Source: an uncultured Clostridia bacterium | GTDB lineage: Bacteria > Bacillota > Clostridia > Christensenellales > Pumilibacteraceae | NCBI GenBank assembly: GCA_947589465.1 | Contig: CANQAE010000001.1 | Coordinates: 1-64,000, forward strand | Direction: 5' to 3' | Length of the DNA: 64,000 nt | Shown: one piece after another, positions 1 to 64,000 of the stretch | Position numbering within the stretch: position 1 is the stretch's first letter | How the letters are laid out: every line of letters begins with the position of its first letter | Notes under the pieces: model-generated | Told to the model about the DNA's origin: nothing | What the model saw: only the letters and a program-made list of their open reading frames with translations | Database searches by the model: none | Made by a program: the position numbers and the translations under genes

Positions 1-38
1 GGAGTTTCTTTGTCTACCTCATCGGTTAACCTCTTTTG

Positions 39-64
39 AACCCCGCCACTATGGCGGGGTTTTC
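39..64 (+). terminator. Hairpin with T-run at the left window edge
   Basis: A 7-bp GC stem (CCCCGCC at 41-47, GGCGGGG at 53-59) with a 5-nt loop is followed by TTTT on the plus strand. It probably ends a plus-strand transcript that lies mostly outside the window. I recognise nothing in bases 1-38. Confidence 0.55.
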
Positions 65-71
65 GTTGTAC

Positions 72-112
72 AAAAAAACCAAGCGTTTCCCTTTCGGTCG
101 CTTGGTTTTTTG
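72..112 (-). terminator. Bidirectional intrinsic terminator after smpB
   Basis: The arms AACCAAGCG (77-85) and CGCTTGGTT (99-107) form a 9-bp stem flanked by seven A on the left and six T on the right, so it can act on both strands. It lies 19 bp beyond the smpB stop and ends the rsmG-mnmE-smpB transcript. Confidence 0.85.
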
Positions 113-130
113 TTATAACCGTTTATTTTT

Positions 131-583
131 TCAGTATCTTTCTTTGACCTCACGATCGACGGCGCGTTTAATCTCTTTCTCCTTAATAGAGGCGCGCTTG
201 TCGAAAGTATGTTTGCCCTTCGCGAGCGCGATCTGGACCTTAACTTTGTTGTCGCTGAAATATATTTTAGTGGGAATAAGGGTATATCCTTTTTCCTTGA
301 CCTTGCCGGTCAGTTTGTTTATTTCGTATCTATGCAAGAGAAGTTTGCGCGGGCGCTTTTCGTCACGGTTAAAATAACTTCCTTTTTCGTAAGACGTAAC
401 AAAGCAGTTTTTGAGGAAGATCTCCCCCTTGTCAAGACTGCAATAACTGTCTTTGAGGTTGACTTTGCCGAGTTTGATCGACTTGACTTCGGAACCGACG
501 AGAACTATCCCCGCCTCGAAAGTTTCCTCTATAAAATAGTCGAAAAAGGCTTTTTTGTTTTGTTGTATCAATTTTTCGCTCAT
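131..583 (-). CDS. smpB: SsrA-binding protein SmpB
   Basis: SmpB binds tmRNA and delivers it to stalled ribosomes for trans-translation. The 150-residue product has the usual family length. It opens with the NKKAFFDYFIEETFEAGIVLVGSEVKS block typical of the family in short form (NKKAFFDYFI, then GIVLVGSEVKS), continues with HRYEINKL and ends in a basic, lysine/arginine-rich tail (KRAVDREVKERY) that would insert into the ribosomal decoding site. The start lies 2 bp after the mnmE stop, so it is probably translationally coupled as last gene of rsmG-mnmE-smpB. The tmRNA gene itself is not visible in the window. Identification is secure. Confidence 0.95.
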   Translation of the reverse strand: MSEKLIQQNKKAFFDYFIEETFEAGIVLVGSEVKSIKLGKVNLKDSYCSLDKGEIFLKNCFVTSYEKGSYFNRDEKRPRKLLLHRYEINKLTGKVKEKGYTLIPTKIYFSDNKVKVQIALAKGKHTFDKRASIKEKEIKRAVDREVKERY

Positions 584-585
584 TG

Positions 586-1845
586 TTATTTACCCACGCA
601 GAATGCGGAAAAGATCTCCGCTATAATTTCGTCGCTGCCGATAACGTTTGTAACCTTGCCGAGGCTATCGTACGCTTCCGTAAGGTCGATCGAAAAACAG
701 TCGGCTGTCTGTTTGTTGTTCAGCGCGCCAATTAATGTCCTCTTTGCGTTTGACAACGCTTCGTACTGCCTCAAATTATTGAGTTTAAGTCCGCTCGTAT
801 CGAAGTCGGTTCGCTCGTAAATGAGTTCTTTCAGTTCGGCGATCCCTTCACCCGTCAATGCGCTTACGGCGAAATTTTCGCCCCTTTTCTCATCACACTT
901 GTTGGAAACCGCGATGATGTTTTCTTGTCCGTCGTACTCGTCGCCCGCTACGCCTACGCCTATTATCAGATCCGCGCCTTTAAGTTCGGCAAGCGCTCTC
1001 TCGATTCCCTCGCTTTCTGTTTCGTCGCCGCCGTCGCGTATGCCCGCCGTGTCGGTGAGAACGAATTTACGACCCTTATAGACATATTCGCTTTCTATGA
1101 CGTCCCGCGTCGTCCCCGCGTTTTTGTTCACTATCGCGCGGTCATAACCGAGCAACGCATTGAATATGCTGCTCTTTCCTACGTTCGGCTTGCCCGAAAT
1201 GACTACCTTTATGCCGTTCTTTATCTTCATTCCGTCAGCGTAACTGTCGGTGAGAACGGTTATTTCGTCTATTATTTCCTTTATCTTGTCCTTGGCGTCG
1301 TCCACCGTCTGTTCCTCGACGTTTTCTTCGGGATAATCTATCGCCACTTCAACGGCGGCAATAACCTTTTTCAGTTCGTTTTGAATGTCCCTTATCGTGC
1401 TCGCAAGTTTTCCGTCCACACTGTTGTACGCGTTGACCGCTTGCTCTACCGTTTCGGAATTGATTAGGTCCAATATCCCTTCCGCTTCCGTAAGGTCTAT
1501 CTTCTTGTTTCGATATGCGCGGAGAGTGAACTCCCCCCTGTCCGCCGTAACAGCCCCCGAATTTATCAAAAACTTTATTATTTCGTTTACTATTACTTTC
1601 GAACCGTGACAGAAAATCTCGGCGCTTTTTTCACCCGTATAAGACTTCCCCTCATCATACAAGATAACTATGCATTTGTCAGTTACGGTGTCTGTTTTCG
1701 CGGTCGCAAAATATGCGGTTCGGCTTTGTTTTCCTACCCCGTTACATAATTTGCGCACATACTCGTGTGAATTTTCTCCGCTCATTCGTATCATCGCCAC
1801 CGCTCCGCCCGTCGGTGTGGACGCGGCAACTATCGTCTTACTCAT
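586..1845 (-). CDS. mnmE: tRNA uridine-5-carboxymethylaminomethyl(34) GTPase MnmE
   Basis: With MnmG, MnmE modifies the wobble uridine (cmnm5U34) of several tRNAs. The N-terminal formyl-THF-binding domain starts SKTIVAASTPTGGAVAMIRMSG. The family block FTLRAYRNKKIDLTEAEG follows near residues 106-123. The G domain has GKPNVGKS at about 218-225 and DTAG in switch II, and the C-terminus ends in the catalytic-cysteine motif CVGK. At 419 residues it is somewhat shorter than the usual ~450. Its ATG overlaps the rsmG stop by 4 bp (ATGA), so the two are coupled. The partner mnmG, often adjacent, is not in this window. Confidence 0.95.
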   Translation of the reverse strand: MSKTIVAASTPTGGAVAMIRMSGENSHEYVRKLCNGVGKQSRTAYFATAKTDTVTDKCIVILYDEGKSYTGEKSAEIFCHGSKVIVNEIIKFLINSGAVTADRGEFTLRAYRNKKIDLTEAEGILDLINSETVEQAVNAYNSVDGKLASTIRDIQNELKKVIAAVEVAIDYPEENVEEQTVDDAKDKIKEIIDEITVLTDSYADGMKIKNGIKVVISGKPNVGKSSIFNALLGYDRAIVNKNAGTTRDVIESEYVYKGRKFVLTDTAGIRDGGDETESEGIERALAELKGADLIIGVGVAGDEYDGQENIIAVSNKCDEKRGENFAVSALTGEGIAELKELIYERTDFDTSGLKLNNLRQYEALSNAKRTLIGALNNKQTADCFSIDLTEAYDSLGKVTNVIGSDEIIAEIFSAFCVGK

Positions 1846-2480
1846 AACGGTTTCTTCCTCGGTTTATTATTTCCGCGCGGATATTCGAGAGGGGTTTCCT
1901 TTTCCTTTCTTATCACTATGAGCCTACGCATTATATTTTCATCGAGTTGCCTATCCAAAACACTTTCGAGCCGTCCGCCTAAAATTTCTATCGCATTTTC
2001 GGCTTCTTTGATTTCTTTTTCCGTTTCCTTTGTCTTGTAGGCTATCATTATTCCGCCCGTCTTTACGAATGGAATACAATATTCCGAAAGCACATTGAGC
2101 GGCGCGACCGCTCGCGACAGCACCACTTCAAACTGTCTTTTTCTCGATAATTCTTCCACTCTCGTATGTTCAACGTTGATTCCTTTCAGTCCGAGCGTTT
2201 TTATTACCTCCTCCATAAAATTTACCTTTTTTGCCACGCTGTCGATCAAGTTCATGTTTACGTCGTTTCTCATTATTTTAATGGGTATTCCCGGAAATCC
2301 CGCTCCGCTCCCCACATCCAAAACAGTCGCTTTTTCCTTTATTAGATCCAACGGTAAAATACTATCCTTGAAATGAAGCAAGTCTACCTGTTCCCTCTCG
2401 GTTATGGTGGTAAGATTGAATTTCCCGTTCCACTCGACGAGCAATTCATAATACTTGTCAAACATCTCTCTTTTATCCAT
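1842..2480 (-). CDS. rsmG: 16S rRNA (guanine(527)-N7)-methyltransferase RsmG
   Basis: RsmG (GidB) methylates G527 of 16S rRNA using SAM. The 212-residue product has the SAM-binding glycine motif VLDVGSGAGFPGIPIKI and the family segments NLTTITE and LSRAVAPLNVL. An in-frame ATG lies 45 bp upstream, but homology starts at MDKREMFDKYYELL, and the promoter geometry places the transcription start on this ATG (2478-2480). No Shine-Dalgarno is visible, so the mRNA may be leaderless. First gene of the rsmG-mnmE-smpB operon. Confidence 0.93.
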   Translation of the reverse strand: MDKREMFDKYYELLVEWNGKFNLTTITEREQVDLLHFKDSILPLDLIKEKATVLDVGSGAGFPGIPIKIMRNDVNMNLIDSVAKKVNFMEEVIKTLGLKGINVEHTRVEELSRKRQFEVVLSRAVAPLNVLSEYCIPFVKTGGIMIAYKTKETEKEIKEAENAIEILGGRLESVLDRQLDENIMRRLIVIRKEKETPLEYPRGNNKPRKKPL

Positions 2481-2486
2481 AATAAA

Positions 2487-2516
2487 ATTATATAATTGAA
2501 GTGTCGTTTTTGTCAA
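2487..2516 (-). promoter_or_regulatory. Promoter of rsmG-mnmE-smpB
   Basis: On the minus strand TTGACA (2511-2516) and TATAAT (2487-2492) are separated by 18 bp. Only 6 nt separate the -10 box from the rsmG ATG, so the predicted start of transcription coincides with the start codon. Confidence 0.7.
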
Positions 2517-2853
2517 GCAACACATCCGAAAATTATACTTTTTCTTTTACTTTTTTGTCTTTATTTATATATATTATTTTAAGTAATGGGTAGAATAAGT
2601 TTAAGTAGTTTCTGTTTAATTGTAGAAAACATATTTTTTTTAATAAAAACGCATAAATCGGTAGAAAAAGCAAAGGAAAACGACAAAAAAATATAAAAAA
2701 TAAAAGTAAGCGGTTGTGGAAAAGGCAATGTAAAACCCCGTTTTCGAAGGGAGAAAACGGGGTTTATAAACTTTTTAGATAAGAAAAAATAGAATTTATC
2801 CACCAAAATGTCCACAAAAGTGGAATAGTTAAATTACTTTTTCACTGCGATTT
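2517..2853. other. AT-rich intergenic region with DnaA-box-like sequences
   Basis: This very AT-rich gap lies between rsmG and the upstream gene. It contains DnaA-box-like 9-mers: TGTGGAAAA at 2715-2723 (reverse complement TTTTCCACA), TTATCCACC at 2796-2804 and ATGTCCACA at 2808-2816, plus one strong hairpin. Short reading frames here are low-complexity and look non-coding. It could be part of a replication origin, but the boxes are imperfect. Confidence 0.35.
2732..2766 (-). terminator. Intrinsic terminator after the 360-residue protein gene
   Basis: A perfect 13-bp stem (2733-2745 with 2753-2765) encloses a 7-nt loop. On the minus strand it is followed by TTTT. It lies about 90 bp beyond the stop of the gene at 2854. 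Confidence 0.75.
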
Positions 2854-3936
2854 TTAATGGGTCAGTTTTTCCATTCCTTTGAGCATAAGGAGCGAAAGTT
2901 CGAATTTCGGGTCGTAAGTAAGTGAAAGTTCGAAACTTTTTTGAGCCTTTTCTATCTCCTTTTTTCCGAGAAAGGCAAGACCGAGATAGTACGCAATGTA
3001 ATTCTTCTTTTTTCGTACCGGCGACGAAAGAGCGTCCTGAGCCGAAATGATTATGTCGTCGAATATCTTGTCCCGTTCGCTTTCGTCTTTTGTGCCTGCA
3101 AGCGACACCTTTGCCGTCATATTGAGCAAATATATTTCCTCGTCATCGGGATAGACGTCGAGCATTTTTTCGGTACCTTTTACTGTGTATTCGAATTCGC
3201 CGAGAACGAGGCGGCGCTGATATTTTTCGAGTTCGCGACTGACGCCTTTTTCGTTCTTTTGATTTTTCCATTCGGTGTACTCGATAAACCAATCTATAAT
3301 TATGGGATCGACTCCGCCTATTACCATTTCCTTTGTATTGACGTATATAGTGTCGCTGTAATTGCTATCGAGAACGTTCTTGAAATTCTGTTCGGTAAGG
3401 ACGATATCTTTGAGTTTTACAAAGATCTTTTCGTCGTAAGGCGCACCCATTTCGACAATGAGAGGAAAGAAGATATACCACATTGCTTTAAGTTCATCTG
3501 TTACGCTGTTTAGAGTTAAAAGCCTGTAAACGAGTTCGTAAAGAGGATATTTTACGGGAGCCGAAGCGTCAAGATCGGAGAGCAGTCCCGCGTCCACACA
3601 CTTTTGCCATAAGTACCCGCCTGCGTCGAATTTTATCTTGTTTCCGTCGTAAACTCCCCCGCCGCGCACAAAACTTATCTTATCTTTTTCGAGCGAATCA
3701 AAGTATTCTTTTTGTTCGTTGTATTCGGGATGAAGCGAAGGCTCTATTAAATAGCAAACTTTGTTTTTTATGAGCAGTTCGTCGGGCTTTGTCATATCGT
3801 CGTTTTCGTACAAAAGACCGAAATTATAAGTCGAAAACATGAGATTTCTCTTTATTTCGGGCAACTCGTCGCTGCGATCGACTGCCGAATAACTGAGCGA
3901 TATTAAATATCTAAAACCGTTTATACGTTGTTCCAT
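2854..3936 (-). CDS. Uncharacterised protein with TPR-like C-terminus
   Basis: I do not recognise this 360-residue soluble protein. It has no signal peptide or membrane segment. The N-terminal two thirds mixes charged and aromatic stretches without a known motif. The last ~130 residues look helical and TPR-like, with the typical pattern YIAYYLGLAFLGKKEIEKAQ then FELSLTYDPKFELSLLMLKG. An earlier ATG exists, but the ATG at 3936 has a strong GGGAGGTT ribosome binding site 4 nt upstream, so I start there. Single-gene unit with its own terminator; a scaffold role is only a guess. Confidence 0.7.
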   Translation of the reverse strand: MEQRINGFRYLISLSYSAVDRSDELPEIKRNLMFSTYNFGLLYENDDMTKPDELLIKNKVCYLIEPSLHPEYNEQKEYFDSLEKDKISFVRGGGVYDGNKIKFDAGGYLWQKCVDAGLLSDLDASAPVKYPLYELVYRLLTLNSVTDELKAMWYIFFPLIVEMGAPYDEKIFVKLKDIVLTEQNFKNVLDSNYSDTIYVNTKEMVIGGVDPIIIDWFIEYTEWKNQKNEKGVSRELEKYQRRLVLGEFEYTVKGTEKMLDVYPDDEEIYLLNMTAKVSLAGTKDESERDKIFDDIIISAQDALSSPVRKKKNYIAYYLGLAFLGKKEIEKAQKSFELSLTYDPKFELSLLMLKGMEKLTH

Positions 3937-4093
3937 AACAACCTCCCGAAAAATTATATCGCAAAACCCTTTTGTTTGCAACAGATACAGACGTATTTTC
4001 GGACAACAAGCGAAATTTTATACTTATCGCAGAGAAAAATGCAATTTTCGAAAAACAAAATATTTATTCATTTTCACAATTGCCGAAAATCAC

Positions 4094-4122
4094 TTTACTT
4101 TTTTAGAGAAATGGTTTATACT
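4094..4122 (+). promoter_or_regulatory. Promoter of the two-component operon
   Basis: TTTACT (4094-4099) and TATACT (4117-4122) are 17 bp apart. An overlapping TATAAT at 4122-4127 could serve as alternative -10. A GGAGGAA ribosome binding site precedes the ATG at 4153. Confidence 0.5.
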
Positions 4123-4152
4123 ATAATAAGAAGTCACACATAGGAGGAATTT

Positions 4153-4812
4153 ATGGCACGAATTTTGATTGTAGACGATGAGGAAAATATCCGCAATGTT
4201 TTGCGCGAGTATGCCGAATTCGAAGGACATGTTGTTACCGAAGCCGTAGACGGTATGGATGCGGTAATGCACGTTCGCGAAAACGATTACGACATTATCC
4301 TTATGGACGTTATGATGCCCAAACTCGATGGTTTTTCCGCGGTTAAAGAAATCAAAAAGACCAAGGATATACCTGTTATTATGTTGTCCGCCCGCGTAGA
4401 AGAATACGACAAGTTGTTCGGCTTCGAAATAGGCGTAGACGACTATGTGACCAAGCCGTTCTCTCCCAAGGAGATTATGGCGCGTATATCGGTTATACTT
4501 CGCAGGGGCAAGCAACGCGGCAAATTCGTCGTTTCGGACGGGCTTGAAATCGACATGGCGGGAAGAAACGTTATCGTAGACGGAAAAAAGGTAGTAATGA
4601 CCCCGAAGGAGTACGAACTGCTTTTTTACCTCGTAAATAACGCCGGCATAGCCATTTCCCGCGAGAAATTGCTCAACGACGTATGGGGATATGATTTTTA
4701 CGGGGACGATCGCACGGTAGATACGCATATCAAAATGTTGAGAGCGTCGCTCGGACCTTATCGAAACAAGATAATTACGTTGCGAGGACTTGGCTACAAA
4801 ATTGAAATCTAA
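4153..4812 (+). CDS. OmpR/PhoB-family response regulator
   Basis: A DNA-binding regulator activated by phosphorylation from the kinase encoded next. The receiver domain (1-~115) has the acidic pair D8-D9, phospho-acceptor D52 in ILMDVMMPK, the switch S/T in MLSAR and K in DYVTKPF. The C-terminal winged helix (~125-219) has MTPKEYELLFYLVNN, the recognition-helix region RTVDTHIKMLRASLG and the final LRGLGYKI. Length 219 is typical. The target genes are unknown; WalR- or PhoP-like roles cannot be distinguished from the sequence. Confidence 0.92.
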   Translation: MARILIVDDEENIRNVLREYAEFEGHVVTEAVDGMDAVMHVRENDYDIILMDVMMPKLDGFSAVKEIKKTKDIPVIMLSARVEEYDKLFGFEIGVDDYVTKPFSPKEIMARISVILRRGKQRGKFVVSDGLEIDMAGRNVIVDGKKVVMTPKEYELLFYLVNNAGIAISREKLLNDVWGYDFYGDDRTVDTHIKMLRASLGPYRNKIITLRGLGYKIEI

Positions 4813-6322
4813 TAAACAAAAAAGGTTAGTGCCCCTCGCGGTAAAGACCTGGATGTATTTTGCCATAATGGCGGCAATAACTTTGCTGCTATTGTGGCTT
4901 TTTCAGTTTATTTATTTCGATCTCCTCTATTACGACAAACAAAGCGATCGCTTTAAGGAAATAAGCGACGACCTTTTCAGTCGCGATTACGGAGCGAATA
5001 CTTCGCCCGAACAGTGGGCAAAACTCGAAGAAGCGGCGCATAACCAAAATTTGAGCATCTATATTTTTACTTTCAAACTCGAAGAATTGAACGTCGCCGA
5101 GGATGGCAAGACTTCCTTTCCTTCGAACACATTGGTGTCCGTCTATACTCCTTACAGCAGTAGCGTTACGCTCGGCATTTCGCAACTTACTTGGGAAGAA
5201 AAGCGCACGAACAAATATCTCGGCGAACTGTATGCGGGTAGCGGCGAATCCTTTACTTTCATAGAAAGCAACGAGGACGACAATTCCCCCACCGACTATA
5301 TTCTTTGCGGCGGGCGACTTAAAGGCGATTACGGAAGCGACTCGTTGAGCAAGATCCAAAAATACTTCTGTCTTATCGGCACAATTTCCACAAGCAACTA
5401 CACGATAACCATTATGCAGAATATGTTGCTTGTCGCCACCGCCGTTATTTTGGCTATTTCCATAGTAATGGCGCTGCTCTTTTCGAGAATGTTGTCCAAC
5501 CCCATAAACAAACTTGCGGGAACGGCAAATCAACTTGCAAAGGGCGATTTTAACGTTAATTTCGAAAGCAAGTCGTGCGACGAGGTTCGCCAACTCGCCA
5601 ATTCGCTTAACTTCGCCAAGGAAGAATTACGCAAGACAGAGCAAATGCGGCGCGACTTTATCGCCAACGTGAGCCACGACCTGCGCACCCCTCTTACCAT
5701 GATTAAAGCCTATGCCGAAATGATCCGCGATCTGTCGGGCGGCAACGAGGAAAAACGCACCAAGCATTGCCAAATCATCATCGACGAATCGGATAGACTT
5801 TCGGGACTTGTGGGCGATATCCAAAAACTCAGCAAACTCCAATCGGGTACCGACGCCTTCGAATTCAAGACTTTCGATATGGGCGAACTTTGTCAAACGG
5901 TAATAAGCAGATTCGGGATAATGAGCGAAAAACAAGGCTTCGTCTTTGAATGTGAATGTGACCGACCCGCCTATTGCAAAGGCGATTATTCCAAACTCGA
6001 ACAGGTGCTGTATAACCTTATCGGTAACGCCGTCAATTACACGGGCGAAGATAAGCGCGTCATTGTGCGCTGTAAGGTCGCCGATTCCGTCCGCGTCGAA
6101 ATAAGCGACACGGGTAAAGGAATTGCCCCCGAAGAAATAGATTCGGTCTGGGAACGCTACTATCGCGCCAATCAAAAGAAACGCAACATAATAGGTTCGG
6201 GACTCGGCTTGAATATCGTCAAGATCATTCTGGAAGGGCATAAAGCCGCTTTCGGCGTAAACAGCGTCATAGATCAAGGTACGACTTTCTGGTTCGAACT
6301 CCCCAAAGCGGATAAAGAGTAG
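4790..6322 (+). CDS. Sensor histidine kinase with HAMP domain
   Basis: Membrane kinase partner of the preceding regulator. Transmembrane helices lie near residues 22-45 and 208-232 and flank an extracellular sensor domain of ~160 residues. HAMP follows (NPINKLAGTANQLAKGDFNV), then the H-box with H296 in FIANVSHDLRTPLTMIKAY, N-box NLIGNAVNYTG, G1 DTGKGIAPEE and G2 GSGLGLNIVKII. The start is uncertain: the frame opens with TTG at 4790, overlapping the regulator by 23 bp; TTG at 4802 or GTG at 4829 are alternatives. Signal and targets are unknown. Confidence 0.9.
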   Translation: MATKLKSNKQKRLVPLAVKTWMYFAIMAAITLLLLWLFQFIYFDLLYYDKQSDRFKEISDDLFSRDYGANTSPEQWAKLEEAAHNQNLSIYIFTFKLEELNVAEDGKTSFPSNTLVSVYTPYSSSVTLGISQLTWEEKRTNKYLGELYAGSGESFTFIESNEDDNSPTDYILCGGRLKGDYGSDSLSKIQKYFCLIGTISTSNYTITIMQNMLLVATAVILAISIVMALLFSRMLSNPINKLAGTANQLAKGDFNVNFESKSCDEVRQLANSLNFAKEELRKTEQMRRDFIANVSHDLRTPLTMIKAYAEMIRDLSGGNEEKRTKHCQIIIDESDRLSGLVGDIQKLSKLQSGTDAFEFKTFDMGELCQTVISRFGIMSEKQGFVFECECDRPAYCKGDYSKLEQVLYNLIGNAVNYTGEDKRVIVRCKVADSVRVEISDTGKGIAPEEIDSVWERYYRANQKKRNIIGSGLGLNIVKIILEGHKAAFGVNSVIDQGTTFWFELPKADKE

Positions 6323-6591
6323 TACTGATAATGCTTTTAAAAAGCATAAAAGACCTTTTTAAGGCTGAGTGGTGAACCGACCTTTATTCTTGCTCCGCCT
6401 TTTTGTATAAAGCGATGAAAAAGGGTAATAAAACGGAAAGAAAACGAAATAATAAAATTCAACCCCTTATAATCTTGCCTTCCCTTTATTTATAAAGAGG
6501 CAAAAGACGGCAATCATGCACATCGGAGCGCATCGCTCCATATACTGTAACAAAAAGAACATTCGAAAAATAAAAAATTGCCGCAAAATAC
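6323..6591. other. Intergenic region without recognised gene
   Basis: AT-rich gap between the kinase and the tRNA genes. It contains a small inverted repeat (ATGCTTTT/AAAAGCAT near 6331-6347) and a longer one with arms TTGCC and GGCAA near 6476-6504, neither with a clear U-run. I see no gene. Confidence 0.4.
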
Positions 6592-6620
6592 TTGATTTTT
6601 AATTTCGGGTGTGGTATACT
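6592..6620 (+). promoter_or_regulatory. Promoter of the tRNA-Pro pair
   Basis: TTGATT (6592-6597) and TATACT (6615-6620) are 17 bp apart. The predicted start near 6627 is about 10 nt before the first tRNA. Confidence 0.6.
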
Positions 6621-6636
6621 CAATTAGCAAAAACGC

Positions 6637-6713
6637 CGAGGTATAGCGCAGTTTGGTAGCGCGCTTGGTTCGGGACCAAGAGGCCGTGAGTTCGAATCTC
6701 GCTACCTCGACCA
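6637..6713 (+). tRNA. tRNA-Pro (anticodon CGG)
   Basis: A 77-nt cloverleaf with acceptor arms CGAGGTA and TACCTCG, D arm GCGC/GCGC, anticodon stem CTTGG/CCAAG around loop TTCGGGA (anticodon CGG), T loop TTCGAAT and an encoded 3' CCA. It reads proline codon CCG. Confidence 0.95.
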
Positions 6714-6746
6714 TAATATCTTTATTTGCGTCTACGTGACGCTTAT

Positions 6747-6823
6747 CGGGGTGTAGCGCAGTTTGGTAGCGCGCATGAATGGGGTTCATGAGGCCGGAAG
6801 TTCGAATCTTCTCACTCCGACCA
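6747..6823 (+). tRNA. tRNA-Pro (anticodon GGG)
   Basis: A 77-nt cloverleaf 33 bp after the first tRNA. Acceptor CGGGGTG/CACTCCG has one G-T pair, and the anticodon stem CATGA/TCATG encloses loop ATGGGGT (anticodon GGG). CCA is encoded. It reads CCC and CCU. D and T arms closely match the neighbour, suggesting origin by duplication. Confidence 0.95.
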
Positions 6824-6872
6824 AAAAGAAGTATGAAAATGATACAAAATATCGCTCTCATACTTCTTTTTC
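6823..6872 (+). terminator. Intrinsic terminator of the tRNA operon
   Basis: A 14-bp stem pairs AAAAAGAAGTATGA (6823-6836) with TCATACTTCTTTTT (6858-6871). It begins on the last base of the second tRNA and ends in a T-run. Confidence 0.85.
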
Positions 6873-7227
6873 TATTGCATGATTATGTGCGTTTCTTTGA
6901 AGTACATACTGCCGCCTTATTGCTTGTTTAGGGCGGTTTTTGAAGTCTTACCCTTGCGTTTTGCTTGATTATAGGTGGTTCTTTGTGATTCGTCGCCGCC
7001 GACTTTTGCGGGATTTAATGGAGTTTTTATTAGTCCCGCCTTCGCCGCCGTTTTGCATCTTCCCCGCTTGCTGTTTCTATATTTTCCTGTTTGCGAAACC
7101 GTAGCGGACAAATTATTTGTGAAGAAAATAGGCAAAATATAAAATCATAACTTATTACGTTTTGCCTCTTTCCACGTGCAACAAAAAGTTAATTCTATTT
7201 TTATAAGTTATGAAAACATAATTATAA
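6873..7227. other. Intergenic region, weak open frame only
   Basis: The plus strand shows a possible terminator (CCGCC 6912-6916, GGCGG 6932-6936, five T after). A 72-codon minus-strand frame (6917-7135) is basic and low-complexity and lacks a ribosome binding site; I do not accept it as a gene. Nothing else is recognised. Confidence 0.35.
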
Positions 7228-7266
7228 GATAAAAAGAAACCTGCGCTATGGCAGGGTTCTTTTTAT
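7228..7266 (-). terminator. Terminator at the end of the ferritin-like gene
   Basis: The stem pairs AAAGAA-CCTGC (7233-7244) with GCAGG-TTCTTT (7251-7262), with one mismatch, and is flanked by A- and T-runs on both sides. It overlaps the stop codon of the minus-strand gene. Confidence 0.7.
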
Positions 7267-8516
7267 CTTGCTATATCGGTGTTGTCCTCGGTTCGGTTGC
7301 GCAGTTCCTTTATTGGGTGCGGCGCCGTTTCGAAACGGTAATCCTCGCCGAATTCGCCTATATAACTGTTTATTACGTTGTGGCTGGCAACATATGAGGG
7401 CATCTTGTTTACCTGATTATTGTACTTAAAGAACTCGTAATCTTCGGGCAATTCGCTTACCTTGGTATAGTCTTCAAGAATAGCCGTATTGCGTATCGTC
7501 TTTGCCAGCACGTCCCGAACATATTGCTTGTTGCGGTCGGCATATTGATTGAAGGCGAGCAGTTCGGGGAATGTTCCCTCGCCTATCACTTCTTCGTAAT
7601 CCTTATTTTCGTACTGCGCAAGTAGCGTGCGTGCTTTTTGAAGGTGGCTGAGTTCTTGCGTAAGGCATTGTTCAAAGACTTTGCGAACGTTTTCGTCGGT
7701 TTCGTCGTTCATAAGGCTATAATAGAGATAGCACTCGGTATATTCGTGCATAAGCAGCCCTTCGAGCCAGGTGCAGTTGGTATCTATCAGCGAGCCGTAT
7801 TGAGATACGTGCTGTTCTTCTATCATCGCGATTTCCGTAAAAAGTTTGCGTCCCAGGTCGCTCGTATAGAAACTGCCCAAATTCATATAATAATTCATCG
7901 TCTGCTGTTCCGCGGCGGTAATTATCATTGTATTTAGTTTTGTAGCGAGCGTAGCCTTGTGCGCGTCTATATGCCTGCGTATATCATCATACGGATAGCG
8001 GTGCTCTGCGATAGTGGGTCTGCCCGGCATTATTTCAGTATAGCCGCCTACGAGCATTTCGCCTTTTTCGCCCTGTTCCATTTCCAATAAGTCCGAAAAT
8101 CTGTACAGGTGATCGAAATCTTCAAGTAGCGCAAAGTCGAGCGCCGAGCGCACATACTTATCTTTTTCAAGAAGCGCGAGATTTACCGTCAAATCTACCG
8201 CTAATTGCTCGTAACTTATGGTCACTTCGAGCAAATTTTCGTCTTTCGGTTTTAGCGACGTAAGTTTTTTTTGCTGCTGTTGCTCGCTTCGGCGCACTGC
8301 GGCGAGTTCTCGGCGCAAGTCGTTATTGTCGCAGTGGCGCGAAAATTGATGCCCGTACCAGACCGCTTCATATTCTGCGCCCGTAGCCAAAATTATGCGT
8401 ACTTTCGAATAGGGGTCAATTGCGTACTTATCGTACGGCTTTTGATAGATCTTTTTCCAATCTTCGTAGCACTTATCGATCTTTGGCGCTTTTTCATTAA
8501 ATGGATTAAAACTCAT
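7263..8516 (-). CDS. Ferritin-like four-helix-bundle protein, uncharacterised
   Basis: The 417-residue product is not one I can name. Its middle (about residues 185-310) has the exact spacing of a ferritin-like diiron bundle: a helix with glutamate (AAEQQTMNYY), a helix with ExxH (IAMIEEQHVSQY), a third with glutamate (MHEYTECYLYY) and a fourth with ExxH (LTQELSHLQKAR). I infer metal binding, perhaps oxidative-stress or iron related. The N-terminal ~180 and C-terminal ~100 residues match nothing I know. The ATG at 8516 has a strong GGAGGT site; upstream codons in the frame are AT-rich non-coding sequence. Monocistronic. Confidence 0.75.
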   Translation of the reverse strand: MSFNPFNEKAPKIDKCYEDWKKIYQKPYDKYAIDPYSKVRIILATGAEYEAVWYGHQFSRHCDNNDLRRELAAVRRSEQQQQKKLTSLKPKDENLLEVTISYEQLAVDLTVNLALLEKDKYVRSALDFALLEDFDHLYRFSDLLEMEQGEKGEMLVGGYTEIMPGRPTIAEHRYPYDDIRRHIDAHKATLATKLNTMIITAAEQQTMNYYMNLGSFYTSDLGRKLFTEIAMIEEQHVSQYGSLIDTNCTWLEGLLMHEYTECYLYYSLMNDETDENVRKVFEQCLTQELSHLQKARTLLAQYENKDYEEVIGEGTFPELLAFNQYADRNKQYVRDVLAKTIRNTAILEDYTKVSELPEDYEFFKYNNQVNKMPSYVASHNVINSYIGEFGEDYRFETAPHPIKELRNRTEDNTDIAR

Positions 8517-8736
8517 ATTATACCTCCGTAAATCCAATATACTTTGATTTTTGGCTTTTTGAGCGGTAAATATACTGAATTTTGCCAAAAATAAGTATAT
8601 GAATTTATAACTTAACTCAAAATGGATATTTTTCCGCCGACTGAAAATCTCCCTCAAAACCCGAAAGTTATTAAATTATAATGTTTATTTTTTTCAATCA
8701 TATGACAGTTCTTACGGAAGAAAGGACAAAAATAGA
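8517..8736. other. Left part of the AT-rich gap between the ferritin-like gene and parB
   Basis: Contains the ribosome binding site and presumed promoter of the ferritin-like gene (minus strand, a TATATT about 30 nt upstream of its ATG). No gene is visible. Confidence 0.35.
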
Positions 8737-8737
8737 G

Positions 8738-8793
8738 TTATCAACAATTTTATTAACAATTATACATACACTTATACACATATGGTGGAAAAA
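8738..8793. other. Array of DnaA-box-like 9-mers (candidate origin element)
   Basis: Four same-strand 9-mers lie at 8738 (TTATCAACA), 8750 (TTATTAACA), 8760 (TTATACATA) and 8772 (TTATACACA); a fifth on the other strand is GGTGGAAAA at 8785. They differ from TTATCCACA at one or two positions and repeat every 10-12 bp, about one helical turn. They sit in AT-rich DNA next to parS-like sites. An oriC role is an inference. Confidence 0.35.
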
Positions 8794-8836
8794 TCGGTCA
8801 GTTTTTCCAAGGGGAAGATTTTGAAAGATTTTTTGA

Positions 8837-8852
8837 TGTTTCATGTGAAACA
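8837..8852. promoter_or_regulatory. parS-like palindrome 1
   Basis: TGTTTCATGTGAAACA is a 16-bp near-palindrome one base from the Firmicutes parS form TGTTTCACGTGAAACA. It lies 180 bp downstream of the parB stop and is the expected ParB loading site. Confidence 0.8.
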
Positions 8853-8927
8853 TTTTTGGCTAAAAATAGTACTTTTTTGGACAAAATACTATTAATTTTA
8901 GTCAAGAATATACTATTTATGGAAAAT

Positions 8928-8943
8928 TGTTTCATGTGAAACA
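8928..8943. promoter_or_regulatory. parS-like palindrome 2
   Basis: An identical copy of TGTTTCATGTGAAACA, 91 bp after the first, between parB and site 1. Two identical copies beside parB make chance unlikely. Confidence 0.8.
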
Positions 8944-8945
8944 TC

Positions 8946-8983
8946 AAAAAACAGCCTTGTTCCATATGAAACAAGGCTGTTTA
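8946..8983 (-). terminator. parB terminator containing a parS-like palindrome
   Basis: The minus-strand hairpin arms AACAGCCTTGTT (8950-8961) and its partner at 8970-8981 end in a U-run (A-run 8946-8951 on the plus strand). The apex, 8958-8973, is TGTTCCATATGAAACA, itself a parS-like sequence with the same outer half-sites. Confidence 0.75.
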
Positions 8984-9028
8984 ACATTTATTAAGTAGTA
9001 TTATACGGTTTGTTGAACGATTTGATAT

Positions 9029-9898
9029 TTAATTGTTTTTTGTTTCGAGCGTATCTAAAAGATCTGCTATTCTGTCCAAATCGTCGCGATTGTAATAGTC
9101 TATGTATATGCGTCCTTTCTTATCGTTGCCCAGCACCGATACTTTTGTTGCAAATGCGCGTTGCATTCTTGCCACAAGGTCTTTCAGTTCGATACTTTGC
9201 TCCTGTTTTACCTTGGCTTTGGGGCTACGGTATGATTTTACAAGTTCCTCGAACTTTCGTACGCTCATTTTGCCGTCTGCACCTTTCAATGCGAGCGTAA
9301 GTTGAGCCTCAGGGTCGTCAAGCGAAATCAGCACCTTTGCGTGTCCTGCCGAAAGTCGCCCATTGGAGATGAGGTCGATTACGGTAGGGGGGAGGGTCAG
9401 CAAACCGATAGTGTTTGTTACCACCGTACGGCTTTTGCCTATTCTTTCAGCCACCTGCTCTTGCGTGTAATCGCACTCGTCCATAAGTTGCTTTATTGCG
9501 GTTGCCGTTTCAATCGGATTGAGATCTTCGCGCTGAATGTTCTCAATAAGAGAAATTTCGCGTATCTGTTCGCGCGTATAATTACGCACTATTGCAGGAA
9601 TTGTTTTTAGTCCCGCGCGTCTTGCCGCTCGCCATCTGCGTTCGCCTGCAATGATCATATAGCGTTCGCCTTTTGCAACCAATATGATCGGGGTGATTAC
9701 TCCGTGCATACGAATAGAGTTTACGAGTTCGGTCATTGCTACCTCGTCGAATACTTTTCGCGGCTGCTCCTCGTTGCGGTCGATCTTGTCCAATGCGATT
9801 TCGGTAGCCGAAGATTCCGCGCTTATTGCCTCGTCGTCGTCCAGATCGAAGTCGCCCAAAAGAGCGCCAAGTCCTTTGCCTAATCCTTTCATTGCCAT
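9029..9898 (-). CDS. parB: Chromosome partitioning protein ParB (Spo0J)
   Basis: ParB loads on parS as a CTP-dependent clamp and organises the origin region. The 289-residue protein begins with the family sequence KGLGKGLGALLG. The CTP-binding ParB/Srx domain has EQPRK, the ENIQREDLNPIE box and the arginine-rich GERRWRAARRAG. A helix-turn-helix follows (YTQEQVAERIGKSRTVVTNTIGLL), then a C-terminal dimerisation segment. AGAGGTGA precedes the ATG at 9898. The usual upstream partner parA (soj) is missing: the gene has its own promoter and tspO lies next. Confidence 0.95.
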   Translation of the reverse strand: MAMKGLGKGLGALLGDFDLDDDEAISAESSATEIALDKIDRNEEQPRKVFDEVAMTELVNSIRMHGVITPIILVAKGERYMIIAGERRWRAARRAGLKTIPAIVRNYTREQIREISLIENIQREDLNPIETATAIKQLMDECDYTQEQVAERIGKSRTVVTNTIGLLTLPPTVIDLISNGRLSAGHAKVLISLDDPEAQLTLALKGADGKMSVRKFEELVKSYRSPKAKVKQEQSIELKDLVARMQRAFATKVSVLGNDKKGRIYIDYYNRDDLDRIADLLDTLETKNN

Positions 9899-9928
9899 AT
9901 TGTCACCTCTTGTAAAAATTATATTACT

Positions 9929-9957
9929 ATTATACTATTTTTTATTACGTACGTCAA
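9929..9957 (-). promoter_or_regulatory. Promoter of parB
   Basis: On the minus strand TTGACG (9952-9957) and TATAAT (9929-9934) are 17 bp apart; the predicted start is about 25 nt before the ATG. This supports parB as a single-gene transcript without parA. Confidence 0.65.
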
Positions 9958-9998
9958 CAAAATTTATATAAAAATATTAGTTATGTAATCATAATTTA

Positions 9999-10026
9999 GA
10001 AAGGCGCAAAAAATGCGCCTTTTTTA
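9999..10026 (+). terminator. Hairpin with T-run
   Basis: AGGCGCA (10002-10008) pairs with TGCGCCT (10014-10020), followed by TTTTTT on the plus strand and by TTTCT on the minus strand. No plus-strand gene precedes it; it may end a long tspO transcript reading leftward. Confidence 0.5.
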
Positions 10027-10044
10027 AGGCGCACCGATAAAAAA

Positions 10045-10060
10045 TGTTTCACGTGGAAAT
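10045..10060. promoter_or_regulatory. Degenerate parS-like half-site
   Basis: TGTTTCACGTGGAAAT has a perfect left half and core of parS, but the right half carries three mismatches. It lies 147 bp upstream of parB. Confidence 0.35.
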
Positions 10061-10085
10061 ATTGCGCTTTCGGCGGCTAGTCATA

Positions 10086-10181
10086 CTACCGAGTTAATGC
10101 CAAACGCGCTACCGAATTAATTAGCCGCGAAGCCGATTTCGTTTGAACGGACTACCGAATTATGCAACCGTCTACCGAGTT
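10086..10181. repeat. Four copies of CTACCGARTT
   Basis: Direct repeats start at 10086, 10109, 10152 and 10172, all in the same orientation: CTACCGAGTTAAT, CTACCGAATTAAT, CTACCGAATTATG and CTACCGAGTTTTT. Spacings of 23, 43 and 20 bp are near multiples of two helical turns. The stretch lies between parB and tspO and contains no gene. Confidence 0.6.
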
Positions 10182-10249
10182 TTTGACTAACCGTGAAACT
10201 TGTTAATGCCGAGCGTGCCGAGATTATAATCGAAACGCAGAAGGCAAAG

Positions 10250-10750
10250 TCAGGCGTTGAGAACGATCACCATAACCGTTTGGAAAGCGGTGAATAACAG
10301 CCAACCCCAATAGGGCAAGAGCAATACCGAACTTAACGGCTTAAAGAAGAAGCCAATGGTGACGAGCGAAGTTACGACCGCCGCCATAAGAGCGTTAATA
10401 ACGAAGGCGACGGTAAAATCGACGTTGAAGAACAGAAAAGGCCAGAGAAGATTGAGGGCGAACTGAACGCCCCAAAGGACGATCGCAGCCGTTTTCATGG
10501 ACTGTTCGGCGGGCGAAAGCGGCACGCTCGTAATGATGAGGAACAAAGAAATTCCGATCAGGACGTAAAGGACCGTCCAAATTACCGAGTACGCCCAATC
10601 GGGCGGAGCGAAAGAGGGCATATTGATGCCCTTGTTGTCGTAGCCGCCGCTCAAAAAGCCGCTCAAAAAGCCGGCTGCCAAGGTTGACAGCACGCACACG
10701 AAAAACGTCAAAACGTTAGAATGTTTTTTTAATGTAACCGAATCTTGCAT
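10250..10750 (-). CDS. tspO: TspO/MBR-family membrane protein
   Basis: A 166-residue, five-helix membrane protein of the TspO (tryptophan-rich sensory/translocator) family, which binds porphyrins and related ligands. Family features are MPSFAPPDWAYSVIWTVLYVLIGIS near residues 50-75 (shown here in part: PSFAPPDWAYSVIW) and ALNLLWPFLFF. Five hydrophobic segments fit the fold. The frame can be extended upstream by 53 codons, but that part runs through GGCGCATAACTTTTT repeats and is not protein-like, so I start at the ATG 10750. No clear Shine-Dalgarno. Its physiological role here is unknown. Confidence 0.88.
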   Translation of the reverse strand: MQDSVTLKKHSNVLTFFVCVLSTLAAGFLSGFLSGGYDNKGINMPSFAPPDWAYSVIWTVLYVLIGISLFLIITSVPLSPAEQSMKTAAIVLWGVQFALNLLWPFLFFNVDFTVAFVINALMAAVVTSLVTIGFFFKPLSSVLLLPYWGWLLFTAFQTVMVIVLNA

Positions 10751-10771
10751 AGTGGTAGTATGCTTCGAACG

Positions 10772-10940
10772 AAAAAAGTTATGCGCCTGTTTTCTTCGGC
10801 GCGGACGTAAAAAATCGTAAAACCGCCCCAAATTTGCGTGCGGCGCGGGCGCAAAAAGCAAATAAACGTCTAAAAAGTTATGCGCCATATTTTTGTCGCG
10901 CTCGCCCAAAAGCGTGAAACCGTCTAAAAAGTTATGCGCC
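10772..10940. repeat. Three copies of AAAAAGTTATGCGCC between tspO and uppP
   Basis: The 15-mer occurs at 10773-10787, 10872-10886 and 10926-10940. The last two are extended to an identical 20-mer, CGTCTAAAAAGTTATGCGCC (10867-10886 and 10921-10940). All are in one orientation, immediately upstream of tspO (minus) and touching the uppP stop. They could be operators or a small repeat element. Confidence 0.6.
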
Positions 10941-10942
10941 CC

Positions 10943-11692
10943 CTAAAAAATATGCAAAAACAGGTCGTTGACGATCAAAAAAGCGGATAGCGCCGTGAGG
11001 TAGACGGCGAAAAAGTCGTATGCGCCTGCCGAGAGCGACAGCATGAATTTCACCGCAAAAAGCCCGCTGAAAAACGCCGCCGCGAAGCCGCAAAGGGTTG
11101 GGAGAAATTCGAGCGAACCGACGCCTTCGGTAATGACGTCGATAAGCGCAGAACCAACAATTATGGGAATAGACAGCAAAAAACTGAACGAAACGGATTT
11201 TTCGCGATCGTTGCCGAGCATAAGCGAGGCGGAAACGGTGGAACCGCTTCGAGAAATGCCTGGAAGCGCCGCGACGCCTTGAACGCACCCGATTATAACG
11301 GCGTCAAGATAGCCTATCTCCCGCTTTTTCGGTTTTACCATGCCGCCGACAAGGAGCATGAGGGCTGTGATAAGGAAGCAAGTGGGCAGAAATCGTCCGT
11401 CTAACGAGTCGAGCATAAATCCTTTGAGCGCAAGCACGATGAGCGCGGAGCACAGAGTGGCGACGATAATGGGACCCCACTTCTTCGGGGTAGTTACGAC
11501 TTCGGCGATCTGTTTTCGCATTACGGCGACCACGGCGAGCAGGGTGGCAAGGTGCATAATGAGCGTAAACCCCATATCGCTTTCCACGCCCATAATGCGT
11601 TGGCAAAGCAAAATATGTCCACTGCTCGAAATCGGTAAAAATTCGGTAAGACCTTGAATAATGCCGACAATAACGGCTTGAAAAACAGTCAT
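10943..11692 (-). CDS. uppP: Undecaprenyl-diphosphatase UppP (BacA)
   Basis: An integral membrane phosphatase that recycles undecaprenyl pyrophosphate, the lipid carrier of cell-wall synthesis; it confers bacitracin tolerance. The signature (E/Q)GLTEFLPISSSGHL is present as IIQGLTEFLPISSSGH near residues 10-25. The second motif PGISRSGSTV lies near 155-164, both needed for catalysis. Several hydrophobic helices span the 249 residues, slightly short for the family (~265-280). An 82-codon upstream extension of the frame is basic, covers a tandem duplication and has no homology, so I start at MTVFQAVIVGI. No Shine-Dalgarno is visible. Confidence 0.93.
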   Translation of the reverse strand: MTVFQAVIVGIIQGLTEFLPISSSGHILLCQRIMGVESDMGFTLIMHLATLLAVVAVMRKQIAEVVTTPKKWGPIIVATLCSALIVLALKGFMLDSLDGRFLPTCFLITALMLLVGGMVKPKKREIGYLDAVIIGCVQGVAALPGISRSGSTVSASLMLGNDREKSVSFSFLLSIPIIVGSALIDVITEGVGSLEFLPTLCGFAAAFFSGLFAVKFMLSLSAGAYDFFAVYLTALSAFLIVNDLFLHIF

Positions 11693-11735
11693 AATAAAAA
11701 TATATTGTTTGGACCCCTGCAATATGCCCGAATAT

Positions 11736-11777
11736 CGTTTTGACAAAAGGCAAGAGCGTTTTGACAAAAGGCAAGAG
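11736..11777. repeat. 21-bp perfect tandem duplication
   Basis: Two adjacent identical 21-bp units (11736-11756 and 11757-11777) share the core TTTTGACAAAAGGCAAGAG. They lie in the divergent gap between uppP and purE. Each carries TTGACA on the plus strand, but no -10 box follows at the right distance. Confidence 0.75.
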
Positions 11778-11878
11778 CGGCGTTGTTTTACCACGAAAAT
11801 TTTTCCTCTTTGACGCCATTCGAGCCGAAAACGCTCCCGTAAATTTTTGCCTGTCGCAACTTTTATATATATATTCGC

Positions 11879-11907
11879 TTGCTTTTGAAAGCGGTTTGGA
11901 GTATAAT
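11879..11907 (+). promoter_or_regulatory. Promoter of the purine operon
   Basis: TTGCTT (11879-11884) and a perfect TATAAT (11902-11907) are 17 bp apart. The leader is only ~35 nt, too short for a guanine riboswitch, and no PurR box is evident, so the mode of purine control is unclear. Confidence 0.6.
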
Positions 11908-11949
11908 AATTACGTGTTTTTTCGATAAGAAAACGCATAAGGAGTTTTT

Positions 11950-12432
11950 ATGGCAACAGTTGAGATCATAATGGGAAGCAAAAGCGATATCGAATCGACG
12001 ATGCCCGCCGTAAATATCTGCAAAGAATTCGGCGTTGACGTTTCGGTTCGCGTTATGAGCGCGCACCGCACGCCCGTCGAAGTGACCGAATTTGCCCGAA
12101 ACGCAAAACGTAGCGGCACAAAGGTGATAATAGCCGTCGCGGGCAAAGCCGCGCATCTTGCGGGATTTATTGCCGCGAACACCGTTTTGCCTGTTATCGG
12201 GTTGCCTGTCAAGAGTTCGTTTATGGACGGAATGGACAGTTTGCTCTCCACGGTAATGATGCCGAGCGGCGTTCCCGTAGCGACCGTTGCGGTCGGGGGC
12301 GGGCTTAATGCGGGGCTTCTCGCCGTGCAGATCCTCGCCGTTGCGGACGAGGGACTTGCCGAAAAACTTTCGGCTTACAAGCAGAAGATGCGCGACGACG
12401 TAATAGCCGCCGATAAAGAAATTAATATATAG
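11950..12432 (+). CDS. purE: 5-(carboxyamino)imidazole ribonucleotide mutase PurE
   Basis: PurE shifts the carboxyl group of N5-CAIR to CAIR in de novo purine synthesis. The 160-residue class I protein begins MATVEIIMGSKSD (phosphate loop GSKSD) and has the catalytic SAHRTP motif, AGKAAHLAG and GLPVKSS, then MPSGVPVATVAVG. No purK is in the operon; purK may lie elsewhere or CO2 may be used directly. An AAGGAG site precedes the ATG. First gene of purE-C-F-M-N-H-D-L. Confidence 0.96.
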   Translation: MATVEIIMGSKSDIESTMPAVNICKEFGVDVSVRVMSAHRTPVEVTEFARNAKRSGTKVIIAVAGKAAHLAGFIAANTVLPVIGLPVKSSFMDGMDSLLSTVMMPSGVPVATVAVGGGLNAGLLAVQILAVADEGLAEKLSAYKQKMRDDVIAADKEINI

Positions 12433-12444
12433 AGGTGTACCGAA

Positions 12445-13203
12445 ATGGAAAAAAAGGAATTGATCTACGAAGGAAAGGCGAAAAAAGTTTTCGCCACCGA
12501 CGATCCCGAACTCGTGATCGTAAGTTATAAGGACGACGCGACGGCTTTCAACGGACTCAAAAAAGGCACGATAGCGGGCAAGGGCGTCGTTAACAACCGT
12601 ATGTCGAATATGCTCATGCGACTTCTCGCGAAAAAAGGAGTTCCCACGCACTATGTGGAAGAACTTTCGGATAGGGACACGCTCGTTAAAAGAGTAAAGA
12701 TAGTTCCGCTCGAAGTTATCGTCCGCAACGTTTCGGCGGGTTCGTTTGCAAAGCGTTACGGCGTGGAAGAAGGAATACCCTTTGACAGACCCACCATCGA
12801 GTTCTCGTACAAATGTGACGCTCTCGACGATCCGCTCATCAACTCGTACCATGCCCGCGCATTGAAACTCGCCACCGACGAGGAGATCGCGACTATCGAG
12901 AAGTACGCGTTCAGGGTCAACGACGTTCTCAAAGAGTTCTTCGCCGAACTCGGAGTACGCCTCATAGATTTCAAACTCGAATTCGGGCGATTGGCGGACG
13001 GCAAGATAGTGCTTGCAGACGAAATTTCGCCCGACACCTGCCGTTTCTGGGACGCAAAGACGAACGAAAAACTCGACAAGGACAGATTTAGGCGCGACCT
13101 GGGTGGCGTAGAGGACGCATATAAGGAAATTTTCGCCCGTGTGACGAAAGAATTGGACGAAACGGAAAAAACTTGTAAAACGTGCAAACAGGAGAACAAA
13201 TAA
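12445..13203 (+). CDS. purC: Phosphoribosylaminoimidazole-succinocarboxamide synthase PurC
   Basis: PurC (SAICAR synthetase) joins aspartate to CAIR using ATP. The 252-residue protein opens with [14 protein letters not shown], has [11 protein letters not shown], the nucleotide-binding [15 protein letters not shown] and the substrate motif [15 protein letters not shown] short cysteine-containing tail ([10 protein letters not shown]) extends past the conserved core. It begins 12 bp after purE. The following enzyme purB is not in this window. Confidence 0.96.
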
Positions 13204-13210
13204 TACTCGA

Positions 13211-14626
13211 ATGGAAGATCATATTTCCGGAATTCACGAAGAATGCGGTATCGTCGGCATAATGAGTCCGACGAAAAAGGCGCTTGCTTACGATATTTAT
13301 TTCGGGCTTTTCGCCCTTCAACACAGAGGGCAGGAGAGCGCGGGAATAGCGGTAAGTTACGACAGCCGAAAAATAAATTACTACAAAAAAATGGGGCTCG
13401 TCAACGACGTTTTCGAGGAGGAAAACCTCAAAGCGTTCCCCGACGGAAACTGCGCCATAGGACACGTGCGCTATTCGACCACGGGGTCGAGCAACGTCGT
13501 CAACGCTCAGCCCGTCGTCTTTTACGGCAGGTTCGGGCGAATGGCGGTCGCGCATAACGGCAATATCATCAACTGCGACAGTTTGAAAAGCGCAATGATG
13601 AAGAAGGGGCACGTTTTTCAAAGTTCGATAGACAGCGAAGTCATAGCGTCGCTCATCAATTTGAACAGCGAAGAAAATCTGCGGGACGGCGTGCTTAAAA
13701 CGTGCGCTCAACTCGAAGGCGCGTATTCGCTCGTCATTATGGCGGACGGCAAACTTATGGCTGTTCGCGACAGGCACGGACTCAAACCGCTCGTTATGGG
13801 AAGGCGCGGCGACGACATCGTTTTCGCGAGCGAAACTTGCGCGCTCGATTCGCTCAACGCCGAATTCGTGCGCGACATTAAGCCCGGCGAAATTGTCACC
13901 GTTGACGAGGATATGAACATTACAAGCACGTTTATGCAAAATATCGAAAGACATTCGTGCGTGTTCGAATACGTTTATCTCGCCCGTAGCGATTCCACTA
14001 TCGACGGCAGATCGGTTTACGATATGCGTTACGATTGCGGCAGATACCTTGCCGAACTTTACAAAATAGAGGCGGACGTCGTTGCGGGCGTTCCCGACTC
14101 CGCGATAGTTGCGGCGCGGGCGTACAGCGAAACTACCGGACTTCCGCTCGTTGACGCGCTCAGCAAGAACAGATACGTCGGCAGAACGTTCATTCAGCCG
14201 TCGCAGTCGCTGCGCGAAAACGGCGTTCGCGTCAAACTCAACGCGATAAAAAACAACATTAACGGCAAAAGGCTCATTTTGATAGACGACTCTATCGTTC
14301 GCGGCACCACTTCGAAGAAGATAATCAAGTTGCTCAGGGACTGCGGAGCGAAAGAGGTCCATATGCTCATAGCCTCGCCCGTCGTCAAATATCCGTGCTT
14401 CTTCGGCGTGGATATGGATTCACGTGACAAACTCATAGGCGGATACAGGACCGAGGAGGAGATATGCGCCATAATAGGTGCGGACAGTTTGCATTATCTG
14501 CCCATCGAATATCTCATAAAAGCCTGCAAGGGCAAAAAATGCGATTATTGCGCCGCTTGCTTCGACGGCAAATATCCCGTCGATGTCGAAAAATACAATT
14601 GCGGCAAATTCGTTTTGGAAATATAA
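13211..14626 (+). CDS. purF: Amidophosphoribosyltransferase PurF
   Basis: First committed step of purine synthesis: PRPP plus glutamine to phosphoribosylamine. A short propeptide precedes the nucleophile cysteine in EECGIVGIM (Cys12), so processing is expected. The glutaminase domain has HRGQESAGI and GHVRYSTTG. The PRTase domain has the PRPP loop LIDDSIVRGTTS. Cysteines near 257, in KYPCFFGVD and in CDYCAACFDGKYP match the four [4Fe-4S] ligands of the B. subtilis type enzyme, so the protein is probably oxygen-sensitive. Confidence 0.96.
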   Translation: MEDHISGIHEECGIVGIMSPTKKALAYDIYFGLFALQHRGQESAGIAVSYDSRKINYYKKMGLVNDVFEEENLKAFPDGNCAIGHVRYSTTGSSNVVNAQPVVFYGRFGRMAVAHNGNIINCDSLKSAMMKKGHVFQSSIDSEVIASLINLNSEENLRDGVLKTCAQLEGAYSLVIMADGKLMAVRDRHGLKPLVMGRRGDDIVFASETCALDSLNAEFVRDIKPGEIVTVDEDMNITSTFMQNIERHSCVFEYVYLARSDSTIDGRSVYDMRYDCGRYLAELYKIEADVVAGVPDSAIVAARAYSETTGLPLVDALSKNRYVGRTFIQPSQSLRENGVRVKLNAIKNNINGKRLILIDDSIVRGTTSKKIIKLLRDCGAKEVHMLIASPVVKYPCFFGVDMDSRDKLIGGYRTEEEICAIIGADSLHYLPIEYLIKACKGKKCDYCAACFDGKYPVDVEKYNCGKFVLEI

Positions 14627-14638
14627 GGAGGCGTTTTT

Positions 14639-15655
14639 ATGGCTATTGATTACAAGGCGGCAGGCGTTGACGTCGAACGCGGTTACGAAGCGGTAAGGCT
14701 CATGAAACAGTATGTCAAGCAAACTTACGACGGCAACGTGCTCGGCGACATAGGTTCGTTCGGCGGATTTTATGCTCTCGGCGAGGGCGACGACGCCGAC
14801 GTGCTCGTAGCGGGCACCGACGGTGTAGGAACGAAATTGAAGTACGCTTTCGCAACAGGCAAACACGATACCGTGGGGATAGACTGCGTGGCAATGTGCG
14901 TCAACGACATAGTTTGTCAAGGTGCAAGACCGCTCATATTTCTCGATTACATAGCGCTCGGCAAACTCGTGCCGCAAAAGGTGGCGGAAATCGTTAAGGG
15001 CGTGGCGGAAGGCTGTAAGCAGGCGGGTTGCGCTCTTATTGGCGGCGAAACCGCCGAAATGCCCGGCTTTTACGAGGGCGACGATTACGATATCGCGGGA
15101 TTTTCGGTCGGCATAGTCAAGAAGAACAAGATAATTAACGGCTCCGAAATAAAAGAGGGGGACAAACTCATAGGACTCAGGTCGTCGGGCGTACACAGCA
15201 ACGGCTATTCACTCGTGCGTCAACTGTTCAAACCCGACAAAAGTTTGTTCGATCACGACAAAGAATTGGGTGCTTGCCCCGCCGACGTTTTGCTTGCGCC
15301 GACGCGCATTTACGTAAAGACCGCGCTTGCGCTCGCCGAAAAGTGCAAAGTTCTCGGCATGGCGCATATCACGGGCGGCGGATTTATCGAAAACATTCCG
15401 CGCATCTTGCCGAACGGACTTGCGGCGAAAATCGACACCCATTCTTACGAACTCCCGAAAATATTCAAAGCCATTAAGCGGCGCGCCGGCATAGACGACA
15501 AAAAAATGTACAACACATTCAATATGGGCATAGGGCTCGTAATTTGCGTACACCCCGAAGAAGAAGCAAAGGCGCTCGAATGTCTTACCGCTCTCGGCGA
15601 GGCTCCCGTCAAACTCGGTTCGATCGTGCGCGGCGACGGAGTTATTTTATCATGA
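14639..15655 (+). CDS. purM: Phosphoribosylformylglycinamidine cyclo-ligase PurM
   Basis: PurM (AIR synthetase) closes the imidazole ring with ATP. The 338-residue protein has the typical AGVDVERGYEAV start, VAGTDGVGTKLKYAF, the block GIDCVAMCVNDIVCQGA, GGETAEMPGFY and the C-terminal HITGGGFIENIPR. Its product AIR is also the substrate of ThiC encoded at 40 kb. The stop overlaps the purN start (ATGA). Confidence 0.96.
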   Translation: MAIDYKAAGVDVERGYEAVRLMKQYVKQTYDGNVLGDIGSFGGFYALGEGDDADVLVAGTDGVGTKLKYAFATGKHDTVGIDCVAMCVNDIVCQGARPLIFLDYIALGKLVPQKVAEIVKGVAEGCKQAGCALIGGETAEMPGFYEGDDYDIAGFSVGIVKKNKIINGSEIKEGDKLIGLRSSGVHSNGYSLVRQLFKPDKSLFDHDKELGACPADVLLAPTRIYVKTALALAEKCKVLGMAHITGGGFIENIPRILPNGLAAKIDTHSYELPKIFKAIKRRAGIDDKKMYNTFNMGIGLVICVHPEEEAKALECLTALGEAPVKLGSIVRGDGVILS

Positions 15656-16239
15656 ATATAGCGGTATTTGCGTCGGGCGGCGGCACCGATTTTCAATCGC
15701 TCATAGACGGTGTCGAAAGCGGGCTCATAAAGGCGCAAATCAAACTTTTGATAGCGAGCAAGCCGAACATTTACGCTTTGCAGCGTGCGAAAGATCACGG
15801 CATACCGAGTTACGTTTTCAACAAGCGCGATTTTGGCAGCGCGGAGGAAATGTTCGACGAGATAAACGTACTTTTGAAAAAGAACGAAATAGACCTTGTC
15901 GTGCTTGCGGGGTATCTGACATTGCTTACGCCGAATATCGTCGAGGCGTTCAAAGGGCGGATAATCAACATACATCCCGCGCTGTTGCCGAAGTACGGCG
16001 GCGTGGGAATGTACGGAATAAGAGTTCACGAGGCGGTAATTGCGGCGGGCGAAAAAGAGTCGGGTTGCACCGTTCATTACGTGGATTGCGGCGCAGATAC
16101 GGGGCGCATTATCGCTCAGGCGAAGGTCAAGGTCGAAAAAACCGACACGCCGCAAAGTTTACAACAGAAGGTGCTTGCCGAAGAACATAAACTTTTGCCG
16201 CAAACGGTGGCAAAAATAATAGAGGAGTTAAGAAAATGA
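15652..16239 (+). CDS. purN: Phosphoribosylglycinamide formyltransferase PurN
   Basis: PurN transfers a formyl group from 10-formyl-THF to GAR. The 195-residue protein starts MNIAVFASGGGTDFQSL (phosphate-binding glycines) and has the catalytic segment INIHPALLPKYGG followed by SGCTVHYVDCGADTGRII, with asparagine, histidine and aspartate as expected. It overlaps purM and purH by 4 bp on each side, indicating tight coupling. Confidence 0.95.
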   Translation: MNIAVFASGGGTDFQSLIDGVESGLIKAQIKLLIASKPNIYALQRAKDHGIPSYVFNKRDFGSAEEMFDEINVLLKKNEIDLVVLAGYLTLLTPNIVEAFKGRIINIHPALLPKYGGVGMYGIRVHEAVIAAGEKESGCTVHYVDCGADTGRIIAQAKVKVEKTDTPQSLQQKVLAEEHKLLPQTVAKIIEELRK

Positions 16240-17762
16240 AAAAAAGAGCGCTTGTAAGCGTGTCCGACAAAACGGGCATTGCGGATGTATGCAAAAGATT
16301 GACGGATATGGGTTATGAACTCATTTCCACGGGCGGAACGATGACCGCGATAGAACGCGCGGGACTACCTGTCAAGAACATAAGCGAGATCACTTCGTTT
16401 CCCGAATGTCTTGACGGACGCGTCAAGACTTTGCATCCCGCAGTTCACGCGGGTCTGCTCGCCATGAGGGACAACAAGGACCACATGGAACAACTTAAAA
16501 AACTGAATATCGAGCCCATAGACGTGGTTATCGTCAATCTTTATCCTTTCAAACAGACGATAATGGCCGGCAAAAGTTTTGCCGAAGCGGTCGAAAATAT
16601 AGATATAGGCGGACCGACGATGCTGAGAAGCGCCGCGAAAAATTACAAGGACGTTATCGTCATAACAGACCCCGCGGACTATTCCAAGGTACTTGCCGAA
16701 ATGGAAAAGGGGGAAGTAAGTATCGAAACGCGCCTGTATCTTATGTACAAGGTCTATCAACATACCGCCGTGTATGACACCATGATAGCGAACTATTTGC
16801 GCGGCAAGTTGGGGATAGAATATCCCGACGAATACACCGTAGCGTACGAAAAGGCGGCTGAACTGAGATACGGCGAAAATCCTCATCAGTCGGCGGCTTT
16901 TTACCGCGACGTTATACCCGCGGGCAACTCGCTTGCCGAAGCCGAACAAGATGGCGGAAAACAATTGTCCTTCAACAATATTAACGACGCGAACGGCGCA
17001 CTTGCGCTCCTCAAAGAATTCGACGTTCCCGCAGCGGTCGCGCTTAAACACACCAACCCGTGCGGAGTGGCGGTCGCCGACAATATTTTCGACGCATACA
17101 AAAAGGCGCACGACGCCGACCCCGTGTCGATTTTCGGCGGCATAGTGGCGCTCAACCGCGAAGTGGACGAACGCACGGCGGAAGAACTTACAAAGACGTT
17201 TTTGGAAATAGTTATAGCGCCGTCGTTCACGCAAGGTGCGCTTGACATATTGCACAAAAAGCAAAATCTGCGCGTACTTGTAAATCCGCGCATTGCTCAA
17301 AGGACGACGGGCAATTACGAATTCAAAAAAGTTTACGGCGGCTTGCTCGTTCAACAGGCGGACGAAGGCGTGTTCGGCGAACTTAATGTCGTAACCGCCA
17401 AAAAGCCGACAGAGCAACAACTCGGCGATATGGAATTTGCCATGAAAGTCGTCAAGCATTGCAAGTCCAACGCTATCGTCGTCGTAAAGGACGGCTGCAC
17501 GCTCGGCATAGGCGTGGGACAAACCAATCGCATATGGGCGACAAATCAGGCTATCGAACACAGCCTCACTTCGGTCAAAGGCGCAGTTCTCGGCTCGGAC
17601 GCATTTTTCCCGTTCGACGATTGCGTCGCCGCCGCCGCGCAAGCGGGGATCGCCGCGATCGTACAACCGGGCGGCAGTAAACGCGACGAAGACAGCATAA
17701 AGAAAGCAAACGAATGCGGCATAGCCATGGTGTTTTCGGGACAAAGACATTTTAAGCATTGA
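16236..17762 (+). CDS. purH: Bifunctional AICAR formyltransferase/IMP cyclohydrolase PurH
   Basis: PurH carries out the last two steps to IMP. The N-terminal cyclohydrolase (about 1-195) has KRALVSVSDKTGI, STGGT and GRVKTLHPAVHAG. The C-terminal formyltransferase has ELRYGENPHQSAAFY, ALKHTNPCGVA with the catalytic K-H pair, SIFGGIVALN and GIAAIVQPGGSKRDED. Its 508 residues are normal. An intrinsic terminator-like hairpin follows directly. Confidence 0.96.
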   Translation: MKKRALVSVSDKTGIADVCKRLTDMGYELISTGGTMTAIERAGLPVKNISEITSFPECLDGRVKTLHPAVHAGLLAMRDNKDHMEQLKKLNIEPIDVVIVNLYPFKQTIMAGKSFAEAVENIDIGGPTMLRSAAKNYKDVIVITDPADYSKVLAEMEKGEVSIETRLYLMYKVYQHTAVYDTMIANYLRGKLGIEYPDEYTVAYEKAAELRYGENPHQSAAFYRDVIPAGNSLAEAEQDGGKQLSFNNINDANGALALLKEFDVPAAVALKHTNPCGVAVADNIFDAYKKAHDADPVSIFGGIVALNREVDERTAEELTKTFLEIVIAPSFTQGALDILHKKQNLRVLVNPRIAQRTTGNYEFKKVYGGLLVQQADEGVFGELNVVTAKKPTEQQLGDMEFAMKVVKHCKSNAIVVVKDGCTLGIGVGQTNRIWATNQAIEHSLTSVKGAVLGSDAFFPFDDCVAAAAQAGIAAIVQPGGSKRDEDSIKKANECGIAMVFSGQRHFKH

Positions 17763-17772
17763 CAGACAAAAG

Positions 17773-17792
17773 CGGCAAATATTGCCGTTTTT
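17773..17792 (+). terminator. Hairpin with T5 inside the purine operon
   Basis: CGGCAA (17773-17778) and TTGCCG (17782-17787) flank a 3-nt loop followed by TTTTT. It lies in the 63-bp gap between purH and purD and probably acts as a partial terminator. Confidence 0.6.
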
Positions 17793-17825
17793 CGATATCC
17801 AATCAAATTAAAAAAGAGGTTTATT

Positions 17826-19073
17826 ATGAACGTTCTTGTCATAGGCGGCGGCGGACGCGAACACGCCGTATGCCACACGCTGAAAAAGAGCAAAAAGACA
17901 GACAAACTCTGTTGTATTCCGGGCAATGCGGGTATAGCGAAGATCGCCGCGACAAAGCAGTTGTCCGTTTTCGATTTCGACGGCATTTACGAATACGTCA
18001 AAGAGCAAAACATAGATCTGGTGTTCGTTACGCCCGACGACCCGCTCGCAAAGGGAATGGTGGATTATTTCACCGAACGCGGGATCAAGGCTTTCGGTCC
18101 GACCGCGTCGGCAGCAAGGCTCGAAAGCAGTAAGGCGTTTGCCAAGCGGTTTATGAACAAGTACGGTATTCCCACCGCGCAAAGCATAATTTTCTCCTCG
18201 CCAGACGAGATACGCGATTACGTCGAAACGGCGAAATTCCCGCTTGTACTCAAAGCGGACGGGCTTGCGCTCGGCAAGGGCGTACTCATCTGCGAAACAA
18301 AAGATGACGCGTTGCGCGGCATAGACGAACTCATGGTAAGCAAAGCGTTCGGCGACGCGGGCAACACCGTGCTCGTCGAAGAATTTTTGCGCGGACGGGA
18401 AGTGACGGTAATGGCGTTCTGCGACGGCGAACACATAAAACTTATGCCGTCCTCGCAGGACCACAAGAGGGCTTTCGACGGCGACAAAGGACTTAATACG
18501 GGGGGGATGGGTGCGTTTGCGCCAAGTCCGTACTTTACCACGGATCTCGAAGCCGAATTTCTCGAAAAGATCGCCTTGCCCACCGTTCGCGGCTTAAAGA
18601 GCGAGGGCATTGTCTATAAAGGCGTCATTTACTTCGGGCTGATGATAACGGCTGACGGATTGAAAGTCATAGAATACAATTCGCGACTCGGCGATCCCGA
18701 AACGGAAGCGGTTCTGCCCCTCCTCGAAACAGACTTTGTTGACATAATAGAGGCTTGTCTTGACGGCAGACTCGATAAACTCGACATTAAGTGGCGGGAT
18801 AAGACCGGCTTTTGCGTAGTCGTTGCGAGCGGCGGATATCCCGAACACGTCGTCAAGGGTTACGAAATAAGCATAGGCGACCTCGAAGGCGTAACTTTGT
18901 TCCACGCGGGTACGGCGGTCAAGGACGGCAAACTCGTGACTTCGGGCGGCAGAGTTTTCGAACTTACGGGAGTAGCAGACGATATCGAAAGTGCGCGCAA
19001 ACTCGTTTACGGACAAATAGACAAGATAAAATTCAAAGACTGCCGCTATCGAAGCGACATAGGAAGGGTATAA
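17826..19073 (+). CDS. purD: Phosphoribosylamine-glycine ligase PurD
   Basis: PurD (GAR synthetase) joins glycine to phosphoribosylamine with ATP. This ATP-grasp protein of 415 residues has the N-terminal MNVLVIGGGGREHA, the ATP-grasp loop LKADGLALGKGVLI, SSQDHKRAFDGDKGLNTGGMGAF (seen in short as SSQDHKRAFDGDKG) and the metal-ligand region EYNSRLGDPETEAVLP. It follows the hairpin after purH and has an AAAGAGG site. Confidence 0.96.
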   Translation: MNVLVIGGGGREHAVCHTLKKSKKTDKLCCIPGNAGIAKIAATKQLSVFDFDGIYEYVKEQNIDLVFVTPDDPLAKGMVDYFTERGIKAFGPTASAARLESSKAFAKRFMNKYGIPTAQSIIFSSPDEIRDYVETAKFPLVLKADGLALGKGVLICETKDDALRGIDELMVSKAFGDAGNTVLVEEFLRGREVTVMAFCDGEHIKLMPSSQDHKRAFDGDKGLNTGGMGAFAPSPYFTTDLEAEFLEKIALPTVRGLKSEGIVYKGVIYFGLMITADGLKVIEYNSRLGDPETEAVLPLLETDFVDIIEACLDGRLDKLDIKWRDKTGFCVVVASGGYPEHVVKGYEISIGDLEGVTLFHAGTAVKDGKLVTSGGRVFELTGVADDIESARKLVYGQIDKIKFKDCRYRSDIGRV

Positions 19074-19077
19074 AATT

Positions 19078-22000
19078 ATGGTACGTACCGTTTATGTGGA
19101 AAAGAAAAAGGAATACGACGTTGCCGCACGCAAATTCGCGGCGGACGTTTCGGGAGTGCTCGGTATCGAACTTTCGCACCCCAGGTGCCTTTTGAGATAT
19201 TGTGTGGACGGGCTTTCGCAAGAACAATTCGACGAAGCCGTATCAAATGTTTTCTCCGAACCGCCGCTCGACAACGTTTACGGCGATATAGACTTTTTTA
19301 AGGGCGACGTGATCGTCGTCGAATATCTCGACGGGCAGTACGATCAGCGAATGGACTCCGCCGTTCAGTGTATTCAATTTCTTATCGGCGGATTAAGACC
19401 GACCATAAAATGTTCCACGGTGTACGCCTTCGACAAGGTGAGCGGCGAACAATTCGAAAGGATAAAAAAGCACCTTATTAACCCCGTGGACAGCAAAGAG
19501 GGGTCGCTCGTTCCGCCCCGTTCGCTCGCGATGACGGTATTCGCGGAGAGCAAAATGCGTATCGAAAGCGACGGCTTTTGTGCTCTCGGCGACGACGCGC
19601 TCCAAAAATTCCATAAGTCTATGGGATTTGCAATGACGTTCGAAGATCTGCGTTTTGTGCGCGACTATTTCGTGAGAGAGGGCAGGGACCCGACGGTAAC
19701 CGAACTCAAAGTCATAGATACGTATTGGAGCGATCATTGCAGACACACCACTTTCAATACCGAACTCAAAAACGTTCGGGTGATTTCGGATAACGCCGAA
19801 CTAAAAGCCGCGCTCGAACATTATTACAAGATATTCGAACAAAATTACGGTAATAGAAAGGACAAGTACCCGTGCCTTATGAGCATAGCGACGCTTGCCG
19901 CAAAGCAACTCAAAAAGGATGGATATCTCGACAATCTCGACGAAAGCGACGAGATCAACGCTTGCTCGGTAGTCGTTTCGGTGGACGTTGACGGTAAGGA
20001 CGAAGATTGGCTCATAATGTTCAAAAACGAAACCCATAACCACCCCACCGAAATAGAACCGTTCGGCGGAGCGGCTACCTGCCTCGGCGGGGCGATAAGA
20101 GATCCGCTCAGCGGCAGAACGTACGTTTATCAGGCTATGCGCGTTACGGGCGCGGATTTTCCGAACGCCCGCCCGACGCTTAAAGGCAAACTCCCGCAGC
20201 AGGTCATTTCCAAAAAGGCGCTTTCGGGCTTTTCGTCGTACGGCAATCAGATAGGGCTGGCTACCGGCATAGTCGCCGAAAAATTCGACGAGGGTTACAG
20301 AGCGAAAAGGCTGGAAACGGGTTACGTTATCGGCGGCAACAAGAAAGAAAACGTCGTTCGCAAAACGCCCGCGGTCGGCGATATAGTTATTATGGTCGGC
20401 GGCGACACGGGACGCGACGGATGCGGCGGAGCGACGGGCAGCAGCAAATCGCACACCGTCGATTCGGCGGCTACTTGCGGCGCCGAAGTGCAAAAAGGCA
20501 ATCCGCCCGAAGAACGCAAATTGCAAAGACTTTTCAAAGATCCGCGCGTATCCAAACTCATAATACGTTGCAACGATTTCGGCGCGGGCGGCGTTTGCGT
20601 GGCGATAGGCGAACTCAGCGCGGGACTCGACATATATCTCGACAGAGTAAACAAAAAATACGAAGGACTTTCCGCCACCGAACTTGCGATCAGCGAATCG
20701 CAGGAAAGAATGGCGGTCGTCATCAGCGGCAAGGACGAAAAAGAATTTTTGAGCCTCGCCGAGCGCGAAAATCTTAAAGCGGTAAACGTTGCTTCGGTAA
20801 CCGATACGGGCAGACTGCGAATGTATTACGGCGACGAAACGATAGTGGACATCTCGCGCGAATTTCTCGATACCAACGGCGTGAAACAAAGCGCCGACGC
20901 ATATATTACCGACGATTGTGCTTCGAAATTCTTCGCCCAAGCACGTGATCTCGCCGAAAAGGAACTCGGCAAGGGAACAAAGACAGCCGTTTTCGACGCG
21001 CTGTCTTCTCCAAACGTATGTTCGCAGAAAGGAATGGGCGAGAATTTCGACAGCACGATAGGCGCGGCGACGGTATTGATGCCGTTCGGCGGCAAATATC
21101 AACTCACCCCTTCGATGATAATGGCAAGCAAACCTCCCGTGGACGGGTTTACGCACACCGTCACCTGTTCTTCTTTCGCGCTCTATCCGCAACTTAACAA
21201 AGTTTCGCCCTTCGTGGGCGCGGCTCATTCGGTCGTGGGAGCCGTTTCGAAGTTGGTGGCGTCGGGAGTAAAATACAGCACGATAAGGCTCACTTTGCAG
21301 GAGTTTTTCAAAAAACTCGGCGACGATCCGAAGCGTTGGGGCGAACCGCTTGCCGCGCTTTTGGGAGCGTTTGAGGCACAAATGGGGTTACGTCTTGCGG
21401 CAATAGGCGGCAAGGACAGCATGAGCGGCAGTTTCGAAAATCTCGACGTGCCGCCAACGCTCATAGCGTTTGCAATGGGCATAACCGATGACGAAGCGAT
21501 AATAAGCAACGTATTCGATAAATGCGGCTACATTTACGAATTCGCCGTCGAGCGCACCGACGGCGGAATGCCGATTATGAGCAGTCTATTGAAAACGTAC
21601 GAGTCGGTCGAAAAACTCGTTGCGTCCGGCGACATTCTTTCGTCTGCCGTCGTGGAAGAAGGCGGCAGAGTGTGCGCCGTAATTAAGTCTTTGCTCGGCG
21701 GCGACATGGGCGTCGAAATGGAACTCTGCGCCGACGACTTCGTGCCGTACTTCGGCAACATTTTGCTTTTGTCCAAACGCAAACTCGATTGCGGCAGGTA
21801 CGTGGGCAAAGTGGGCGGAAGCGAATACGCGATAGGCGGCGAACGCTTTACCTATCGCGAACTCGAAAAGGCATTTACGTCCCCTCTCGAACGATTTTAT
21901 CCTACGACCGCGCCTGCGAGCGGCAAAGCGATCGCGTCAAACGTCGGGGGCGGGGAGTTTTGTTCGTCTTACCATTTAGCCGAGCCGCGCGTATTTATTC

Positions 22001-22779
22001 CCGTTTTCCCAGGCACGAATTGCGAATACGACACGGCGCGCGCGTTCCAAAGGGCGGGCGCGAAAACCGACTTTTTCGTCATAAAGAACCAACGACCGAA
22101 CGATATAGCAGAGTCTGTGAACGAACTCGTAAAGCGCATAAGCAATGCGCAAATGATAGCGTTTCCGGGCGGATTTTCGGCGGGCGACGAGCCTGACGGC
22201 AGCGGCAAATTCATCGCGACCGTATTCAAAAATCAATATGTCGCCGAAGCGGTCGAAAAACTCTTGTACGAGCGTGACGGACTCGTTCTCGGCATATGCA
22301 ACGGCTTCCAAACTCTCATTAAACTCGGTCTGTTGCCGTACGGAAAAATAATGGGGCAAAACGAGGATTCACCCACGCTCACTTTCAATAATATCGCAAG
22401 GCATATCAGCACTATTTGCAGAATACGAGTGGGAAGCACCCGTTCTCCGTGGCTTACCAAAGTAAAGGTGGGCGACATTTTCAACGTGCCCGTAAGTCAC
22501 GGCGAGGGCAAGTTTATCGCGAGCAAGGAGCATTTCGACAAGATGCTCGCAAACGGACAGATATTCTCGCAGTATGCCGACCTTGGCGGCAATGTGACTA
22601 TGGAATCGCCTTATAATCCCAACGGTTCGTACTATGCCGTGGAAGGAATAATTTCGCCCGACGGCAGGATAATCGGCAAAATGGGACACGCCGAGCGCAT
22701 AGGCAAAGGACTTTACAAAAACATTCAGGGCGAATTCGATATGAAAATATTCGAATCGGGAGTTTGTTACTACAAATAA
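19078..22779 (+). CDS. purL: Phosphoribosylformylglycinamidine synthase, single-chain form (PurL with PurQ domain)
   Basis: Converts FGAR to FGAM with glutamine and ATP. At 1233 residues this is the long one-polypeptide form, not the PurS-PurQ-PurL complex of Bacillus. The N-terminal ~150 residues replace PurS. The synthase core has DHCRHTTF, FKNETHNHPTEIEPFGGAATC (in part NHPTEIEPFGG) and later GGKDSMSG. The C-terminal glutaminase (about 975-1233) has PGTNCEYDTARAF, the nucleophile cysteine in LGICNGFQ and a final histidine-containing HGEGKF. It starts 4 bp after purD. Confidence 0.96.
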   Translation: MVRTVYVEKKKEYDVAARKFAADVSGVLGIELSHPRCLLRYCVDGLSQEQFDEAVSNVFSEPPLDNVYGDIDFFKGDVIVVEYLDGQYDQRMDSAVQCIQFLIGGLRPTIKCSTVYAFDKVSGEQFERIKKHLINPVDSKEGSLVPPRSLAMTVFAESKMRIESDGFCALGDDALQKFHKSMGFAMTFEDLRFVRDYFVREGRDPTVTELKVIDTYWSDHCRHTTFNTELKNVRVISDNAELKAALEHYYKIFEQNYGNRKDKYPCLMSIATLAAKQLKKDGYLDNLDESDEINACSVVVSVDVDGKDEDWLIMFKNETHNHPTEIEPFGGAATCLGGAIRDPLSGRTYVYQAMRVTGADFPNARPTLKGKLPQQVISKKALSGFSSYGNQIGLATGIVAEKFDEGYRAKRLETGYVIGGNKKENVVRKTPAVGDIVIMVGGDTGRDGCGGATGSSKSHTVDSAATCGAEVQKGNPPEERKLQRLFKDPRVSKLIIRCNDFGAGGVCVAIGELSAGLDIYLDRVNKKYEGLSATELAISESQERMAVVISGKDEKEFLSLAERENLKAVNVASVTDTGRLRMYYGDETIVDISREFLDTNGVKQSADAYITDDCASKFFAQARDLAEKELGKGTKTAVFDALSSPNVCSQKGMGENFDSTIGAATVLMPFGGKYQLTPSMIMASKPPVDGFTHTVTCSSFALYPQLNKVSPFVGAAHSVVGAVSKLVASGVKYSTIRLTLQEFFKKLGDDPKRWGEPLAALLGAFEAQMGLRLAAIGGKDSMSGSFENLDVPPTLIAFAMGITDDEAIISNVFDKCGYIYEFAVERTDGGMPIMSSLLKTYESVEKLVASGDILSSAVVEEGGRVCAVIKSLLGGDMGVEMELCADDFVPYFGNILLLSKRKLDCGRYVGKVGGSEYAIGGERFTYRELEKAFTSPLERFYPTTAPASGKAIASNVGGGEFCSSYHLAEPRVFIPVFPGTNCEYDTARAFQRAGAKTDFFVIKNQRPNDIAESVNELVKRISNAQMIAFPGGFSAGDEPDGSGKFIATVFKNQYVAEAVEKLLYERDGLVLGICNGFQTLIKLGLLPYGKIMGQNEDSPTLTFNNIARHISTICRIRVGSTRSPWLTKVKVGDIFNVPVSHGEGKFIASKEHFDKMLANGQIFSQYADLGGNVTMESPYNPNGSYYAVEGIISPDGRIIGKMGHAERIGKGLYKNIQGEFDMKIFESGVCYYK

Positions 22780-22820
22780 ACAACTTTCGACGAACAAATA
22801 AATTTAAGGAGAAAACAAAG

Positions 22821-24014
22821 ATGACAAAAACAAAAGGTTTCGGCACGCTTGCCATTCATGCCGGCAATATGGAAAAAGAAACGTTCGGCGCGCTTGCAAC
22901 GCCTATCTACCAGAGTTCGACGTTCTATTTCGACAGTTGCGAACAGGGTGGACGACGCTTTGCGGGCGAGGAAGGCGGCTACATTTACACCCGTCTTGGC
23001 AATCCCACGACTACCGTTCTCGAAAAGAAGGTCGCCGCACTCGAAGGCGCCGAGGACGCCGTCGCGCTTTCGTCGGGAATGGGCGCCGTTTCGTCGTGCT
23101 TGTGGTCGATAGCGGCGGCAGGTAAGCACATAGTTGCCGATGAAGCACTGTACGGATGCACGTTTGCGTATCTCAATCACGGTATGACGCGTTACGGAGT
23201 GGAGGTCACGTTTATCGACACGTCCGATCTCAATGCGGTCAAGGCGGCGTTGAAACCGAATACGTGCTGCGTTTATCTCGAAACCCCCGCAAATCCCAAC
23301 CTCAAAATTTCGGATATCGCCGAGATAAGCAAGATAGCGCACAAATTCAACCCCGAAATAATGGTCGTTTGCGACAACACGTTCGCAACGCCGTATCTCC
23401 AACGCCCGCTCGAACTTGGTTGCGACGCGGTCATTCATTCGGCGACGAAGTACCTAAACGGACACGGCGACGTGATCGCGGGGTTTGTGTGCGGCAAAAA
23501 AGAATTTATTGACACCGTTCGTATGTTCGGGCTCAAAGATATGACGGGTGCGGTAATGGATCCGTTCGCGGCTTTCCTTATTTTGCGCGGATTAAAAACG
23601 CTCGAAATTCGTATGCAACGCCATTGCGAAAACGCAAAGCGCATAGCCGAATTCCTCGACAAGCACCCGAAAGTTCAAAAAGTTTATTATCCGGGGCTCA
23701 CAAGTCACATCGGTCACGACGTTGCGACTAAACAAATGCACGGCGGCTTCGGCGGCATAATCGCATTTGAGGTCAAGGGCGGCATGAACGCGGGTATCAA
23801 ACTTTGCAACAGCCTTAACCTCATTACGGTTGCGGTAAGCCTCGGCGACGCCGAAACGCTTATCGAGCATCCTGCTTCGATGACCCACTCGCCGTACACC
23901 CCCGAAGAACGCGCGGCTGCGGGAATTTCGGACGGACTCGTACGACTTTCGGCGGGACTCGAAAACGTCGAAGATATAATCGCCGATCTCGAACAGGGAT
24001 TGAAGCAGATATAA
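22821..24014 (+). CDS. L-methionine gamma-lyase (PLP-dependent Cys/Met enzyme)
   Basis: Likely breaks methionine into methanethiol, 2-oxobutyrate and ammonia. The 397-residue fold-type I PLP enzyme has the lysine motif SATKYLNGHGD. Two features favour methionine gamma-lyase over cystathionine enzymes: the active-site cysteine in LYGCTFAYLNHG and the segment GLKDMTGAV, both characteristic of MGL. The C-terminal SLGDAETLIEHPASMTHS is general to the family. An AAGGAG site fixes the start at 22821. It lies 41 bp after purL and shares its orientation, with a terminator after it. O-acetylhomoserine sulfhydrylase is the main alternative. Confidence 0.88.
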   Translation: MTKTKGFGTLAIHAGNMEKETFGALATPIYQSSTFYFDSCEQGGRRFAGEEGGYIYTRLGNPTTTVLEKKVAALEGAEDAVALSSGMGAVSSCLWSIAAAGKHIVADEALYGCTFAYLNHGMTRYGVEVTFIDTSDLNAVKAALKPNTCCVYLETPANPNLKISDIAEISKIAHKFNPEIMVVCDNTFATPYLQRPLELGCDAVIHSATKYLNGHGDVIAGFVCGKKEFIDTVRMFGLKDMTGAVMDPFAAFLILRGLKTLEIRMQRHCENAKRIAEFLDKHPKVQKVYYPGLTSHIGHDVATKQMHGGFGGIIAFEVKGGMNAGIKLCNSLNLITVAVSLGDAETLIEHPASMTHSPYTPEERAAAGISDGLVRLSAGLENVEDIIADLEQGLKQI

Positions 24015-24031
24015 TTTAGGCGCGAAAGAAC

Positions 24032-24087
24032 AATCTTTTGTAAATAAAAACCAAACAAAAAGAATCTTTTGCAAATAAAAAACAAAC
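24032..24087. repeat. Two 25-bp direct repeats, period 31
   Basis: AATCTTTTG(T/C)AAATAAAAA-containing units at 24032-24056 and 24063-24087 differ at two positions. They lie in the 3' UTR between the lyase stop and its terminator. Confidence 0.6.
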
Positions 24088-24091
24088 GAAA

Positions 24092-24125
24092 GGGCGGCTC
24101 GGTAATTTTCCGAACCGCCGTTTTG
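24092..24125 (+). terminator. Terminator of the purine operon/methionine lyase
   Basis: GGCGGCTCGG (24093-24102) pairs with CCGAACCGCC (24110-24119) with one mismatch, loop of 7, followed by G and TTTT. Confidence 0.85.
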
Positions 24126-24244
24126 TATATATGGGGTATGAAAACTATAATAATTTCGGGGCGGGGAGAAGGATTTTTTCCGCACCCGTGACCGCTTTTT
24201 CTGCGGTTAGACAGTTTTCGGTCGCATAACGGGAACGAGCACGA

Positions 24245-25783
24245 CTATTTTACGTCGAAAATCTGCGTGCATATCGACGACGCGAAGTCCTTTTCGTGGC
24301 TGACGAGCAAGATCGCACCCTTATATTCGTTGAGCGCCTTTTTCAAATTTTCTTTGGCGCGCACGTCCAGATGATTTGTCGGTTCGTCGAGTATGAGTAG
24401 ATTAGACGGGACGTTCATGAGCGCGGCGAGTTTGAGTCGCACCTGTTCGCCGCCGCTGAGCGTGCCTATCTGTTTGGTCGCGAGTTCGTTTTTGAGTCCG
24501 ACGCGGGCAAGTACGGCGCGAATTTCCTTTTGATTCAGCCGCGGGAATTTGCGGGCAAGGTATGACGACGGCAGTTCGTCGCGGTCGTCGAAGAAAAGGT
24601 CTTGTTCGAGGTAGGCGATCTTGCAAGCGGGGTGGACAGTAGCAGATCCGCCGAGCCGCGGAATGTGACCGAGCAAAGTTTTGATGACGGTGGTCTTGCC
24701 GATCCCGTTCGTGCCGCGAAGCCACAGCCGAGTTTCGCTACCCATGGCAAGGCTTATCGGCGGCAGAATGGGCGTTCCGTAACCCACTTCGAGGCTTTTT
24801 AGCACGAGCATATCCTTGGTATGCAGGTCTACGTACGGGAACGAAAATTCGGCGTCATATATTACGGTAGGTTTTCGAAGCACTTCCATACGGTCGAGCA
24901 TTTTTTTGCGACTGTTTGCCATGCCCGCGGTAGCGGCGCGCGCCTTGTTGCGTTCGATATATTCGGTCATGCGTTCGATTTCGCGCTGTTGCCGCAAATA
25001 CGCTTCCTCGTACTGCTTTGCGTTTTGTTCACGTTGAGAAACGAATTGCGAGTAATTGCCGCTGTACTTTTTGATTTCGCCGTTTTCGATATTTATTATG
25101 TTTTTGCACACCTTGTCCAAAAAATCGATGTCGTGCGAGATCACCAAAAACGCCGATTTCGTCGAATTCAAAAAGTCGGCGAGCCACTCGATGTGTTCGA
25201 TATCGAGAAAGTTGGTCGGCTCGTCGAGGAGCATTATGTCGGGCTTTGTAAGAAGTAACTTGGTCAGCATAAGTTTTGCTCTGCCGCCGCCGCTCAGTTG
25301 TTCTATCGGCGTATCGTAGCCGAAACTTCCCACGCCCAAACCGCCCGCGACCTTTTTTATCGTCGAATCCATTTCGAAGAAGCCGCCTTGGGTGAGCGTA
25401 TCGAGCATACGATTTGACTTTTCAATGAGCCTGTCGAGTTCGTCGGGCGGGGCGGATTCCATCTGCTTGTAGCAATCTTCCATGCGCTCGTTGAGCCGAA
25501 TAAGTTCGTCGAAGGACGAGCGCAGGTATTGCATTACCGTAAGCGAGCGGTCTATATCGGCGTGCTGGTCGAGATAGCCGCGCGTAATGCCGCCCAGCCA
25601 TTTGACCTCGCCCTCGTCTTGCAAAACTTCGCCCGAAAGGATCTTTATGAAAGTGGATTTGCCGGCGCCGTTAAGCCCCACGATCCCGCTGTGTTCGCCG
25701 CCCGATACGGTAAGATTTGCGTTTACAAACAGCGGCTTGCTGTCATATATGTGCGAAAGATTTTTTATTTCCAGTATGCTCAT
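24245..25783 (-). CDS. ABC-F family ATPase (ribosome-associated type)
   Basis: A soluble protein with two ABC ATPase domains and no membrane part, 512 residues. Domain 1 has Walker A GLNGAGKST, signature LSGGGRAKLML (the usual glutamine is a glycine) and Walker B IMLLDEPTNFLD. A charged linker (~245-300, QREIERMTEYIERNKARA) is the ABC-F interdomain helix. Domain 2 has GTNGIGKTT, LSGGEQVRLKL and LLILDEPTNHLD. ABC-F proteins act in the ribosomal E site during translation or in antibiotic resistance; the subtype is not assigned. No Shine-Dalgarno precedes the ATG. Confidence 0.9.
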   Translation of the reverse strand: MSILEIKNLSHIYDSKPLFVNANLTVSGGEHSGIVGLNGAGKSTFIKILSGEVLQDEGEVKWLGGITRGYLDQHADIDRSLTVMQYLRSSFDELIRLNERMEDCYKQMESAPPDELDRLIEKSNRMLDTLTQGGFFEMDSTIKKVAGGLGVGSFGYDTPIEQLSGGGRAKLMLTKLLLTKPDIMLLDEPTNFLDIEHIEWLADFLNSTKSAFLVISHDIDFLDKVCKNIINIENGEIKKYSGNYSQFVSQREQNAKQYEEAYLRQQREIERMTEYIERNKARAATAGMANSRKKMLDRMEVLRKPTVIYDAEFSFPYVDLHTKDMLVLKSLEVGYGTPILPPISLAMGSETRLWLRGTNGIGKTTVIKTLLGHIPRLGGSATVHPACKIAYLEQDLFFDDRDELPSSYLARKFPRLNQKEIRAVLARVGLKNELATKQIGTLSGGEQVRLKLAALMNVPSNLLILDEPTNHLDVRAKENLKKALNEYKGAILLVSHEKDFASSICTQIFDVK

Positions 25784-25789
25784 AAAAAT

Positions 25790-25818
25790 ATTTTAGCATA
25801 AATGCGCGACAAAAGCAA
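25790..25818 (-). promoter_or_regulatory. Promoter of the ABC-F gene
   Basis: On the minus strand TTGCTT (25813-25818) and TAAAAT (25790-25795) are 17 bp apart, and only 6 nt lie between the -10 box and the ATG. This predicts a leaderless mRNA. Confidence 0.6.
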
Positions 25819-25829
25819 CGGTATTGCGA

Positions 25830-25858
25830 TTGACAGCGCCGCAAAATTATTGTACAAT
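25830..25858 (+). promoter_or_regulatory. Promoter of the radical SAM gene
   Basis: TTGACA (25830-25835) and TACAAT (25853-25858) are 17 bp apart. The mRNA would begin near 25865, at a GGAGG (25866-25870) separated from the ATG by a hairpin. Confidence 0.65.
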
Positions 25859-25902
25859 CTATTTCGGAGGCGGGCGCGAATAAGTTCGCGCTTCGAACGG
25901 AT

Positions 25903-26736
25903 ATGATCTGCAAAAACTGCCCGCGCGGGTGCGATACGAACAAAGGTCGCTTTTGCGGCGTAAGCGGCATTAAGGTCGCCAAAATAATGAAACACTTCTT
26001 CGAAGAACCGTGTATCAGCGGCACGAACGGGAGCGGCGCGATATTTTTTTCGGGCTGCAATCTGCGGTGCTGTTATTGCCAGAATATGCCCGTAAGCCAC
26101 GGCGGAAAGGGGGAGGAGTTCTCGCCGCAAATGCTGTACGACGCGATCCTCGAACTCCAAAAGGACGGCGTACACAACATAAATTTAGTTACGGCGGCAC
26201 CCGTTTTGCCGTCGGTTGCCGAGGTGCTGGGTGCCGTAAAAGCGCATTTGCACATTCCCGTGGTGTACAACAGCAGCGGGTACGAGGGGGATATTTCTTC
26301 GCTCGACGGACTTGTCGACGTCTATCTGCCCGACTTCAAATATTTCGACGGCGATCTCGCGAAACGCTATTCGGCGGCGTCCGACTATCCCGAAGTGGCG
26401 AAGAAAACAATAGCCGCAATGTGCGCGCAAACGGGCGAGGCGGAGTTTGAAGGCGGACTCATAAAACGCGGAACGATAGTAAGACACCTCGTTTTGCCGA
26501 GTCACCGCAAGGACAGTTTCGACGTAATCGAATATATCGCCCGAAATTATCCGCACGCCCTCGTTAGCATCATGAGCCAATACACCCCGCAGTTCAACAA
26601 GGGCGGACGCGAACTCGACCGCAGAGTCACGACGTTCGAATATAACAGCGTGGTAAATCGCGCCGCAGAACTAAGACTGAAAGGGTATATGCAGGACCGC
26701 GCGTCCGCTTCGTCCGTCTATACGCCCGAATTTTGA
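25903..26736 (+). CDS. Radical SAM protein, PflX type (pyruvate formate-lyase activase-like)
   Basis: A 277-residue [4Fe-4S]/SAM enzyme. The cluster motif CxxxCxxC is present as GCNLRCCYCQN near residues 51-61. An N-terminal cysteine set (CKNCPRGC, GRFCG) matches the COG1313 (PflX) architecture. Later motifs include LVTAAPVLPSV, DVYLPDFKYFD and VRHLVLPSH. The substrate of PflX proteins is unknown, and no glycyl-radical enzyme is nearby. The ATG at 25903 has only a weak adjacent ribosome binding site. It is followed by its own terminator. Confidence 0.85.
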   Translation: MICKNCPRGCDTNKGRFCGVSGIKVAKIMKHFFEEPCISGTNGSGAIFFSGCNLRCCYCQNMPVSHGGKGEEFSPQMLYDAILELQKDGVHNINLVTAAPVLPSVAEVLGAVKAHLHIPVVYNSSGYEGDISSLDGLVDVYLPDFKYFDGDLAKRYSAASDYPEVAKKTIAAMCAQTGEAEFEGGLIKRGTIVRHLVLPSHRKDSFDVIEYIARNYPHALVSIMSQYTPQFNKGGRELDRRVTTFEYNSVVNRAAELRLKGYMQDRASASSVYTPEF

Positions 26737-26752
26737 ATTTTTCGGCGAAAAG

Positions 26753-26780
26753 CGAATGGAGATATTTCCGTTCGTTTTTG
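26753..26780 (+). terminator. Terminator after the radical SAM gene
   Basis: CGAATGGA (26753-26760) pairs with TCCGTTCG (26767-26774), loop of 6, followed by TTTTT. Confidence 0.75.
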
Positions 26781-26815
26781 TATTGCAAATCTTTTTTATT
26801 TTTATGATGAAATGC

Positions 26816-26844
26816 TTGACAACGGTCAAATTTTATTGTATTTT
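26816..26844 (+). promoter_or_regulatory. Promoter of the two-gene nuclease-like module
   Basis: TTGACA (26816-26821) and TATTTT (26839-26844) are 17 bp apart. The leader of ~45 nt is AT-rich. Confidence 0.5.
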
Positions 26845-26894
26845 ATATATGGAAATTTCAATATGGAAAAAAGGTTGCGGATAAGATTTGGAAC

Positions 26895-27296
26895 ATGGAG
26901 AAGATTGTGGATAATATTTGGGACGAAGAAAAATTTTTGAAAACTTATAAGGGAACGGAAACGTTCGTAAACGTCGAGAGCGGTTATTATTCCCTCTTTT
27001 TGGAGTGCCTTAAAGACGAGGAACTCTTGTCGCATATCCGCTTTGCGAACGATACTTTGAATGTGCCGCCGCTCAAAACATTTATACTCTATGAACGTGA
27101 CGTTCTTAAAAAGAATGTGTTTCGTGAAAGAATGTCGCCCACTGCAAAGCGGGGGTTGGGTGCATGTTTTGGATATCTCTACAAGTTTATCTACGGCGGA
27201 TACGAGTCGGAGCCGAGTTGGTTCAACGACGCGCAGACGGGTATCAAAACGGCAAGTTATTTTAGAAAAATATCACGGGGCAAAGAAGTCGAATGA
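26895..27296 (+). CDS. Uncharacterised protein, first gene of a two-gene module
   Basis: I do not recognise this 133-residue protein. It is soluble, mixed alpha/beta in appearance and rich in aromatic residues, with no signal peptide, no cysteine cluster and no known motif (notable segments: ETFVNVESGYYSLF, GACFGYLYKFIYGGYES). The ATG at 26895 has a poor ribosome binding site. Its last 4 bp overlap the next gene (ATGA), so the two are almost certainly expressed together and probably work together. The region looks AT-richer than neighbouring operons, consistent with transfer. Confidence 0.65.
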   Translation: MEKIVDNIWDEEKFLKTYKGTETFVNVESGYYSLFLECLKDEELLSHIRFANDTLNVPPLKTFILYERDVLKKNVFRERMSPTAKRGLGACFGYLYKFIYGGYESEPSWFNDAQTGIKTASYFRKISRGKEVE

Positions 27297-28252
27297 AAAA
27301 CAGCCGCGTTTTGAGGGGGAGCGTTCGCAAGTTCTTTGAAGCGTCCTCGCCTGTAAGAGATCATATCGTAAACTATGTGCGAGATAACCTGAAAAACGGA
27401 ACAAAGAGCGTCGCGCTGTGCTTCCGCGGAAATGCGGCAACGCTTTACTATCATTGTCATCAACTTCTGCGCATCCGTTCCTCGCGAGATGGAATTGTGG
27501 GAGAATTCGATTTTCGACACGCACGGTTTTCGGGAAATTATAAGTTGACGCTCGAATGCCTCAACAGGTTACGAGTCGATACTTCTCGATTTTGCGACGG
27601 ATCGGGGCAGACGGCGAATAACATTCTTCGATTTTCTTTGAACGAATGTAACACAACTGATATTGAGGAAATTTTGAAGATATATCGTGAACTGATTGAC
27701 GATTTTTTCAATCCCGAAAAGAAAGATTATGCCTTTGGCGCGCCTACCGACAGACACGAAAAGACTATGTATTTGGAAAAAGACCGTCAGCAACAACTGT
27801 GGGCGAACTATTTTTTGCATGACGACTTGACTTATTACGATATGGAATATTCTGAGCGTTTCGCCGCGCAAAAAGGCTTGCACGGCAGATTCGATCTCTT
27901 GGGACTACGCAGAGAAACGAGCGGTTATACATTGCTTTTGACCGAATTAAAGTCCTCACCGCAGGCAATTCAAGGGAAGTCGGGGATAGCAAGTCACGAA
28001 AAAGATTATCTCGGCTATTTGGATAGCCCGATTATCGCTACCCGAAAAACGGAAGCCTGCGAAACGATACGCCTGTTTTGCGACATCTTCGAAAAGCCGT
28101 ATCCCGAAGATCTTACACCTGAAACCATAACGGACGCAAAGGTGCAGTTTGTTTTTTCGGACAAGGTAATAGGCGCGGGCAAGGCGTATCACCCCTCGGA
28201 CAGCCGCATCGAAAAGGTTTATCTCGAAAACGGTATAGAACGAAGTTATTAA
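27293..28252 (+). CDS. Uncharacterised protein with PD-(D/E)XK nuclease-like motif
   Basis: A 319-residue protein not matched to a named family. Residues 160-240 carry a plausible PD-(D/E)XK core: a helix with E162 and Q168 (LEKDRQQQLWANYF), then D201 in GLHGRFDLLGL and E218-x-K220 in LLLTELKSSP on the next strand, followed by a lysine/histidine-rich helix (GKSGIASHEKDYLGY). Spacing D-x16-ExK fits. The N-terminal ~130 residues look like a separate, basic domain that might bind nucleic acid. No signal peptide. Translationally coupled to the preceding gene. A restriction or repair-like role is an inference only. Confidence 0.7.
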   Translation: MKNSRVLRGSVRKFFEASSPVRDHIVNYVRDNLKNGTKSVALCFRGNAATLYYHCHQLLRIRSSRDGIVGEFDFRHARFSGNYKLTLECLNRLRVDTSRFCDGSGQTANNILRFSLNECNTTDIEEILKIYRELIDDFFNPEKKDYAFGAPTDRHEKTMYLEKDRQQQLWANYFLHDDLTYYDMEYSERFAAQKGLHGRFDLLGLRRETSGYTLLLTELKSSPQAIQGKSGIASHEKDYLGYLDSPIIATRKTEACETIRLFCDIFEKPYPEDLTPETITDAKVQFVFSDKVIGAGKAYHPSDSRIEKVYLENGIERSY

Positions 28253-28267
28253 TAATCGAGAATGTAT

Positions 28268-28291
28268 AGGCGGACAATCGCCTTTCGTTTT
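28268..28291 (+). terminator. Weak terminator after the two-gene module
   Basis: AGGCG (28268-28272) pairs with CGCCT (28279-28283), loop of 6, followed by a T-rich stretch (TTCGTTTT). Confidence 0.4.
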
Positions 28292-28354
28292 CCGGTTACA
28301 ATATGGAAAATTGAAGATTGAAATCGCGCAAACTACGTCAAAACGCTTGAAAAA

Positions 28355-28382
28355 TTGACAAAAATATGCTTTTATATATAAT
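28355..28382 (+). promoter_or_regulatory. Promoter of the MBL hydrolase gene
   Basis: TTGACA (28355-28360) and TATAAT (28377-28382) are both consensus with a 16-bp spacer. An AAAAGGAGC ribosome binding site precedes the ATG at 28425. Confidence 0.75.
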
Positions 28383-28424
28383 GTGCGGCGAGAGCCGTGA
28401 CTCTATCTCGAAAAGGAGCAAATT

Positions 28425-29600
28425 ATGGAAAACTACAACATACTTCGCGGGAAGGATAAAATAGGGGAAAATCTCATTGAGATATTTTACGGGGAAACGA
28501 AACTTTTGGTCGAACTTGGGAAAGCGCTCGACGGCGGCGACGAACTGAGCGACGTCGAAAAAGCGGCGATAAGAGAAAAGTATGATGCGGTCGTCGTAAG
28601 CCATTATCACGCCGACCATGCGGGACTTATTGAACAAAAGAAAGACTGCCCGATCTATATCGGCGCAGGCGCACGGCGTATTCTCGAAGCGATGGACGAA
28701 TATAAGGGGAAAACTCTCCCGAAAAATATCGTCGCATACAATAACGGCAAGCCGTTCTACGTTGGTAAGATCAAGATAACGCCTCTGCTTTGCGATCATT
28801 CGGCATTTGATAGTTATATGCTTCTTTTTGAGGCGGGCGGCAAAAGCATTCTCTATACCGGCGACTTCCGCTTTCACGGCAGAAAAAACAGCGACGATCT
28901 TTTCGCGCGACTTCCGCGCCACATCGATACGCTTATTTCGGAAGGAACGAATATCGGGAGCGACAAGCCCTGTTTTTCGGAACGTGAACTTGAAGAAAGC
29001 GCGGTCGAACTGTTCAAGGCAACGGACAAACCCGTTTTTGTTTTACAGTCCGCGTCAAATATCGACAGACTCGTCAGCGTTTATCGCGCCGCCAAACGAA
29101 GCGGACGGATATTCTACGAGGACATTTATACCGCTCTGCTCGCGGGAGCCGCGGGCGGCAAAATCCCGCGCCCTGACGTCTTTAATGACGTATATGCTTT
29201 TACGCCGCGTTTCGTGCAGGATAAACGCAAGGAGATGTTCTTTGAATTTGAACATAAGCGCGGAGTCGCGAGAATCGACAAAGGCAAGCCTTTTGTTATG
29301 CTTGTCCGCCCGTCTATGCTCGGCTTTCTCAAAAAACTTGCCGCAAAGATGAACCTTGACGGTGCGCTCCTCATTTATTCCATGTGGAGCGGCTATCGTG
29401 AAAACGATGATGTAAAAAAGTTTTTGACGGTGGCGAAAGACTTGGGACTTGTCGAGCGTACTCTGCATACGAGCGGACACGCTTCAATGCAGGACGTCAA
29501 ACGCTTGATAGAAAGGGTGTCGGCAACTAAATATGAAATTGTTCATACCGCGCCAACGGACAGTTGTTATTCCCCCGACGAATTTAATATGGCTGACTAA
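28425..29600 (+). CDS. Metallo-beta-lactamase-fold hydrolase, RNase J/beta-CASP-like
   Basis: A 391-residue soluble protein. The MBL metal-binding motif HxHxDH is present as SHYHADHAGL (H60, H62, D64, H65). The further ligands are in LLCDHSAFDSY and LYTGDFRFHGRK. A helical insertion (~190-330) and the late histidine motif HTSGHASMQDVKRLIE resemble beta-CASP nucleases such as RNase J, but it is shorter and lacks the RNase J C-terminal region. A nucleic-acid substrate is an inference. The stop codon lies in a 14-bp tandem duplication. It has its own strong promoter. Confidence 0.82.
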   Translation: MENYNILRGKDKIGENLIEIFYGETKLLVELGKALDGGDELSDVEKAAIREKYDAVVVSHYHADHAGLIEQKKDCPIYIGAGARRILEAMDEYKGKTLPKNIVAYNNGKPFYVGKIKITPLLCDHSAFDSYMLLFEAGGKSILYTGDFRFHGRKNSDDLFARLPRHIDTLISEGTNIGSDKPCFSERELEESAVELFKATDKPVFVLQSASNIDRLVSVYRAAKRSGRIFYEDIYTALLAGAAGGKIPRPDVFNDVYAFTPRFVQDKRKEMFFEFEHKRGVARIDKGKPFVMLVRPSMLGFLKKLAAKMNLDGALLIYSMWSGYRENDDVKKFLTVAKDLGLVERTLHTSGHASMQDVKRLIERVSATKYEIVHTAPTDSCYSPDEFNMAD

Positions 29601-29614
29601 ATATGGCTGACTAA
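29587..29614. repeat. 14-bp tandem duplication over a stop codon
   Basis: ATATGGCTGACTAA occurs twice in direct succession (29587-29600 and 29601-29614). The first copy supplies the stop of the MBL gene, so the coding sequence is unaffected. Confidence 0.85.
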
Positions 29615-29636
29615 GATAGATAATTCGCAAGTTCCA

Positions 29637-29680
29637 CCCCAATCGGGGAACCGCTTGCCCCTGTTGAAAGTCATTGGGGC
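29637..29680. other. Structured element with two exclusive folds
   Basis: Four alternating blocks, CCCCAAT (29637-29643), GGGG (29645-29648), GCCCC (29657-29661) and ATTGGGGC (29673-29680), can pair outer-outer with inner-inner, or first-second with third-fourth. It lies downstream of the MBL gene. Function unknown. Confidence 0.4.
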
Positions 29681-29744
29681 AGACTTGCCCACGATCCTTT
29701 TCCTGCTCCCACTTAAAACAAAAAAACGCCTTCTTTTGCGGTGC

Positions 29745-29778
29745 TTAAAAGCGGTTTGACTAACTGCCAAACCGCTTA
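29745..29778 (-). terminator. Terminator of the NhaC gene
   Basis: A perfect 10-bp stem (AAGCGGTTTG 29749-29758, CAAACCGCTT 29768-29777) is followed on the minus strand by TTTT. A second hairpin (CCCGCC/GGCGGG near 29801-29819) lies closer to the stop but lacks a U-run. Confidence 0.65.
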
Positions 29779-29864
29779 ATCATAGATTTTCTATGGACAC
29801 CCGCCGAAATGTGGCGGGCTGTAAAATTATTGATTAAATATGCTTTCGCGCGATATCGAATGAA

Positions 29865-31577
29865 TTATTTCGAATCGTAGGTCATATTTTCGTTTGTCGA
29901 AATGCTCTCGTCGGTGGAAGCGCACTCGTCGGCAAATTCGGTCGGTTGAACGCTTGGAGCACCCCCTTCCGCCTCTTGCGCCGCTTCCGCCTCTTGCGCC
30001 ATGGCATGAATGTACAACTTGTCGGTAAGTCTGCCGTTTTTTCTTTGGATGAAGTAGGCGGTGAGGATGAGCGCGGTGAACAGCGCGATCGCAACGACCC
30101 AGCCGAGCCAAACGCCCACAAGACCCGCCATAAGGAAACTGAGGAAGGCAATGCCCGCCAGCATCAACGCATTTGGCATTTGTGCCTTAACGTAACCCAT
30201 ATGGTTGCTTTTGCAAGCGCCCGCCGAAAGGATAGTGGCGTCGGAGATGGGAGAAACTTGATCGCCGAACACCGAACCGGACAGCACGCCCGAAATCGTA
30301 AGCACCAAAATATCGTGTTCGAGCCCCATAGCCACGACGACGGGGATCATAATGCCGAACGTTCCCCAACTTGTTCCCGTCGCAAAGGCAATACCCATAG
30401 CCACAAGGAAGAAAAGCGCAGGCAAAATAGATTTGGCGTCGCCGAGTACGATCGCAAATGCCTTTACGAAAGCGTCGAGGTGGAGGCTTTCGCTAACGCC
30501 TTTGAGCGTCCAGGCAAAAATAACTATTATTACGACGTCGGCAATTGATTTGAAGCCGATGGGGAAGCATCCCGTATATTCTTTGAGCGTCATAAGTTTG
30601 CGCGGGAGATAGAGGAGGAGGCATACGATAAGCGCAATGCAACCGCCTATTGGGAGAGCCGTTTCGGTAGCGAACAGCGGATCGCCGTTCTCTCGTTTGA
30701 TGAGAAGCAGACAGCAGCACGAGATCACGAGGGCGGCTATGGGAATAACGAGGTCGAAAACTCTGCCCTTGCCGCTTGTGTTTATGGCTTCGTCGCTATG
30801 AGTGACTTCAAGCCCGCCCGTAAGGTCGCCCGTTTCGATAGCGTGCTTTTCGTGATTAAAAAGCCCGAATAGGTCAATGCCGAGTATAGAGGTTACGACG
30901 AGGAAAGCGAGCAAAAGTATGGGATAGAAATTTCGGAAGATCGTTTCCGTGTACATCGCAAATGCATTTTCGCCGCCTATGTTGCTCGCAATGGCGCTTG
31001 CCCAACTCGATATGGGAATGAGAATACATATCGAAACGGATATGCTGCCAACTATAAAAGTCGTCTTTGCGCGGGAAATACGATATTTATCGTTTATCGG
31101 CTGCATTATCGAGCCGACCGCGAGGCGGTTGAAGTAGTCGTCTATGAACAGAGCGCAACCGAGTCCCGTCGTCGCCAGCAACGCGCCTTTGCGCGATTTG
31201 ACGTGAGCGTGCACCCATTTGCCGAACGCCTGCGCGCCGCCCGCCTTGTTCATCAGGGCGACGAGAATACCGAGTTCGAGTATAAAGATGAGTATGCCCG
31301 CATTGCCCGCGCTCGAAAAGTTCCCGTTTTCGTCGTAATACGGTCCCATTTGCCTCGACATGACGTTGAATATATGGGCGAATGCCTCTATGGGATTGTA
31401 AATTCCTTGTTGAAAAACAAACGTGAGCGCGCCGACAAGTATTCCGAGGAAAAGCGAAATATAAACTTCTTTTGTAAGCAGAGCGAGAACGATAGCCACT
31501 ATCGCCGGAATGAGCGCCCAAAAATATTGTCCCATTATTTTGGCGGCGTTGTCTGCGGTCACAACAATATCTCCCAT
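29865..31577 (-). CDS. Na+/H+ antiporter, NhaC family
   Basis: A polytopic membrane protein of 570 residues with about 11-13 hydrophobic helices, probably exchanging sodium (or a carboxylate couple) for protons. Matching features of the NhaC family (COG1757) are FWALIPAIVAIVLALLTKEVYISLFLGILVGAL at the N-terminus (in part LLTKEVYISLFLGILVGA), IDDYFNRLAVGS, FATGTSWGTFGIMIPV and GSVFGDQVSPISDATI. The last ~45 residues form an acidic, low-complexity tail with the repeated AQEAEAAQEAEG, which is unusual. A GGAGGGGA site precedes the ATG. The exact substrate is not certain. Confidence 0.87.
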   Translation of the reverse strand: MGDIVVTADNAAKIMGQYFWALIPAIVAIVLALLTKEVYISLFLGILVGALTFVFQQGIYNPIEAFAHIFNVMSRQMGPYYDENGNFSSAGNAGILIFILELGILVALMNKAGGAQAFGKWVHAHVKSRKGALLATTGLGCALFIDDYFNRLAVGSIMQPINDKYRISRAKTTFIVGSISVSICILIPISSWASAIASNIGGENAFAMYTETIFRNFYPILLLAFLVVTSILGIDLFGLFNHEKHAIETGDLTGGLEVTHSDEAINTSGKGRVFDLVIPIAALVISCCCLLLIKRENGDPLFATETALPIGGCIALIVCLLLYLPRKLMTLKEYTGCFPIGFKSIADVVIIVIFAWTLKGVSESLHLDAFVKAFAIVLGDAKSILPALFFLVAMGIAFATGTSWGTFGIMIPVVVAMGLEHDILVLTISGVLSGSVFGDQVSPISDATILSAGACKSNHMGYVKAQMPNALMLAGIAFLSFLMAGLVGVWLGWVVAIALFTALILTAYFIQRKNGRLTDKLYIHAMAQEAEAAQEAEGGAPSVQPTEFADECASTDESISTNENMTYDSK

Positions 31578-31627
31578 AAGTCCCCTCCTTTGAATATATT
31601 ATGTTGATTGTATTTATTATACAACTA

Positions 31628-31657
31628 ATTATACAACGTCGGCGGTGCGAATGTCAA
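31628..31657 (-). promoter_or_regulatory. Promoter of the NhaC gene
   Basis: On the minus strand TTGACA (31652-31657) and TATAAT (31628-31633) are consensus with an 18-bp spacer. Copies of ATACAAC overlap the -10 region. Confidence 0.7.
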
Positions 31658-31687
31658 TCGTTAATAAGCGCAATAAACAGAAAATAT

Positions 31688-31717
31688 TTGACAATTGCAA
31701 CGATTGTATGGTAAAAT
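31688..31717 (+). promoter_or_regulatory. Promoter of the ABC exporter gene
   Basis: TTGACA (31688-31693) and TAAAAT (31712-31717) are 18 bp apart, divergent from the NhaC promoter. The spacer contains CGATTGTAT. Confidence 0.55.
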
Positions 31718-31740
31718 TCGATCAATAAGGAAGATTTGAA

Positions 31741-33462
31741 ATGATCAAGCGATTTTTTTCGTATTACAGACCGCATAAAAAACTTTTTATTCTCGATCTC
31801 ATATGCTCGTTTTTGATTGCTCTTTGCAACCTGTTTTATCCGTTCGTGACGAAACAGGTCATAAACTTCTATGCGCCTAACAGGATGCTCGATATGTTGC
31901 TCGTCTGGTGCGCCGCGCTTCTATGTATCTATCTCGTAAAGGCGGCGCTGAGTTTTATCGTCCAATATTGGGGACACGTACTCGGCGTAAAAATTCAAGG
32001 CGATATGCGCGAGGACTTTTTTCGGCACATAGAAACGCTCCCGTTCACCTTTTTCGACGACAACAAGACGGGCGCGATAATGTCGCGAATAACAAACGAC
32101 CTGTTCGACGTTTCGGAACTTGCGCATCACGGTCCCGAAGATACGTTCACTTCGGTGGTGACGGTCGTGGGTGCGCTCGTGCTTATGTGCATTACCGTCA
32201 ACCCCTGGTTGTCGCTCGTTGCGCTCGTTATTTTGCCGTTTATGCTTTGGTTTGCCGTCCGCGCAAGGCGAAACCTGCGCATCGCGTCGCGAAAGAGCCG
32301 CGAGGAAATGGCGGAAGTCAATGCCGAAGTCGAATCGTCGGTGTCGGGTATTCGCGTGGCAAAGGCATACAATGCCTCGCAAAACGAAATAGACAAGTTC
32401 CACAAAAGCAACGGCGCGTTTATGAAAGCACGTGCGTCCGCATATAAGGCAATGGGGGTGTTTTTCAGCGGCATGGGGCTGTTTAACGACATTCTGTATC
32501 TTGCCGCAATTACGGCGGGCGGGCTGTTTTTGTACTACAAAATGATAGACGCGGGCGAACTCGCGGCTTACATTCTTTACATAACTATGATGATAAATCC
32601 CATTCGCACTCTCGTCAATATTTTCGAGCAGATCCAAAACGGCATGACTGGCTTCGTGCGATTTACCGAGATAATGGATATTCCGGGCGAATCGGAATGC
32701 GCCGACCCCGTACCCGTAGGCGAATTAAAGGGGGACATACTGTACGAAAACGTCACTTTCTCGTACAAGAATAAGGACAACGTAAACACCGTTATTCGCG
32801 ACCTTTCTCTCGAAGTTCCTTTCGGACATACCGTCGCTTTGGTCGGACCTTCGGGCGGCGGCAAAACGACCCTTTGTCACTTGTTGCCGCGCTTTTACGA
32901 GATCGAAAGCGGCAAGATCACTATCGACGGGATAGACATAAGGAATATGCGTCGTAGCGATCTGCGCCGTAATGTCGGTATCGTCGCGCAAGACGTGTTC
33001 TTGTTTGGCGGCTCGATCCGTGATAATATCGAGTACGGCAAACCGGGCGCGAGCGACGAGGAAATAATCGAGGCGGCGAAAAAAGCCAATATACACGAGT
33101 TTATTTCTGGTCTGCCCGACGGCTACGACACTTATGTGGGTGAGCGCGGCGTTAAATTGAGCGGCGGGCAAAAACAACGTATCAGTATTGCAAGGGCGTT
33201 TTTGAAAGATCCGCCCATTCTCGTACTCGACGAGGCGACAAGCGCGCTCGACAATATCACCGAATTGCAGATCCAAAATTCGCTCAATTCGCTCAGCAAG
33301 GGGAGAACCACCCTCGTTGTGGCGCATAGATTGTCCACGATAAAAAACGCCGACAAAATTATCGTGCTCGGAAAAGACGGAATAATCGAAAGCGGCACCC
33401 ATGACGAACTTATGGAACTGAAAGGCGAGTATTATAGGCTCAGCGGCGCCGTCGCAGAATAA
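31741..33462 (+). CDS. ABC exporter half-transporter (permease fused to ATPase)
   Basis: A 573-residue type IV ABC exporter expected to form a homodimer, since no partner gene is adjacent. Residues 1-~310 hold six transmembrane helices (first LFILDLICSFLIALCNLFYP). The nucleotide-binding domain has Walker A GPSGGGKTT, Q-loop VAQDVFLFGGSIRDNI, signature LSGGQKQRISIARAF, Walker B ILVLDEATSALD and H-loop VAHRLSTI. Substrate unknown (lipid, drug or peptide). It has an AAGGAAG site and is followed by a terminator. Confidence 0.92.
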   Translation: MIKRFFSYYRPHKKLFILDLICSFLIALCNLFYPFVTKQVINFYAPNRMLDMLLVWCAALLCIYLVKAALSFIVQYWGHVLGVKIQGDMREDFFRHIETLPFTFFDDNKTGAIMSRITNDLFDVSELAHHGPEDTFTSVVTVVGALVLMCITVNPWLSLVALVILPFMLWFAVRARRNLRIASRKSREEMAEVNAEVESSVSGIRVAKAYNASQNEIDKFHKSNGAFMKARASAYKAMGVFFSGMGLFNDILYLAAITAGGLFLYYKMIDAGELAAYILYITMMINPIRTLVNIFEQIQNGMTGFVRFTEIMDIPGESECADPVPVGELKGDILYENVTFSYKNKDNVNTVIRDLSLEVPFGHTVALVGPSGGGKTTLCHLLPRFYEIESGKITIDGIDIRNMRRSDLRRNVGIVAQDVFLFGGSIRDNIEYGKPGASDEEIIEAAKKANIHEFISGLPDGYDTYVGERGVKLSGGQKQRISIARAFLKDPPILVLDEATSALDNITELQIQNSLNSLSKGRTTLVVAHRLSTIKNADKIIVLGKDGIIESGTHDELMELKGEYYRLSGAVAE

Positions 33463-33472
33463 AATAGAAGGA

Positions 33473-33533
33473 TTACGCTTTTTTGGAAAAGCGTAGGAAA
33501 AACGAACGACTCGTCAACCGAGCCGTTTTTTCT
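33473..33533 (+). terminator. Two hairpins after the ABC exporter
   Basis: A first hairpin (TACGCTTTT/AAAAGCGTA, about 33474-33495) is followed by a second, AACGACTCG (33505-33513) with CGAGCCGTT (33519-33527), ending in TTTTTT. Confidence 0.7.
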
Positions 33534-33597
33534 TTCCGTGCCTTATTTCGTGCGGGTACAAGTATCTCGCACGAGGCGACTTCATCACTTAATAAAT

Positions 33598-33628
33598 TTG
33601 CCCTCCCCTTTGTTAAAGAGGAGGGCAA
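33598..33628. terminator. Hairpin between convergent genes
   Basis: A perfect 9-bp stem, TTGCCCTCC (33598-33606) with GGAGGGCAA (33620-33628), lies 43 bp beyond the leucine-rich-repeat gene. There is no good U-run on either strand, so a terminator role is uncertain. Confidence 0.4.
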
Positions 33629-33670
33629 GATAATATCTTTGTCTTGTTTAAGCGGCGAAAACGTGGGACG

Positions 33671-35986
33671 TTATTTGGATTTTCCGTCCGTGCAATATAC
33701 GAAATATTCGCTGTTTAAGCCGGTGCTCCAATAGTGGATAGTGCCGTCGCTTGTCGTTCCGGGCGGCTGTTGCTTTTCGACCTTGCCCCAAGCGGAACGA
33801 GTGCCGTTGAAATGAATAGTCGTAAGATTCGATGTGCCCGACTCTGTGTCAAAGAGGCACCACTGGATCATTTTAAGAGTGGAAGGTAGCCAAACCTCGG
33901 TGAGGTTGTCGCAGTTGGCGAAAGCGTCAAATTTTATTTCTTCCACGCCTTCGGGAACTGAGAGCGTCGTTACGGTCCTAATATCGCTGTATGCATATGA
34001 TTCGATGGTTTTCACCGTGTCGGGAATGGCGATCTCGGTTAGAGCGGTGCCTGCAAACATACGGTACGGAATGGTTTCGATTCCCTTTGGGAGTTTGACC
34101 GACGCCAAAGTGTCGCAGTTGATGAATAACGAACTGCCTATGGAAGTAAGCGAATCGGGTAGCGAAATAGTTTGCAACGCTTCACAATCTGCGAAAGCGC
34201 TGTTGCCGAGGGCTTCGAGTCCTTCATTCAACTTTACGTTTGACAATACCCAGCAGTTTTGGAATGCCGAATCTCCGATCCCTTTGACCGAAGCGGGTAT
34301 TTCGATACTAACGAGATTTTGACAGTTCTGGAATGTAAAGTCGTTTATTTTTGTTACTCCTTTCGGGATCTCTATCGTCGTGATACCGGTGTGTATAAAC
34401 GCGCCGCTACCAAGTTCTTCGAGCGAAGAAGGAAGTTTGATATTCGAAAGTTTCGTATTATACATGAATGCTTGGTTGCCTATGCTCGTGACCGTGTCGG
34501 GAATATTTACGGTCGCAAGTTGGGAAGGCATTTCGCCGGTATCGGTTATCGTGCCCTGTAATGCTCGGTCGTAAATTATTTTCGTTTTTTCGTTTACGGT
34601 GTATTCGGTAGTATTGTCGTTTATGTTTGACTTATACAATACGAGGTACGGATTGCTGTCACTACCGAGATAGATGTTGCCGTCCTCCGCAGTTTTTGTT
34701 TCGAGCAACTCGCAACCATTAAACGCACCCGAGCCGATAAAGTTGACCGTGTCGGGAATTACTACCGAGCGCAATTGCGAGCAACTCAAAAATGCTTCCG
34801 AGCCGATGCGAGTCACGCCTTCGGGAATTACTAGTTCGGATATGGCGGCGTTACGGAAAGCGGCGTTTCCGATCGTTTTCAAAGACGAGGGGAGAGTGAG
34901 CGTTTCCAACTTTTGCAACAAGCCGAACGCGCCGTCACTGATATGCTCGACACCGTCGGGAATTTCGAGGTTGGTGACTTTCGAGCATAAGTAGAATCCG
35001 TACGGTTCTACTTCCTTAATTGTTGCGGGCACTTTAATTTCGGTAAAACTCTCGCAACCGAAGAAGCAATAACTCGAAATTTTCGTCATGCTTGCGGGTA
35101 TGGTAATGTTTTGAAGCGACTTGCAGTTATAGAACGCGTCTTCGCCTATGCTTTTTAGCGTAGACGGCAGAGTGACGTTTCTCAAATTTTCGCACGTCCA
35201 AAAGGCGTAATTTCCGATTTCGGTCAAACCATCGGACATATTGAAACTTCTGAGTTTTCCGCAGTTATAGAAGGCGTAATTTCCTATCCTTTTGAGCGTT
35301 TTGGGAACGTCGATGTCTTCTAACGCAATGCAACGATTGAAGGCGTAATCATCTATCGTGGTGATGCCGTCGGGGATCTTGGCTTCCTTCAATTTTTCGC
35401 AACCCGAAAACGCTTCGGTCCCAATATATTCTATCGTGTTGGGAATTTCCAAAGTGGTGATATTCGCGTTGTCTTTGAACGCTCCGTCCCTTATGCGCGA
35501 AACCTTTATCGTTTCGTCCGAGCCTTCGGGCTTAACCATAGAAGGAATGACTACGCGAGTGACCGTATTGTTGAGCGCGCCGAGCACTTCGTAAAATCCG
35601 TCAAGACCGAGCGAATATCTGAGATTGTGATATTCGAGTACGGGCATTACCTGCGGGTCGTTGCTGAAAAACGAACCTTCGACGTTGAGGATAGCGCCTC
35701 TAAGCGCGGCTTTCCAAACTTGGTCTTTTCCGTCCATCGTGATGGAGATCTCCATCACGCCGCCACTTTCCGTGTATTTGAAAGACGTGCCCGCCTCGTC
35801 GGGATTAGTCTTGTACAGACCCTCGTGGATTTCGGGATATAGGTCTATGTAACTGTTTTGAACGTACTTACCGTCGTTGTAAGCGTAAAATCTCGTGGTC
35901 GAGTATTTTGCTTTCGGGGTGCAAGCGGTCAAGCAAGCAGCGACAGCCAGAATACATAACAGCATTGTCAAACCGATTTTCTTCAT
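33671..35986 (-). CDS. BspA-type leucine-rich-repeat lipoprotein
   Basis: A 771-residue surface lipoprotein. A signal peptide (MKKIGLTMLLCILAVAACLTAC) ends in a lipobox LTAC with Cys22 as lipidation site; in short: hydrophobic core, then LTAC. After a ~130-residue N-terminal region come about 18 LRR_5 (BspA/Treponema) repeats of 22-24 residues, pattern IPDxVxxIGxxAFxxCxxL, split by a non-repeat insert around residues 455-500. The fold suggests adhesion or ligand binding at the cell surface. A GAGGAGA site precedes the start. Monocistronic, divergent from the thiamine operon. Confidence 0.9.
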   Translation of the reverse strand: MKKIGLTMLLCILAVAACLTACTPKAKYSTTRFYAYNDGKYVQNSYIDLYPEIHEGLYKTNPDEAGTSFKYTESGGVMEISITMDGKDQVWKAALRGAILNVEGSFFSNDPQVMPVLEYHNLRYSLGLDGFYEVLGALNNTVTRVVIPSMVKPEGSDETIKVSRIRDGAFKDNANITTLEIPNTIEYIGTEAFSGCEKLKEAKIPDGITTIDDYAFNRCIALEDIDVPKTLKRIGNYAFYNCGKLRSFNMSDGLTEIGNYAFWTCENLRNVTLPSTLKSIGEDAFYNCKSLQNITIPASMTKISSYCFFGCESFTEIKVPATIKEVEPYGFYLCSKVTNLEIPDGVEHISDGAFGLLQKLETLTLPSSLKTIGNAAFRNAAISELVIPEGVTRIGSEAFLSCSQLRSVVIPDTVNFIGSGAFNGCELLETKTAEDGNIYLGSDSNPYLVLYKSNINDNTTEYTVNEKTKIIYDRALQGTITDTGEMPSQLATVNIPDTVTSIGNQAFMYNTKLSNIKLPSSLEELGSGAFIHTGITTIEIPKGVTKINDFTFQNCQNLVSIEIPASVKGIGDSAFQNCWVLSNVKLNEGLEALGNSAFADCEALQTISLPDSLTSIGSSLFINCDTLASVKLPKGIETIPYRMFAGTALTEIAIPDTVKTIESYAYSDIRTVTTLSVPEGVEEIKFDAFANCDNLTEVWLPSTLKMIQWCLFDTESGTSNLTTIHFNGTRSAWGKVEKQQPPGTTSDGTIHYWSTGLNSEYFVYCTDGKSK

Positions 35987-36119
35987 TGTTATCTCCTCAT
36001 AGTTGATTTGCGCTAATAAATTCGTTTTTATACGCGTAAAGGGTTTCGCGCGATAAAATTCGGTTACTGACGCACAAAGACGAAAATACCGATTCTACTG
36101 ATTTTTAGTGCATAACTAT

Positions 36120-36148
36120 ATTCTACTATTATAAACAGGCTCTGTCAA
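36120..36148 (-). promoter_or_regulatory. Promoter of the leucine-rich-repeat lipoprotein
   Basis: On the minus strand TTGACA (36143-36148) and TAGAAT (36120-36125) are 17 bp apart, giving a leader of ~125 nt. Confidence 0.55.
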
Positions 36149-36198
36149 GCACAATAACGATTTTTTTATATAAATTCCGAAAAAACAACACAAAATCC

Positions 36199-36227
36199 TT
36201 GATTTTTCGGTTTTTCTCGTATATAAT
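36199..36227 (+). promoter_or_regulatory. Promoter of the thiamine operon
   Basis: TTGATT (36199-36204) and TATAAT (36222-36227) are 17 bp apart, with the start expected near 36234, directly before the riboswitch. Confidence 0.7.
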
Positions 36228-36239
36228 TGTATCAAAGAC

Positions 36240-36330
36240 AGTAGGGGAGCCTTTGTGGGCTGAGAGGAAGGAATAGCCTTCGACCCTTGTGACCTGATTT
36301 GGATAATCCCAACGTAGGCAACGGTTAGAG
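36240..36330 (+). ncRNA. TPP riboswitch (THI element) aptamer
   Basis: The conserved blocks appear in order: GGGGAGCC, GGGCTGAGAGG, GACCCTTGTGACCTGAT, GGATAATCCCAACGTAGGC. It senses thiamine pyrophosphate and controls the thiSFGH-tenI-thiC operon. A terminator hairpin follows at once. Confidence 0.95.
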
Positions 36331-36336
36331 AGTTTT

Positions 36337-36371
36337 ACGAGATGTCCGGATCGAAGTCATCTCGTTTTTTA
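36337..36371 (+). terminator. Riboswitch-controlled terminator
   Basis: ACGAGATG (36337-36344) pairs with CATCTCGT (36358-36365), followed by TTTTTT, 12 bp before thiS. This indicates transcriptional control: TPP binding should favour the terminator. Confidence 0.85.
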
Positions 36372-36382
36372 TTGGAGCAGAT

Positions 36383-36574
36383 ATGGTCAAGATCAACGGA
36401 AAAGAAGAAGATGCAGTCGGCAAAACGGTGAAAGAATTTCTGCTCGAAGCGAACTATTCGCTTTCGCGCGTCGCCGTGGAACTTAACGGCGCCATTTTGC
36501 CGAAAGCCGATTATGACAGGAAGTTCGCCGACGGCGATATCGTCGAGATAGTCGGGTTTGTGGGGGGTGGCTGA
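36383..36574 (+). CDS. thiS: Sulfur carrier protein ThiS
   Basis: A ubiquitin-like sulfur carrier of 63 residues. After activation by ThiF its C-terminal glycine carries thiocarboxylate sulfur for thiazole formation by ThiG. The protein ends FVGGG, one glycine more than the common GG end. VNGKEE-type start (KINGKEEDA), VAVELNGAILPK and DGDIVEIVGFVGGG are typical. First gene after the TPP riboswitch. Confidence 0.93.
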   Translation: MVKINGKEEDAVGKTVKEFLLEANYSLSRVAVELNGAILPKADYDRKFADGDIVEIVGFVGGG

Positions 36575-36575
36575 T

Positions 36576-37364
36576 ATGCCTTTTAGCAGCGACGAATCAA
36601 AACGCTATTCCCGTCATTTCGTGCTACCCGCAATAGGACCTTTCGGGCAGAGCAAGTTGCAAAATGCGAGCGTGCTCGTCATCGGCGCGGGCGGACTCGG
36701 ATCGAGCGCCATCATGTACCTTGCCGCGGCGGGCGTAGGCAGGATAGGCATAGCCGATTACGACCTCGTGGACGAAAGCAATCTCAACAGGCAGGTCATT
36801 CACTCCGAGGTGGGACTAAACAAAGCGGTTTCGGCTGCGAACTTCGTGCAAAAACTCAACCCGCACGTACAGGCGATTTCTATTGAAAAAAGATTGACGG
36901 CTGAGAATATATCAAGCGAACTTGAAGGCTACGACTTCGTACTCGATTGCACGGACAGGTTCGAAACAAAATTTCTCGTTAATGACGCGTGCGTCCTGCT
37001 CCGTAAGCCTTACTGTCACGGCGGCGCGAGCGGTTGCGAGGGGCAGATCATGACGTACCTACCAGACTTTCCGTGTTTGAGATGCCTTATGGGCGAGATC
37101 CCGCAAGACGCGCCGACTTGCGCCGAAATAGGCGTGCTCGGTTCGACAGTCGGGCTTATCGGCTGTATGCAGGCGACCGAAGCGATAAAGTTCATAGTGG
37201 GGAGCGGCTCCCTTCTTGTGGGAAGGCTAATAAAGTACGACGGACTTGAAGCGCGATTTCAAACGCTTAACTTCGGTCGGGACGAAAATTGTCCCGTTTG
37301 CGGCGAGCATAGGCGCATCACGACTTTGGACAAAGAAAACTACAAAATCAAATGCGATTTTTAA
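36576..37364 (+). CDS. thiF: ThiF/MoeB/HesA-family adenylyltransferase
   Basis: Adenylates the C-terminus of ThiS so sulfur can be loaded. The 262-residue protein has SRHFVLPAIG, the ATP-binding VIGAGGLGSS, the R-finger region ESNLNRQVIH and DCTDRFETKFLVND. Zinc-ligand cysteines appear as CLRC and CPVC. The ATG at 36576, with a G-rich site 6 nt upstream, fits best; an in-frame TTG upstream overlaps thiS and is less likely. MoeB is a family alternative, but the operon context decides for ThiF. Confidence 0.92.
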   Translation: MPFSSDESKRYSRHFVLPAIGPFGQSKLQNASVLVIGAGGLGSSAIMYLAAAGVGRIGIADYDLVDESNLNRQVIHSEVGLNKAVSAANFVQKLNPHVQAISIEKRLTAENISSELEGYDFVLDCTDRFETKFLVNDACVLLRKPYCHGGASGCEGQIMTYLPDFPCLRCLMGEIPQDAPTCAEIGVLGSTVGLIGCMQATEAIKFIVGSGSLLVGRLIKYDGLEARFQTLNFGRDENCPVCGEHRRITTLDKENYKIKCDF

Positions 37365-37379
37365 GCATAGGAGATTAAG

Positions 37380-38147
37380 ATGGATGATAAATTAACAATA
37401 GGCGGACACGAATTCGATTCGCGATTCATTTTGGGGTCGGGCAAGTATTCGCTCGATCTTATCGAGGCGGCGGTGAAGGACGCGGGCGCTCAAATAATCA
37501 CTCTCGCCGTTCGTCGCGCCAATACCAAGGAGCACGAGAACATTCTCGATTACATTCCGAAGGGAGTCACCCTTTTGCCGAATACGAGCGGTGCGCGTAA
37601 TGCGGAGGAGGCGGTGCGCATAGCAAGGCTCGCCCGCGAACTCGGTTGCGGCGACTTTGTCAAGATCGAGATCATGCGCGACTCGAAGTACCTGCTTCCC
37701 GACAATGCCGAAACCGTCAAGGCGACCGAAATTCTCGCAAAGGAGGGGTTTGTGGTAATGCCGTATATGTATCCCGATCTGTATTGCGCACGCGACCTTG
37801 TCAATGCGGGCGCGGCGGCGGTAATGCCGCTCGCTTCGCCGATAGGTTCGAACAAGGGGCTTTCCACGCGCGACTTTATACAAATTTTGATAGACGAAAT
37901 AGACCTACCGATCATTGTAGACGCGGGGATAGGCAGACCTTCGCAGGCTTGCGAGGCGATGGAAATGGGCGCGGCGGCTATCATGGCGAACACCGCGCTT
38001 GCGACCGCAGGCAATTTGCCGCTTATGGCGTCCGCTTTCGCTCAGGCGATCGAGGCAGGCAGAAAGGCTTATTTGTCGGGGCTGGGGCGAGTGCTTACGC
38101 GCGGCGCGACGGCGTCCGATCCCCTTACGGGCTTTTTGCGGGATTAA
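37380..38147 (+). CDS. thiG: Thiazole synthase ThiG
   Basis: ThiG makes the thiazole phosphate moiety from deoxyxylulose 5-phosphate, dehydroglycine (from ThiH) and ThiS thiocarboxylate. The 255-residue TIM barrel has [38 protein letters not shown] (in part [14 protein letters not shown]), [19 protein letters not shown] and the phosphate-binding [11 protein letters not shown] plus ANTALATA. Spaced 15 bp from thiF. Confidence 0.96.
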
Positions 38148-38151
38148 AATT

Positions 38152-39411
38152 ATGAAAGACGAAAAAGACGAATTTACCATACGATCTTCGCACCTTTCGC
38201 CCGCCGCGCTTGAAACCAAGTTGCGGCTCGAAAACGACCCGTCCGCCCGAAGGGACATAGACGATTTCTTTCCCGACATGGAGAAGATAGAGTCTGATAT
38301 ATGCGATAAGGTAATGAAAAATGTGAACTCGTTCGACTCTTTGGCGTACTCTGCCGCCGACGTTAAAGCCGCGCTGGAACGCGAAACTTGTTCTGTCGCC
38401 GACTTCAAGGCGTTGCTTTCGCCCGCTGCGGAACCGTTTTTGGAGCAGATGGCGGAGCGGGCGCGAGCCGAAACGGGCAAGCATTTCGGCAACACCGTGT
38501 ACCTGTTTACGCCGCTCTACATAGCCAACTACTGCGAAAATTATTGCGTGTATTGCGGATTCAATTGCTACAACGACATCAAGCGAATGAAACTCGACAT
38601 GGGGCAGATCGAACACGAAATGAAGGTCATCGCGGACAGCGGCATGGAGGAGATCCTCATTCTTACCGGCGAAAGCAGGGGGGATAGCAATTTGCAGTAC
38701 ATAGGCGAGGCGGTAAAACTCGCGTCCAAGTATTTTAGAATGGTGGGACTCGAAATTTATCCCGTCAATACCGACGAATATAAATTTTTGCGCGAATGCG
38801 GAGCCGATTACGTCACGGTGTTTCAGGAAACTTACGATAGGACACGGTATGCGGATCTGCACCTCAAAGGGCACAAACGCATATGGAGATACAGGTTCGA
38901 CGCGCAGGAAAGGGCGCTGAGAGGGGGAATGCGCGGAGTTGCTTTTTCGGCGCTTTTGGGGCTGGCGGATTTCCGCAAGGACGCGCTCGCGAGCGCCCTG
39001 CACCTCTACTATTTGCAACGCAAGTACCCGCACGCCGAAATGTCGCTTTCCTGCCCGCGACTTCGTCCTATAATCAACAACGACAAGATTAGTCCCAAGG
39101 ACGTACACGAAAGGCAACTTTGCCAAATCATATGCGCATATCGTATCTTTTTGCCGTACGCGGGCATAACCGTTTCGTCGCGCGAGAGCGCCTCGTTCCG
39201 TAACGGAATAGTCAAGATCGCCGCCACCAAAATTTCGGCGGGCGTTTCGACGGGCATAGGCGACCACGAGGATAAGTACGAAGGCAAAAATTCGGGCGAA
39301 CACGGCGACGAGCAGTTCGAAATAAACGACGGGCGCAGTTTGAAAAAAACTTATGAGGACATTCGGGACGAAGGTTTGCAACCGGTGCTGAATGACTACC
39401 TGTATGTGTAA
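38152..39411 (+). CDS. thiH: 2-iminoacetate synthase ThiH
   Basis: Radical SAM tyrosine lyase giving dehydroglycine and p-cresol, the anaerobic route to the thiazole C2-N fragment. The 419-residue protein has the cluster motif in NYCENYCVYCGFNCYN (CxxxCxxC) and MEEILILTGESRG, YVTVFQETYD, SFRNGIVKIAATKISAG and the C-terminal tyrosine-rich end. A long upstream in-frame extension inside thiG is rejected: the ATG at 38152 lies 4 bp after the thiG stop. Supports an anaerobic lifestyle. Confidence 0.95.
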   Translation: MKDEKDEFTIRSSHLSPAALETKLRLENDPSARRDIDDFFPDMEKIESDICDKVMKNVNSFDSLAYSAADVKAALERETCSVADFKALLSPAAEPFLEQMAERARAETGKHFGNTVYLFTPLYIANYCENYCVYCGFNCYNDIKRMKLDMGQIEHEMKVIADSGMEEILILTGESRGDSNLQYIGEAVKLASKYFRMVGLEIYPVNTDEYKFLRECGADYVTVFQETYDRTRYADLHLKGHKRIWRYRFDAQERALRGGMRGVAFSALLGLADFRKDALASALHLYYLQRKYPHAEMSLSCPRLRPIINNDKISPKDVHERQLCQIICAYRIFLPYAGITVSSRESASFRNGIVKIAATKISAGVSTGIGDHEDKYEGKNSGEHGDEQFEINDGRSLKKTYEDIRDEGLQPVLNDYLYV

Positions 39412-39985
39412 AATAATATGCGTTACCGATAGAGAACTGTGTAAGGGCGACTTTTTGGACAGGCTCGCGGCGATATCGACCCATGCCGAAATAATTTTGC
39501 GCGACAAGAAGTCGGATGACGAGCAATATCTCGACCTATTGCGACTTGTTATCGACAGGTGCGGACGCGTTATCGCTCATTCGCACATTGCCGCCGCCGA
39601 AAAGTTCGGTTGCGACGCCATACACATTCCGCTTCCGCTACTGCGAACGAATCGCGAAATAGGCAAAAAGTTCGCTCTTGTCGGGACGTCGTGCCATTCG
39701 GTCGAGGAAGGAAAGGAGGCGGAGCGGCTCGGTTGCGATTACGTGATAGCGGGGCATATCTTCGAAACCGATTGTAAGAAAGGTTTGCCCGGTCGCGGAC
39801 TTGACTTTTTGGCGGGAATGGTTCGCGCGCTCGACGTTCCCGTGTATGCGATAGGCGGTATCTCGCCCGAAAACGTTGGCGAGGTCGTCAAAACGGGTGC
39901 CGCGGGCGTGTGCGTTATGAGCGGGGCTATGACGTGCGACGACGCAGACGAATATTTTTCGAAACTTAAAAAGAGTTTAAGATAA
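39404..39985 (+). CDS. tenI: Thiazole tautomerase TenI (ThiE-like fold)
   Basis: Probably isomerises the thiazole product of ThiG to its aromatic tautomer. The TIM barrel of ~193 residues belongs to the ThiE/TenI superfamily, but key signs are TenI-like: the segment [21 protein letters not shown] matches Bacillus TenI (core [12 protein letters not shown], with the histidine implicated in tautomerisation), while the ThiE pyrophosphate-binding NDRxDLA block is replaced by [12 protein letters not shown]. The start is unsure: 39404 overlaps thiH by 8 bp and 39392 by 20 bp. ThiE is the alternative name an automatic annotation would give. Confidence 0.8.
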
Positions 39986-40023
39986 AAAACAAATTCAACG
40001 AATATTTTCAAAGGAGCAAATTT

Positions 40024-41337
40024 ATGAGTAAGTTCAAGACGCAAATGCAGGCGGCGAAAGCGGGTACGATAACTCCCGAAATCGCGCTTGTGGCAAAAAA
40101 AGAGAATGTTGACGCCGAAAAGTTGCGCCAAAGCGTCGCTTGCGGCGAAGTGTGTATTCCGTGCAACGTAAATCACAAGTCGCTTTCCGCAGAGGGCATA
40201 GGTAGGGGGTTGCGTACCAAAATCAACGTCAATCTCGGCATTTCGGGCGATTGCAACAACTACGATATGGAGATGAAAAAGGTCGATCTCGCCCTTAAAT
40301 TCGGCGCGGAAGCGATCATGGATCTCAGTAACTACGGCAAGACGAACACGTTCAGGCGCGAACTCATAGAAAGGTCGCCCGCCATGATAGGCACCGTGCC
40401 CATGTACGACGCGATAGGCTATCTCGAAAAAGATCTTCTCGAAATCACCGCCGAGGACTTTTTGAAGGTCGTTCGCGCGCACGCTTCGGAGGGCGTTGAC
40501 TTTATGACCATCCATGCCGGCATTAATCGTCGTGCGGTCGAGGCGTTCATGCGCGACAAACGCAAGATGAACATTGTTTCGCGCGGCGGCTCGCTTTTGT
40601 TCGCCTGGATGATGATGACGGGCAATGAGAACCCGTTTTTCGAGCATTACGACGAAGTGCTCGACATTTTGCGCGAGTACGACGTTACGATAAGTCTTGG
40701 CGACGCTTTGCGACCCGGTTGCATTGACGACAGCACCGACGCGGGACAGATATCCGAACTTATCGAACTCGGCGCGCTCACCGAACGCGCTTGGGCAAAA
40801 GACGTTCAGGTCATGGTCGAAGGACCGGGACATATGGCTATGAACGAAATAGCCGCAAATATGCAACTGCAAAAGCGACTTTGCCACAACGCGCCTTTCT
40901 ATGTTTTGGGACCGCTCGTCACCGATATCGCGCCCGGTTACGATCATATCACCTCGGCAATAGGCGGAGCGATCGCCGCGGCGAACGGCGCAGACTTTTT
41001 GTGCTATGTTACGCCGGCGGAACATTTGCGCCTGCCCGACCTCGACGACGTAAAAGAGGGAATTATAGCAAGCAAGATCGCCGCTCATGCCGCAGATATC
41101 GCCAAGGGAGTGCCTAATGCGCGCGACATTGACAACGCCATGGCGGAGGCAAGGCATAAGGTCGATTGGGACGAAATGTTCAAATACGCCATCGACCCCG
41201 ACAAGGCGAAGAAGTATTTCGAAAGCACGCCACCGAGCGATCGCCATACCTGCTCAATGTGCGGCAAAATGTGCGCCGTTCGTACCACCAACCTCATTCT
41301 CGAAGGTAAAAAGGTGGAGTTTTGCACCGAAAAATAA
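40024..41337 (+). CDS. thiC: Phosphomethylpyrimidine synthase ThiC
   Basis: Radical SAM enzyme rearranging AIR to HMP-phosphate, the pyrimidine half of thiamine. The 437-residue protein shows [13 protein letters not shown]-type ([14 protein letters not shown]), [32 protein letters not shown] and [11 protein letters not shown]. The non-canonical cluster motif CxxCxxxxC is present near the C-terminus as [11 protein letters not shown]. Last gene of the operon, preceded by AAAGGAG and followed by a terminator. Confidence 0.97.
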
Positions 41338-41376
41338 TCGCGCTCACGATAAACAAAAAATAGTCGCTACCGCGAT

Positions 41377-41413
41377 AAAAAAAATATCCGCTCGTACGGC
41401 GGGTATTTTTTTG
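41377..41413 (+). terminator. Terminator between thiC and cysS (bidirectional)
   Basis: ATATCCGC (41384-41391) pairs with GCGGGTAT (41399-41406) between an A8 run and a T7 run, serving the convergent genes thiC and cysS. Confidence 0.85.
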
Positions 41414-41488
41414 TGCCTGTTTTAATGTCAATGCGCGCTAAAAAAGCCGTTTCATTTTATTTATAGCGGCGGACGCGCAGCGAAAACG

Positions 41489-42865
41489 CTACTGTTTTTT
41501 GACGTCATATCCGCCCTTTTTGTCTATGACGGTATAGCCGAGCGCTGAAATTTCGTCGCGCAACTTGTCGCTGAGCGCCCAATCTTTTTCGGCACGAGCG
41601 GCGAGGCGTTTTTCGCACAGGGCGATAACGTTTTCGGGCACGGGCGAAACTTCGATCTTCGGCTGCTCGTCGAGGCGCAGCCCGAACACTCTGTCGAAGT
41701 CGAGCGCGAGGTCGTAAATTTTTGTTGAGGTAGGTTCTTTGAGCATATTCCACAGCACGCCGAGGGCGAGGGGAATATTGATATCGTCGTTTATCGCCGC
41801 CGAAAATTCATCGCGATACTTCTTCAAAACTTCGTCGGTGGTGGGATGGGTGCCGTTTTTATGCTCGTTTACGAGTGTGAGCAAACGCGAATAGGCTGTT
41901 TTTGCCGCGTCCATTGCCGAAAAAGTAAAGTTGAGCGTCTTGCGATAGTGGGTATTGAGGCAGAAATATCTGAAAGTCATAGGCGAATAGCCTTTGCTTT
42001 CGAGGTCTGCGACGGTGTAAGTATTGCCGAGCGACTTGCTCATTTTGCCGCCGTCGACTTGCATAAATTCGCCATGCATCCAATAGTTTACCGTTTGATG
42101 CCCTTCGAGCGCCTCGCTTTGCGCGATCTCGTTCTCGTGGTGAACGGGGATATGATCGACGCCGCCCGTATGGATATCGAATCTGTCGCCGAGATATTTT
42201 TTGCTCATCGCGCTACATTCGATATGCCAACCGGGGTAGCCCATACCCCAGGGCGATTGCCACTGCATGATATGTTCTTTCGGGGCTTTTTTCCACAAAG
42301 CGAAGTCTGCGGGGTGACGTTTTTCGTCGTTGACGTCAACGCGCGCGCCCGCTATTTGATTTTCGAGGTCGAGTCCGCTCAGTTTGCCGTACGAGGGGAA
42401 TTTGGAAATATCGAAGTAAATTCCGTCGCTCGTTTCGTAGCCGTAGCCGAGGTCGACGAGTTTACGCACATAATCGATCATATCGTCTATATGGTCGGTC
42501 GCCTTTGCTATGATCTCCGGCTTGCCGATATTGAGTTTTTCGAGGTCGGTCATAAACGCTTCGGTGTACATTCGGGCTATTTCGTAAACAGATTTTTTCT
42601 GTTCGCGGCTTGCCTTTTCCATCTTGTCCTCGCCCTCGTCGCCGTCGCTCAAAAGGTGCCCGACGTCGGTAATGTTCATAACGCCTTTCAAAGTATAGCC
42701 GTTGTATTTCAAGACGCGCCTTACGCTGTCCATAAAGATATAGGCGCGCATATTGCCGATATGAGCGTAGTTGTAGACGGTGGGACCGCACGAGTACATG
42801 GTGACCGTGTTGCCTATGGGAACGAATTCTTCTTTTTTACGGGTGAGAGTGTTGTAGATCCTCAT
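41489..42865 (-). CDS. cysS: Cysteinyl-tRNA synthetase
   Basis: Charges tRNA-Cys. The 458-residue class I synthetase has the zinc-site cysteine and HIGH-equivalent in CGPTVYNYAHIGNMRAY, WHIECSAMS, HHENEIAQSEA and the KMSKS loop in GGKMSKSLGN. It starts with RIYNTLTRKKEEF after a TTAAGGAG site that overlaps the end of the upstream regulator gene, so the two form an operon. Confidence 0.97.
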   Translation of the reverse strand: MRIYNTLTRKKEEFVPIGNTVTMYSCGPTVYNYAHIGNMRAYIFMDSVRRVLKYNGYTLKGVMNITDVGHLLSDGDEGEDKMEKASREQKKSVYEIARMYTEAFMTDLEKLNIGKPEIIAKATDHIDDMIDYVRKLVDLGYGYETSDGIYFDISKFPSYGKLSGLDLENQIAGARVDVNDEKRHPADFALWKKAPKEHIMQWQSPWGMGYPGWHIECSAMSKKYLGDRFDIHTGGVDHIPVHHENEIAQSEALEGHQTVNYWMHGEFMQVDGGKMSKSLGNTYTVADLESKGYSPMTFRYFCLNTHYRKTLNFTFSAMDAAKTAYSRLLTLVNEHKNGTHPTTDEVLKKYRDEFSAAINDDINIPLALGVLWNMLKEPTSTKIYDLALDFDRVFGLRLDEQPKIEVSPVPENVIALCEKRLAARAEKDWALSDKLRDEISALGYTVIDKKGGYDVKKQ

Positions 42866-42874
42866 AATAACTCC

Positions 42875-43285
42875 TTAAAGGAATGACAAAACGTTTACGG
42901 CTTCGTCCAAAGCGGCATAAGCCTTGGCATATTCTTCGTCGTCGAACGCTTTTTTGAGCGACGCCTCTATTATGGATAGTCTTGCGTTAAGATATTCTTT
43001 GCCTTGGTCGGTGATCGAGTAATAGACGGCGCGCTTGTCGTAGTTTTGTTTTTCTTTTACGATAAGTCCCTCTTGTGCCATTTCGCCGGTAAGCAATGCG
43101 AGATTTGGCTTTGCGAGGTGCAAAGTCGTCATAATGTCAAGCGGCGGCAAGTTCTTGTCTTTGAGTAAAAAGAGTATTTTTGTTTTCAGCGAAAGGGTGT
43201 TTTTTGGTTTTCCGTTGACGCTTTCGCACATTGTTGCGCCCCTTGTGGCAATGCGCAACTCGACAAGTTTTTCGGCTAAATTCAT
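42875..43285 (-). CDS. MarR-like winged-helix transcriptional regulator
   Basis: A 136-residue DNA-binding protein. The central part has the MarR-type winged helix: KTKILFLLKDKNLPPLDIMTTLHLAKPNLALLTGEMAQEGLIVKEK (core PPLDIMTTLHLAKPNLALL), then the wing YDKRAVYYSITDQGKEYL and a C-terminal dimerisation helix. Effector and targets are unknown. It lies 9 bp upstream of cysS with the same start context (TTAAGGAGTTATT), which is unusual for this family and suggests co-transcription, possibly autoregulated. Confidence 0.8.
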   Translation of the reverse strand: MNLAEKLVELRIATRGATMCESVNGKPKNTLSLKTKILFLLKDKNLPPLDIMTTLHLAKPNLALLTGEMAQEGLIVKEKQNYDKRAVYYSITDQGKEYLNARLSIIEASLKKAFDDEEYAKAYAALDEAVNVLSFL

Positions 43286-43314
43286 AATAACTCCTTAAAA
43301 ATCGGCTCTCGCAT

Positions 43315-43344
43315 ATTATATACGTTTTCGCCCCGATTTGTCAA
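43315..43344 (-). promoter_or_regulatory. Promoter of marR-like gene and cysS
   Basis: On the minus strand TTGACA (43339-43344) and TATAAT (43315-43320) are consensus with an 18-bp spacer. Confidence 0.7.
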
Positions 43345-43585
43345 GACAAATGTTTATAAAAAATAATTATGACCGAAAAAAACGGATATGCGAGTTTCGT
43401 GTTGACAAACCGCCAAGTTAAGTGTTAAACTTATACCGAAAAAACAGATAGATCGGCTTTTCGCTTTCGTTTTTTCGGGGATAGGCGAAGTCGAAGGCAA
43501 ACGGCGCAGGTATAAGGTTAGACGCGACGTAATACGAGAAAAGGATATTTGATTTTGCGAGCGTTTGCACACACTAAGGAGGGGT
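43345..43585. other. Divergent gap before the cardiolipin synthase
   Basis: Holds a possible plus-strand promoter: TTGACA at 43402-43407 and TTAAAC at 43425-43430, 17 bp apart, a weak -10. No gene or structured RNA is recognised. Confidence 0.35.
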
Positions 43586-45112
43586 ATGAAGTTCATCAAG
43601 AAATTGTTCAGCAGAACCGCGTTGACGCTGCTTGCGATTCTTTTGCAAGTACTTATTTACACTTATATCTTCGGCTGGCTTGCGACGAGTTATCTGTACG
43701 TATCGTTGGCGTTTACCGTCATAGGCGTGTTCTTTGTGATAATAGTCATAAACCGCGATATGTCCGCGTCATACAAGGTCCCCTGGATAGTGGTTTTGCT
43801 CGCAATGCCCATAATGGGCGTAGTTATCTATCTGTTGTTCGGCTATCCGCGACTCAGGCGCAGTAGAAAAAAGAGGTTCGTCAAGGTCTTGGAAGAAACG
43901 AAAAAATACGGCGTGCTTTGCGATGAAACGATAGACGCTTTAAGTAGCGAGGACCCCATTGCCGCGACTCAGGCGAAATATCTTTTCAACGCCACCCATA
44001 TGCCGCTTTGGCGTGGTTGCGATACCGAATATTTCGCGAGTGGCGAAGAAGCGTTCGTTCGCCTCAAAGAGCGGCTCAAAGAAGCCAAAAAGTTCATATT
44101 CATGGAATATTTCATCATTGAGGACGGCAAAATGTGGGGCGAGATCCTCGATATTCTTTTGGAGCGCCACCTTGCGGGCGTAGAGGTCAAAGTCATGTAC
44201 GACGATTTCGGCTGTTCGGGCAGGATAAAACACAACTATTGCGACATTCTTACCGAAAAGGGTATAGACTGCATTAAGTTCAACAAACTCACTCCGCTCG
44301 TGACGGCAATACACAACAACCGCGACCACCGCAAAATAACCGTCATAGACGGCGAGGTCGCTTTCACGGGCGGCTATAACCTTTGCGACGAGTATATCAA
44401 CGTAACGTCGCCGTTCGGTTATTGGAAAGATTCGGGAGTTATGCTCAAAGGCGAGGCGGTCATGAACTTCACCCTCATGTTCTTGCGGCAGTTCGCGGTC
44501 TGGTCGGGTCAGACGATCGACTTCGACAAATATCTTTCTATCTCGCCCAATCGCCGCGAGGACGGATACGTGTTGCCGTTCGGCGACGGTCCCGCGCCCA
44601 TTTACAACGACACGGTGGGCGAGGAAGCGTATCTCAACGTTATCAATCAGGCGAAAAGATATGTGTATATCACGACCCCGTATCTCATAGTAGACTATCA
44701 TATCACGAAAGCGCTCAAAGCGGCGGCAAAACGCGGAGTGGACGTCAGAATTATCACTCCCGGTATTCCCGACAAAAAACTCGTCAACATTATGACAAAG
44801 AGCAGTTATTACGGATTAATTAAGGATGGGGTCAAGATTTACGAGTTCGTGCCGGGATTTATTCACGCAAAATCTTTCGTCGCCGACGATTCGATCGGCA
44901 TAGTGGGGACGATAAACCTCGATTATCGAAGCCTTGTTCATCATTTCGAATGTGCGGTCTGGATGTATAAGACAAAAGCCGTTTCGCAAATGAAAGTCGA
45001 TTTCGACAATACGCTTTACAAATGCAGGAGCATAGACGCAAAGACGGCGCGCCTTAAATGGTATCAAAAGTTGGCGTCGTCCGTGCTTATGCTGTTTGCT
45101 CCGCTTATGTGA
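43586..45112 (+). CDS. cls: Cardiolipin synthase (phospholipase D family)
   Basis: Makes cardiolipin from two phosphatidylglycerols at the membrane. The 508-residue protein has two or three N-terminal hydrophobic helices (LTLLAILLQVLIYTYIFGWL, VSLAFTVIGVFFVIIVI, IVVLLAMPIMGVVIYLLFGY), then two HKD motifs: HNNRDHRKITVIDG and GFIHAKSFVADDS, each HxKx4D. The ATG at 43586 follows AGGAGGGG directly; a TTG seven codons earlier would run through that site and is rejected. Confidence 0.95.
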   Translation: MKFIKKLFSRTALTLLAILLQVLIYTYIFGWLATSYLYVSLAFTVIGVFFVIIVINRDMSASYKVPWIVVLLAMPIMGVVIYLLFGYPRLRRSRKKRFVKVLEETKKYGVLCDETIDALSSEDPIAATQAKYLFNATHMPLWRGCDTEYFASGEEAFVRLKERLKEAKKFIFMEYFIIEDGKMWGEILDILLERHLAGVEVKVMYDDFGCSGRIKHNYCDILTEKGIDCIKFNKLTPLVTAIHNNRDHRKITVIDGEVAFTGGYNLCDEYINVTSPFGYWKDSGVMLKGEAVMNFTLMFLRQFAVWSGQTIDFDKYLSISPNRREDGYVLPFGDGPAPIYNDTVGEEAYLNVINQAKRYVYITTPYLIVDYHITKALKAAAKRGVDVRIITPGIPDKKLVNIMTKSSYYGLIKDGVKIYEFVPGFIHAKSFVADDSIGIVGTINLDYRSLVHHFECAVWMYKTKAVSQMKVDFDNTLYKCRSIDAKTARLKWYQKLASSVLMLFAPLM

Positions 45113-45132
45113 CGGAAACAAAGGAGGAACAA

Positions 45133-45892
45133 ATGAGTTTCATAGACGGGGTATTGGTTGCGATATTTTTGTTTTTTACGGGTAGCATGGCGGGATATAT
45201 CCTCGAAGTGCTGTTCCGTCGTTTCTTCACGGCAAAAAAGTGGATAAACCCCGGATTTCTTACAGGTCCGTATCTGCCTTTGTACGGGTTCGGCGTGGTG
45301 GGACTGTACGCCATTTCGCTTCTGCCGATCCATACGGGACAAGAGTGGCTCGACGCCGTGATCATCATACTCATTATGGGACTAACAATGACGTTAATAG
45401 AATACATAGCGGGACTTATTTTCATTAAGGGCATGAAGATAAGACTGTGGGATTATTCGGACAGGTGGGGGAATATACAAGGATTGATTTGCCCGCTGTT
45501 CTCGTTCTTCTGGCTGGTCGTATCGGCGCTTTTTTACTTCGTCATAGGACAGTACCGTGATCGCCGCTGTAACTTGGTTCGTGCATCATATCGAATTCGC
45601 CTTTGTGGTGGGGATAGTCACGGGAATTTTCCTCGTTGACCTCGGACATTCGATAGGCATTACGGGGCGTATCAGAAAATTCGCCGCCGAACACAATGTT
45701 ATCGTCCATTTCGAAAAACTCAAAGAAACGCTGTACGACAAGGTGACCGAGATAGGCGACAAGCACCCCGGTTTTATGTTCCCGTTCAAACTTTTGAGCA
45801 ATTTCAAGGAAGAACTCACCGCGGTCAAAGAAAAGTTTTCAAAAGAGAATTCGAGCAAGAAGAAGCAAGGTCGCGATGACAAACAGAATTAA
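45133..45892 (+). pseudogene. Frameshifted membrane protein, putative ABC-transporter type IV (CmpB/DUF1113)
   Basis: Two overlapping frames together give one family member. The first (from 45133, AAGGAGG site) has AGYILEVLFRRFFTAKKWINPGFLTGPYLPLYGFG in part (NPGFLTGPYLPLYGFG), characteristic of PF06541, and helices up to LVVSALFYFVIG. It then runs into unrelated, arginine-rich sequence. The homologous continuation (VIAAVTWFVHHIEFAFVVGIVTGIFLVDLGHS in part: FAFVVGIVTGIFLVDLGHS) is in the +1 frame from about 45548. The shift falls between 45547 and 45560. Either a real mutation or a one-base sequence error. Confidence 0.75.
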
Positions 45893-46005
45893 GCGGATAG
45901 ATTTTTGTGCGAATAAATGCGAGATAGGAGAGAGATATAATTTTGTGAAAGTAAAAGCGGAATAAGGGAGAGATATAATTTTTGTAAGAATAAATAGGAA
46001 TAAGC
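45891..46005. repeat. Three imperfect ~38-bp repeats
   Basis: Units starting at about 45891, 45927 and 45966 share GATATAATTTTTGT and GAATAA-type blocks. They follow the frameshifted gene's stop. The two GATATAATTTT copies are the clearest. Confidence 0.5.
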
Positions 46006-46027
46006 GAACGACATATTTTTAAGGTAT

Positions 46028-46060
46028 GAAAAAAGCGGCGGATGTTCTCCGTCGCTTTCG
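46028..46060 (-). terminator. Terminator of mscL
   Basis: AAAGCGGCGGA (46032-46042) pairs with TCCGTCGCTTT (46048-46058) with one mismatch; the A-run at 46029-46034 gives a U-run on the minus strand. Confidence 0.8.
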
Positions 46061-46075
46061 AATTTCATTTGGCAG

Positions 46076-46651
46076 TTACTTTTGATTTTTCAAAAGATCT
46101 CTTATGTCTTTGAGCAAAGCCTCTGTGGTATTGGCTGCCGCTTCCGCCGCCTTTGCTTCTTCTTCGGCTTTCTTTTGGGCTACGCGTTCGCTGTCGATCT
46201 TTGCGATTTCTTCCTTGGTCTTGCCCTCTTTGATCATCTTCTTGTACTCATCCTTGGTGATCGTTTCGCCGTACTTGTTTTTGCCGATTCCTTTCAATTG
46301 CATTATCGCTTTGATGATAAGGAAAAGTACGAGCGCGATAAGTATAAAGTTGATTATCGCGGTGATAAACGCACCCCAGTCGATATAAATCGAATTCGCA
46401 AGGTCGATGACGTTCGTCGGGTTGCCCGCTTCGTCAAGCACGAATTGCTTGTCGAGGAACGTAAATATCTCGTTAAGACCTTCGCCACCGGTGAGTTGCA
46501 GCAACACCCAGTTGATAATGGGCATCAAAATGTTGTTCGTGAGCGCAGTGATTATGGCGCTGAACGCCCCGCCTATAATGACGCCTATTGCAAGGTCCAT
46601 CACGTTTCCGCGGGAAATGAATTCTTTGAATTCACTGAAAAACTTCTTCAT
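46076..46651 (-). CDS. mscL: Large-conductance mechanosensitive channel MscL
   Basis: Stretch-activated pore that releases solutes on osmotic downshock. The N-terminal helix and TM1 read FKEFISRGNVMDLAIGVIIGGAFSAII (core SRGNVMDLAIGVIIGGAF); TM2 is FITAIINFILIALVLFLIIKA. A periplasmic loop of ~40 residues lies between. The C-terminus is longer than usual (191 versus ~130-150), with an alanine/glutamate-rich coiled-coil (KKAEEEAKAAEAAANTT) before the final LLKDIRDLLKNQ bundle helix. A GAGGAGA site precedes the ATG. Confidence 0.95.
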   Translation of the reverse strand: MKKFFSEFKEFISRGNVMDLAIGVIIGGAFSAIITALTNNILMPIINWVLLQLTGGEGLNEIFTFLDKQFVLDEAGNPTNVIDLANSIYIDWGAFITAIINFILIALVLFLIIKAIMQLKGIGKNKYGETITKDEYKKMIKEGKTKEEIAKIDSERVAQKKAEEEAKAAEAAANTTEALLKDIRDLLKNQK

Positions 46652-46680
46652 ATGATTTCTCCTCTTATTTTTATGCTTGA

Positions 46681-46709
46681 ATTATAACACCTTAATATAA
46701 AAAAGTAAA
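46681..46709 (-). promoter_or_regulatory. Promoter of mscL
   Basis: On the minus strand TTTACT (46704-46709) and TATAAT (46681-46686) are 17 bp apart, giving a leader of ~25 nt. Confidence 0.6.
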
Positions 46710-47051
46710 CCGAAAAAAGGGGTGTGGTCAATAATTAATCGAAAAATTGCGTCGGTGAGAAAAAGGACAACACGGACACTTGCATTTGTACTTCGCTTCG
46801 CTCCGTGCCGCTCACCATGTTCGCTCGGCAAAAGGGAAAGAGGAGCGGCAAGCGAAAGGACGAGCCTGCAAAAGCAAGGTGCGTGTATTGCGGAGGGGGA
46901 AAGCACGTTTTGTCGGTGAAGAACACGTTTTTTCGGGGCGGAGAACGCGTTTGGGCGTGGTGGGAAGCACGTTTTGAGGCGGAAAAACAACTTTTTGTCG
47001 ATATCGACGGCAAAAAAATTAAAAATTTTCTAAAAAAGTACTGTAAAATCA
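46710..47051. other. Gene-poor gap before the ribosomal operon
   Basis: Contains a GC-richer stretch with open frames on both strands that are arginine/lysine- or serine-rich and not protein-like. Four copies of (A/G)RC(A/G)CGTTT occur near 46902, 46922, 46944 and 46976. I see no convincing gene. Confidence 0.4.
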
Positions 47052-47080
47052 TTGACAATGTTTGACAAAAGCATTATAAT
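47052..47080 (+). promoter_or_regulatory. Consensus promoter of the ribosomal-protein superoperon
   Basis: A perfect TTGACA (47052-47057) and a perfect TATAAT (47075-47080) with the ideal 17-bp spacer. It drives the S10-spc-alpha genes; transcription should start near 47087. Confidence 0.9.
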
Positions 47081-47086
47081 AGGTAG

Positions 47087-47297
47087 GCTGTGCATTATGC
47101 GCAGTATGCTCGCCACGGGTTGATGTCGGAGGTTACCGCAATAAAAATTAGCATTATTGCGGAGAACTCAGGCGGACAAGTGCGGCAAAAGCCGTGCGGA
47201 CTTCGAAGCGTCGAGAGAGAGCCGAAAGGCTCATATAAAAAGGCGAGTTTGACACACACGACGGAGTTGTTCGAAGTCGATTGCTATGGAGGTTAAA
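47087..47297 (+). promoter_or_regulatory. Structured 5' leader of rpsJ
   Basis: A ~210-nt untranslated leader. It contains a strong hairpin (CCGCAATAA/TTATTGCGG within 47138-47163) and a small one (AGCC-GAAA-GGCT near 47220-47231). It may be an autoregulatory ribosomal-protein binding site, but I cannot match it to a known leader family. An open frame (ATG 47123, stop 47294-47296) spans it. Confidence 0.5.
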
Positions 47298-47606
47298 ATG
47301 GCAAGTCAGAAAATCAGAATCAAGCTTAAGGCTTATGATCACGACCTGATCGATCAGAGCGCGGCTCGCATAGTCGAGACAGCCAAAAAGACAGGTATCA
47401 AGGTAAGCGGACCCATTCCGCTGCCCACAGACAGGGAAGTAGTTACAATACTTCGCGCGGTCCATAAAGATAAGGATTCGCGCGAGCAGTTTGAGTTGAG
47501 AACTCACAAAAGACTTATCGATATTTACAGTCCTTCGGCAAAGACGGTTGACTCGTTGATGAAGTTGGATTTACCCGCCGGCGTAGATATCCAGATAAAG
47601 TTATAA
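47298..47606 (+). CDS. rpsJ: 30S ribosomal protein S10
   Basis: First gene of the S10 operon; S10 (NusE) also joins the NusB antitermination complex. The 102-residue protein begins [15 protein letters not shown] and has [26 protein letters not shown] in part (GPIPLPTDR) plus [25 protein letters not shown] 7 nt before the ATG at 47298 fixes the start; an in-frame ATG 12 bp earlier is part of that site. Confidence 0.97.
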
Positions 47607-47625
47607 GGCATCGGAGGGAACAGAT

Positions 47626-48258
47626 ATGGAAAAAGCGATATTGGGCAAAAAACTCGGTATGATGCAAGTATTTGACGAAACGGGTTTGGCGGTACCTGCG
47701 ACGGTAGTTCAGGCAGGTCCCCTCGTAGTAATGGGAATAAAGGTCAAAGGCAAGGACACGCACGACGCGGTGGTTTGCGGCTTCGAGGACATCGAGGAGC
47801 GTAAACTTACGAAACCGGTAGCGGGACAGATGAAGAAGGTCGGCGTTGGCTTCAAGCGATATGTGAGAGAATTCAGGTTTGACGACTGCGGCAAATACAA
47901 AGTAGGCGACGAAATCAAATGCGACATCTTCTCGAACGGCGACATGGTAGACGTTATCGGCGTTACGAAAGGTCGCGGTTTCGCAGGCGCGATCAAAAGG
48001 TGGAATCAACATCGTTTGAAGATGACTCACGGTACAGGCCCCGTTCATCGCGAACGCGGATCCACGGGTGCGAACAGCACTCCCAGCAAGGTCATCAAGG
48101 GCTTGCATATGGCGGGTCATTACGGTAACGAAAGAGTCACGATTAAGAACCTTAAAATAATAAAGGTAGATACGGAACGCAACGTACTTCTCATAAAGGG
48201 TGCGATTCCGGGCCCCAAGGGCGGATTGGTTACGGTTAAAGAAGCCGTTAAACATTAG
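47626..48258 (+). CDS. rplC: 50S ribosomal protein L3
   Basis: Early-assembly 23S rRNA-binding protein near the peptidyl-transferase centre. The 210-residue product starts KAILGKKLGMMQVFDE and has the tip-loop motif MTHGTGPVHRERGSTGANSTPSK (in part RERGSTGANSTPSKV). A GGAGGGA site precedes it. Confidence 0.97.
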   Translation: MEKAILGKKLGMMQVFDETGLAVPATVVQAGPLVVMGIKVKGKDTHDAVVCGFEDIEERKLTKPVAGQMKKVGVGFKRYVREFRFDDCGKYKVGDEIKCDIFSNGDMVDVIGVTKGRGFAGAIKRWNQHRLKMTHGTGPVHRERGSTGANSTPSKVIKGLHMAGHYGNERVTIKNLKIIKVDTERNVLLIKGAIPGPKGGLVTVKEAVKH

Positions 48259-48267
48259 GAGGAAGGT

Positions 48268-48891
48268 ATGCCAAGCATCAAAGTTTTCAATCAAACAGGC
48301 GCGCAGACCGGAGAGATGGAACTCGACGAAAGCGTATTCGGCGCAGAGTATAATGAGTCGCTCATTCATCAGGTCGTGGTAGCGCAGGCAAACAACGCAA
48401 GACAAGGCACCAAATGTACGCTTACCAGAACCGAAGTGAGAGGCGGCGGCCGCAAACCGTGGCGACAGAAAGATACGGGTCATGCCCGTCAAGGCTCCAT
48501 AAGGGCTCCGCAATGGGTAAAGGGCGGCGTGGTATTCGCACCGAAGCCGAGAGATTTCTCGCAAAAGGTCAATGTCAGAGCAAGGCGTCTTGCGCTCAAA
48601 AGCGCACTCAGCGCAAAACTCGGCGACGGCAATATGATAGCGGTGGACAAGTTCGACGTTACGGGCAAGACGAAGGAAGCGGCTGCTATACTCAAAGCGC
48701 TCGACATACGCAACAGAGTTCTCATCGTGGTCGACGGCGACAACAGTTTGCTTTTGAGGGCAATGCACAACATTCCGTATGTCAGCGTGCTTCCCGCAGA
48801 GCAGATTAACGTAAGAGATCTCGTCAACAACGCAAAATGCATTTTGACGGTGCCCGCAATAAGAAAAATCGAGGAGGCATATAAAGAATGA
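48268..48891 (+). CDS. rplD: 50S ribosomal protein L4
   Basis: Binds domain I of 23S rRNA and lines the exit tunnel; in several bacteria it represses its own operon. The 207 residues contain the tunnel loop [30 protein letters not shown] in part ([19 protein letters not shown]) and [18 protein letters not shown] in part. It overlaps rplW by 4 bp. Confidence 0.97.
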
Positions 48892-49178
48892 ACGTTTATG
48901 ACGTTATAAAGAGGCCGATCACTTCCGAAAAAAGTTATTCGGGCATAAGAATGAAGAAATACGGATTCGAAGTGGACATAAACGCCACCAAGACGGAAAT
49001 AAAGCGTGCCGTCGAGGAAATTTTCAAGGTGAAAGTGGCGAAGGTCAACACCGTAAATATCAAAGGAAAACTCAAAAGACAGGGACGTACGCAAGGTTAT
49101 ACTTCGGACATAAAGAAAGCCTACGTTCAACTTACGGCAGACAGTAAGGCAATCGAATTCTTTGAGAGTTTAGGTTAA
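48888..49178 (+). CDS. rplW: 50S ribosomal protein L23
   Basis: Exit-tunnel rim protein that docks trigger factor and SRP. The 96-residue protein has [32 protein letters not shown] (in part) and [19 protein letters not shown]. Coupled to rplD by an ATGA overlap. Confidence 0.97.
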
Positions 49179-49191
49179 TTGGGAGGACAAT

Positions 49192-50019
49192 ATGGGTATA
49201 AAAAGATTTAAGCCGATTACTCCGGGCACAAGGTTCAAGACGGTAAGTTCGTTCAGCGAAGTTACCACCGAGACCCCCGAAAAATCGCTTCTCAAAAGTA
49301 TAAACCGCAAGGGCGGACGTAACAGTTACGGCAGAATAACCGTTCGTCATATCGGCGGAGGAAATCGCCGCAAGTTGCGTATCATCGACTTCAAGCGCGA
49401 CAAGGACAACGTTCCCGCAAAGGTCGCTACCATAGAGTACGATCCCAACCGCACGTCGTATATAGCGTTGCTTCACTACGCGGACGGAGAAAAGAGATAC
49501 ATTCTCGCTCCTTTGGGACTTCAAGTCGGCGACGTGGTAATATCGGGTACAGATTGCGACATTAAAACGGGCAATGCGTTGCCGCTCGCATCCATTCCCG
49601 TAGGTACGCTCGTACACAATATCGAAATGCAGCCCGGTTGCGGTGGCAAGATGGTCAAGACTGCGGGCGCGGCGGCGCAACTTATGGCAAAGGAAGGCAA
49701 GTATGCCACCCTCAGACTTCCGAGCGGCGAGATGAGAATGATACTTCTCACTTGCAAGGCTACGATAGGTCAGGTCGGCAATCTCGATCACGAACTTGTT
49801 TCGCTCGGCAAGGCGGGCAGAAAACGCCACATGGGTATCAAACCTACCGTCCGCGGTGTGGTTATGAACCCCTGCGATCACCCCCACGGCGGTGGCGAAG
49901 GCAAATCTCCCATCGGTCGTCCGGGTCCCGTTACTCCTTGGGGTAAGCCGGCTCTCGGTTACAAGACGAGGAACAAGCACAAGAACAGCAACAAGTTTAT
50001 TGTTAAACGCATAAATTAG
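49192..50019 (+). CDS. rplB: 50S ribosomal protein L2
   Basis: Core 23S rRNA-binding protein needed for subunit joining and peptidyl transfer. The 275 residues include [24 protein letters not shown], the catalytic-region histidine loop [21 protein letters not shown] (in part [14 protein letters not shown]) and the C-terminal [15 protein letters not shown]. Confidence 0.97.
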
Positions 50020-50030
50020 CGAGGTAAATT

Positions 50031-50309
50031 ATGAGTAGAAGTTTGAAAAAAGGTCCTTATGTAGAGGAAAGATTATTTAAGAGAGTTTGCGCTCAGATGG
50101 AAACGACAGACAAAAAGGTTATCAAAACCTGGTCGAGAAGTTCTACTATTTACCCCGAATTTATCGGGCAGACGATAGCGGTACACGATGGACGCAAGCA
50201 CGTCCCCGTATATTGCACCGAAGAAATGGTAGGTCATAAACTCGGCGAATTTGCTCCCACACGCACATTTAAGGGACACGCCGGCGAAAAGACGACCAAG
50301 GCTAAATAA
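50031..50309 (+). CDS. rpsS: 30S ribosomal protein S19
   Basis: Head protein of the small subunit next to the A-site tRNA and S13. The 92-residue protein has [29 protein letters not shown] and [24 protein letters not shown] in part. An AGCGAGGT site precedes the ATG. Confidence 0.97.
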
Positions 50310-50320
50310 GGAGAACGGCA

Positions 50321-50743
50321 ATGGCTAATATCGAAAACGAAATGGAATCGAAAAGCAGAACCAAAATCAAAAAAGAAAGAAATTCCACCAAGCGAGAAAC
50401 TCGTCCGTTTGCACGCGCAAGATATGTTAGAATATCGCCGAGCAAAGTTAGAGTCGTGCTTGACGTCGTAAGAGGCAAGTCCGTCAACGAAGCGATAGCA
50501 ATGTTGGAAGCAATACCCAACGCTTCGGCGGAAGTCGTTCGCAAACTTATTTTGTCGGCGACCGCAAATGCCGCAGACAAGCAAAATCTGTCGCGCTCCG
50601 ACTTGTATGTTGCTGAGATATATGCGGACGGGGGTCCCATTTTGAAAAGAATGAACCCCGTATCCAAAGGTAGGGCTCACAGCATAAACAAGCGCACCAG
50701 CCATATTACGGTAGTGCTCGACACGATAAAGGAGGATAGATAA
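50321..50743 (+). CDS. rplV: 50S ribosomal protein L22
   Basis: Tunnel-lining protein whose beta-hairpin contacts nascent chains and macrolides. The 140-residue product carries an extra lysine-rich N-terminal ~25 residues before the core [23 protein letters not shown]. The C-terminal hairpin is [19 protein letters not shown], with HITVVL at the end. Confidence 0.96.
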
Positions 50744-50745
50744 CA

Positions 50746-51405
50746 ATGGGTCAAAAAGTTAATCCCCACGGACTGAGAGTAGGCGTAATAAAAGGTTGGG
50801 ACGCTCAGTGGTATGCAAACAAGAAAGAATTTTCGAATTTCCTTGTCGAAGATCACAAGATTCGCGAATTCATAAAGAATAAGTATTATACTTACGGAAT
50901 TTCCAAGACCACTATCGAAAGGGCTCAGGGAAAGGTAGTCATCAACATCTTCACTTCCAAACCGGGTATGCTTATCGGCATCAAGGGCGCGGGAGTAGAG
51001 CAACTCAAAAAGGAACTCACGAAGGTAGTTGCCGCAGGCAGAGTTATTCACATCAACATTATCGAGGTGAAACGCCCCGATATGGACGCTCAACTCGTTG
51101 CCGAGGGCATAGCCGCTCAACTTGAAAAGCGCGCGTCGTTCCGTCGCAGCATGAAGCAGGCAATGGGCAGAGTTATGCGCAGCGGCGCCAAGGGAGTCAA
51201 AATAATGGTTTCGGGCAGATTGGACGGAGCCGAGATCGCACGTAGCGAAAGTTATCACGACGGCTCGATCCCGCTTCAAACACTTCGTGCCGATATCGAT
51301 TATGCCAAGGCTGAGGCAAACACCACGTTCGGCAAGATAGGTATCAAGGTATGGGTTTACAAAGGAGAGGTCATTCCTCAACTTAAAGAAGGAGGACAAC
51401 ACTAA
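50746..51405 (+). CDS. rpsC: 30S ribosomal protein S3
   Basis: Forms the mRNA entry channel with S4 and S5. It has [23 protein letters not shown], the KH domain with [20 protein letters not shown], and [19 protein letters not shown]. 219 residues. It starts 2 bp after rplV and abuts rplP. Confidence 0.97.
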
Positions 51406-51863
51406 TGTTATTGCCTAAAAGAGTAAAAAGACGTCGAGTACATCGCGGAAGAATGAAGGGCAAGGCAAACAAGGGCAACATTATCGCATACGGAGATTAC
51501 GGTCTTGTTGCGCTCGAACCCGGTTGGATAAAATCCAATCAAATAGAAGCGGCCCGTATCGCAATGACAAGATATATAAAGCGTGGCGGACAGGTATGGA
51601 TAGACATATTCCCCCACAAGCCGGTTACGAAAAAACCCGCCGAGACCCGTATGGGTTCAGGAAAGGGCGCTCCCGAATTTTGGGTAGCGGTAGTTAAGCC
51701 GGGCAGGGTATTGTTCGAAATGGCGGGCGTACCCGAAGAGACAGCAAAAGAGGCATTGAGACTTGCCGCGCACAAACTTCCGATCAAGTGCAAGTTCGCA
51801 CGCAAGGAAGAACTCGTGAGCGCAGACGCCGATGCCGTTACCGAAAAGGAGGTTGACGCATAA
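51405..51863 (+). CDS. rplP: 50S ribosomal protein L16
   Basis: Helps position A-site tRNA. The 152-residue protein has [63 protein letters not shown] (in part [19 protein letters not shown]). The tail [15 protein letters not shown] extends past the usual end by ~12 residues. Its ATG overlaps the rpsC stop. Confidence 0.97.
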
Positions 51864-52060
51864 TGAAAGTTACTTTCAGAGACTTGCAGGACAATGAACT
51901 TGCGGCGAAACTCGCAGAACTTAAACAGGAATTGTTCAATTTGCGTTTCAACCACGCAACAGGACAACTGGCAAACCCCATGCAACTCAAAAGATGCAAG
52001 AGGGACATAGCCAGAGTAAAGACCGTTATTCGCGAGCGCGAACTTGCGAAGAAGGCGTAA
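51863..52060 (+). CDS. rpmC: 50S ribosomal protein L29
   Basis: Small two-helix protein at the tunnel exit. The 65 residues contain [22 protein letters not shown], then [23 protein letters not shown] in part ([19 protein letters not shown]). Start overlaps the rplP stop by 1 bp. Confidence 0.96.
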
Positions 52061-52071
52061 TGGAGGGCATT

Positions 52072-52338
52072 ATGGCAGATCCGGTAGTAAGAAATAATCG
52101 AAAAGTCAGGGTAGGCATAGTCGTTAGCGACAAGATGGACAAGACGATCGTCGTTGCAGTTCGCGACAAGACGAAGCACCCCCTGTATAAAAAGACGATA
52201 AACACGACTACGAAATTCAAGGCGCACGACGAAAACAACGAAGCGGGCATTGGCGACATAGTCGAGATAGTAGAAACAAGACCGTTGTCCAAGGACAAAT
52301 GTTTTAGGCTCAACCGTATTGTCGAAAAGGCTAAATAA
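52072..52338 (+). CDS. rpsQ: 30S ribosomal protein S17
   Basis: Primary 16S rRNA-binding protein with an OB fold. The 88-residue core has [43 protein letters not shown] and [18 protein letters not shown] in part. GGAGGG 6 nt before the ATG at 52072 sets the start. Confidence 0.96.
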
Positions 52339-52349
52339 GGAGAACGCAT

Positions 52350-52718
52350 ATGATACAACCACAGACATATTTGAAAGTAGCCGACAACAGCGGCGCCAAA
52401 GAAATCATGTGTATACGAGTACTCGGCGGCTCCTTCCGTCGTTCGGGCAATATCGGCGATGTGATAATCGCTTCGGTCAAGAGCGCGACTCCCGGCGGTA
52501 CCGTCAAGAAGGGCGACGTCGTAAGAGCGGTCATCGTTCGCAGCCACAAGGGCGTGAACAGACCCGACGGCAGCCACATTCGTTTCGACGACAACGCGGC
52601 GGTCATAATAGACAACCAGAAGCAACCGAGGGGCACGCGTATATTCGGGCCCATAGCGAGAGAACTCAGGGACAAGGATTATATGAAGATCATTTCCTTG
52701 GCGCCCGAAGTTATATAG
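52350..52718 (+). CDS. rplN: 50S ribosomal protein L14
   Basis: Interface protein forming bridges with the small subunit. 122 residues with [27 protein letters not shown] (in part [20 protein letters not shown]), [13 protein letters not shown] and [15 protein letters not shown]. First gene of the spc segment. Confidence 0.97.
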
Positions 52719-52728
52719 GAGGGAAGGT

Positions 52729-53163
52729 ATGAGTTTAAGAATCAAAAAAGGCGATACGGTCATTCTTATGGTCGGCTTGGAAAAGGGTCAGACCGGTAAG
52801 GTTTTGGCGGTAGACCCCGCGACCAACCGTATCAAGGTCGAAAATCTCAATATGGTTTCCCGACATCACAAGGGTCGCTCGGCGCAAGAGCAGAGCGGAA
52901 TAATCAAGACGGAAGGTAGCATTGACATAAGCAATGTAATGCTCGTATGCCCCTCTTGCGGGAAGCCCACCCGTATAGGCGTTATGGAAGTTGACGGAAA
53001 GAATCACCGTCAGTGCAAAAAATGCGGTTTCGATATCGACTCCAAAAAGCCCGAAAAGAAGCAAGACACCAAAAAGAAAAGCGCACGACAGGCAGACAAG
53101 ACAAGCGCGACAAGCAGAGTAAAGCGCACGCGCAAGTCGAAAGCCGAAGATGGCGAGAATTAA
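52729..53163 (+). CDS. rplX: 50S ribosomal protein L24
   Basis: Assembly initiator with an N-terminal KOW domain (KGDTVILMVGLEKGQTGKVLAVD). A zinc-ribbon-like part follows, CPSCGKPTRIGVM...CKKCGFDID. The 144-residue product has an unusual lysine-rich, disordered-looking tail of ~40 residues (KKPEKKQDTKKKSARQADK) beyond the normal ~105-residue protein; its role is unknown. Confidence 0.96.
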   Translation: MSLRIKKGDTVILMVGLEKGQTGKVLAVDPATNRIKVENLNMVSRHHKGRSAQEQSGIIKTEGSIDISNVMLVCPSCGKPTRIGVMEVDGKNHRQCKKCGFDIDSKKPEKKQDTKKKSARQADKTSATSRVKRTRKSKAEDGEN

Positions 53164-53175
53164 CGGAGGGACGTT

Positions 53176-53730
53176 ATGGCTGAACTTAAACGAAACAGAC
53201 TTAAAACAAGGTATATCGAGGAGATCGTACCGGCGCTTGTCAAGGAACGCGGATACAAAAACATTATGGAAGTTCCCAAACTTGACAAGATAGTTCTCAA
53301 TATGAGACTCGGCGATATAAAAGACAACAGCAAGAGCGTCCAGATGGCTATGAACGAACTCGAAGCGATCGCAGGACAAAAAGCAGTGCTCACGAAAGCC
53401 AAAAAGTCGGTTGCGAACTTCAAACTGCGCGAGGGACAGTCGATAGGCATAAAAGTCACGCTCAGAGGCGACAAGATGTACGAATTTTTCGACAAACTCG
53501 TTTCGGTGGCTTTTCCGCGAGTAAGAGATTTCCGCGGCATATCGGGCAAGTCGTTTGACGGCAGAGGAAACTATGCCGTGGGCGTAAAAGAGCAAATCAT
53601 ATTCCCCGAAGTTCCGTACGAACAGGTGGAAAAAGTTAGGGGCTTCGACGTTTGTGTGGTCACCACCGCAAAGACGGACGAAGAAGCCAAGGCGCTTCTG
53701 ACTAAACTCGGAATGCCGTTTAGGAATTAA
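53176..53730 (+). CDS. rplE: 50S ribosomal protein L5
   Basis: Binds 5S rRNA and contacts the P-site tRNA. 184 residues with [21 protein letters not shown] in part, [25 protein letters not shown] in part ([17 protein letters not shown]), and [21 protein letters not shown] in part. The C-terminal [20 protein letters not shown] is typical. Confidence 0.97.
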
Positions 53731-53746
53731 GGGAAAGGAGAAGATT

Positions 53747-53932
53747 ATGGCAAAGAAAGCAATGATAAATAAGCAACAAAAAGCGGCTAAATACTCTACG
53801 CGCGCATATACGCGTTGCAAAATATGCGGCAGACCGCATGCGGTTTTGCGTAAGTACGGTATTTGCAGAATTTGTTTCAGAGAATTGGCGTACAAGGGCG
53901 AAATTCCCGGCGTCAAGAAGTCGAGTTGGTAG
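53747..53932 (+). CDS. rpsN: 30S ribosomal protein S14, zinc type
   Basis: Short, zinc-binding form of S14 (61 residues, type Z). The four ligands are in CKICGRPH and CRICFRE, typical of Gram-positives. It ends [23 protein letters not shown] site. Confidence 0.97.
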
Positions 53933-53942
53933 GAGGTAAGTT

Positions 53943-54341
53943 ATGGTAATAAATGATCCAATAGCCGATTTGCTTACAAGAATAAGAAACGCTTTGACGG
54001 CAAAGCACGAAACCGTAACCGTCCCCAATTCCAAGATGAAGAAGGCGATCGCAGATATTCTCGTAAATGAAGGATATATTAAGAGCGCCGAAATCGTCGA
54101 AACAGACGGACACAAAAATATTTATATTACCTTAAAGTACGGCGCGAAAAACGAAAGGGTTATAACCAACCTCAAAAGAATCAGCAAACCGGGATTGAGA
54201 GTATATTGCGGTTATGCGGATCTTCCGAAGGTACTCAACGGTTTGGGTATAGCGATTATATCCACCTCGAAGGGCATTATGACCGACAAGCAGGCTCGTG
54301 CCGACAAGATAGGCGGCGAAGTTCTCGCCTATATCTGGTAG
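53943..54341 (+). CDS. rpsH: 30S ribosomal protein S8
   Basis: Central-domain 16S rRNA binder, and the spc-operon repressor in E. coli. The 132 residues include [39 protein letters not shown] and the C-terminal [18 protein letters not shown]. Confidence 0.97.
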
Positions 54342-54350
54342 GAGGTCGAT

Positions 54351-54890
54351 ATGTCAAGAATAGGTAGATTACCCGTAGCGATACCCGCAGGCGTCACCGT
54401 GGACTATAAGGATAACGTCGTTACCGTAAAAGGTCCCAAGGGTACGTTGAGCACGGTCATCGCAGACAAAAACATAAATATCAGGATCGAAGGAGCCGAA
54501 CTCCACGTCGAGAGAACGCGCGAGGATAAGAGCGTAAAGAGCAAGCACGGCTTGTACCGTCAACTTATCAACAATATGGTTGTCGGCGTCGTTACTCCGT
54601 TTTCGCGTTCGCTTACCGTAAACGGCGTAGGTTGGAAAGCAGGCGTCAGCGGCAACAAATTGACGCTCAATATAGGTTACAGCCACCCGGTGGACTTCAT
54701 CATTCCCGAAGGCATAACAATCACTTGCCCGGATCAGAACACGATAGTTGTTTCGGGCGTATCCAAGGAACTTGTCGGTCAGACGGCTGCGACGATCAAG
54801 TCCAAGAGGCCTGTCGAACCGTATCATGCATACGGCATAAGGTACACGGACGAAGTCGTAGTTATGAAAGAAGGCAAGAAAGGTAAATAA
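54351..54890 (+). CDS. rplF: 50S ribosomal protein L6
   Basis: Two-domain protein near the factor-binding site. 179 residues with MSRIGRLPVAIPAGV, VKGPKGTLS, LINNMVVGV, GYSHPVDFIIPEGI and the C-terminal RPVEPYHAYGIRYTDEVV with KEGKKGK end. Confidence 0.97.
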   Translation: MSRIGRLPVAIPAGVTVDYKDNVVTVKGPKGTLSTVIADKNINIRIEGAELHVERTREDKSVKSKHGLYRQLINNMVVGVVTPFSRSLTVNGVGWKAGVSGNKLTLNIGYSHPVDFIIPEGITITCPDQNTIVVSGVSKELVGQTAATIKSKRPVEPYHAYGIRYTDEVVVMKEGKKGK

Positions 54891-54902
54891 CAGGAGAGCA
54901 TT

Positions 54903-55265
54903 ATGATAAACAAGATTAACAAAAACGGTGTAAGAACCGGAAGACATCTTAGAATTAGGGCGAAAATCAAAGGTACCGCCGAAATGCCTCGCCTTTGCGT
55001 TTACCGCAGTACTTCGCATATTTACGCACAGGTCATCGACGACGTCAAGGGAGTTACGATAACTTCGGGTTCCACGATAGCGAAGGGGATCGATGTAAAG
55101 AATATGACCAAGACCGAAGCCGCAAAGGCAGTCGGCGAGTTTGTAGCAAAGCGTGCCATCGAAGCAGGCGTAAAGAAGGTCGTTTTCGACAGAGGCGGCT
55201 ATCTGTACACAGGCAGAGTAAAGGCACTTGCGGACGGCGCGAGAGAAGCCGGGCTTGAATTTTAG
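54903..55265 (+). CDS. rplR: 50S ribosomal protein L18
   Basis: 5S rRNA-binding protein of the central protuberance. 120 residues with [23 protein letters not shown] in part, [15 protein letters not shown] and [26 protein letters not shown] in part ([18 protein letters not shown]). Confidence 0.97.
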
Positions 55266-55276
55266 GAGGACTAATA

Positions 55277-55789
55277 ATGGCAAAGAGAGAACAGGAAGTC
55301 GTTAAACAGGACGATGGAATTACAAGCAGGCTTGTAGGCGTCAATCGTATAACTAAGGTCGTAAAAGGCGGACGCAATATGCGTTTTGCGGCTCTCGTGG
55401 TAGTCGGCGACGGCAACGGCAGCGTTGGAATAGGCACAGGAAAGGCAGCCGAAGTTCCCGAAGCGATCAAGAAAGCCGAGCAGATAGCCCGCCGCAATAT
55501 GATAAAGATCGCAATAGGCGAAAGCACGATACCCCATGAAACGACGGGAAGATTCGGCAAGAGCGTCGTTATGCTCATGCCCGCTCCCGAAGGTCGAGGC
55601 GTTATCGCAGGCAGCAGCGTGAGAGCGGTCGTAGAACTTGCGGGCATCAAGAATATTACCACCAAGAGTTACGGTTCGCGTAATCCCATCAATACGGTAA
55701 AGGCAACTTTCGAGGGACTCAAATCGTTGCGCTCTCCCGAAAAGATTGCTTCTCTCCGCGGCAAGACCGTGGACGAGATCCTCGGTTAA
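55277..55789 (+). CDS. rpsE: 30S ribosomal protein S5
   Basis: Mediates decoding accuracy together with S4. 170 residues with [29 protein letters not shown] in part ([16 protein letters not shown]), [35 protein letters not shown] in part and [16 protein letters not shown]. Confidence 0.97.
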
Positions 55790-55800
55790 GGCGGTGCGAT

Positions 55801-55983
55801 ATGGCAAAACAACTTAAAATTACTTTAATAAAGAGTACCAACGGTTGTCTTGAAAAGCAAAAAAGGACGGTAGAGGCGCTCGGCCTCGGCAAGATCCGTT
55901 CCTCGGTGGTTAGAGAGGACAACGAAGCCGTTCGCGGTATGATATACGTTGTAAAACATCTTGTAAAGGTGGAGGAAATTTAA
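55801..55983 (+). CDS. rpmD: 50S ribosomal protein L30
   Basis: Small 60-residue protein: [25 protein letters not shown] in part ([17 protein letters not shown]), then [15 protein letters not shown]. The short bacterial form. It sits in its standard place between rpsE and rplO. Confidence 0.95.
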
Positions 55984-55984
55984 A

Positions 55985-56431
55985 ATGAAAATGCACACTT
56001 TATCTCCTGCACCCGGCGCGCGCACCGCTCCCAAAAGAGTTGGACGCGGAATCGGTTCGGGGCTTGGAAAAACCTCTACAAAGGGTCACAAAGGACAGTG
56101 GGCACGTAGCGGCGGCGGCGTTCGCGTAGGATTCGAAGGCGGACAAATGCCTCTTGCGCGCAGATTGCCGAAGCGCGGCTTTGACAACGCCTGGAAGAAG
56201 GTTTATTCGGTCATTAATTTGGACGTCATCGAAGATAATTTCAATGACGGCGACGAAGTAACCGTCGAGATCCTCAAAGAGAAAGGACTTATCAAGAAAA
56301 TCGAGCAGTACGGACTTAAAGTTTTAGGTAACGGAACGCTCACCAAGAAAGTTACCGTCAAGGCTTGCAAGTTTACAGAGTCGGCAAAGAAAAAGATCGA
56401 AGAAATCGGTGGCAAAGCAGAGGTGTTGTAA
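55985..56431 (+). CDS. rplO: 50S ribosomal protein L15
   Basis: Late-assembly protein. 148 residues with [38 protein letters not shown] in part ([20 protein letters not shown]), [18 protein letters not shown] and a C-terminal domain ending [15 protein letters not shown]. Its stop overlaps the secY start (TAATG). Confidence 0.97.
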
Positions 56432-57780
56432 TGTTCAAAACCCTCGTCAATGCATTCAAAAACAAAGAAATAAGAACCAAAATACTTATTACGATCGGTC
56501 TTTTGTTCCTTTACAGATTGGGTTGCTGGATACCCATTCCGGGAATAGGTACAGGTTCGCTCGTCAGCGCAGACGATACTTTGCTCGGTCTGTTGTCGCA
56601 GATCGGCGGTAACGCGCTCAACAACGGCGCACTGCTCGCTCTCGGAATCACACCGTACATCAACGCGTCGATTATCGTTCAGTTGTTGACGGTAGCCATT
56701 CCCGCGCTCGAACGCTGGTCGCGTCAGGGCGAGGACGGTAGAAAGAAGATCTCGATAGTCACAAAGGTCGTCACACTTTTGCTTGCCATAGCACAGGCGA
56801 CGGGTATTGCAATAAGTTGGGTACAGACAGACAACGGACTTGCCTCCAATATTTTCGGTAGCGGTGACACGACTCTCGTAGCGATATTCGTAGCGGGAAT
56901 GTTGGTAGCCGGTTCGATGTTTACTATGTGGCTGGGTGACAGAATCACAGAGATCGGCGTAGGAAACGGCATAAGCCTCATAATCTTCGTCGGTATTATT
57001 TCGACGGCAGGTCTTGCGATCGTGAACTCCATTTCGCAGATAGCGCAAGGCAACACCGCCGGCGGTACCGAGGGAACGCAGGCTCTTATAGGACTTATCG
57101 TATTCCTCGTACTTGTGGTACTCATATTCATGTTTATCGTATTCATCGACATGTCCGAAAGAAAGATCGTCGTCAATTACGCAAAACAGGTCAAGGGTCG
57201 CAAACAGTACGGCGGACAGTCGAGCAACATACCCATTAAGATCAACGCAAACGGCGTATTGCCCATCATCTTCGCGACGGCGCTTTTGACCTTCCCGCAG
57301 ATGATCGCGAGAATGTTCGCAAGTCAAGCGGATCTGGCGAATCCGAACACCTTTTACGGTTGGTGGAATCGCTACCTCGGCACGGGCAGTATAGCGTACT
57401 TCGTCTTGCTCGGTTTGCTCATTATGGCGTTCAGTTTCTTCTATACGACCATACAGTTCAAGCCCGACGAAATAGCGCGTAATCTTCAACAGTACGGCGG
57501 CTCGATACCGGGAATACGACCTGGCAAATTCACGGCGGAATATCTCAACAAAGTGTCAAAGCGACTTACGTTCTTCGGCGCATTGTTCCTTATGATAATA
57601 GCGATCGTTCCGTCCGTAATTTTCCAAGCACTCGGCAATGCGGGTGTAATAACCAATATGAACCTTATCAACGCATTTACCGCGACGGGACTTTTGATAG
57701 TCGTTTCGGTAGCGTTGGAACTCAATAAGCAACTCGAAGGCTTGCTTATGATGAAAAGGACAAGAGGATTCCTTAAATAA
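56431..57780 (+). CDS. secY: Protein translocase subunit SecY
   Basis: The central channel of the Sec translocon. 449 residues with ten hydrophobic helices. The start [21 protein letters not shown] is followed by LYRLGCWIPIPGI, GITPYINASIIVQLL, WLGDRITEIGVGNGISLIIF and the C-terminal cytosolic loop NLQQYGGSIPGIRPGK. An AGAGGTG site and overlap with rplO decide the start; an earlier in-frame codon inside rplO is rejected. Confidence 0.97.
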   Translation: MFKTLVNAFKNKEIRTKILITIGLLFLYRLGCWIPIPGIGTGSLVSADDTLLGLLSQIGGNALNNGALLALGITPYINASIIVQLLTVAIPALERWSRQGEDGRKKISIVTKVVTLLLAIAQATGIAISWVQTDNGLASNIFGSGDTTLVAIFVAGMLVAGSMFTMWLGDRITEIGVGNGISLIIFVGIISTAGLAIVNSISQIAQGNTAGGTEGTQALIGLIVFLVLVVLIFMFIVFIDMSERKIVVNYAKQVKGRKQYGGQSSNIPIKINANGVLPIIFATALLTFPQMIARMFASQADLANPNTFYGWWNRYLGTGSIAYFVLLGLLIMAFSFFYTTIQFKPDEIARNLQQYGGSIPGIRPGKFTAEYLNKVSKRLTFFGALFLMIIAIVPSVIFQALGNAGVITNMNLINAFTATGLLIVVSVALELNKQLEGLLMMKRTRGFLK

Positions 57781-57797
57781 GATAAGGAGTATTCATC

Positions 57798-58421
57798 GTG
57801 AAGGTAGTTTTATTCGGTCCTCCCGGAGCGGGAAAGGGCACCCAAGCGTGCGAAATATCCGCGTATTACGGTCTTACTCATATCTCGACGGGAGATTTGA
57901 TACGTAAAAACATCAGAGAAAAAACACCGATAGGGCTGGTCGCGCTCGATTACATTGAGCGCGGCAAACTTGCCCCGGACGAGGTCGTAATGCAACTTCT
58001 GGGCAGGGAGATCGCGGGACTCGACGGATATCTTCTCGACGGATTCCCCCGAACTCTCGCTCAGGCGAAGATGCTCGACGAGATCACCGATATAGACGTC
58101 GTGATCAATTTGCAACTTGACGACGAACTCGTCGTAAGCAGAATAGTGAACAGAATGGTTTGTCCCGTTTGCGGCAGAAGTTACAACAAATTGTTACATT
58201 CGACGACGGTCTGCGATTGCGGCGCGACGCTTACGATGCGCACCGACGACACGCCCGAAATAGTCGAGGAGCGACTCAAAGTTTATCGCGAACAGACGTT
58301 GCCCATTCTCGATCATTACGGAGCGGTCGGCAAGGTGAAGGATATCGACGGAAACGGAAGCGTAGGCGAAGTTTTCGAGAAGATAAAAAAGGCGCTTTAT
58401 GATTACGATAAAAAACGATGA
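57798..58421 (+). CDS. adk: Adenylate kinase
   Basis: Balances ATP, ADP and AMP. 207 residues with P-loop FGPPGAGKGTQ, AMP-site STGDLIR and DGFPRT. The LID is the zinc type with four cysteines (CPVCGRSYN and VCDCG), as in Gram-positives. The start is GTG at 57798 after a AAGGAG site. Its 3' end overlaps map by 23 bp. Confidence 0.96.
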   Translation: MKVVLFGPPGAGKGTQACEISAYYGLTHISTGDLIRKNIREKTPIGLVALDYIERGKLAPDEVVMQLLGREIAGLDGYLLDGFPRTLAQAKMLDEITDIDVVINLQLDDELVVSRIVNRMVCPVCGRSYNKLLHSTTVCDCGATLTMRTDDTPEIVEERLKVYREQTLPILDHYGAVGKVKDIDGNGSVGEVFEKIKKALYDYDKKR

Positions 58422-59142
58422 AGAAATAGCCCTCATGCGAATTTCGGGGCAGATAGTGGGCGAGGCGTTGAAAGAGGCGGAACGGTTCGTAAGACCCGGC
58501 ATCACGACGCTTGAACTCAATGCCGTTGTGGAAGAAGTAATACGTTCGCACGACGCAATACCGTCGTTTAAGAACTATCACGGCTTCCCCGCTGCAACGT
58601 GCATATCGGTCGACGATGTGGTGGTACACGGGTTTCCGTCCATAAAGGTGCTCAAAGAGGGAGAAATAGTCAGCGTCGATGTGGGAGCGTGCAAAAACGG
58701 ATTTCACGGCGACGCGGCACGAACTTTCGCGGTAGGCGAGGTGTCCGCCGCAAAGAAGAAACTAATAGAAGTTACGCAACAATCGTTTTTCGAAGGACTT
58801 AAATTCGTAAAAGAGGGCGGTAGGCTCGGCGACGTATCGCACGCCATACAAAGTTACGTTCAACGTTACGGATACGGAGTCGTTCGCGAAATGGTGGGTC
58901 ACGGCATCGGGCGTAAACTTCACGAAGATCCGAGCGTGCCGAATTACGGTTCGGCAGGGACGGGATTCGTGTTGAAAAGAGGATACGCTCTTGCGATCGA
59001 ACCGATGATCACTCTCGGCGACTATCACGTAAAGATCGATGCCGACGGGTGGACGTGCAGGACTTGCGACGGCAGTCCCAGCGCACATTACGAGAATACG
59101 GTCGTAATTACCGAAAACGGTGTCGAAATTTTGACTTTGTAA
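58399..59142 (+). CDS. map: Methionine aminopeptidase
   Basis: Removes the N-terminal methionine from new proteins. The 247-residue type I enzyme has ITIKNDEEIALMRISG, the metal ligands in VDVGACKNGFHGDAARTF (two aspartates), GHGIGRKLHEDP (histidine), AIEPMI and YENTVVIT (glutamates). It overlaps adk, implying coupling. Confidence 0.96.
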   Translation: MITIKNDEEIALMRISGQIVGEALKEAERFVRPGITTLELNAVVEEVIRSHDAIPSFKNYHGFPAATCISVDDVVVHGFPSIKVLKEGEIVSVDVGACKNGFHGDAARTFAVGEVSAAKKKLIEVTQQSFFEGLKFVKEGGRLGDVSHAIQSYVQRYGYGVVREMVGHGIGRKLHEDPSVPNYGSAGTGFVLKRGYALAIEPMITLGDYHVKIDADGWTCRTCDGSPSAHYENTVVITENGVEILTL

Positions 59143-59163
59143 AAAATAGGAACCGAAATTCGA

Positions 59164-59192
59164 TTTACAAGAGTTGAAATTTGTGGTATAAT
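59164..59192 (+). promoter_or_regulatory. Internal promoter before the KOW protein and infA
   Basis: TTTACA (59164-59169) and TATAAT (59187-59192) are 17 bp apart. Six nt separate the -10 box from the ATG at 59199, so the transcript would start on the start codon. Confidence 0.65.
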
Positions 59193-59198
59193 AGCAAA

Positions 59199-59465
59199 AT
59201 GGGTAAATTGAGCGATGTTAAATTATGTGTCGGCGATATGGCTGTGAGCCTCGCGGGACACGACGGCGGAAGGCTGTATGTGGTCGTTGCCGAACTCAAC
59301 GAAGATTTCGTGCTTGTGGCGGACGGCAAATACCGACATACCGACAACCCCAAACAAAAGAGGCGCAAACATCTTAAATTCGTTTGCAAGACAGATGCGA
59401 TCGACGATTTGACAATCGCCGCGCAAATAAGATCCGCGGAGGAAAACAATGCCAAGAGAAGATAA
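59199..59465 (+). CDS. KOW-domain RNA-binding protein (L14e-like)
   Basis: An 88-residue protein with an N-terminal KOW motif ([25 protein letters not shown] in part: [19 protein letters not shown]), then a basic patch [13 protein letters not shown]. Small proteins of this type are commonly found between map and infA in Clostridia; the RNA target is not known. No Shine-Dalgarno precedes the ATG, which lies 6 nt after the -10 box. The end overlaps infA by 17 bp. Confidence 0.85.
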
Positions 59466-59670
59466 TATCGAAGCCGAAGGCACAGTGGTCGAGTGCTTGC
59501 GCAACGCGACGTTCAAAGTCAAATTAAGCAACGGGCATATAGTCACTTGCACCATTTCGGGCAAAATTCGTATGCATTATATCAAGATTCTCGAAGGCGA
59601 TACCGTCAAGATAGAAATGTCTCCCTACGATATTACAAAGGGAAGAATCACTTATAGAAACAAAAACTGA
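59449..59670 (+). CDS. infA: Translation initiation factor IF-1
   Basis: OB-fold factor that occupies the A site during initiation. 73 residues: [23 protein letters not shown] in part, [21 protein letters not shown] in part and [21 protein letters not shown] in part ([14 protein letters not shown]). The GCGGAGG site lies within the end of the KOW gene. Confidence 0.96.
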
Positions 59671-59687
59671 TAAAATAGGAGATTATT

Positions 59688-59804
59688 ATGAAAGTAAGGA
59701 CTTCTGTAAAACCGATGTGCGACAAATGCAAGGTCATCAAAAGACACGGCAAGGTTATGGTAATTTGTTCCAAATACCCCAACCACAAACAAAGACAAGG
59801 TTAG
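59688..59804 (+). CDS. rpmJ: 50S ribosomal protein L36
   Basis: A 38-residue protein: [20 protein letters not shown], then [18 protein letters not shown]. It is the zinc-ribbon (C+) form with three cysteines and a histidine as ligands (CDKC, C, H). TAGGAG site. A 104-bp gap without a clear terminator separates it from rpsM. Confidence 0.96.
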
Positions 59805-59908
59805 TAAAAAGACTATTCTCGCCTCGTTTCCGCGCGCATCATTCCAGGCGTGCGTAAAGGCGGCGTTTTGCTTATATATTACACTTAATTTTTAAAAGGA
59901 GAAAAATC

Positions 59909-60283
59909 GTGGCAAGAATTGCTGGTATTGATTTGCCAAGAGAAAAGCGCGTCGAAATAGGACTTACCTATATTTTCGGCATAGGCAGACCTCTTGCAAA
60001 CAAGATTTTGAAAGAAACCGGAGTTGATCCGGACATAAGAGTAAAAGATCTTACCGAAGAACAGGTCAATACTCTCAGAAATTATATCGAACACAACGTT
60101 AAGGTCGAAGGCGATCTCCATCGCGAAACCGCCCTTAATATCAAGAGGCTTATGGAAATAGGCTGTTACAGGGGCGTGCGTCACCGAAAAGGTTTGCCCG
60201 TAAGAGGTCAGAGCACCAAACAAAACGCAAGGACCCGCAAGGGACCGAAGCGTACGGTCGGCAGATCCAAGAAGGATAAGTAG
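59909..60283 (+). CDS. rpsM: 30S ribosomal protein S13
   Basis: Head protein contacting S19 and the P-site tRNA. 124 residues with [25 protein letters not shown] in part ([17 protein letters not shown]), [22 protein letters not shown] in part. The start is GTG at 59909 after AAAAGGAG. Opens the alpha part of the superoperon. Confidence 0.96.
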
Positions 60284-60294
60284 GAGGCACCAAA

Positions 60295-60684
60295 ATGGCA
60301 GTAAAGAAAACCACAACCAGAAAAAAGATCACAAAGAATATAGACAAGGGTCAGGTTCATATCCAATCCTCGTTCAACAATACGCTTATTACGATCACGG
60401 ACGATCAAGGCAATGCCATAACTCAATGCAGCGCAGGCGCTTTGGGCTTCAAAGGCTCGCGTAAGTCCACTCCGTTTGCGGCTCAACAGGCTTGCGAAAA
60501 GGCAGCCCTTACCGCAAAGGAACACGGACTCAAAAGCGTTGACGTGTTTGTAAAAGGTCCGGGTTCGGGACGTGAATCGTCCATTCGCGCGTTGGAAGTA
60601 GCGGGACTTACGGTTACGTCTATCACCGACGTATCGCCCATACCGCACAACGGATGCAGAGCGCCCAAGCGCCGCAGAGTATAA
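60295..60684 (+). CDS. rpsK: 30S ribosomal protein S11
   Basis: Platform protein near the E site. 129 residues with [39 protein letters not shown] in part, [15 protein letters not shown] and the C-terminal [18 protein letters not shown]. Confidence 0.97.
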
Positions 60685-60697
60685 GGAGGAGTAGATT

Positions 60698-61318
60698 ATG
60701 GCTAAGATCACATGTGCAGATTGCAAAAAATGCAGACGAGAAGGACAAAAACTCTTTTTGAAAGGAGAACGTTGCACCTCCAAAAAATGCGCTATGGAAC
60801 GCAGACCGGTTGCGCCCGGACAGCACGGAGCGGCAAGGAAAAAGAATTCCGAGTATGCCGTGCAACTTCGTGAGAAGCAAAAGGCAAAGCGCGCATACGG
60901 GTTGCTCGAAAAGCAGTTCCGTTCGTACTACGACCGCGCTACGCGCATCAAGGGCGTTACGGGCGAAAATATGCTTATGTTGCTCGAATGTCGTCTTGAC
61001 AATGTGATTTATCGTATGGGTATAGGATCGAGCCGCGCTCAATCGCGTCAGATCGTAAACCACGGACATATCACGGTAAACGGCAGAACGGTCAATATTC
61101 CGAGTTTCATAGTTAAGGCAGGCGACGAAATTGCAATAAAGGAGAACAAGCAGGACAACGCGATGTTCAAGGAGTTGCGCGGCGCAAAGATCGTTATGCC
61201 CAAGTGGCTCGAATTCAATACCGAAACGTTCGTGGGCAAAATAATCGAATTGCCGAAGCGCGAAGATATAGATCTTAACATCAACGAGCAGCTTATTGTA
61301 GAGTTGTATTCCAAATAA
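60698..61318 (+). CDS. rpsD: 30S ribosomal protein S4
   Basis: Assembly-initiating protein with an S4 domain. The 206-residue product is the zinc-binding C+ form: [23 protein letters not shown]4 domain: [27 protein letters not shown] in part ([17 protein letters not shown]). GGAGGAG site. Confidence 0.97.
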
Positions 61319-61355
61319 TTGGAAAAAATCCACCTAATAAGGAGAAGATTCATAA

Positions 61356-62309
61356 ATGATGGAAATCGAAAAACCGGAAATCACATTAGAGGAAAGCGCA
61401 GATTTCAGATACGGGAAGTTTGTCGTAGAGCCTTTGGAACGTGGTTACGGTATAACTTTGGGTAATGCTCTAAGACGCGTGCTTTTGTCGGCTTTGCCGG
61501 GTACAGCCGTTGTGGGCATTTTGATAGACGGTGTAAGTCACGAATTCAGCACAATTAAGGGCGTAAAGGAAGACGTTGCGGACATTATTCTCAATATCAA
61601 GCAACTCAATCTCAAAGCCAATTACGGCGACCGTGACATCAAAAAGAGTTTGCGAATAGAGAAAAGCGAGCCGGGGATAGTTACCGCCGCCGATATCGAG
61701 CAAGATCCCGAAATAGAGATTCTCAATCCCGATCTGTATATTTGCACTCTCGACGAGGGCGCCAAACTCAATATGGAACTTTTTGTCGGGCAGGGACGCG
61801 GATATGTGGTTGCCGAAAACAACAAGGACGCTTCGCAACCGATAGGTTATATAGCGATAGATTCCATATTCACGCCCGTGAAAGCGGCAAGTTATTCGGT
61901 CACCACCACTCGTGTCGGGCAAAGCATCGACTACGATAAACTTACCATCGAGGTCAAGACGGACGGCTCTTTGTCGGCACGCGACGTACTTTCGCTCGCC
62001 GCAAAGGCGATCGAAGACCATATCAGGATCTTCGTTTCGCTCAGCGACACGATTTCCAAGATGGGAATTCTTATAGAATCTCAAAACAGTCCCAAAACGC
62101 AAATTCTCGAAATGAACATAGAAGATATGGATTTGTCGGTTCGAAGTTACAACTGCTTGAAACGCGCCAACATTCATACGGTAGAGGATTTGACCAAAAA
62201 GACGGAAGACGATATGCTCAAAGTCCGCAATCTCGGTCGCAAATCGCTTGACGAAGTTATCGGCAAGTTGCGCGCTTACGGCTTGGGACTCAAAAGCAAC
62301 GAAGATTAA
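61356..62309 (+). CDS. rpoA: RNA polymerase subunit alpha
   Basis: Dimerises to nucleate RNA polymerase assembly. The N-terminal domain has [30 protein letters not shown] (in part [17 protein letters not shown]) and [13 protein letters not shown]; the C-terminal domain has [15 protein letters not shown] and [13 protein letters not shown] for DNA and activator contact. 317 residues. ATGATG start; the first is used here. Confidence 0.97.
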
Positions 62310-62320
62310 GGAGAACAACA

Positions 62321-62830
62321 ATGGAACAAAGAAAATTAGGTAGACCTACCGACCAAAGAATGGCACTTTTAAGAAATCAAACGACCACTCTTTTGTGGTA
62401 CGGTCGCATAGAAACAACTTACGAGAGGGCGAAGGAAGTGGCTCGTATGGCAGAGAAACTTTTGACCAAAGCCATTCGCACCTACCTCGACACGCAAAAG
62501 AAAGTCGTTGAACGCAAAGAGAACGGCAAAGACGTTAAGGTCGAACTCGTAAACGACGGTCCGCAAAAGTTGGCTGCGCGTCGTGCGATAATGCGCGTTT
62601 TGTACGACATTCCCGAAATGCGTCAGGAAAAAGAAAGCAAGCAATCGTACAGGGAAAGAACGCACAATATCAAGCACCCGTTAGTAGAGAAGATCTTCAA
62701 CGAGTATGCGCCCAAGTACGATAAACGCGCCAAGGACAACAATAACAACTATGGCGGATACACAAAGATCAGCAAAATCGGGTTCCGTCGCGGCGATGGC
62801 GCGGAAATGGCGATCATTGAGTTGGTTTAA
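62321..62830 (+). CDS. rplQ: 50S ribosomal protein L17
   Basis: Tunnel-exit protein. 169 residues, longer than the usual ~115-125: the core [36 protein letters not shown] (in part [15 protein letters not shown]) and the C-terminal [25 protein letters not shown] (in part [21 protein letters not shown]) flank an expanded middle with the basic segment [16 protein letters not shown]. Last gene of the superoperon. Confidence 0.96.
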
Positions 62831-62838
62831 TATCAGCA

Positions 62839-62865
62839 AGCGTCCCTACGATGGGACGCTTTTTG
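62839..62865 (+). terminator. Terminator of the ribosomal superoperon
   Basis: AGCGTCCC (62839-62846) pairs with GGGACGCT (62853-62860), loop of 6, followed by five T. Confidence 0.9.
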
Positions 62866-62871
62866 TATACT

Positions 62872-64000
62872 ATGGAAAGAAAGAAGAAAATCATATTGAT
62901 CGTTGTCCCGATAGCAGTAGTCGCCCTCGCGCTACTCACGATATTGCTTTTGCTCCCGACGGACAAACTGTGTACCGTCGTGTTCAATTCGCGCGGCGGG
63001 AACGAAATATCCTCGGTCGAGGTTAAGACGGGTTCAAGGCTGAAACTCCCGTCGCCGCCAAGAAAAGCGGGATATATTTTCGACGGTTGGTTTTACGACG
63101 AGGAATGTGAGGTAGCATTCGACGAACAGGCGAATATCGAAAATAATACCACCCTGTATGCAAAATGGCGGGCACGCTCTTACATTGTATCGTTTTCGGA
63201 CGGGCGAAAGAACGAAGTCGTGACGTTCGGCGAGCCTTTCGAATTGCCCGTTCCGCAAGCGCAAGGAGGACAAGTTTTCGCAGGTTGGAGATACTTCGAT
63301 GAGAACATAACCGACGAGTACGGTCGCGGGCGTACGAAATGGAATATTTCGCATGACATAAGCGTTTCGCCGCTCATGTACGAGGTGATAGCGTTTGATG
63401 AACGCGACGGGAAACTCGTGGCGAGCAAAGGAGCAGACATAGACAAATTGAGTGACATAACAATTCCCGACGAGATAGACGGGACTATGGTGACAGCCGT
63501 CGCTCAAAACGGATTTTCGGGATGCGATAACATAAAAGAAATTCGCCTCGGCAAAAACATAACCGAACTCGGCAATTTCGCGTTTGCGAATTGTTCGAAT
63601 CTTTCGGTCGTTACGCTCGACGGCGTGACAAAGTTGGGGATCTCGGCGTTCGAGGGATGCGTTTCGCTTGGCGAAATTACCGTTCCGAATTCGGTGACCA
63701 CTATGGGCGAGAGGTGCTTTTACGGCTGTACCGCCCTCAAAAGCGCGGAACTAACGTGCAAGTCGGTGGGCGGTTATGCGTTTGCGAACTGCACTTCGCT
63801 TGCCGAGGTCGTCGTTTTGCAAGGCACCGAAATGCTCGGCGATCATTGCTTCGACGGTTGCGTTGAACTGACGGCGGTGACATTGCCGTCCTCGCTGACG
63901 AATGTGGGAGCGTATTTGTTCGCGCACGCGTCGTCGCTCGCGGAAATAACGTTGCCGACAGATCTCGACACTGTAAGCATGGGAATGTTTTCGTGTTGCA
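62872..64000 (+). CDS. Membrane-anchored leucine-rich-repeat protein (partial, runs off the window)
   Basis: The frame is open from the ATG at 62872 to the window end (376 codons). An N-terminal anchor helix (IILIVVPIAVVALALLTILL) is followed by an InlB/Listeria-Bacteroides-type repeat (KAGYIFDGWFYDEECEVAF in part, ending TTLYAKW), a second GW-type segment (VFAGWRYFD), then LRR_5 repeats with the pattern IxxIGxxAFxxC from about residue 195 (GNFAFANCSNL, GISAFEGCVSL, GERCFYGCTAL, GGYAFANCTSL). Probably a surface adhesin-like protein related to the one at 33.7-36.0 kb. No ribosome binding site is visible; the start is uncertain. Confidence 0.85.
   Translation, partial: MERKKKIILIVVPIAVVALALLTILLLLPTDKLCTVVFNSRGGNEISSVEVKTGSRLKLPSPPRKAGYIFDGWFYDEECEVAFDEQANIENNTTLYAKWRARSYIVSFSDGRKNEVVTFGEPFELPVPQAQGGQVFAGWRYFDENITDEYGRGRTKWNISHDISVSPLMYEVIAFDERDGKLVASKGADIDKLSDITIPDEIDGTMVTAVAQNGFSGCDNIKEIRLGKNITELGNFAFANCSNLSVVTLDGVTKLGISAFEGCVSLGEITVPNSVTTMGERCFYGCTALKSAELTCKSVGGYAFANCTSLAEVVVLQGTEMLGDHCFDGCVELTAVTLPSSLTNVGAYLFAHASSLAEITLPTDLDTVSMGMFSCC

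Follow-up and report, generated by a model that had tools for sequence, protein, structure and literature searches.

Between parB and tspO of an uncultured Clostridia bacterium lies a noncoding gap with a cluster of short direct repeats. The window, by which the whole stretch of 64,000 nucleotides analysed here is meant, contains four exact copies of CTACCGARTT, all on the plus strand and starting at 10086, 10109, 10152 and 10172, which gives start-to-start spacings of 23, 43 and 20 bp. The original prediction had described four copies in the same orientation within 96 bp, at these spacings, between parB and tspO and without a gene over them. All of this was confirmed: the copies are exact, the neighbouring genes carry the expected Pfam matches, no listed open reading frame of at least 80 aa runs across 10086-10181 and no frame is free of stops over the 100 bp from 10086. 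The features of the locus are the following.

9029..9898, minus strand: parB (PF02195, PF17762)
9929..9957, minus strand: sigma-70-type parB promoter, 11/12 consensus positions
10008..10034, minus strand: apparent intrinsic terminator of the tspO transcript, hairpin and T run in the sequence
10041..10053, plus strand: left arm of the outer inverted repeat (pair I5), 13 nt, 85% complementary
10074..10083, plus strand: left arm of the bracketing inverted repeat, CGGCTAGTCA, 2 nt from r1, 9/10 complementary
10086..10095, plus strand: repeat r1, CTACCGAGTT, exact match
10109..10118, plus strand: repeat r2, CTACCGAATT, exact match
10130..10139, plus strand: degenerate copy half-way in the r2-r3 gap, weak (6/10)
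10152..10161, plus strand: repeat r3, CTACCGAATT, exact match
10172..10181, plus strand: repeat r4, CTACCGAGTT, exact match
10184..10193, plus strand: right arm of the bracketing inverted repeat, TGACTAACCG, 2 nt from r4, 9/10 complementary
10192..10204, plus strand: right arm of the outer inverted repeat (pair I5), sharing 2 nt with the inner right arm
10215..10224, plus strand: degenerate copy beyond r4, weak (7/10)
10250..10750, minus strand: tspO (PF03073), its 3' end toward the array

When the four copies are aligned, nine of the ten core columns are invariant and the tenth contains only A or G, so that the pair identity of the core amounts to 0.93 (0.25 expected). In the 14 columns on each side it is 0.30 to the left and 0.31 to the right, with 0.25 expected by chance. 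Position -4 relative to the core is C in all four copies, and AA is present at -6/-5 in three of them. For the helical phasing that had been proposed the evidence is suggestive only: the four sites show a phase coherence of 0.80 at a period of 10.5 bp, with a Rayleigh estimate of p ~0.08. The array is furthermore bracketed by an inverted repeat; among the 63,400 stretches of 96 bp that the window offers, 56 (~0.09%) have arms of at least 9/10 within 0-4 nt of both ends. The outer inverted repeat is collinear with this inner one.

Read along the minus strand, uppP comes first, followed by tspO (stop at 10250), the array, the hairpin with its T run (10034-10008), the parB promoter and parB. Due to this order of tspO stop, array and apparent terminator, the array is best assigned to the tspO unit, as its long untranslated 3' portion, and not to the parB promoter. 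The apparent terminator hairpin folds at -14.5 and -15.2 kcal/mol, the hairpin and T run can be read on the plus strand as well, and a consensus scanner did not list 10008-10034. No promoter-like site adjoins the array; the nearest is that of parB, 129 bp from the closest repeat and beyond the apparent terminator. A similar TTGAC...TATAAT is present by eye upstream of parB in the congeners.

The motif in its own genome and in relatives

The genome to which the window belongs (G000; 1.3 Mb in 56 contigs, 96.6% complete) contains seven further exact copies of CTACCGARTT, every one of them single, and the window holds only the four of the array. The genome-wide search that had been suggested as a check thus points to a clustering beyond chance. 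Four of the seven single copies were examined (L005-L008) and all lie within long open frames, which gives no sign of a regulon. At one mismatch, 17 matches are present in the window versus 8.2 expected. Clusters were scanned in 464 kb of the genome, consisting of the window and 400 kb sampled. A strict scan (four copies within 96 bp and a composition filter) returned three clusters compared to none in 30 Markov-resampled copies, and a loose scan returned four places. The other two strict clusters (L130 and L138) lie within open frames, 216 and 114 codons long, and the array is therefore the only one of the three without an open frame over it. Allowing two mismatches brought up nine noncoding clusters, where a single shuffle had one; repeats of this looser kind are therefore not uncommon.

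In each of the seven congeners the identity of ParB is 83-86%. Nevertheless, TspO is absent by tblastn from the parB loci of all seven, one of which reaches just 372 bp upstream before the contig ends. The tspO gene was located in six congeners, in five of them beside uppP, and the genes downstream of it differ: an acyl-carrier-protein-like gene in G002-G005 (by eye) and an AAA ATPase (PF13635) in G006. No exact CTACCGARTT copy was found at the parB loci of the seven congeners or at the tspO loci of the six, and the conservation in close relatives that had been named as a test did not appear. Within the order, the two-copy pattern occurred in one of 396 genomes, which is the window's own; this draw took in the congeners G003, G004 and G006 and left out G001, G002, G005 and G007. 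Since the parB-tspO junction itself is not conserved, these relatives are unable to test function within the window's species. For the predicted operator array this leaves a divided picture, in which the internal pattern of core, flanks and bracket speaks for it and the comparison with relatives against it. The array can be regarded as real and lineage-specific, and possibly as operator-like.

Candidate binding sites and known noncoding repeats

The reading that we favour, at a probability of roughly 0.4, is a lineage-specific cluster of putative protein-binding sites that belongs to the known class of 20-22-nt noncoding repeats. Here, each 10-bp CTACCGARTT would represent one site for a DNA-binding protein, and copies placed about two helical turns apart, roughly on one face of the DNA, would allow several monomers or a filament to bind cooperatively. 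The bracketing inverted repeat would form the edges of the element, and binding may locally control the read-through from tspO to parB or the structure of the DNA. This reading draws on the inverted repeat 2 nt outside both array ends and on the position as the only strict cluster in 464 kb outside an open frame. Furthermore, the phased arrays that immediately precede the genes of a family of ATPases, which are described below, show that such an architecture can accompany promoters. On the other side, the array is present in none of the relatives examined, no promoter-like site adjoins it, its spacing is irregular, and short arrays in spacers can come about without having any role, for which an array behind guaB was compared.

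The nearest described kind are the 20-22-nt noncoding tandem repeats of bacteria reported by Subirana and Messeguer, which are species specific and carry a short conserved core (PMC8161180, PMC6749651). For conserved-core arrays of about two turns a protein polymerising on the DNA was proposed (PMC8161180). The array has in common with this class its noncoding position, a distance close to two turns of the helix, a short core conserved from repeat to repeat and its species specificity. It differs in having four strict copies only, at irregular spacing, in its inverted-repeat bracket and in the absence of a call by a standard tandem-repeat finder, since Tandem Repeats Finder gave no row at 10086-10181 even at score 30. 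A 2020 paper by the same authors in the Journal of Bacteriology reportedly deals with a 22-nt repeat class. Short direct repeats about 21-22 bp apart, as in the window, are also known from LytTR-type double direct-repeat operators, the consensus of which is not known to match CTACCGARTT. Taken alone, the array is a modest addition to the noncoding repeat class.

A decayed minisatellite without function is somewhat less probable. In this case slippage would have duplicated a unit of ~21-22 bp within a 3' spacer that changes fast, and the copies would have diverged afterwards. Degenerate copies were tested at the predicted positions 10130, 10194 and 10215 and reached a summed score of 18/30, for which the joint P of 0.015 is weak, being post hoc with positions picked with the data in view. 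If the weak copy at 10130 is counted, the spacing would read 23, 21, 22, 20. Short tandem duplications do occur in the window, for example a perfect one of 21 bp upstream of uppP (11736-11779). Moreover, the same genome contains a second array of the same anatomy, which follows the guaB stop, precedes an apparent terminator and has five copies of a 19-bp unit with the core GTTTGATTGTA (L131, G000:C5, ~703-795). By eye it is found in none of the five congeners with a guaB 3' end, of which one region covers only ~220 bp; the guaB ends of two other congeners are incomplete and stand outside this count. What speaks against the minisatellite is the sharp boundary of the repeats, since a uniform decay of a longer tandem unit would not yield four near-perfect cores beside near-random linkers, as well as the missing call by Tandem Repeats Finder. 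The nine invariant columns next to near-random flanks rather argue for separate constrained sites, as in the binding-site reading.

Phased arrays before AAA_14/DUF4143 ATPase genes

Three copies of TACCGARTT within short gaps were found at 65 loci in the collection genome_contigs and at 13 in viral_contigs. Two scrambled patterns gave 4 and 8 loci in viral_contigs, and a cross-phylum conservation of the motif was dropped because the pattern matches are, by these controls, largely background. The arrays of exactly 23 bp all lie upstream of an ATPase gene (6/6). Five precede AAA_14/DUF4143 genes at 38-115 bp, and the sixth (L087) lies 179 bp from an ATPase_2/DUF234 gene; the calls were made by Pfam for L048, L066, L068, L089 and L087 and by a purpose-built profile for L077. 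Ten arrays have a spacing of ~33 bp. Seven of them adjoin a DUF4143-type gene as assigned by the purpose-built profile, with the array of L090 overlapping the gene start as called, one has no such gene and two are near a contig end, where the gene may be lost from view. By the same profile, no TACCGARTT array of other spacing adjoins a DUF4143-type gene.

Promoters of AAA_14/DUF4143 ATPase genes are associated with helically phased direct-repeat arrays, at the following loci.

First set: L151, L158, L187, several of L200-L225, L048, L066, L068, L077, L089
Second set: L150, L154, L163, L164, L186, L190
Third set, in Bacteroidota: L057, L069, L075, L082, L091, L093

The spacing is exactly 23 bp in the GPK[W/G]CGKT subfamily and 32-33 bp in some other subfamilies, and no array was seen in several. 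The array cores vary from gene to gene, and the end of an array usually coincides with the -35 box (by eye). At least three regular copies within 350 bp upstream are present in 14 of the 48 DUF4143 genes taken from genus and family, compared to a single downstream array (L154) and none in 69 shuffles. This set excludes L152, a short partial match, and includes L163 and L170, divergent genes with one common array. Ten of the 14 arrays have a spacing of 23 or 32-33 bp, the other four of 16, 22, 40 and 42 bp. Order-wide relatives of one subfamily, taken as one per genome from 56 matches, have arrays in 15 of 30 cases. For genes with a GPK[W/G]CGKT-like Walker motif (type A) the proportion is 17 of 28 after removal of duplicates, and all 17 arrays are spaced at exactly 23 bp; without four Bacteroidota loci picked by motif, at least three copies are present in 14 of 25, again all at 23. 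The other open frames in the same table, which was filtered by length and Walker motif and may contain a few ATPases of other families, have arrays in 11 of 44 cases, seven at 32-33 bp.

As a control, neighbouring genes were analysed, and 15 of 136 have at least three regular copies within 300 bp upstream. Eleven of these are the same arrays, 25-178 bp before the DUF4143-type gene of the locus. The other four (L203 twice, L205 and L221) lie ~67-74 bp before the ATPase match of the locus, the gene start of which was missed by the open-frame filter. The control is therefore not independent of the arrays. Among open-licence papers, no description of DUF4143/DUF234 promoter arrays was found. The number of DUF4143 matches per genome ranges from 0 (G000 and G003) up to 8 (G006 and G007).

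The array in the window resembles these promoter arrays in that a core recurs as direct repeats between linkers that have diverged, and TACCGARTT is the core in some Bacteroidota. An orphaned relic, in which the ATPase gene was lost and its cognate array left beside tspO, is nonetheless unlikely. It would account for the spacing of 23 between r1 and r2 and for the Bacteroidota arrays of the same core and spacing before such genes. However, the common core lends no independent support, because these loci were found by that core. In the congener G006 a DUF4143 gene (L013 178-1454 / L165, G006:C10) ends ~46 bp from the tspO stop, which is the place of the array, but the subfamily of this gene showed no 23- or 33-bp array. 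Whereas DUF4143 arrays have a fixed spacing, a usual end at the -35 box and an ATPase gene after them, the window array with its 23/43/20 falls outside both exact spacings, has no -35 box or promoter-like site at its end and is flanked by tspO and parB, with no ATPase gene directly downstream. In addition, PF13635 (DUF4143) has no match in this nearly complete genome; AAA_14 (PF13173) has five, two of them over the cut-off. If the relic were true, the array would belong to a wide and apparently undescribed ATPase system, each member with its own phased array and a gene-specific core. The association itself is of more use than the array alone, since part of the noncoding repeat class thereby gains a candidate binding partner and can be put to the test at once.

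The tspO transcript and the probable origin

The position between stop codon and apparent terminator would also suit an RNA element of the tspO 3' untranslated region, in which AAYUCGGUAG repeats held in an inverted-repeat stem serve for docking of a protein or small RNA. The inverted repeats are nested, and the minus-strand centroid fold retains the stem formed by the bracketing pair. Yet neither strand of the region folds with an unusual energy (z 0.50 and -0.07), and over the array every Rfam family stays below its gathering score, which makes such an element quite improbable.

Upstream of tspO, three copies of AAAAAGTTATGCGCC (10773, 10872 and 10926, plus strand) look array-like by eye. 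With at most two mismatches, CTAAAAAGTTATGCGCC is found in the genome only at these repeats before tspO, and by eye a common origin of CTACCGARTT and CTAAAAAGTTATGCGCC is suggested. Within the uppP-tspO gap, 30 bp (10833-10862) match G000:C11:13013-13042 at 93%; the latter sits inside an open frame of 477 aa, in the same reading frame by eye.

On the other side of parB, a parS pair at 8837-8852 and 8928-8943 lies just beyond the gene. Each of the eight genomes of the genus (the window and L030-L037) retains such a pair past the end of parB, at a distance of 90-93 bp, and 15 of the 16 sites deviate from the consensus TGTTTCACGTGAAACA at one position, the remaining one at two. The parS-like sites of the window are at 8837, 8928 and 8958, with a 13/16 site at 10045. 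By eye, the sequence beyond the pair is rich in TTATCCACA-like DnaA boxes in some congeners; in the window two one-mismatch boxes, TTATCAACA and TTATACACA, are present there, and such boxes occur elsewhere in the window too. From 10 kb onward the GC skew stays positive throughout, and oriC is probably located at ~8660-8830, beside the parS pair and near the change in GC skew. The parS pair and the DnaA-box-like sequence are 1.2-1.4 kb from the array. Of the origin-associated repeat that had been proposed, the nearness to a probable origin stands; the array itself lies outside of what is conserved there.

An origin or ParB element was rejected by conservation and motif, the parS pair being conserved and the array not. 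An element of partition or replication that ParB, DnaA or the Rep protein of a plasmid would recognise is very improbable even with parB adjoining, the probable origin ~1.3 kb away and the parS-like site at 10045, because the conserved pair lies beyond the other end of parB, the array is absent beside the highly similar ParB of the congeners and contains no match to the parS consensus within 3 mismatches and no DnaA box within 1 mismatch (10086-10181), and Rep_3 (PF01051) has no match in the genome. In other genomes, three TACCGARTT arrays (L050, L056 and L085) adjoin Rep_3 genes and are probably iterons. They share with the window array direct repeats of 21-22 bp with TACCGARTT and differ in their near-exact spacing and in the adjacent Rep_3 gene. 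A plasmid or phage origin of the region was likewise rejected, as 9985-10250 has no DNA match at E 0.01 in the genome or the viral collection.

The palindrome GTTATNATNTCATAAC is a further element of this region in the genus. Of its matches with at most one mismatch, 15 of 16 are on parB contigs, within ~2.2 kb, some of them being one place counted on both strands. None is present in G006, and the sole match of this quality in the window's genome is elsewhere than at parB; degenerate copies with 2-3 mismatches are found in the window at 7136, 7207, 8596, 8667 and 9980. Studies of the origin would do better to target the conserved parS pair, the DnaA-box-like sequence and the palindrome than the repeats. 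Beside the probable origin, a protein of 417 aa is encoded at 7263-8516 on the minus strand; it has no Pfam match, and by eye a similar start is present in several congeners.

Follow-up and report, generated by a model that had tools for sequence, protein, structure and literature searches.

A mobile gene module of Clostridia links an RNase J-like beta-CASP protein with exchangeable, probable PD-(D/E)XK nucleases and may serve in defence

Three genes in a stretch of 64,000 nucleotides from an uncultured Clostridia bacterium (hereafter the window, meaning the whole stretch that was analysed) very likely constitute a mobile dual-nuclease module whose products act together. They encode a small protein (P1), a very probable PD-(D/E)XK nuclease (P2) and a beta-CASP metallo-beta-lactamase protein (MBL), and their coordinates are collected in Table 1. 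Our fuller reading, in which the products of the three-gene module probably form one complex that works against phages or plasmids, is one that we favour somewhat, and defence against mobile elements, as the purpose of the module taken on its own, seems an evenly balanced proposition.

Table 1. Coordinates of the module and its local features in the window
Feature	Position	Strand	Description and basis
P1	26895-27296	+	133 aa, unknown fold, predicted helical (low-confidence model)
P2	27293-28252	+	319 aa; probable PD-(D/E)XK nuclease at residues ~154-319 and a family-conserved N-terminal domain
P2 codons D201-K220, putative active-site triad D201/E218/K220	27893-27952	+	identical in aligned relatives with a letter there
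Promoter-like site TTGACA-17-TATTTT, 5' of P1	26816-26844	+	consensus scan, 10/12 matches; weak evidence
Terminator-like hairpin 3' of P2	28268-28283	+	consensus scan; weak evidence
Promoter-like site TTGACA-16-TATAAT, 5' of the MBL gene	28355-28382	+	consensus scan, 12/12 matches
MBL	28425-29600	+	391 aa, RNase J-like beta-CASP metallo-beta-lactamase nuclease; Pfam, NCBIfam, metal-site residues
HYHADH metal-binding motif, MBL residues 60-65	28602-28619	+	invariant in alignment A7

The first-pass annotation of this DNA had described a two-gene module at 26895-28252, with P1 and P2 overlapping by 4 bp. The coordinates of the two genes and the overlap (ATGA) are right, and the boundary is too short, since the MBL gene is part of the same unit, and some relatives have it fused to P2, others to P1. 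The promoter assigned to the pair stands in part: a consensus match does lie 5' of P1, but such sites are just modestly enriched in the scan (9 found, 4.6 expected from shuffles), and terminator-like hairpins show no excess over shuffles (5 found, 4.1 expected). The gap of 172 bp between P2 and the MBL gene contains the second promoter-like site of Table 1, and judging from this arrangement P2 and MBL may be transcribed separately. A perfect tandem duplication of the 14-bp unit AATATGGCTGACTA spans the MBL stop codon (window 29586-29613). The block had also been called AT-richer than its surroundings, which is true but mild when its composition is compared with that of neighbouring genes and of the window: the GC content is 43.1% for P1 and 46.0% for P2, where nearby genes have 50-54% and the window as a whole 48.3%, and GC3 is 0.51, 0.50 and 0.55 for P1, P2 and the MBL gene, against 0.61-0.66 for the neighbouring genes.

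The assignment of P2 to the PD-(D/E)XK nucleases had been proposed from the string D201-x16-E218-L-K220, which is present as described. Since a D-x10-20-E-x-K string occurs in 20 of the 49 long non-overlapping open reading frames of the window, the string alone is weak evidence. What raises the motif above chance is its conservation: all relatives with a letter at the position (29-31 of 32 rows) agree on E162, D183, E185, D201, E218 and K220, and in the joint alignment R45 and Y52, in the N-terminal domain, are almost as constant. The aligned relatives, about 30 in number, range from Clostridia to Rhizobium; close ones occur in gut Clostridia (54-79% identical), and profile searches add more distant members that share 17-24% identity. 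The 274-aa proteins of a second set, type A, match the P2 family in a profile-profile comparison at E 0.0009, with a reported probability of just 23%, and the motif residues are superposed in that alignment. Iterated profiles merge the P2 family with type A and recruit proteins from Rhizobium, Ochrobactrum, Cereibacter, Cupriavidus and Sphingomonas plasmids, at E-values that are not independent because the recruits entered the profile. The P2 family, as far as its alignment can tell, possesses the conserved D...(D/E)xK active site of the PD-(D/E)XK superfamily.

The predicted structure points the same way. The AlphaFold2 model of P2, computed from a three-sequence input, has a mean pLDDT of 59 (mostly 70-87 over residues 200-312), with helices and strands in the expected order. 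Foldseek returned no match below E 0.001 for this model, and when its candidates were re-aligned the list consisted almost wholly of PD-(D/E)XK enzymes, matched over P2 residues ~154-319, with Z scores of 7.2 for Upx (the best), 6.5 for NucS, 6.4 for XisH, 5.3 for HamA and 5.0 for SduA, none of them decisive singly. Taken together, the uniform list of structural matches and the invariant residues make P2 very probably a PD-(D/E)XK nuclease, so that the nuclease core proposed at first pass is borne out, and the restriction-endonuclease fold, whose absence would have counted against it, is favoured, though not decisively, by the moderate-confidence model. That neither P1 nor P2 is recognised also holds: searched alone against Pfam, NCBIfam and PADLOC, each gave nothing useful, and P2 found chance matches only among PDB sequences.

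MBL, the product of the third gene, matches Pfam Lactamase_B_2 (E 2.7e-10), has a sub-threshold RMMBL-like C-terminus, and reaches E 9.5e-17 with the NCBIfam RNase J family TIGR00649, at 60.6 bits for a cut-off of 400. The metal-site residues H60, H62, D64, H65, H125, D147 and H352 are invariant in MBL and 11 relatives (alignment A7), and the site (HxHxDH, H, D and C-terminal H) is intact by sequence. In the MBL tree the window copy groups with L001 and L084, and next with L002, L085 and L086. Because the closest characterised relatives of this protein are RNase J enzymes and the C-terminus resembles RMMBL, the "RNA specificity" domain, albeit below the curated cut-off, one may ask whether the module acts on RNA, with MBL working in the manner of RNase J and PD-(D/E)XK as an RNA-guided or structural partner, for example in an RNA-degrading dormancy response. 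We regard this as improbable, since MBL falls far under the RNase J cut-off, PD-(D/E)XK enzymes are mostly DNA cutters, and the fusions to polymerase fragments described below point toward DNA.

The grouping of the three genes rests on fusions and on a census of loci. P2 runs in frame into MBL in L001 (703 aa), P1 is fused to MBL in L092, and G691, of the same genus, has P1 within a 738-aa frame like that of L092; a P2 relative at 29% identity overlaps the MBL start in L006/L041, and L003 has decayed P2 pieces followed by MBL. The module has at least three genes. Searches at E at most 1e-30 place MBL relatives in 13 of the family's 74 genomes, and at E at most 1e-35 in 29 of the order's 347; the module occurs in several percent of the genomes of one Clostridia order. 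Among 46 mapped MBL loci, plasmid loci included, 36 have a PD-(D/E)XK gene adjoining or within about 2 kb, belonging either to the P2 family (AB) or to family C, a second nuclease family with an invariant D...ExK whose profile found no relative in the PDB. The remaining 10 include L034, which runs off the contig end, and L092 and L098, where another PD-(D/E)XK-like gene was seen by eye. Conversely, the P2-family profile matched 7 of 228 genomes, all seven of which have MBL on the same contig. The nuclease partner varies by locus (AB, C, both, or others), and MBL is the most constant part of the module.

P1 is linked to MBL as well. Relatives of P1 occur in 12 of the 347 genomes of the order, and 11 of these also carry MBL, on one contig with P1 and near it, a co-occurrence with P about 2e-12 among the genomes of the order. 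A separate P1 gene is always the first gene of the module. In the twelfth genome, G596, an orphan P1 (L147:4588-5022) stands without MBL or nuclease and adjoins genes resembling those 3' of the module in L001; it is probably a remnant. The protein itself gave little else: its structure model is too poor for use (mean pLDDT 43.5), and its profile, like those of family C and of the VGIFW domain described below, brought up no PDB relative; one ribosomal match from these searches, at E 0.017, was set aside.

P1 is missing at many MBL loci, which bears on whether P1 and P2 could be an antitoxin and a nuclease toxin with MBL as an associated gene. The small first gene with its 4-bp overlap with the nuclease gene, the mobile and patchy character of the module, and the swapping of the nuclease partner while P1 and MBL remain would all suit such a pair. 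Yet neither the P2-MBL fusion of L001 nor the MBL loci of type A and of Proteobacteria have P1 alongside, which shows that nucleases of the P2 family occur without it, and the partner that stays constant seems to be an active nuclease, no inhibitor; we therefore give the toxin-antitoxin interpretation little credence.

The mobility of the module is evident from its surroundings. In the window it lies between a radical-SAM protein gene (radSAM) and a transporter gene, in the order radSAM, P1-P2-MBL, NhaC1, and NhaC2 lies on a different contig. G003 and G004 have an unbroken ABCF-radSAM-NhaC2-NhaC1-ABC order that lacks the module, NhaC2 directly follows radSAM in G001, and no P1, P2 or window-type MBL was found in the stretch read after radSAM in seven congeners; a local rearrangement may have accompanied the acquisition of the module. 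The NhaC-like paralogue that is next to radSAM in congeners corresponds here to G000:C12:24434-25894, and the other NhaC-like gene is at window 29865-31577. The congener G004 has just a distant type-A version, elsewhere in the genome. Identity to G706, a member of another family, is 90% for P1, 76% for P2 and 84% for MBL, against 51% for PurL, a protein that is 75-79% identical to those of congeners. These identities are hard to explain otherwise than by horizontal transfer, and by this sequence comparison the module is horizontally acquired; a binning error is argued against by the neighbours, which are conserved on both sides of the module.

On a wider scale the distribution is patchy, with decayed copies. 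MBL relatives are carried by plasmids of Proteobacteria, Bacteroidota and other Bacillota, some of them beside restriction genes, DUF262 genes or transposon genes; P2 itself has no plasmid match, its plasmid matches being diverged relatives only. Neither the viral contigs scanned, which yielded no relative of MBL, P2 or P1, nor the phage collection, which yielded distant MBL matches only, at the RNase J level, give any sign that the module is phage-borne. The neighbours in the window and at most Clostridia loci are core genes that form no recognisable defence island.

It is the combination of two nuclease chemistries, one-chain fusions, an exchangeable cutter, carriage on mobile DNA and restriction or DUF262 neighbours that suggests an invader-degrading complex. 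P1, P2 and MBL would act together, most likely as a single complex, in which P2 would cut foreign DNA internally, the beta-CASP protein would degrade or trim the ends left by P2, and P1 (and the VGIFW domain in relatives) would be an adaptor or sensor limiting activity to invaders. Several observations weigh against this reading: the core-gene surroundings in the window and at most Clostridia loci, the lack of a PADLOC match for the window proteins, the affinity of MBL to RNase J, which may mean an RNA substrate, the polymerase fusions, which would suit repair equally, the possibly separate transcription of P2 and MBL in the window, and the many loci that lack P1.

This VGIFW domain is N-terminal on some MBLs (A11) and a separate protein next to the plasmid MBL in L075, L076, L077 and L083, and its profile found no relative in the PDB. 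A small domain of the form VGIFW...PRGR...D.HY (for example L077:5546-5938) occurs in 71 plasmid records, 54 of them from Acinetobacter, and has no Pfam, PADLOC or PDB match; on one small plasmid a death-on-curing toxin and a macro-domain gene lie close to the VGIFW domain. Other neighbours differ from locus to locus. A metallophosphoesterase adjoins MBL in L078 and L081, and by eye, in L029:3082-6710, a Sel1-repeat-like protein separates the family-C nuclease from MBL, which is followed by an AAA+ protease-like protein. ADP-ribosylglycohydrolase-like genes were seen by eye near the module in L029, L035, L097 and L098, and were rejected as module members, their order and orientation differing among the four loci.

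The polymerase-related domains are what make an accessory role in DNA repair or end processing the main rival to defence. Under this alternative a beta-CASP enzyme like the SNM1/Artemis-type DNA nucleases, helped by the PD-(D/E)XK protein and by polymerase- and exonuclease-like domains, would act on breaks or crosslinks. In L084:3903-6323 and L092:3592-5805, MBL is fused at its C-terminal end to a fragment of DNA polymerase III alpha (Pfam E 8.9e-34 and 2.7e-17, respectively, with PDB matches too), the fragment coming from the NTPase domain, with a finger part as well in L084, and being separated from MBL by the P1 domain in L092. A weak exonuclease-like domain (RNase_T, E 0.019) precedes MBL in L087, and by eye a dnaE gene or a gene for a UvrD-type helicase lies downstream in L031 and L030. 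Polymerase activity of the fragments seems unlikely, however, because the match is confined to roughly the first half of the NTPase-domain profile, and a gene set that is patchy, transferred and lost, with its PD-(D/E)XK partner exchanged, would be unusual for a repair function. Repair is on balance unlikely, if less so than an action on RNA. Returning to the preferred defence reading, a bolder version of it sees in complexes of beta-CASP and exchangeable PD-(D/E)XK proteins a novel form of surveillance against mobile elements, where the DnaE NTPase/finger fragment of some lineages perhaps mimics or contacts the replisome and so recognises foreign replication; we offer this as speculation and consider it improbable.

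The enzyme folds are known, and the new part, within the catalogues and papers searched, is the pairing of RNase J-like beta-CASP with PD-(D/E)XK, which was found neither in Pfam, NCBIfam and PADLOC nor described as a system in the literature searched (most subscription journals and preprints lie outside it). The suggestion that the system is undescribed thus fits every source consulted. Should the module prove to serve in defence, it would add a modular nuclease platform whose cutters can be exchanged. Named isolates are the source of the plasmid relatives of Rhizobium, Ochrobactrum and Sphingomonas, which makes these directly testable, and the DnaE-fragment fusions pose the specific question of how the module recognises its target.

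No model of PADLOC-DB 2.0.0 is matched by P1, P2 or MBL of the window. The only hit among the relatives searched is a weak local one, in the nuclease core of the diverged P2 relative of L006, to the PADLOC candidate PDC-S11 (E 2.6e-4); neither P2 itself nor type A nor the proteobacterial relatives match that candidate. Upx, HamA (Hachiman) and SduA (Shedu) have a nuclease fold that the model of P2 residues ~154-319 resembles, no sequence relation to P2 was found, and no partner gene or domain of theirs turned up in module loci. The RNase J/beta-CASP enzymes (TIGR00649; PDB 3zq4, 5a0t; 2az4, EF2904) are like MBL in fold, in HxHxDH and further ligands, in the beta-CASP-like insert and in the RMMBL-like C-terminus, whereas they have about 550 aa to its 391 and only the window-type MBL is linked or fused to PD-(D/E)XK proteins. 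Cas14 of type VII CRISPR-Cas is likewise a beta-CASP nuclease in an immune setting (PMC10910872); MBL scores 23 bits against its model, for a cut-off of 800, and no Cas5/Cas7 partners were noticed at module loci. In Hachiman, AVAST, Lamassu and DRT, ComEC-like MBL nucleases are activated by trypsin-like proteases (PMC12799240), and no such protease is among the neighbours of the window module or the named neighbours in plasmid loci. Those pairs and the module have in common an MBL-fold nuclease as the mobile, exchangeable partner, there of immune enzymes, and they differ in that the former join a ComEC-like MBL to a protease, whereas the module joins an RNase J-like MBL to a probable PD-(D/E)XK nuclease.
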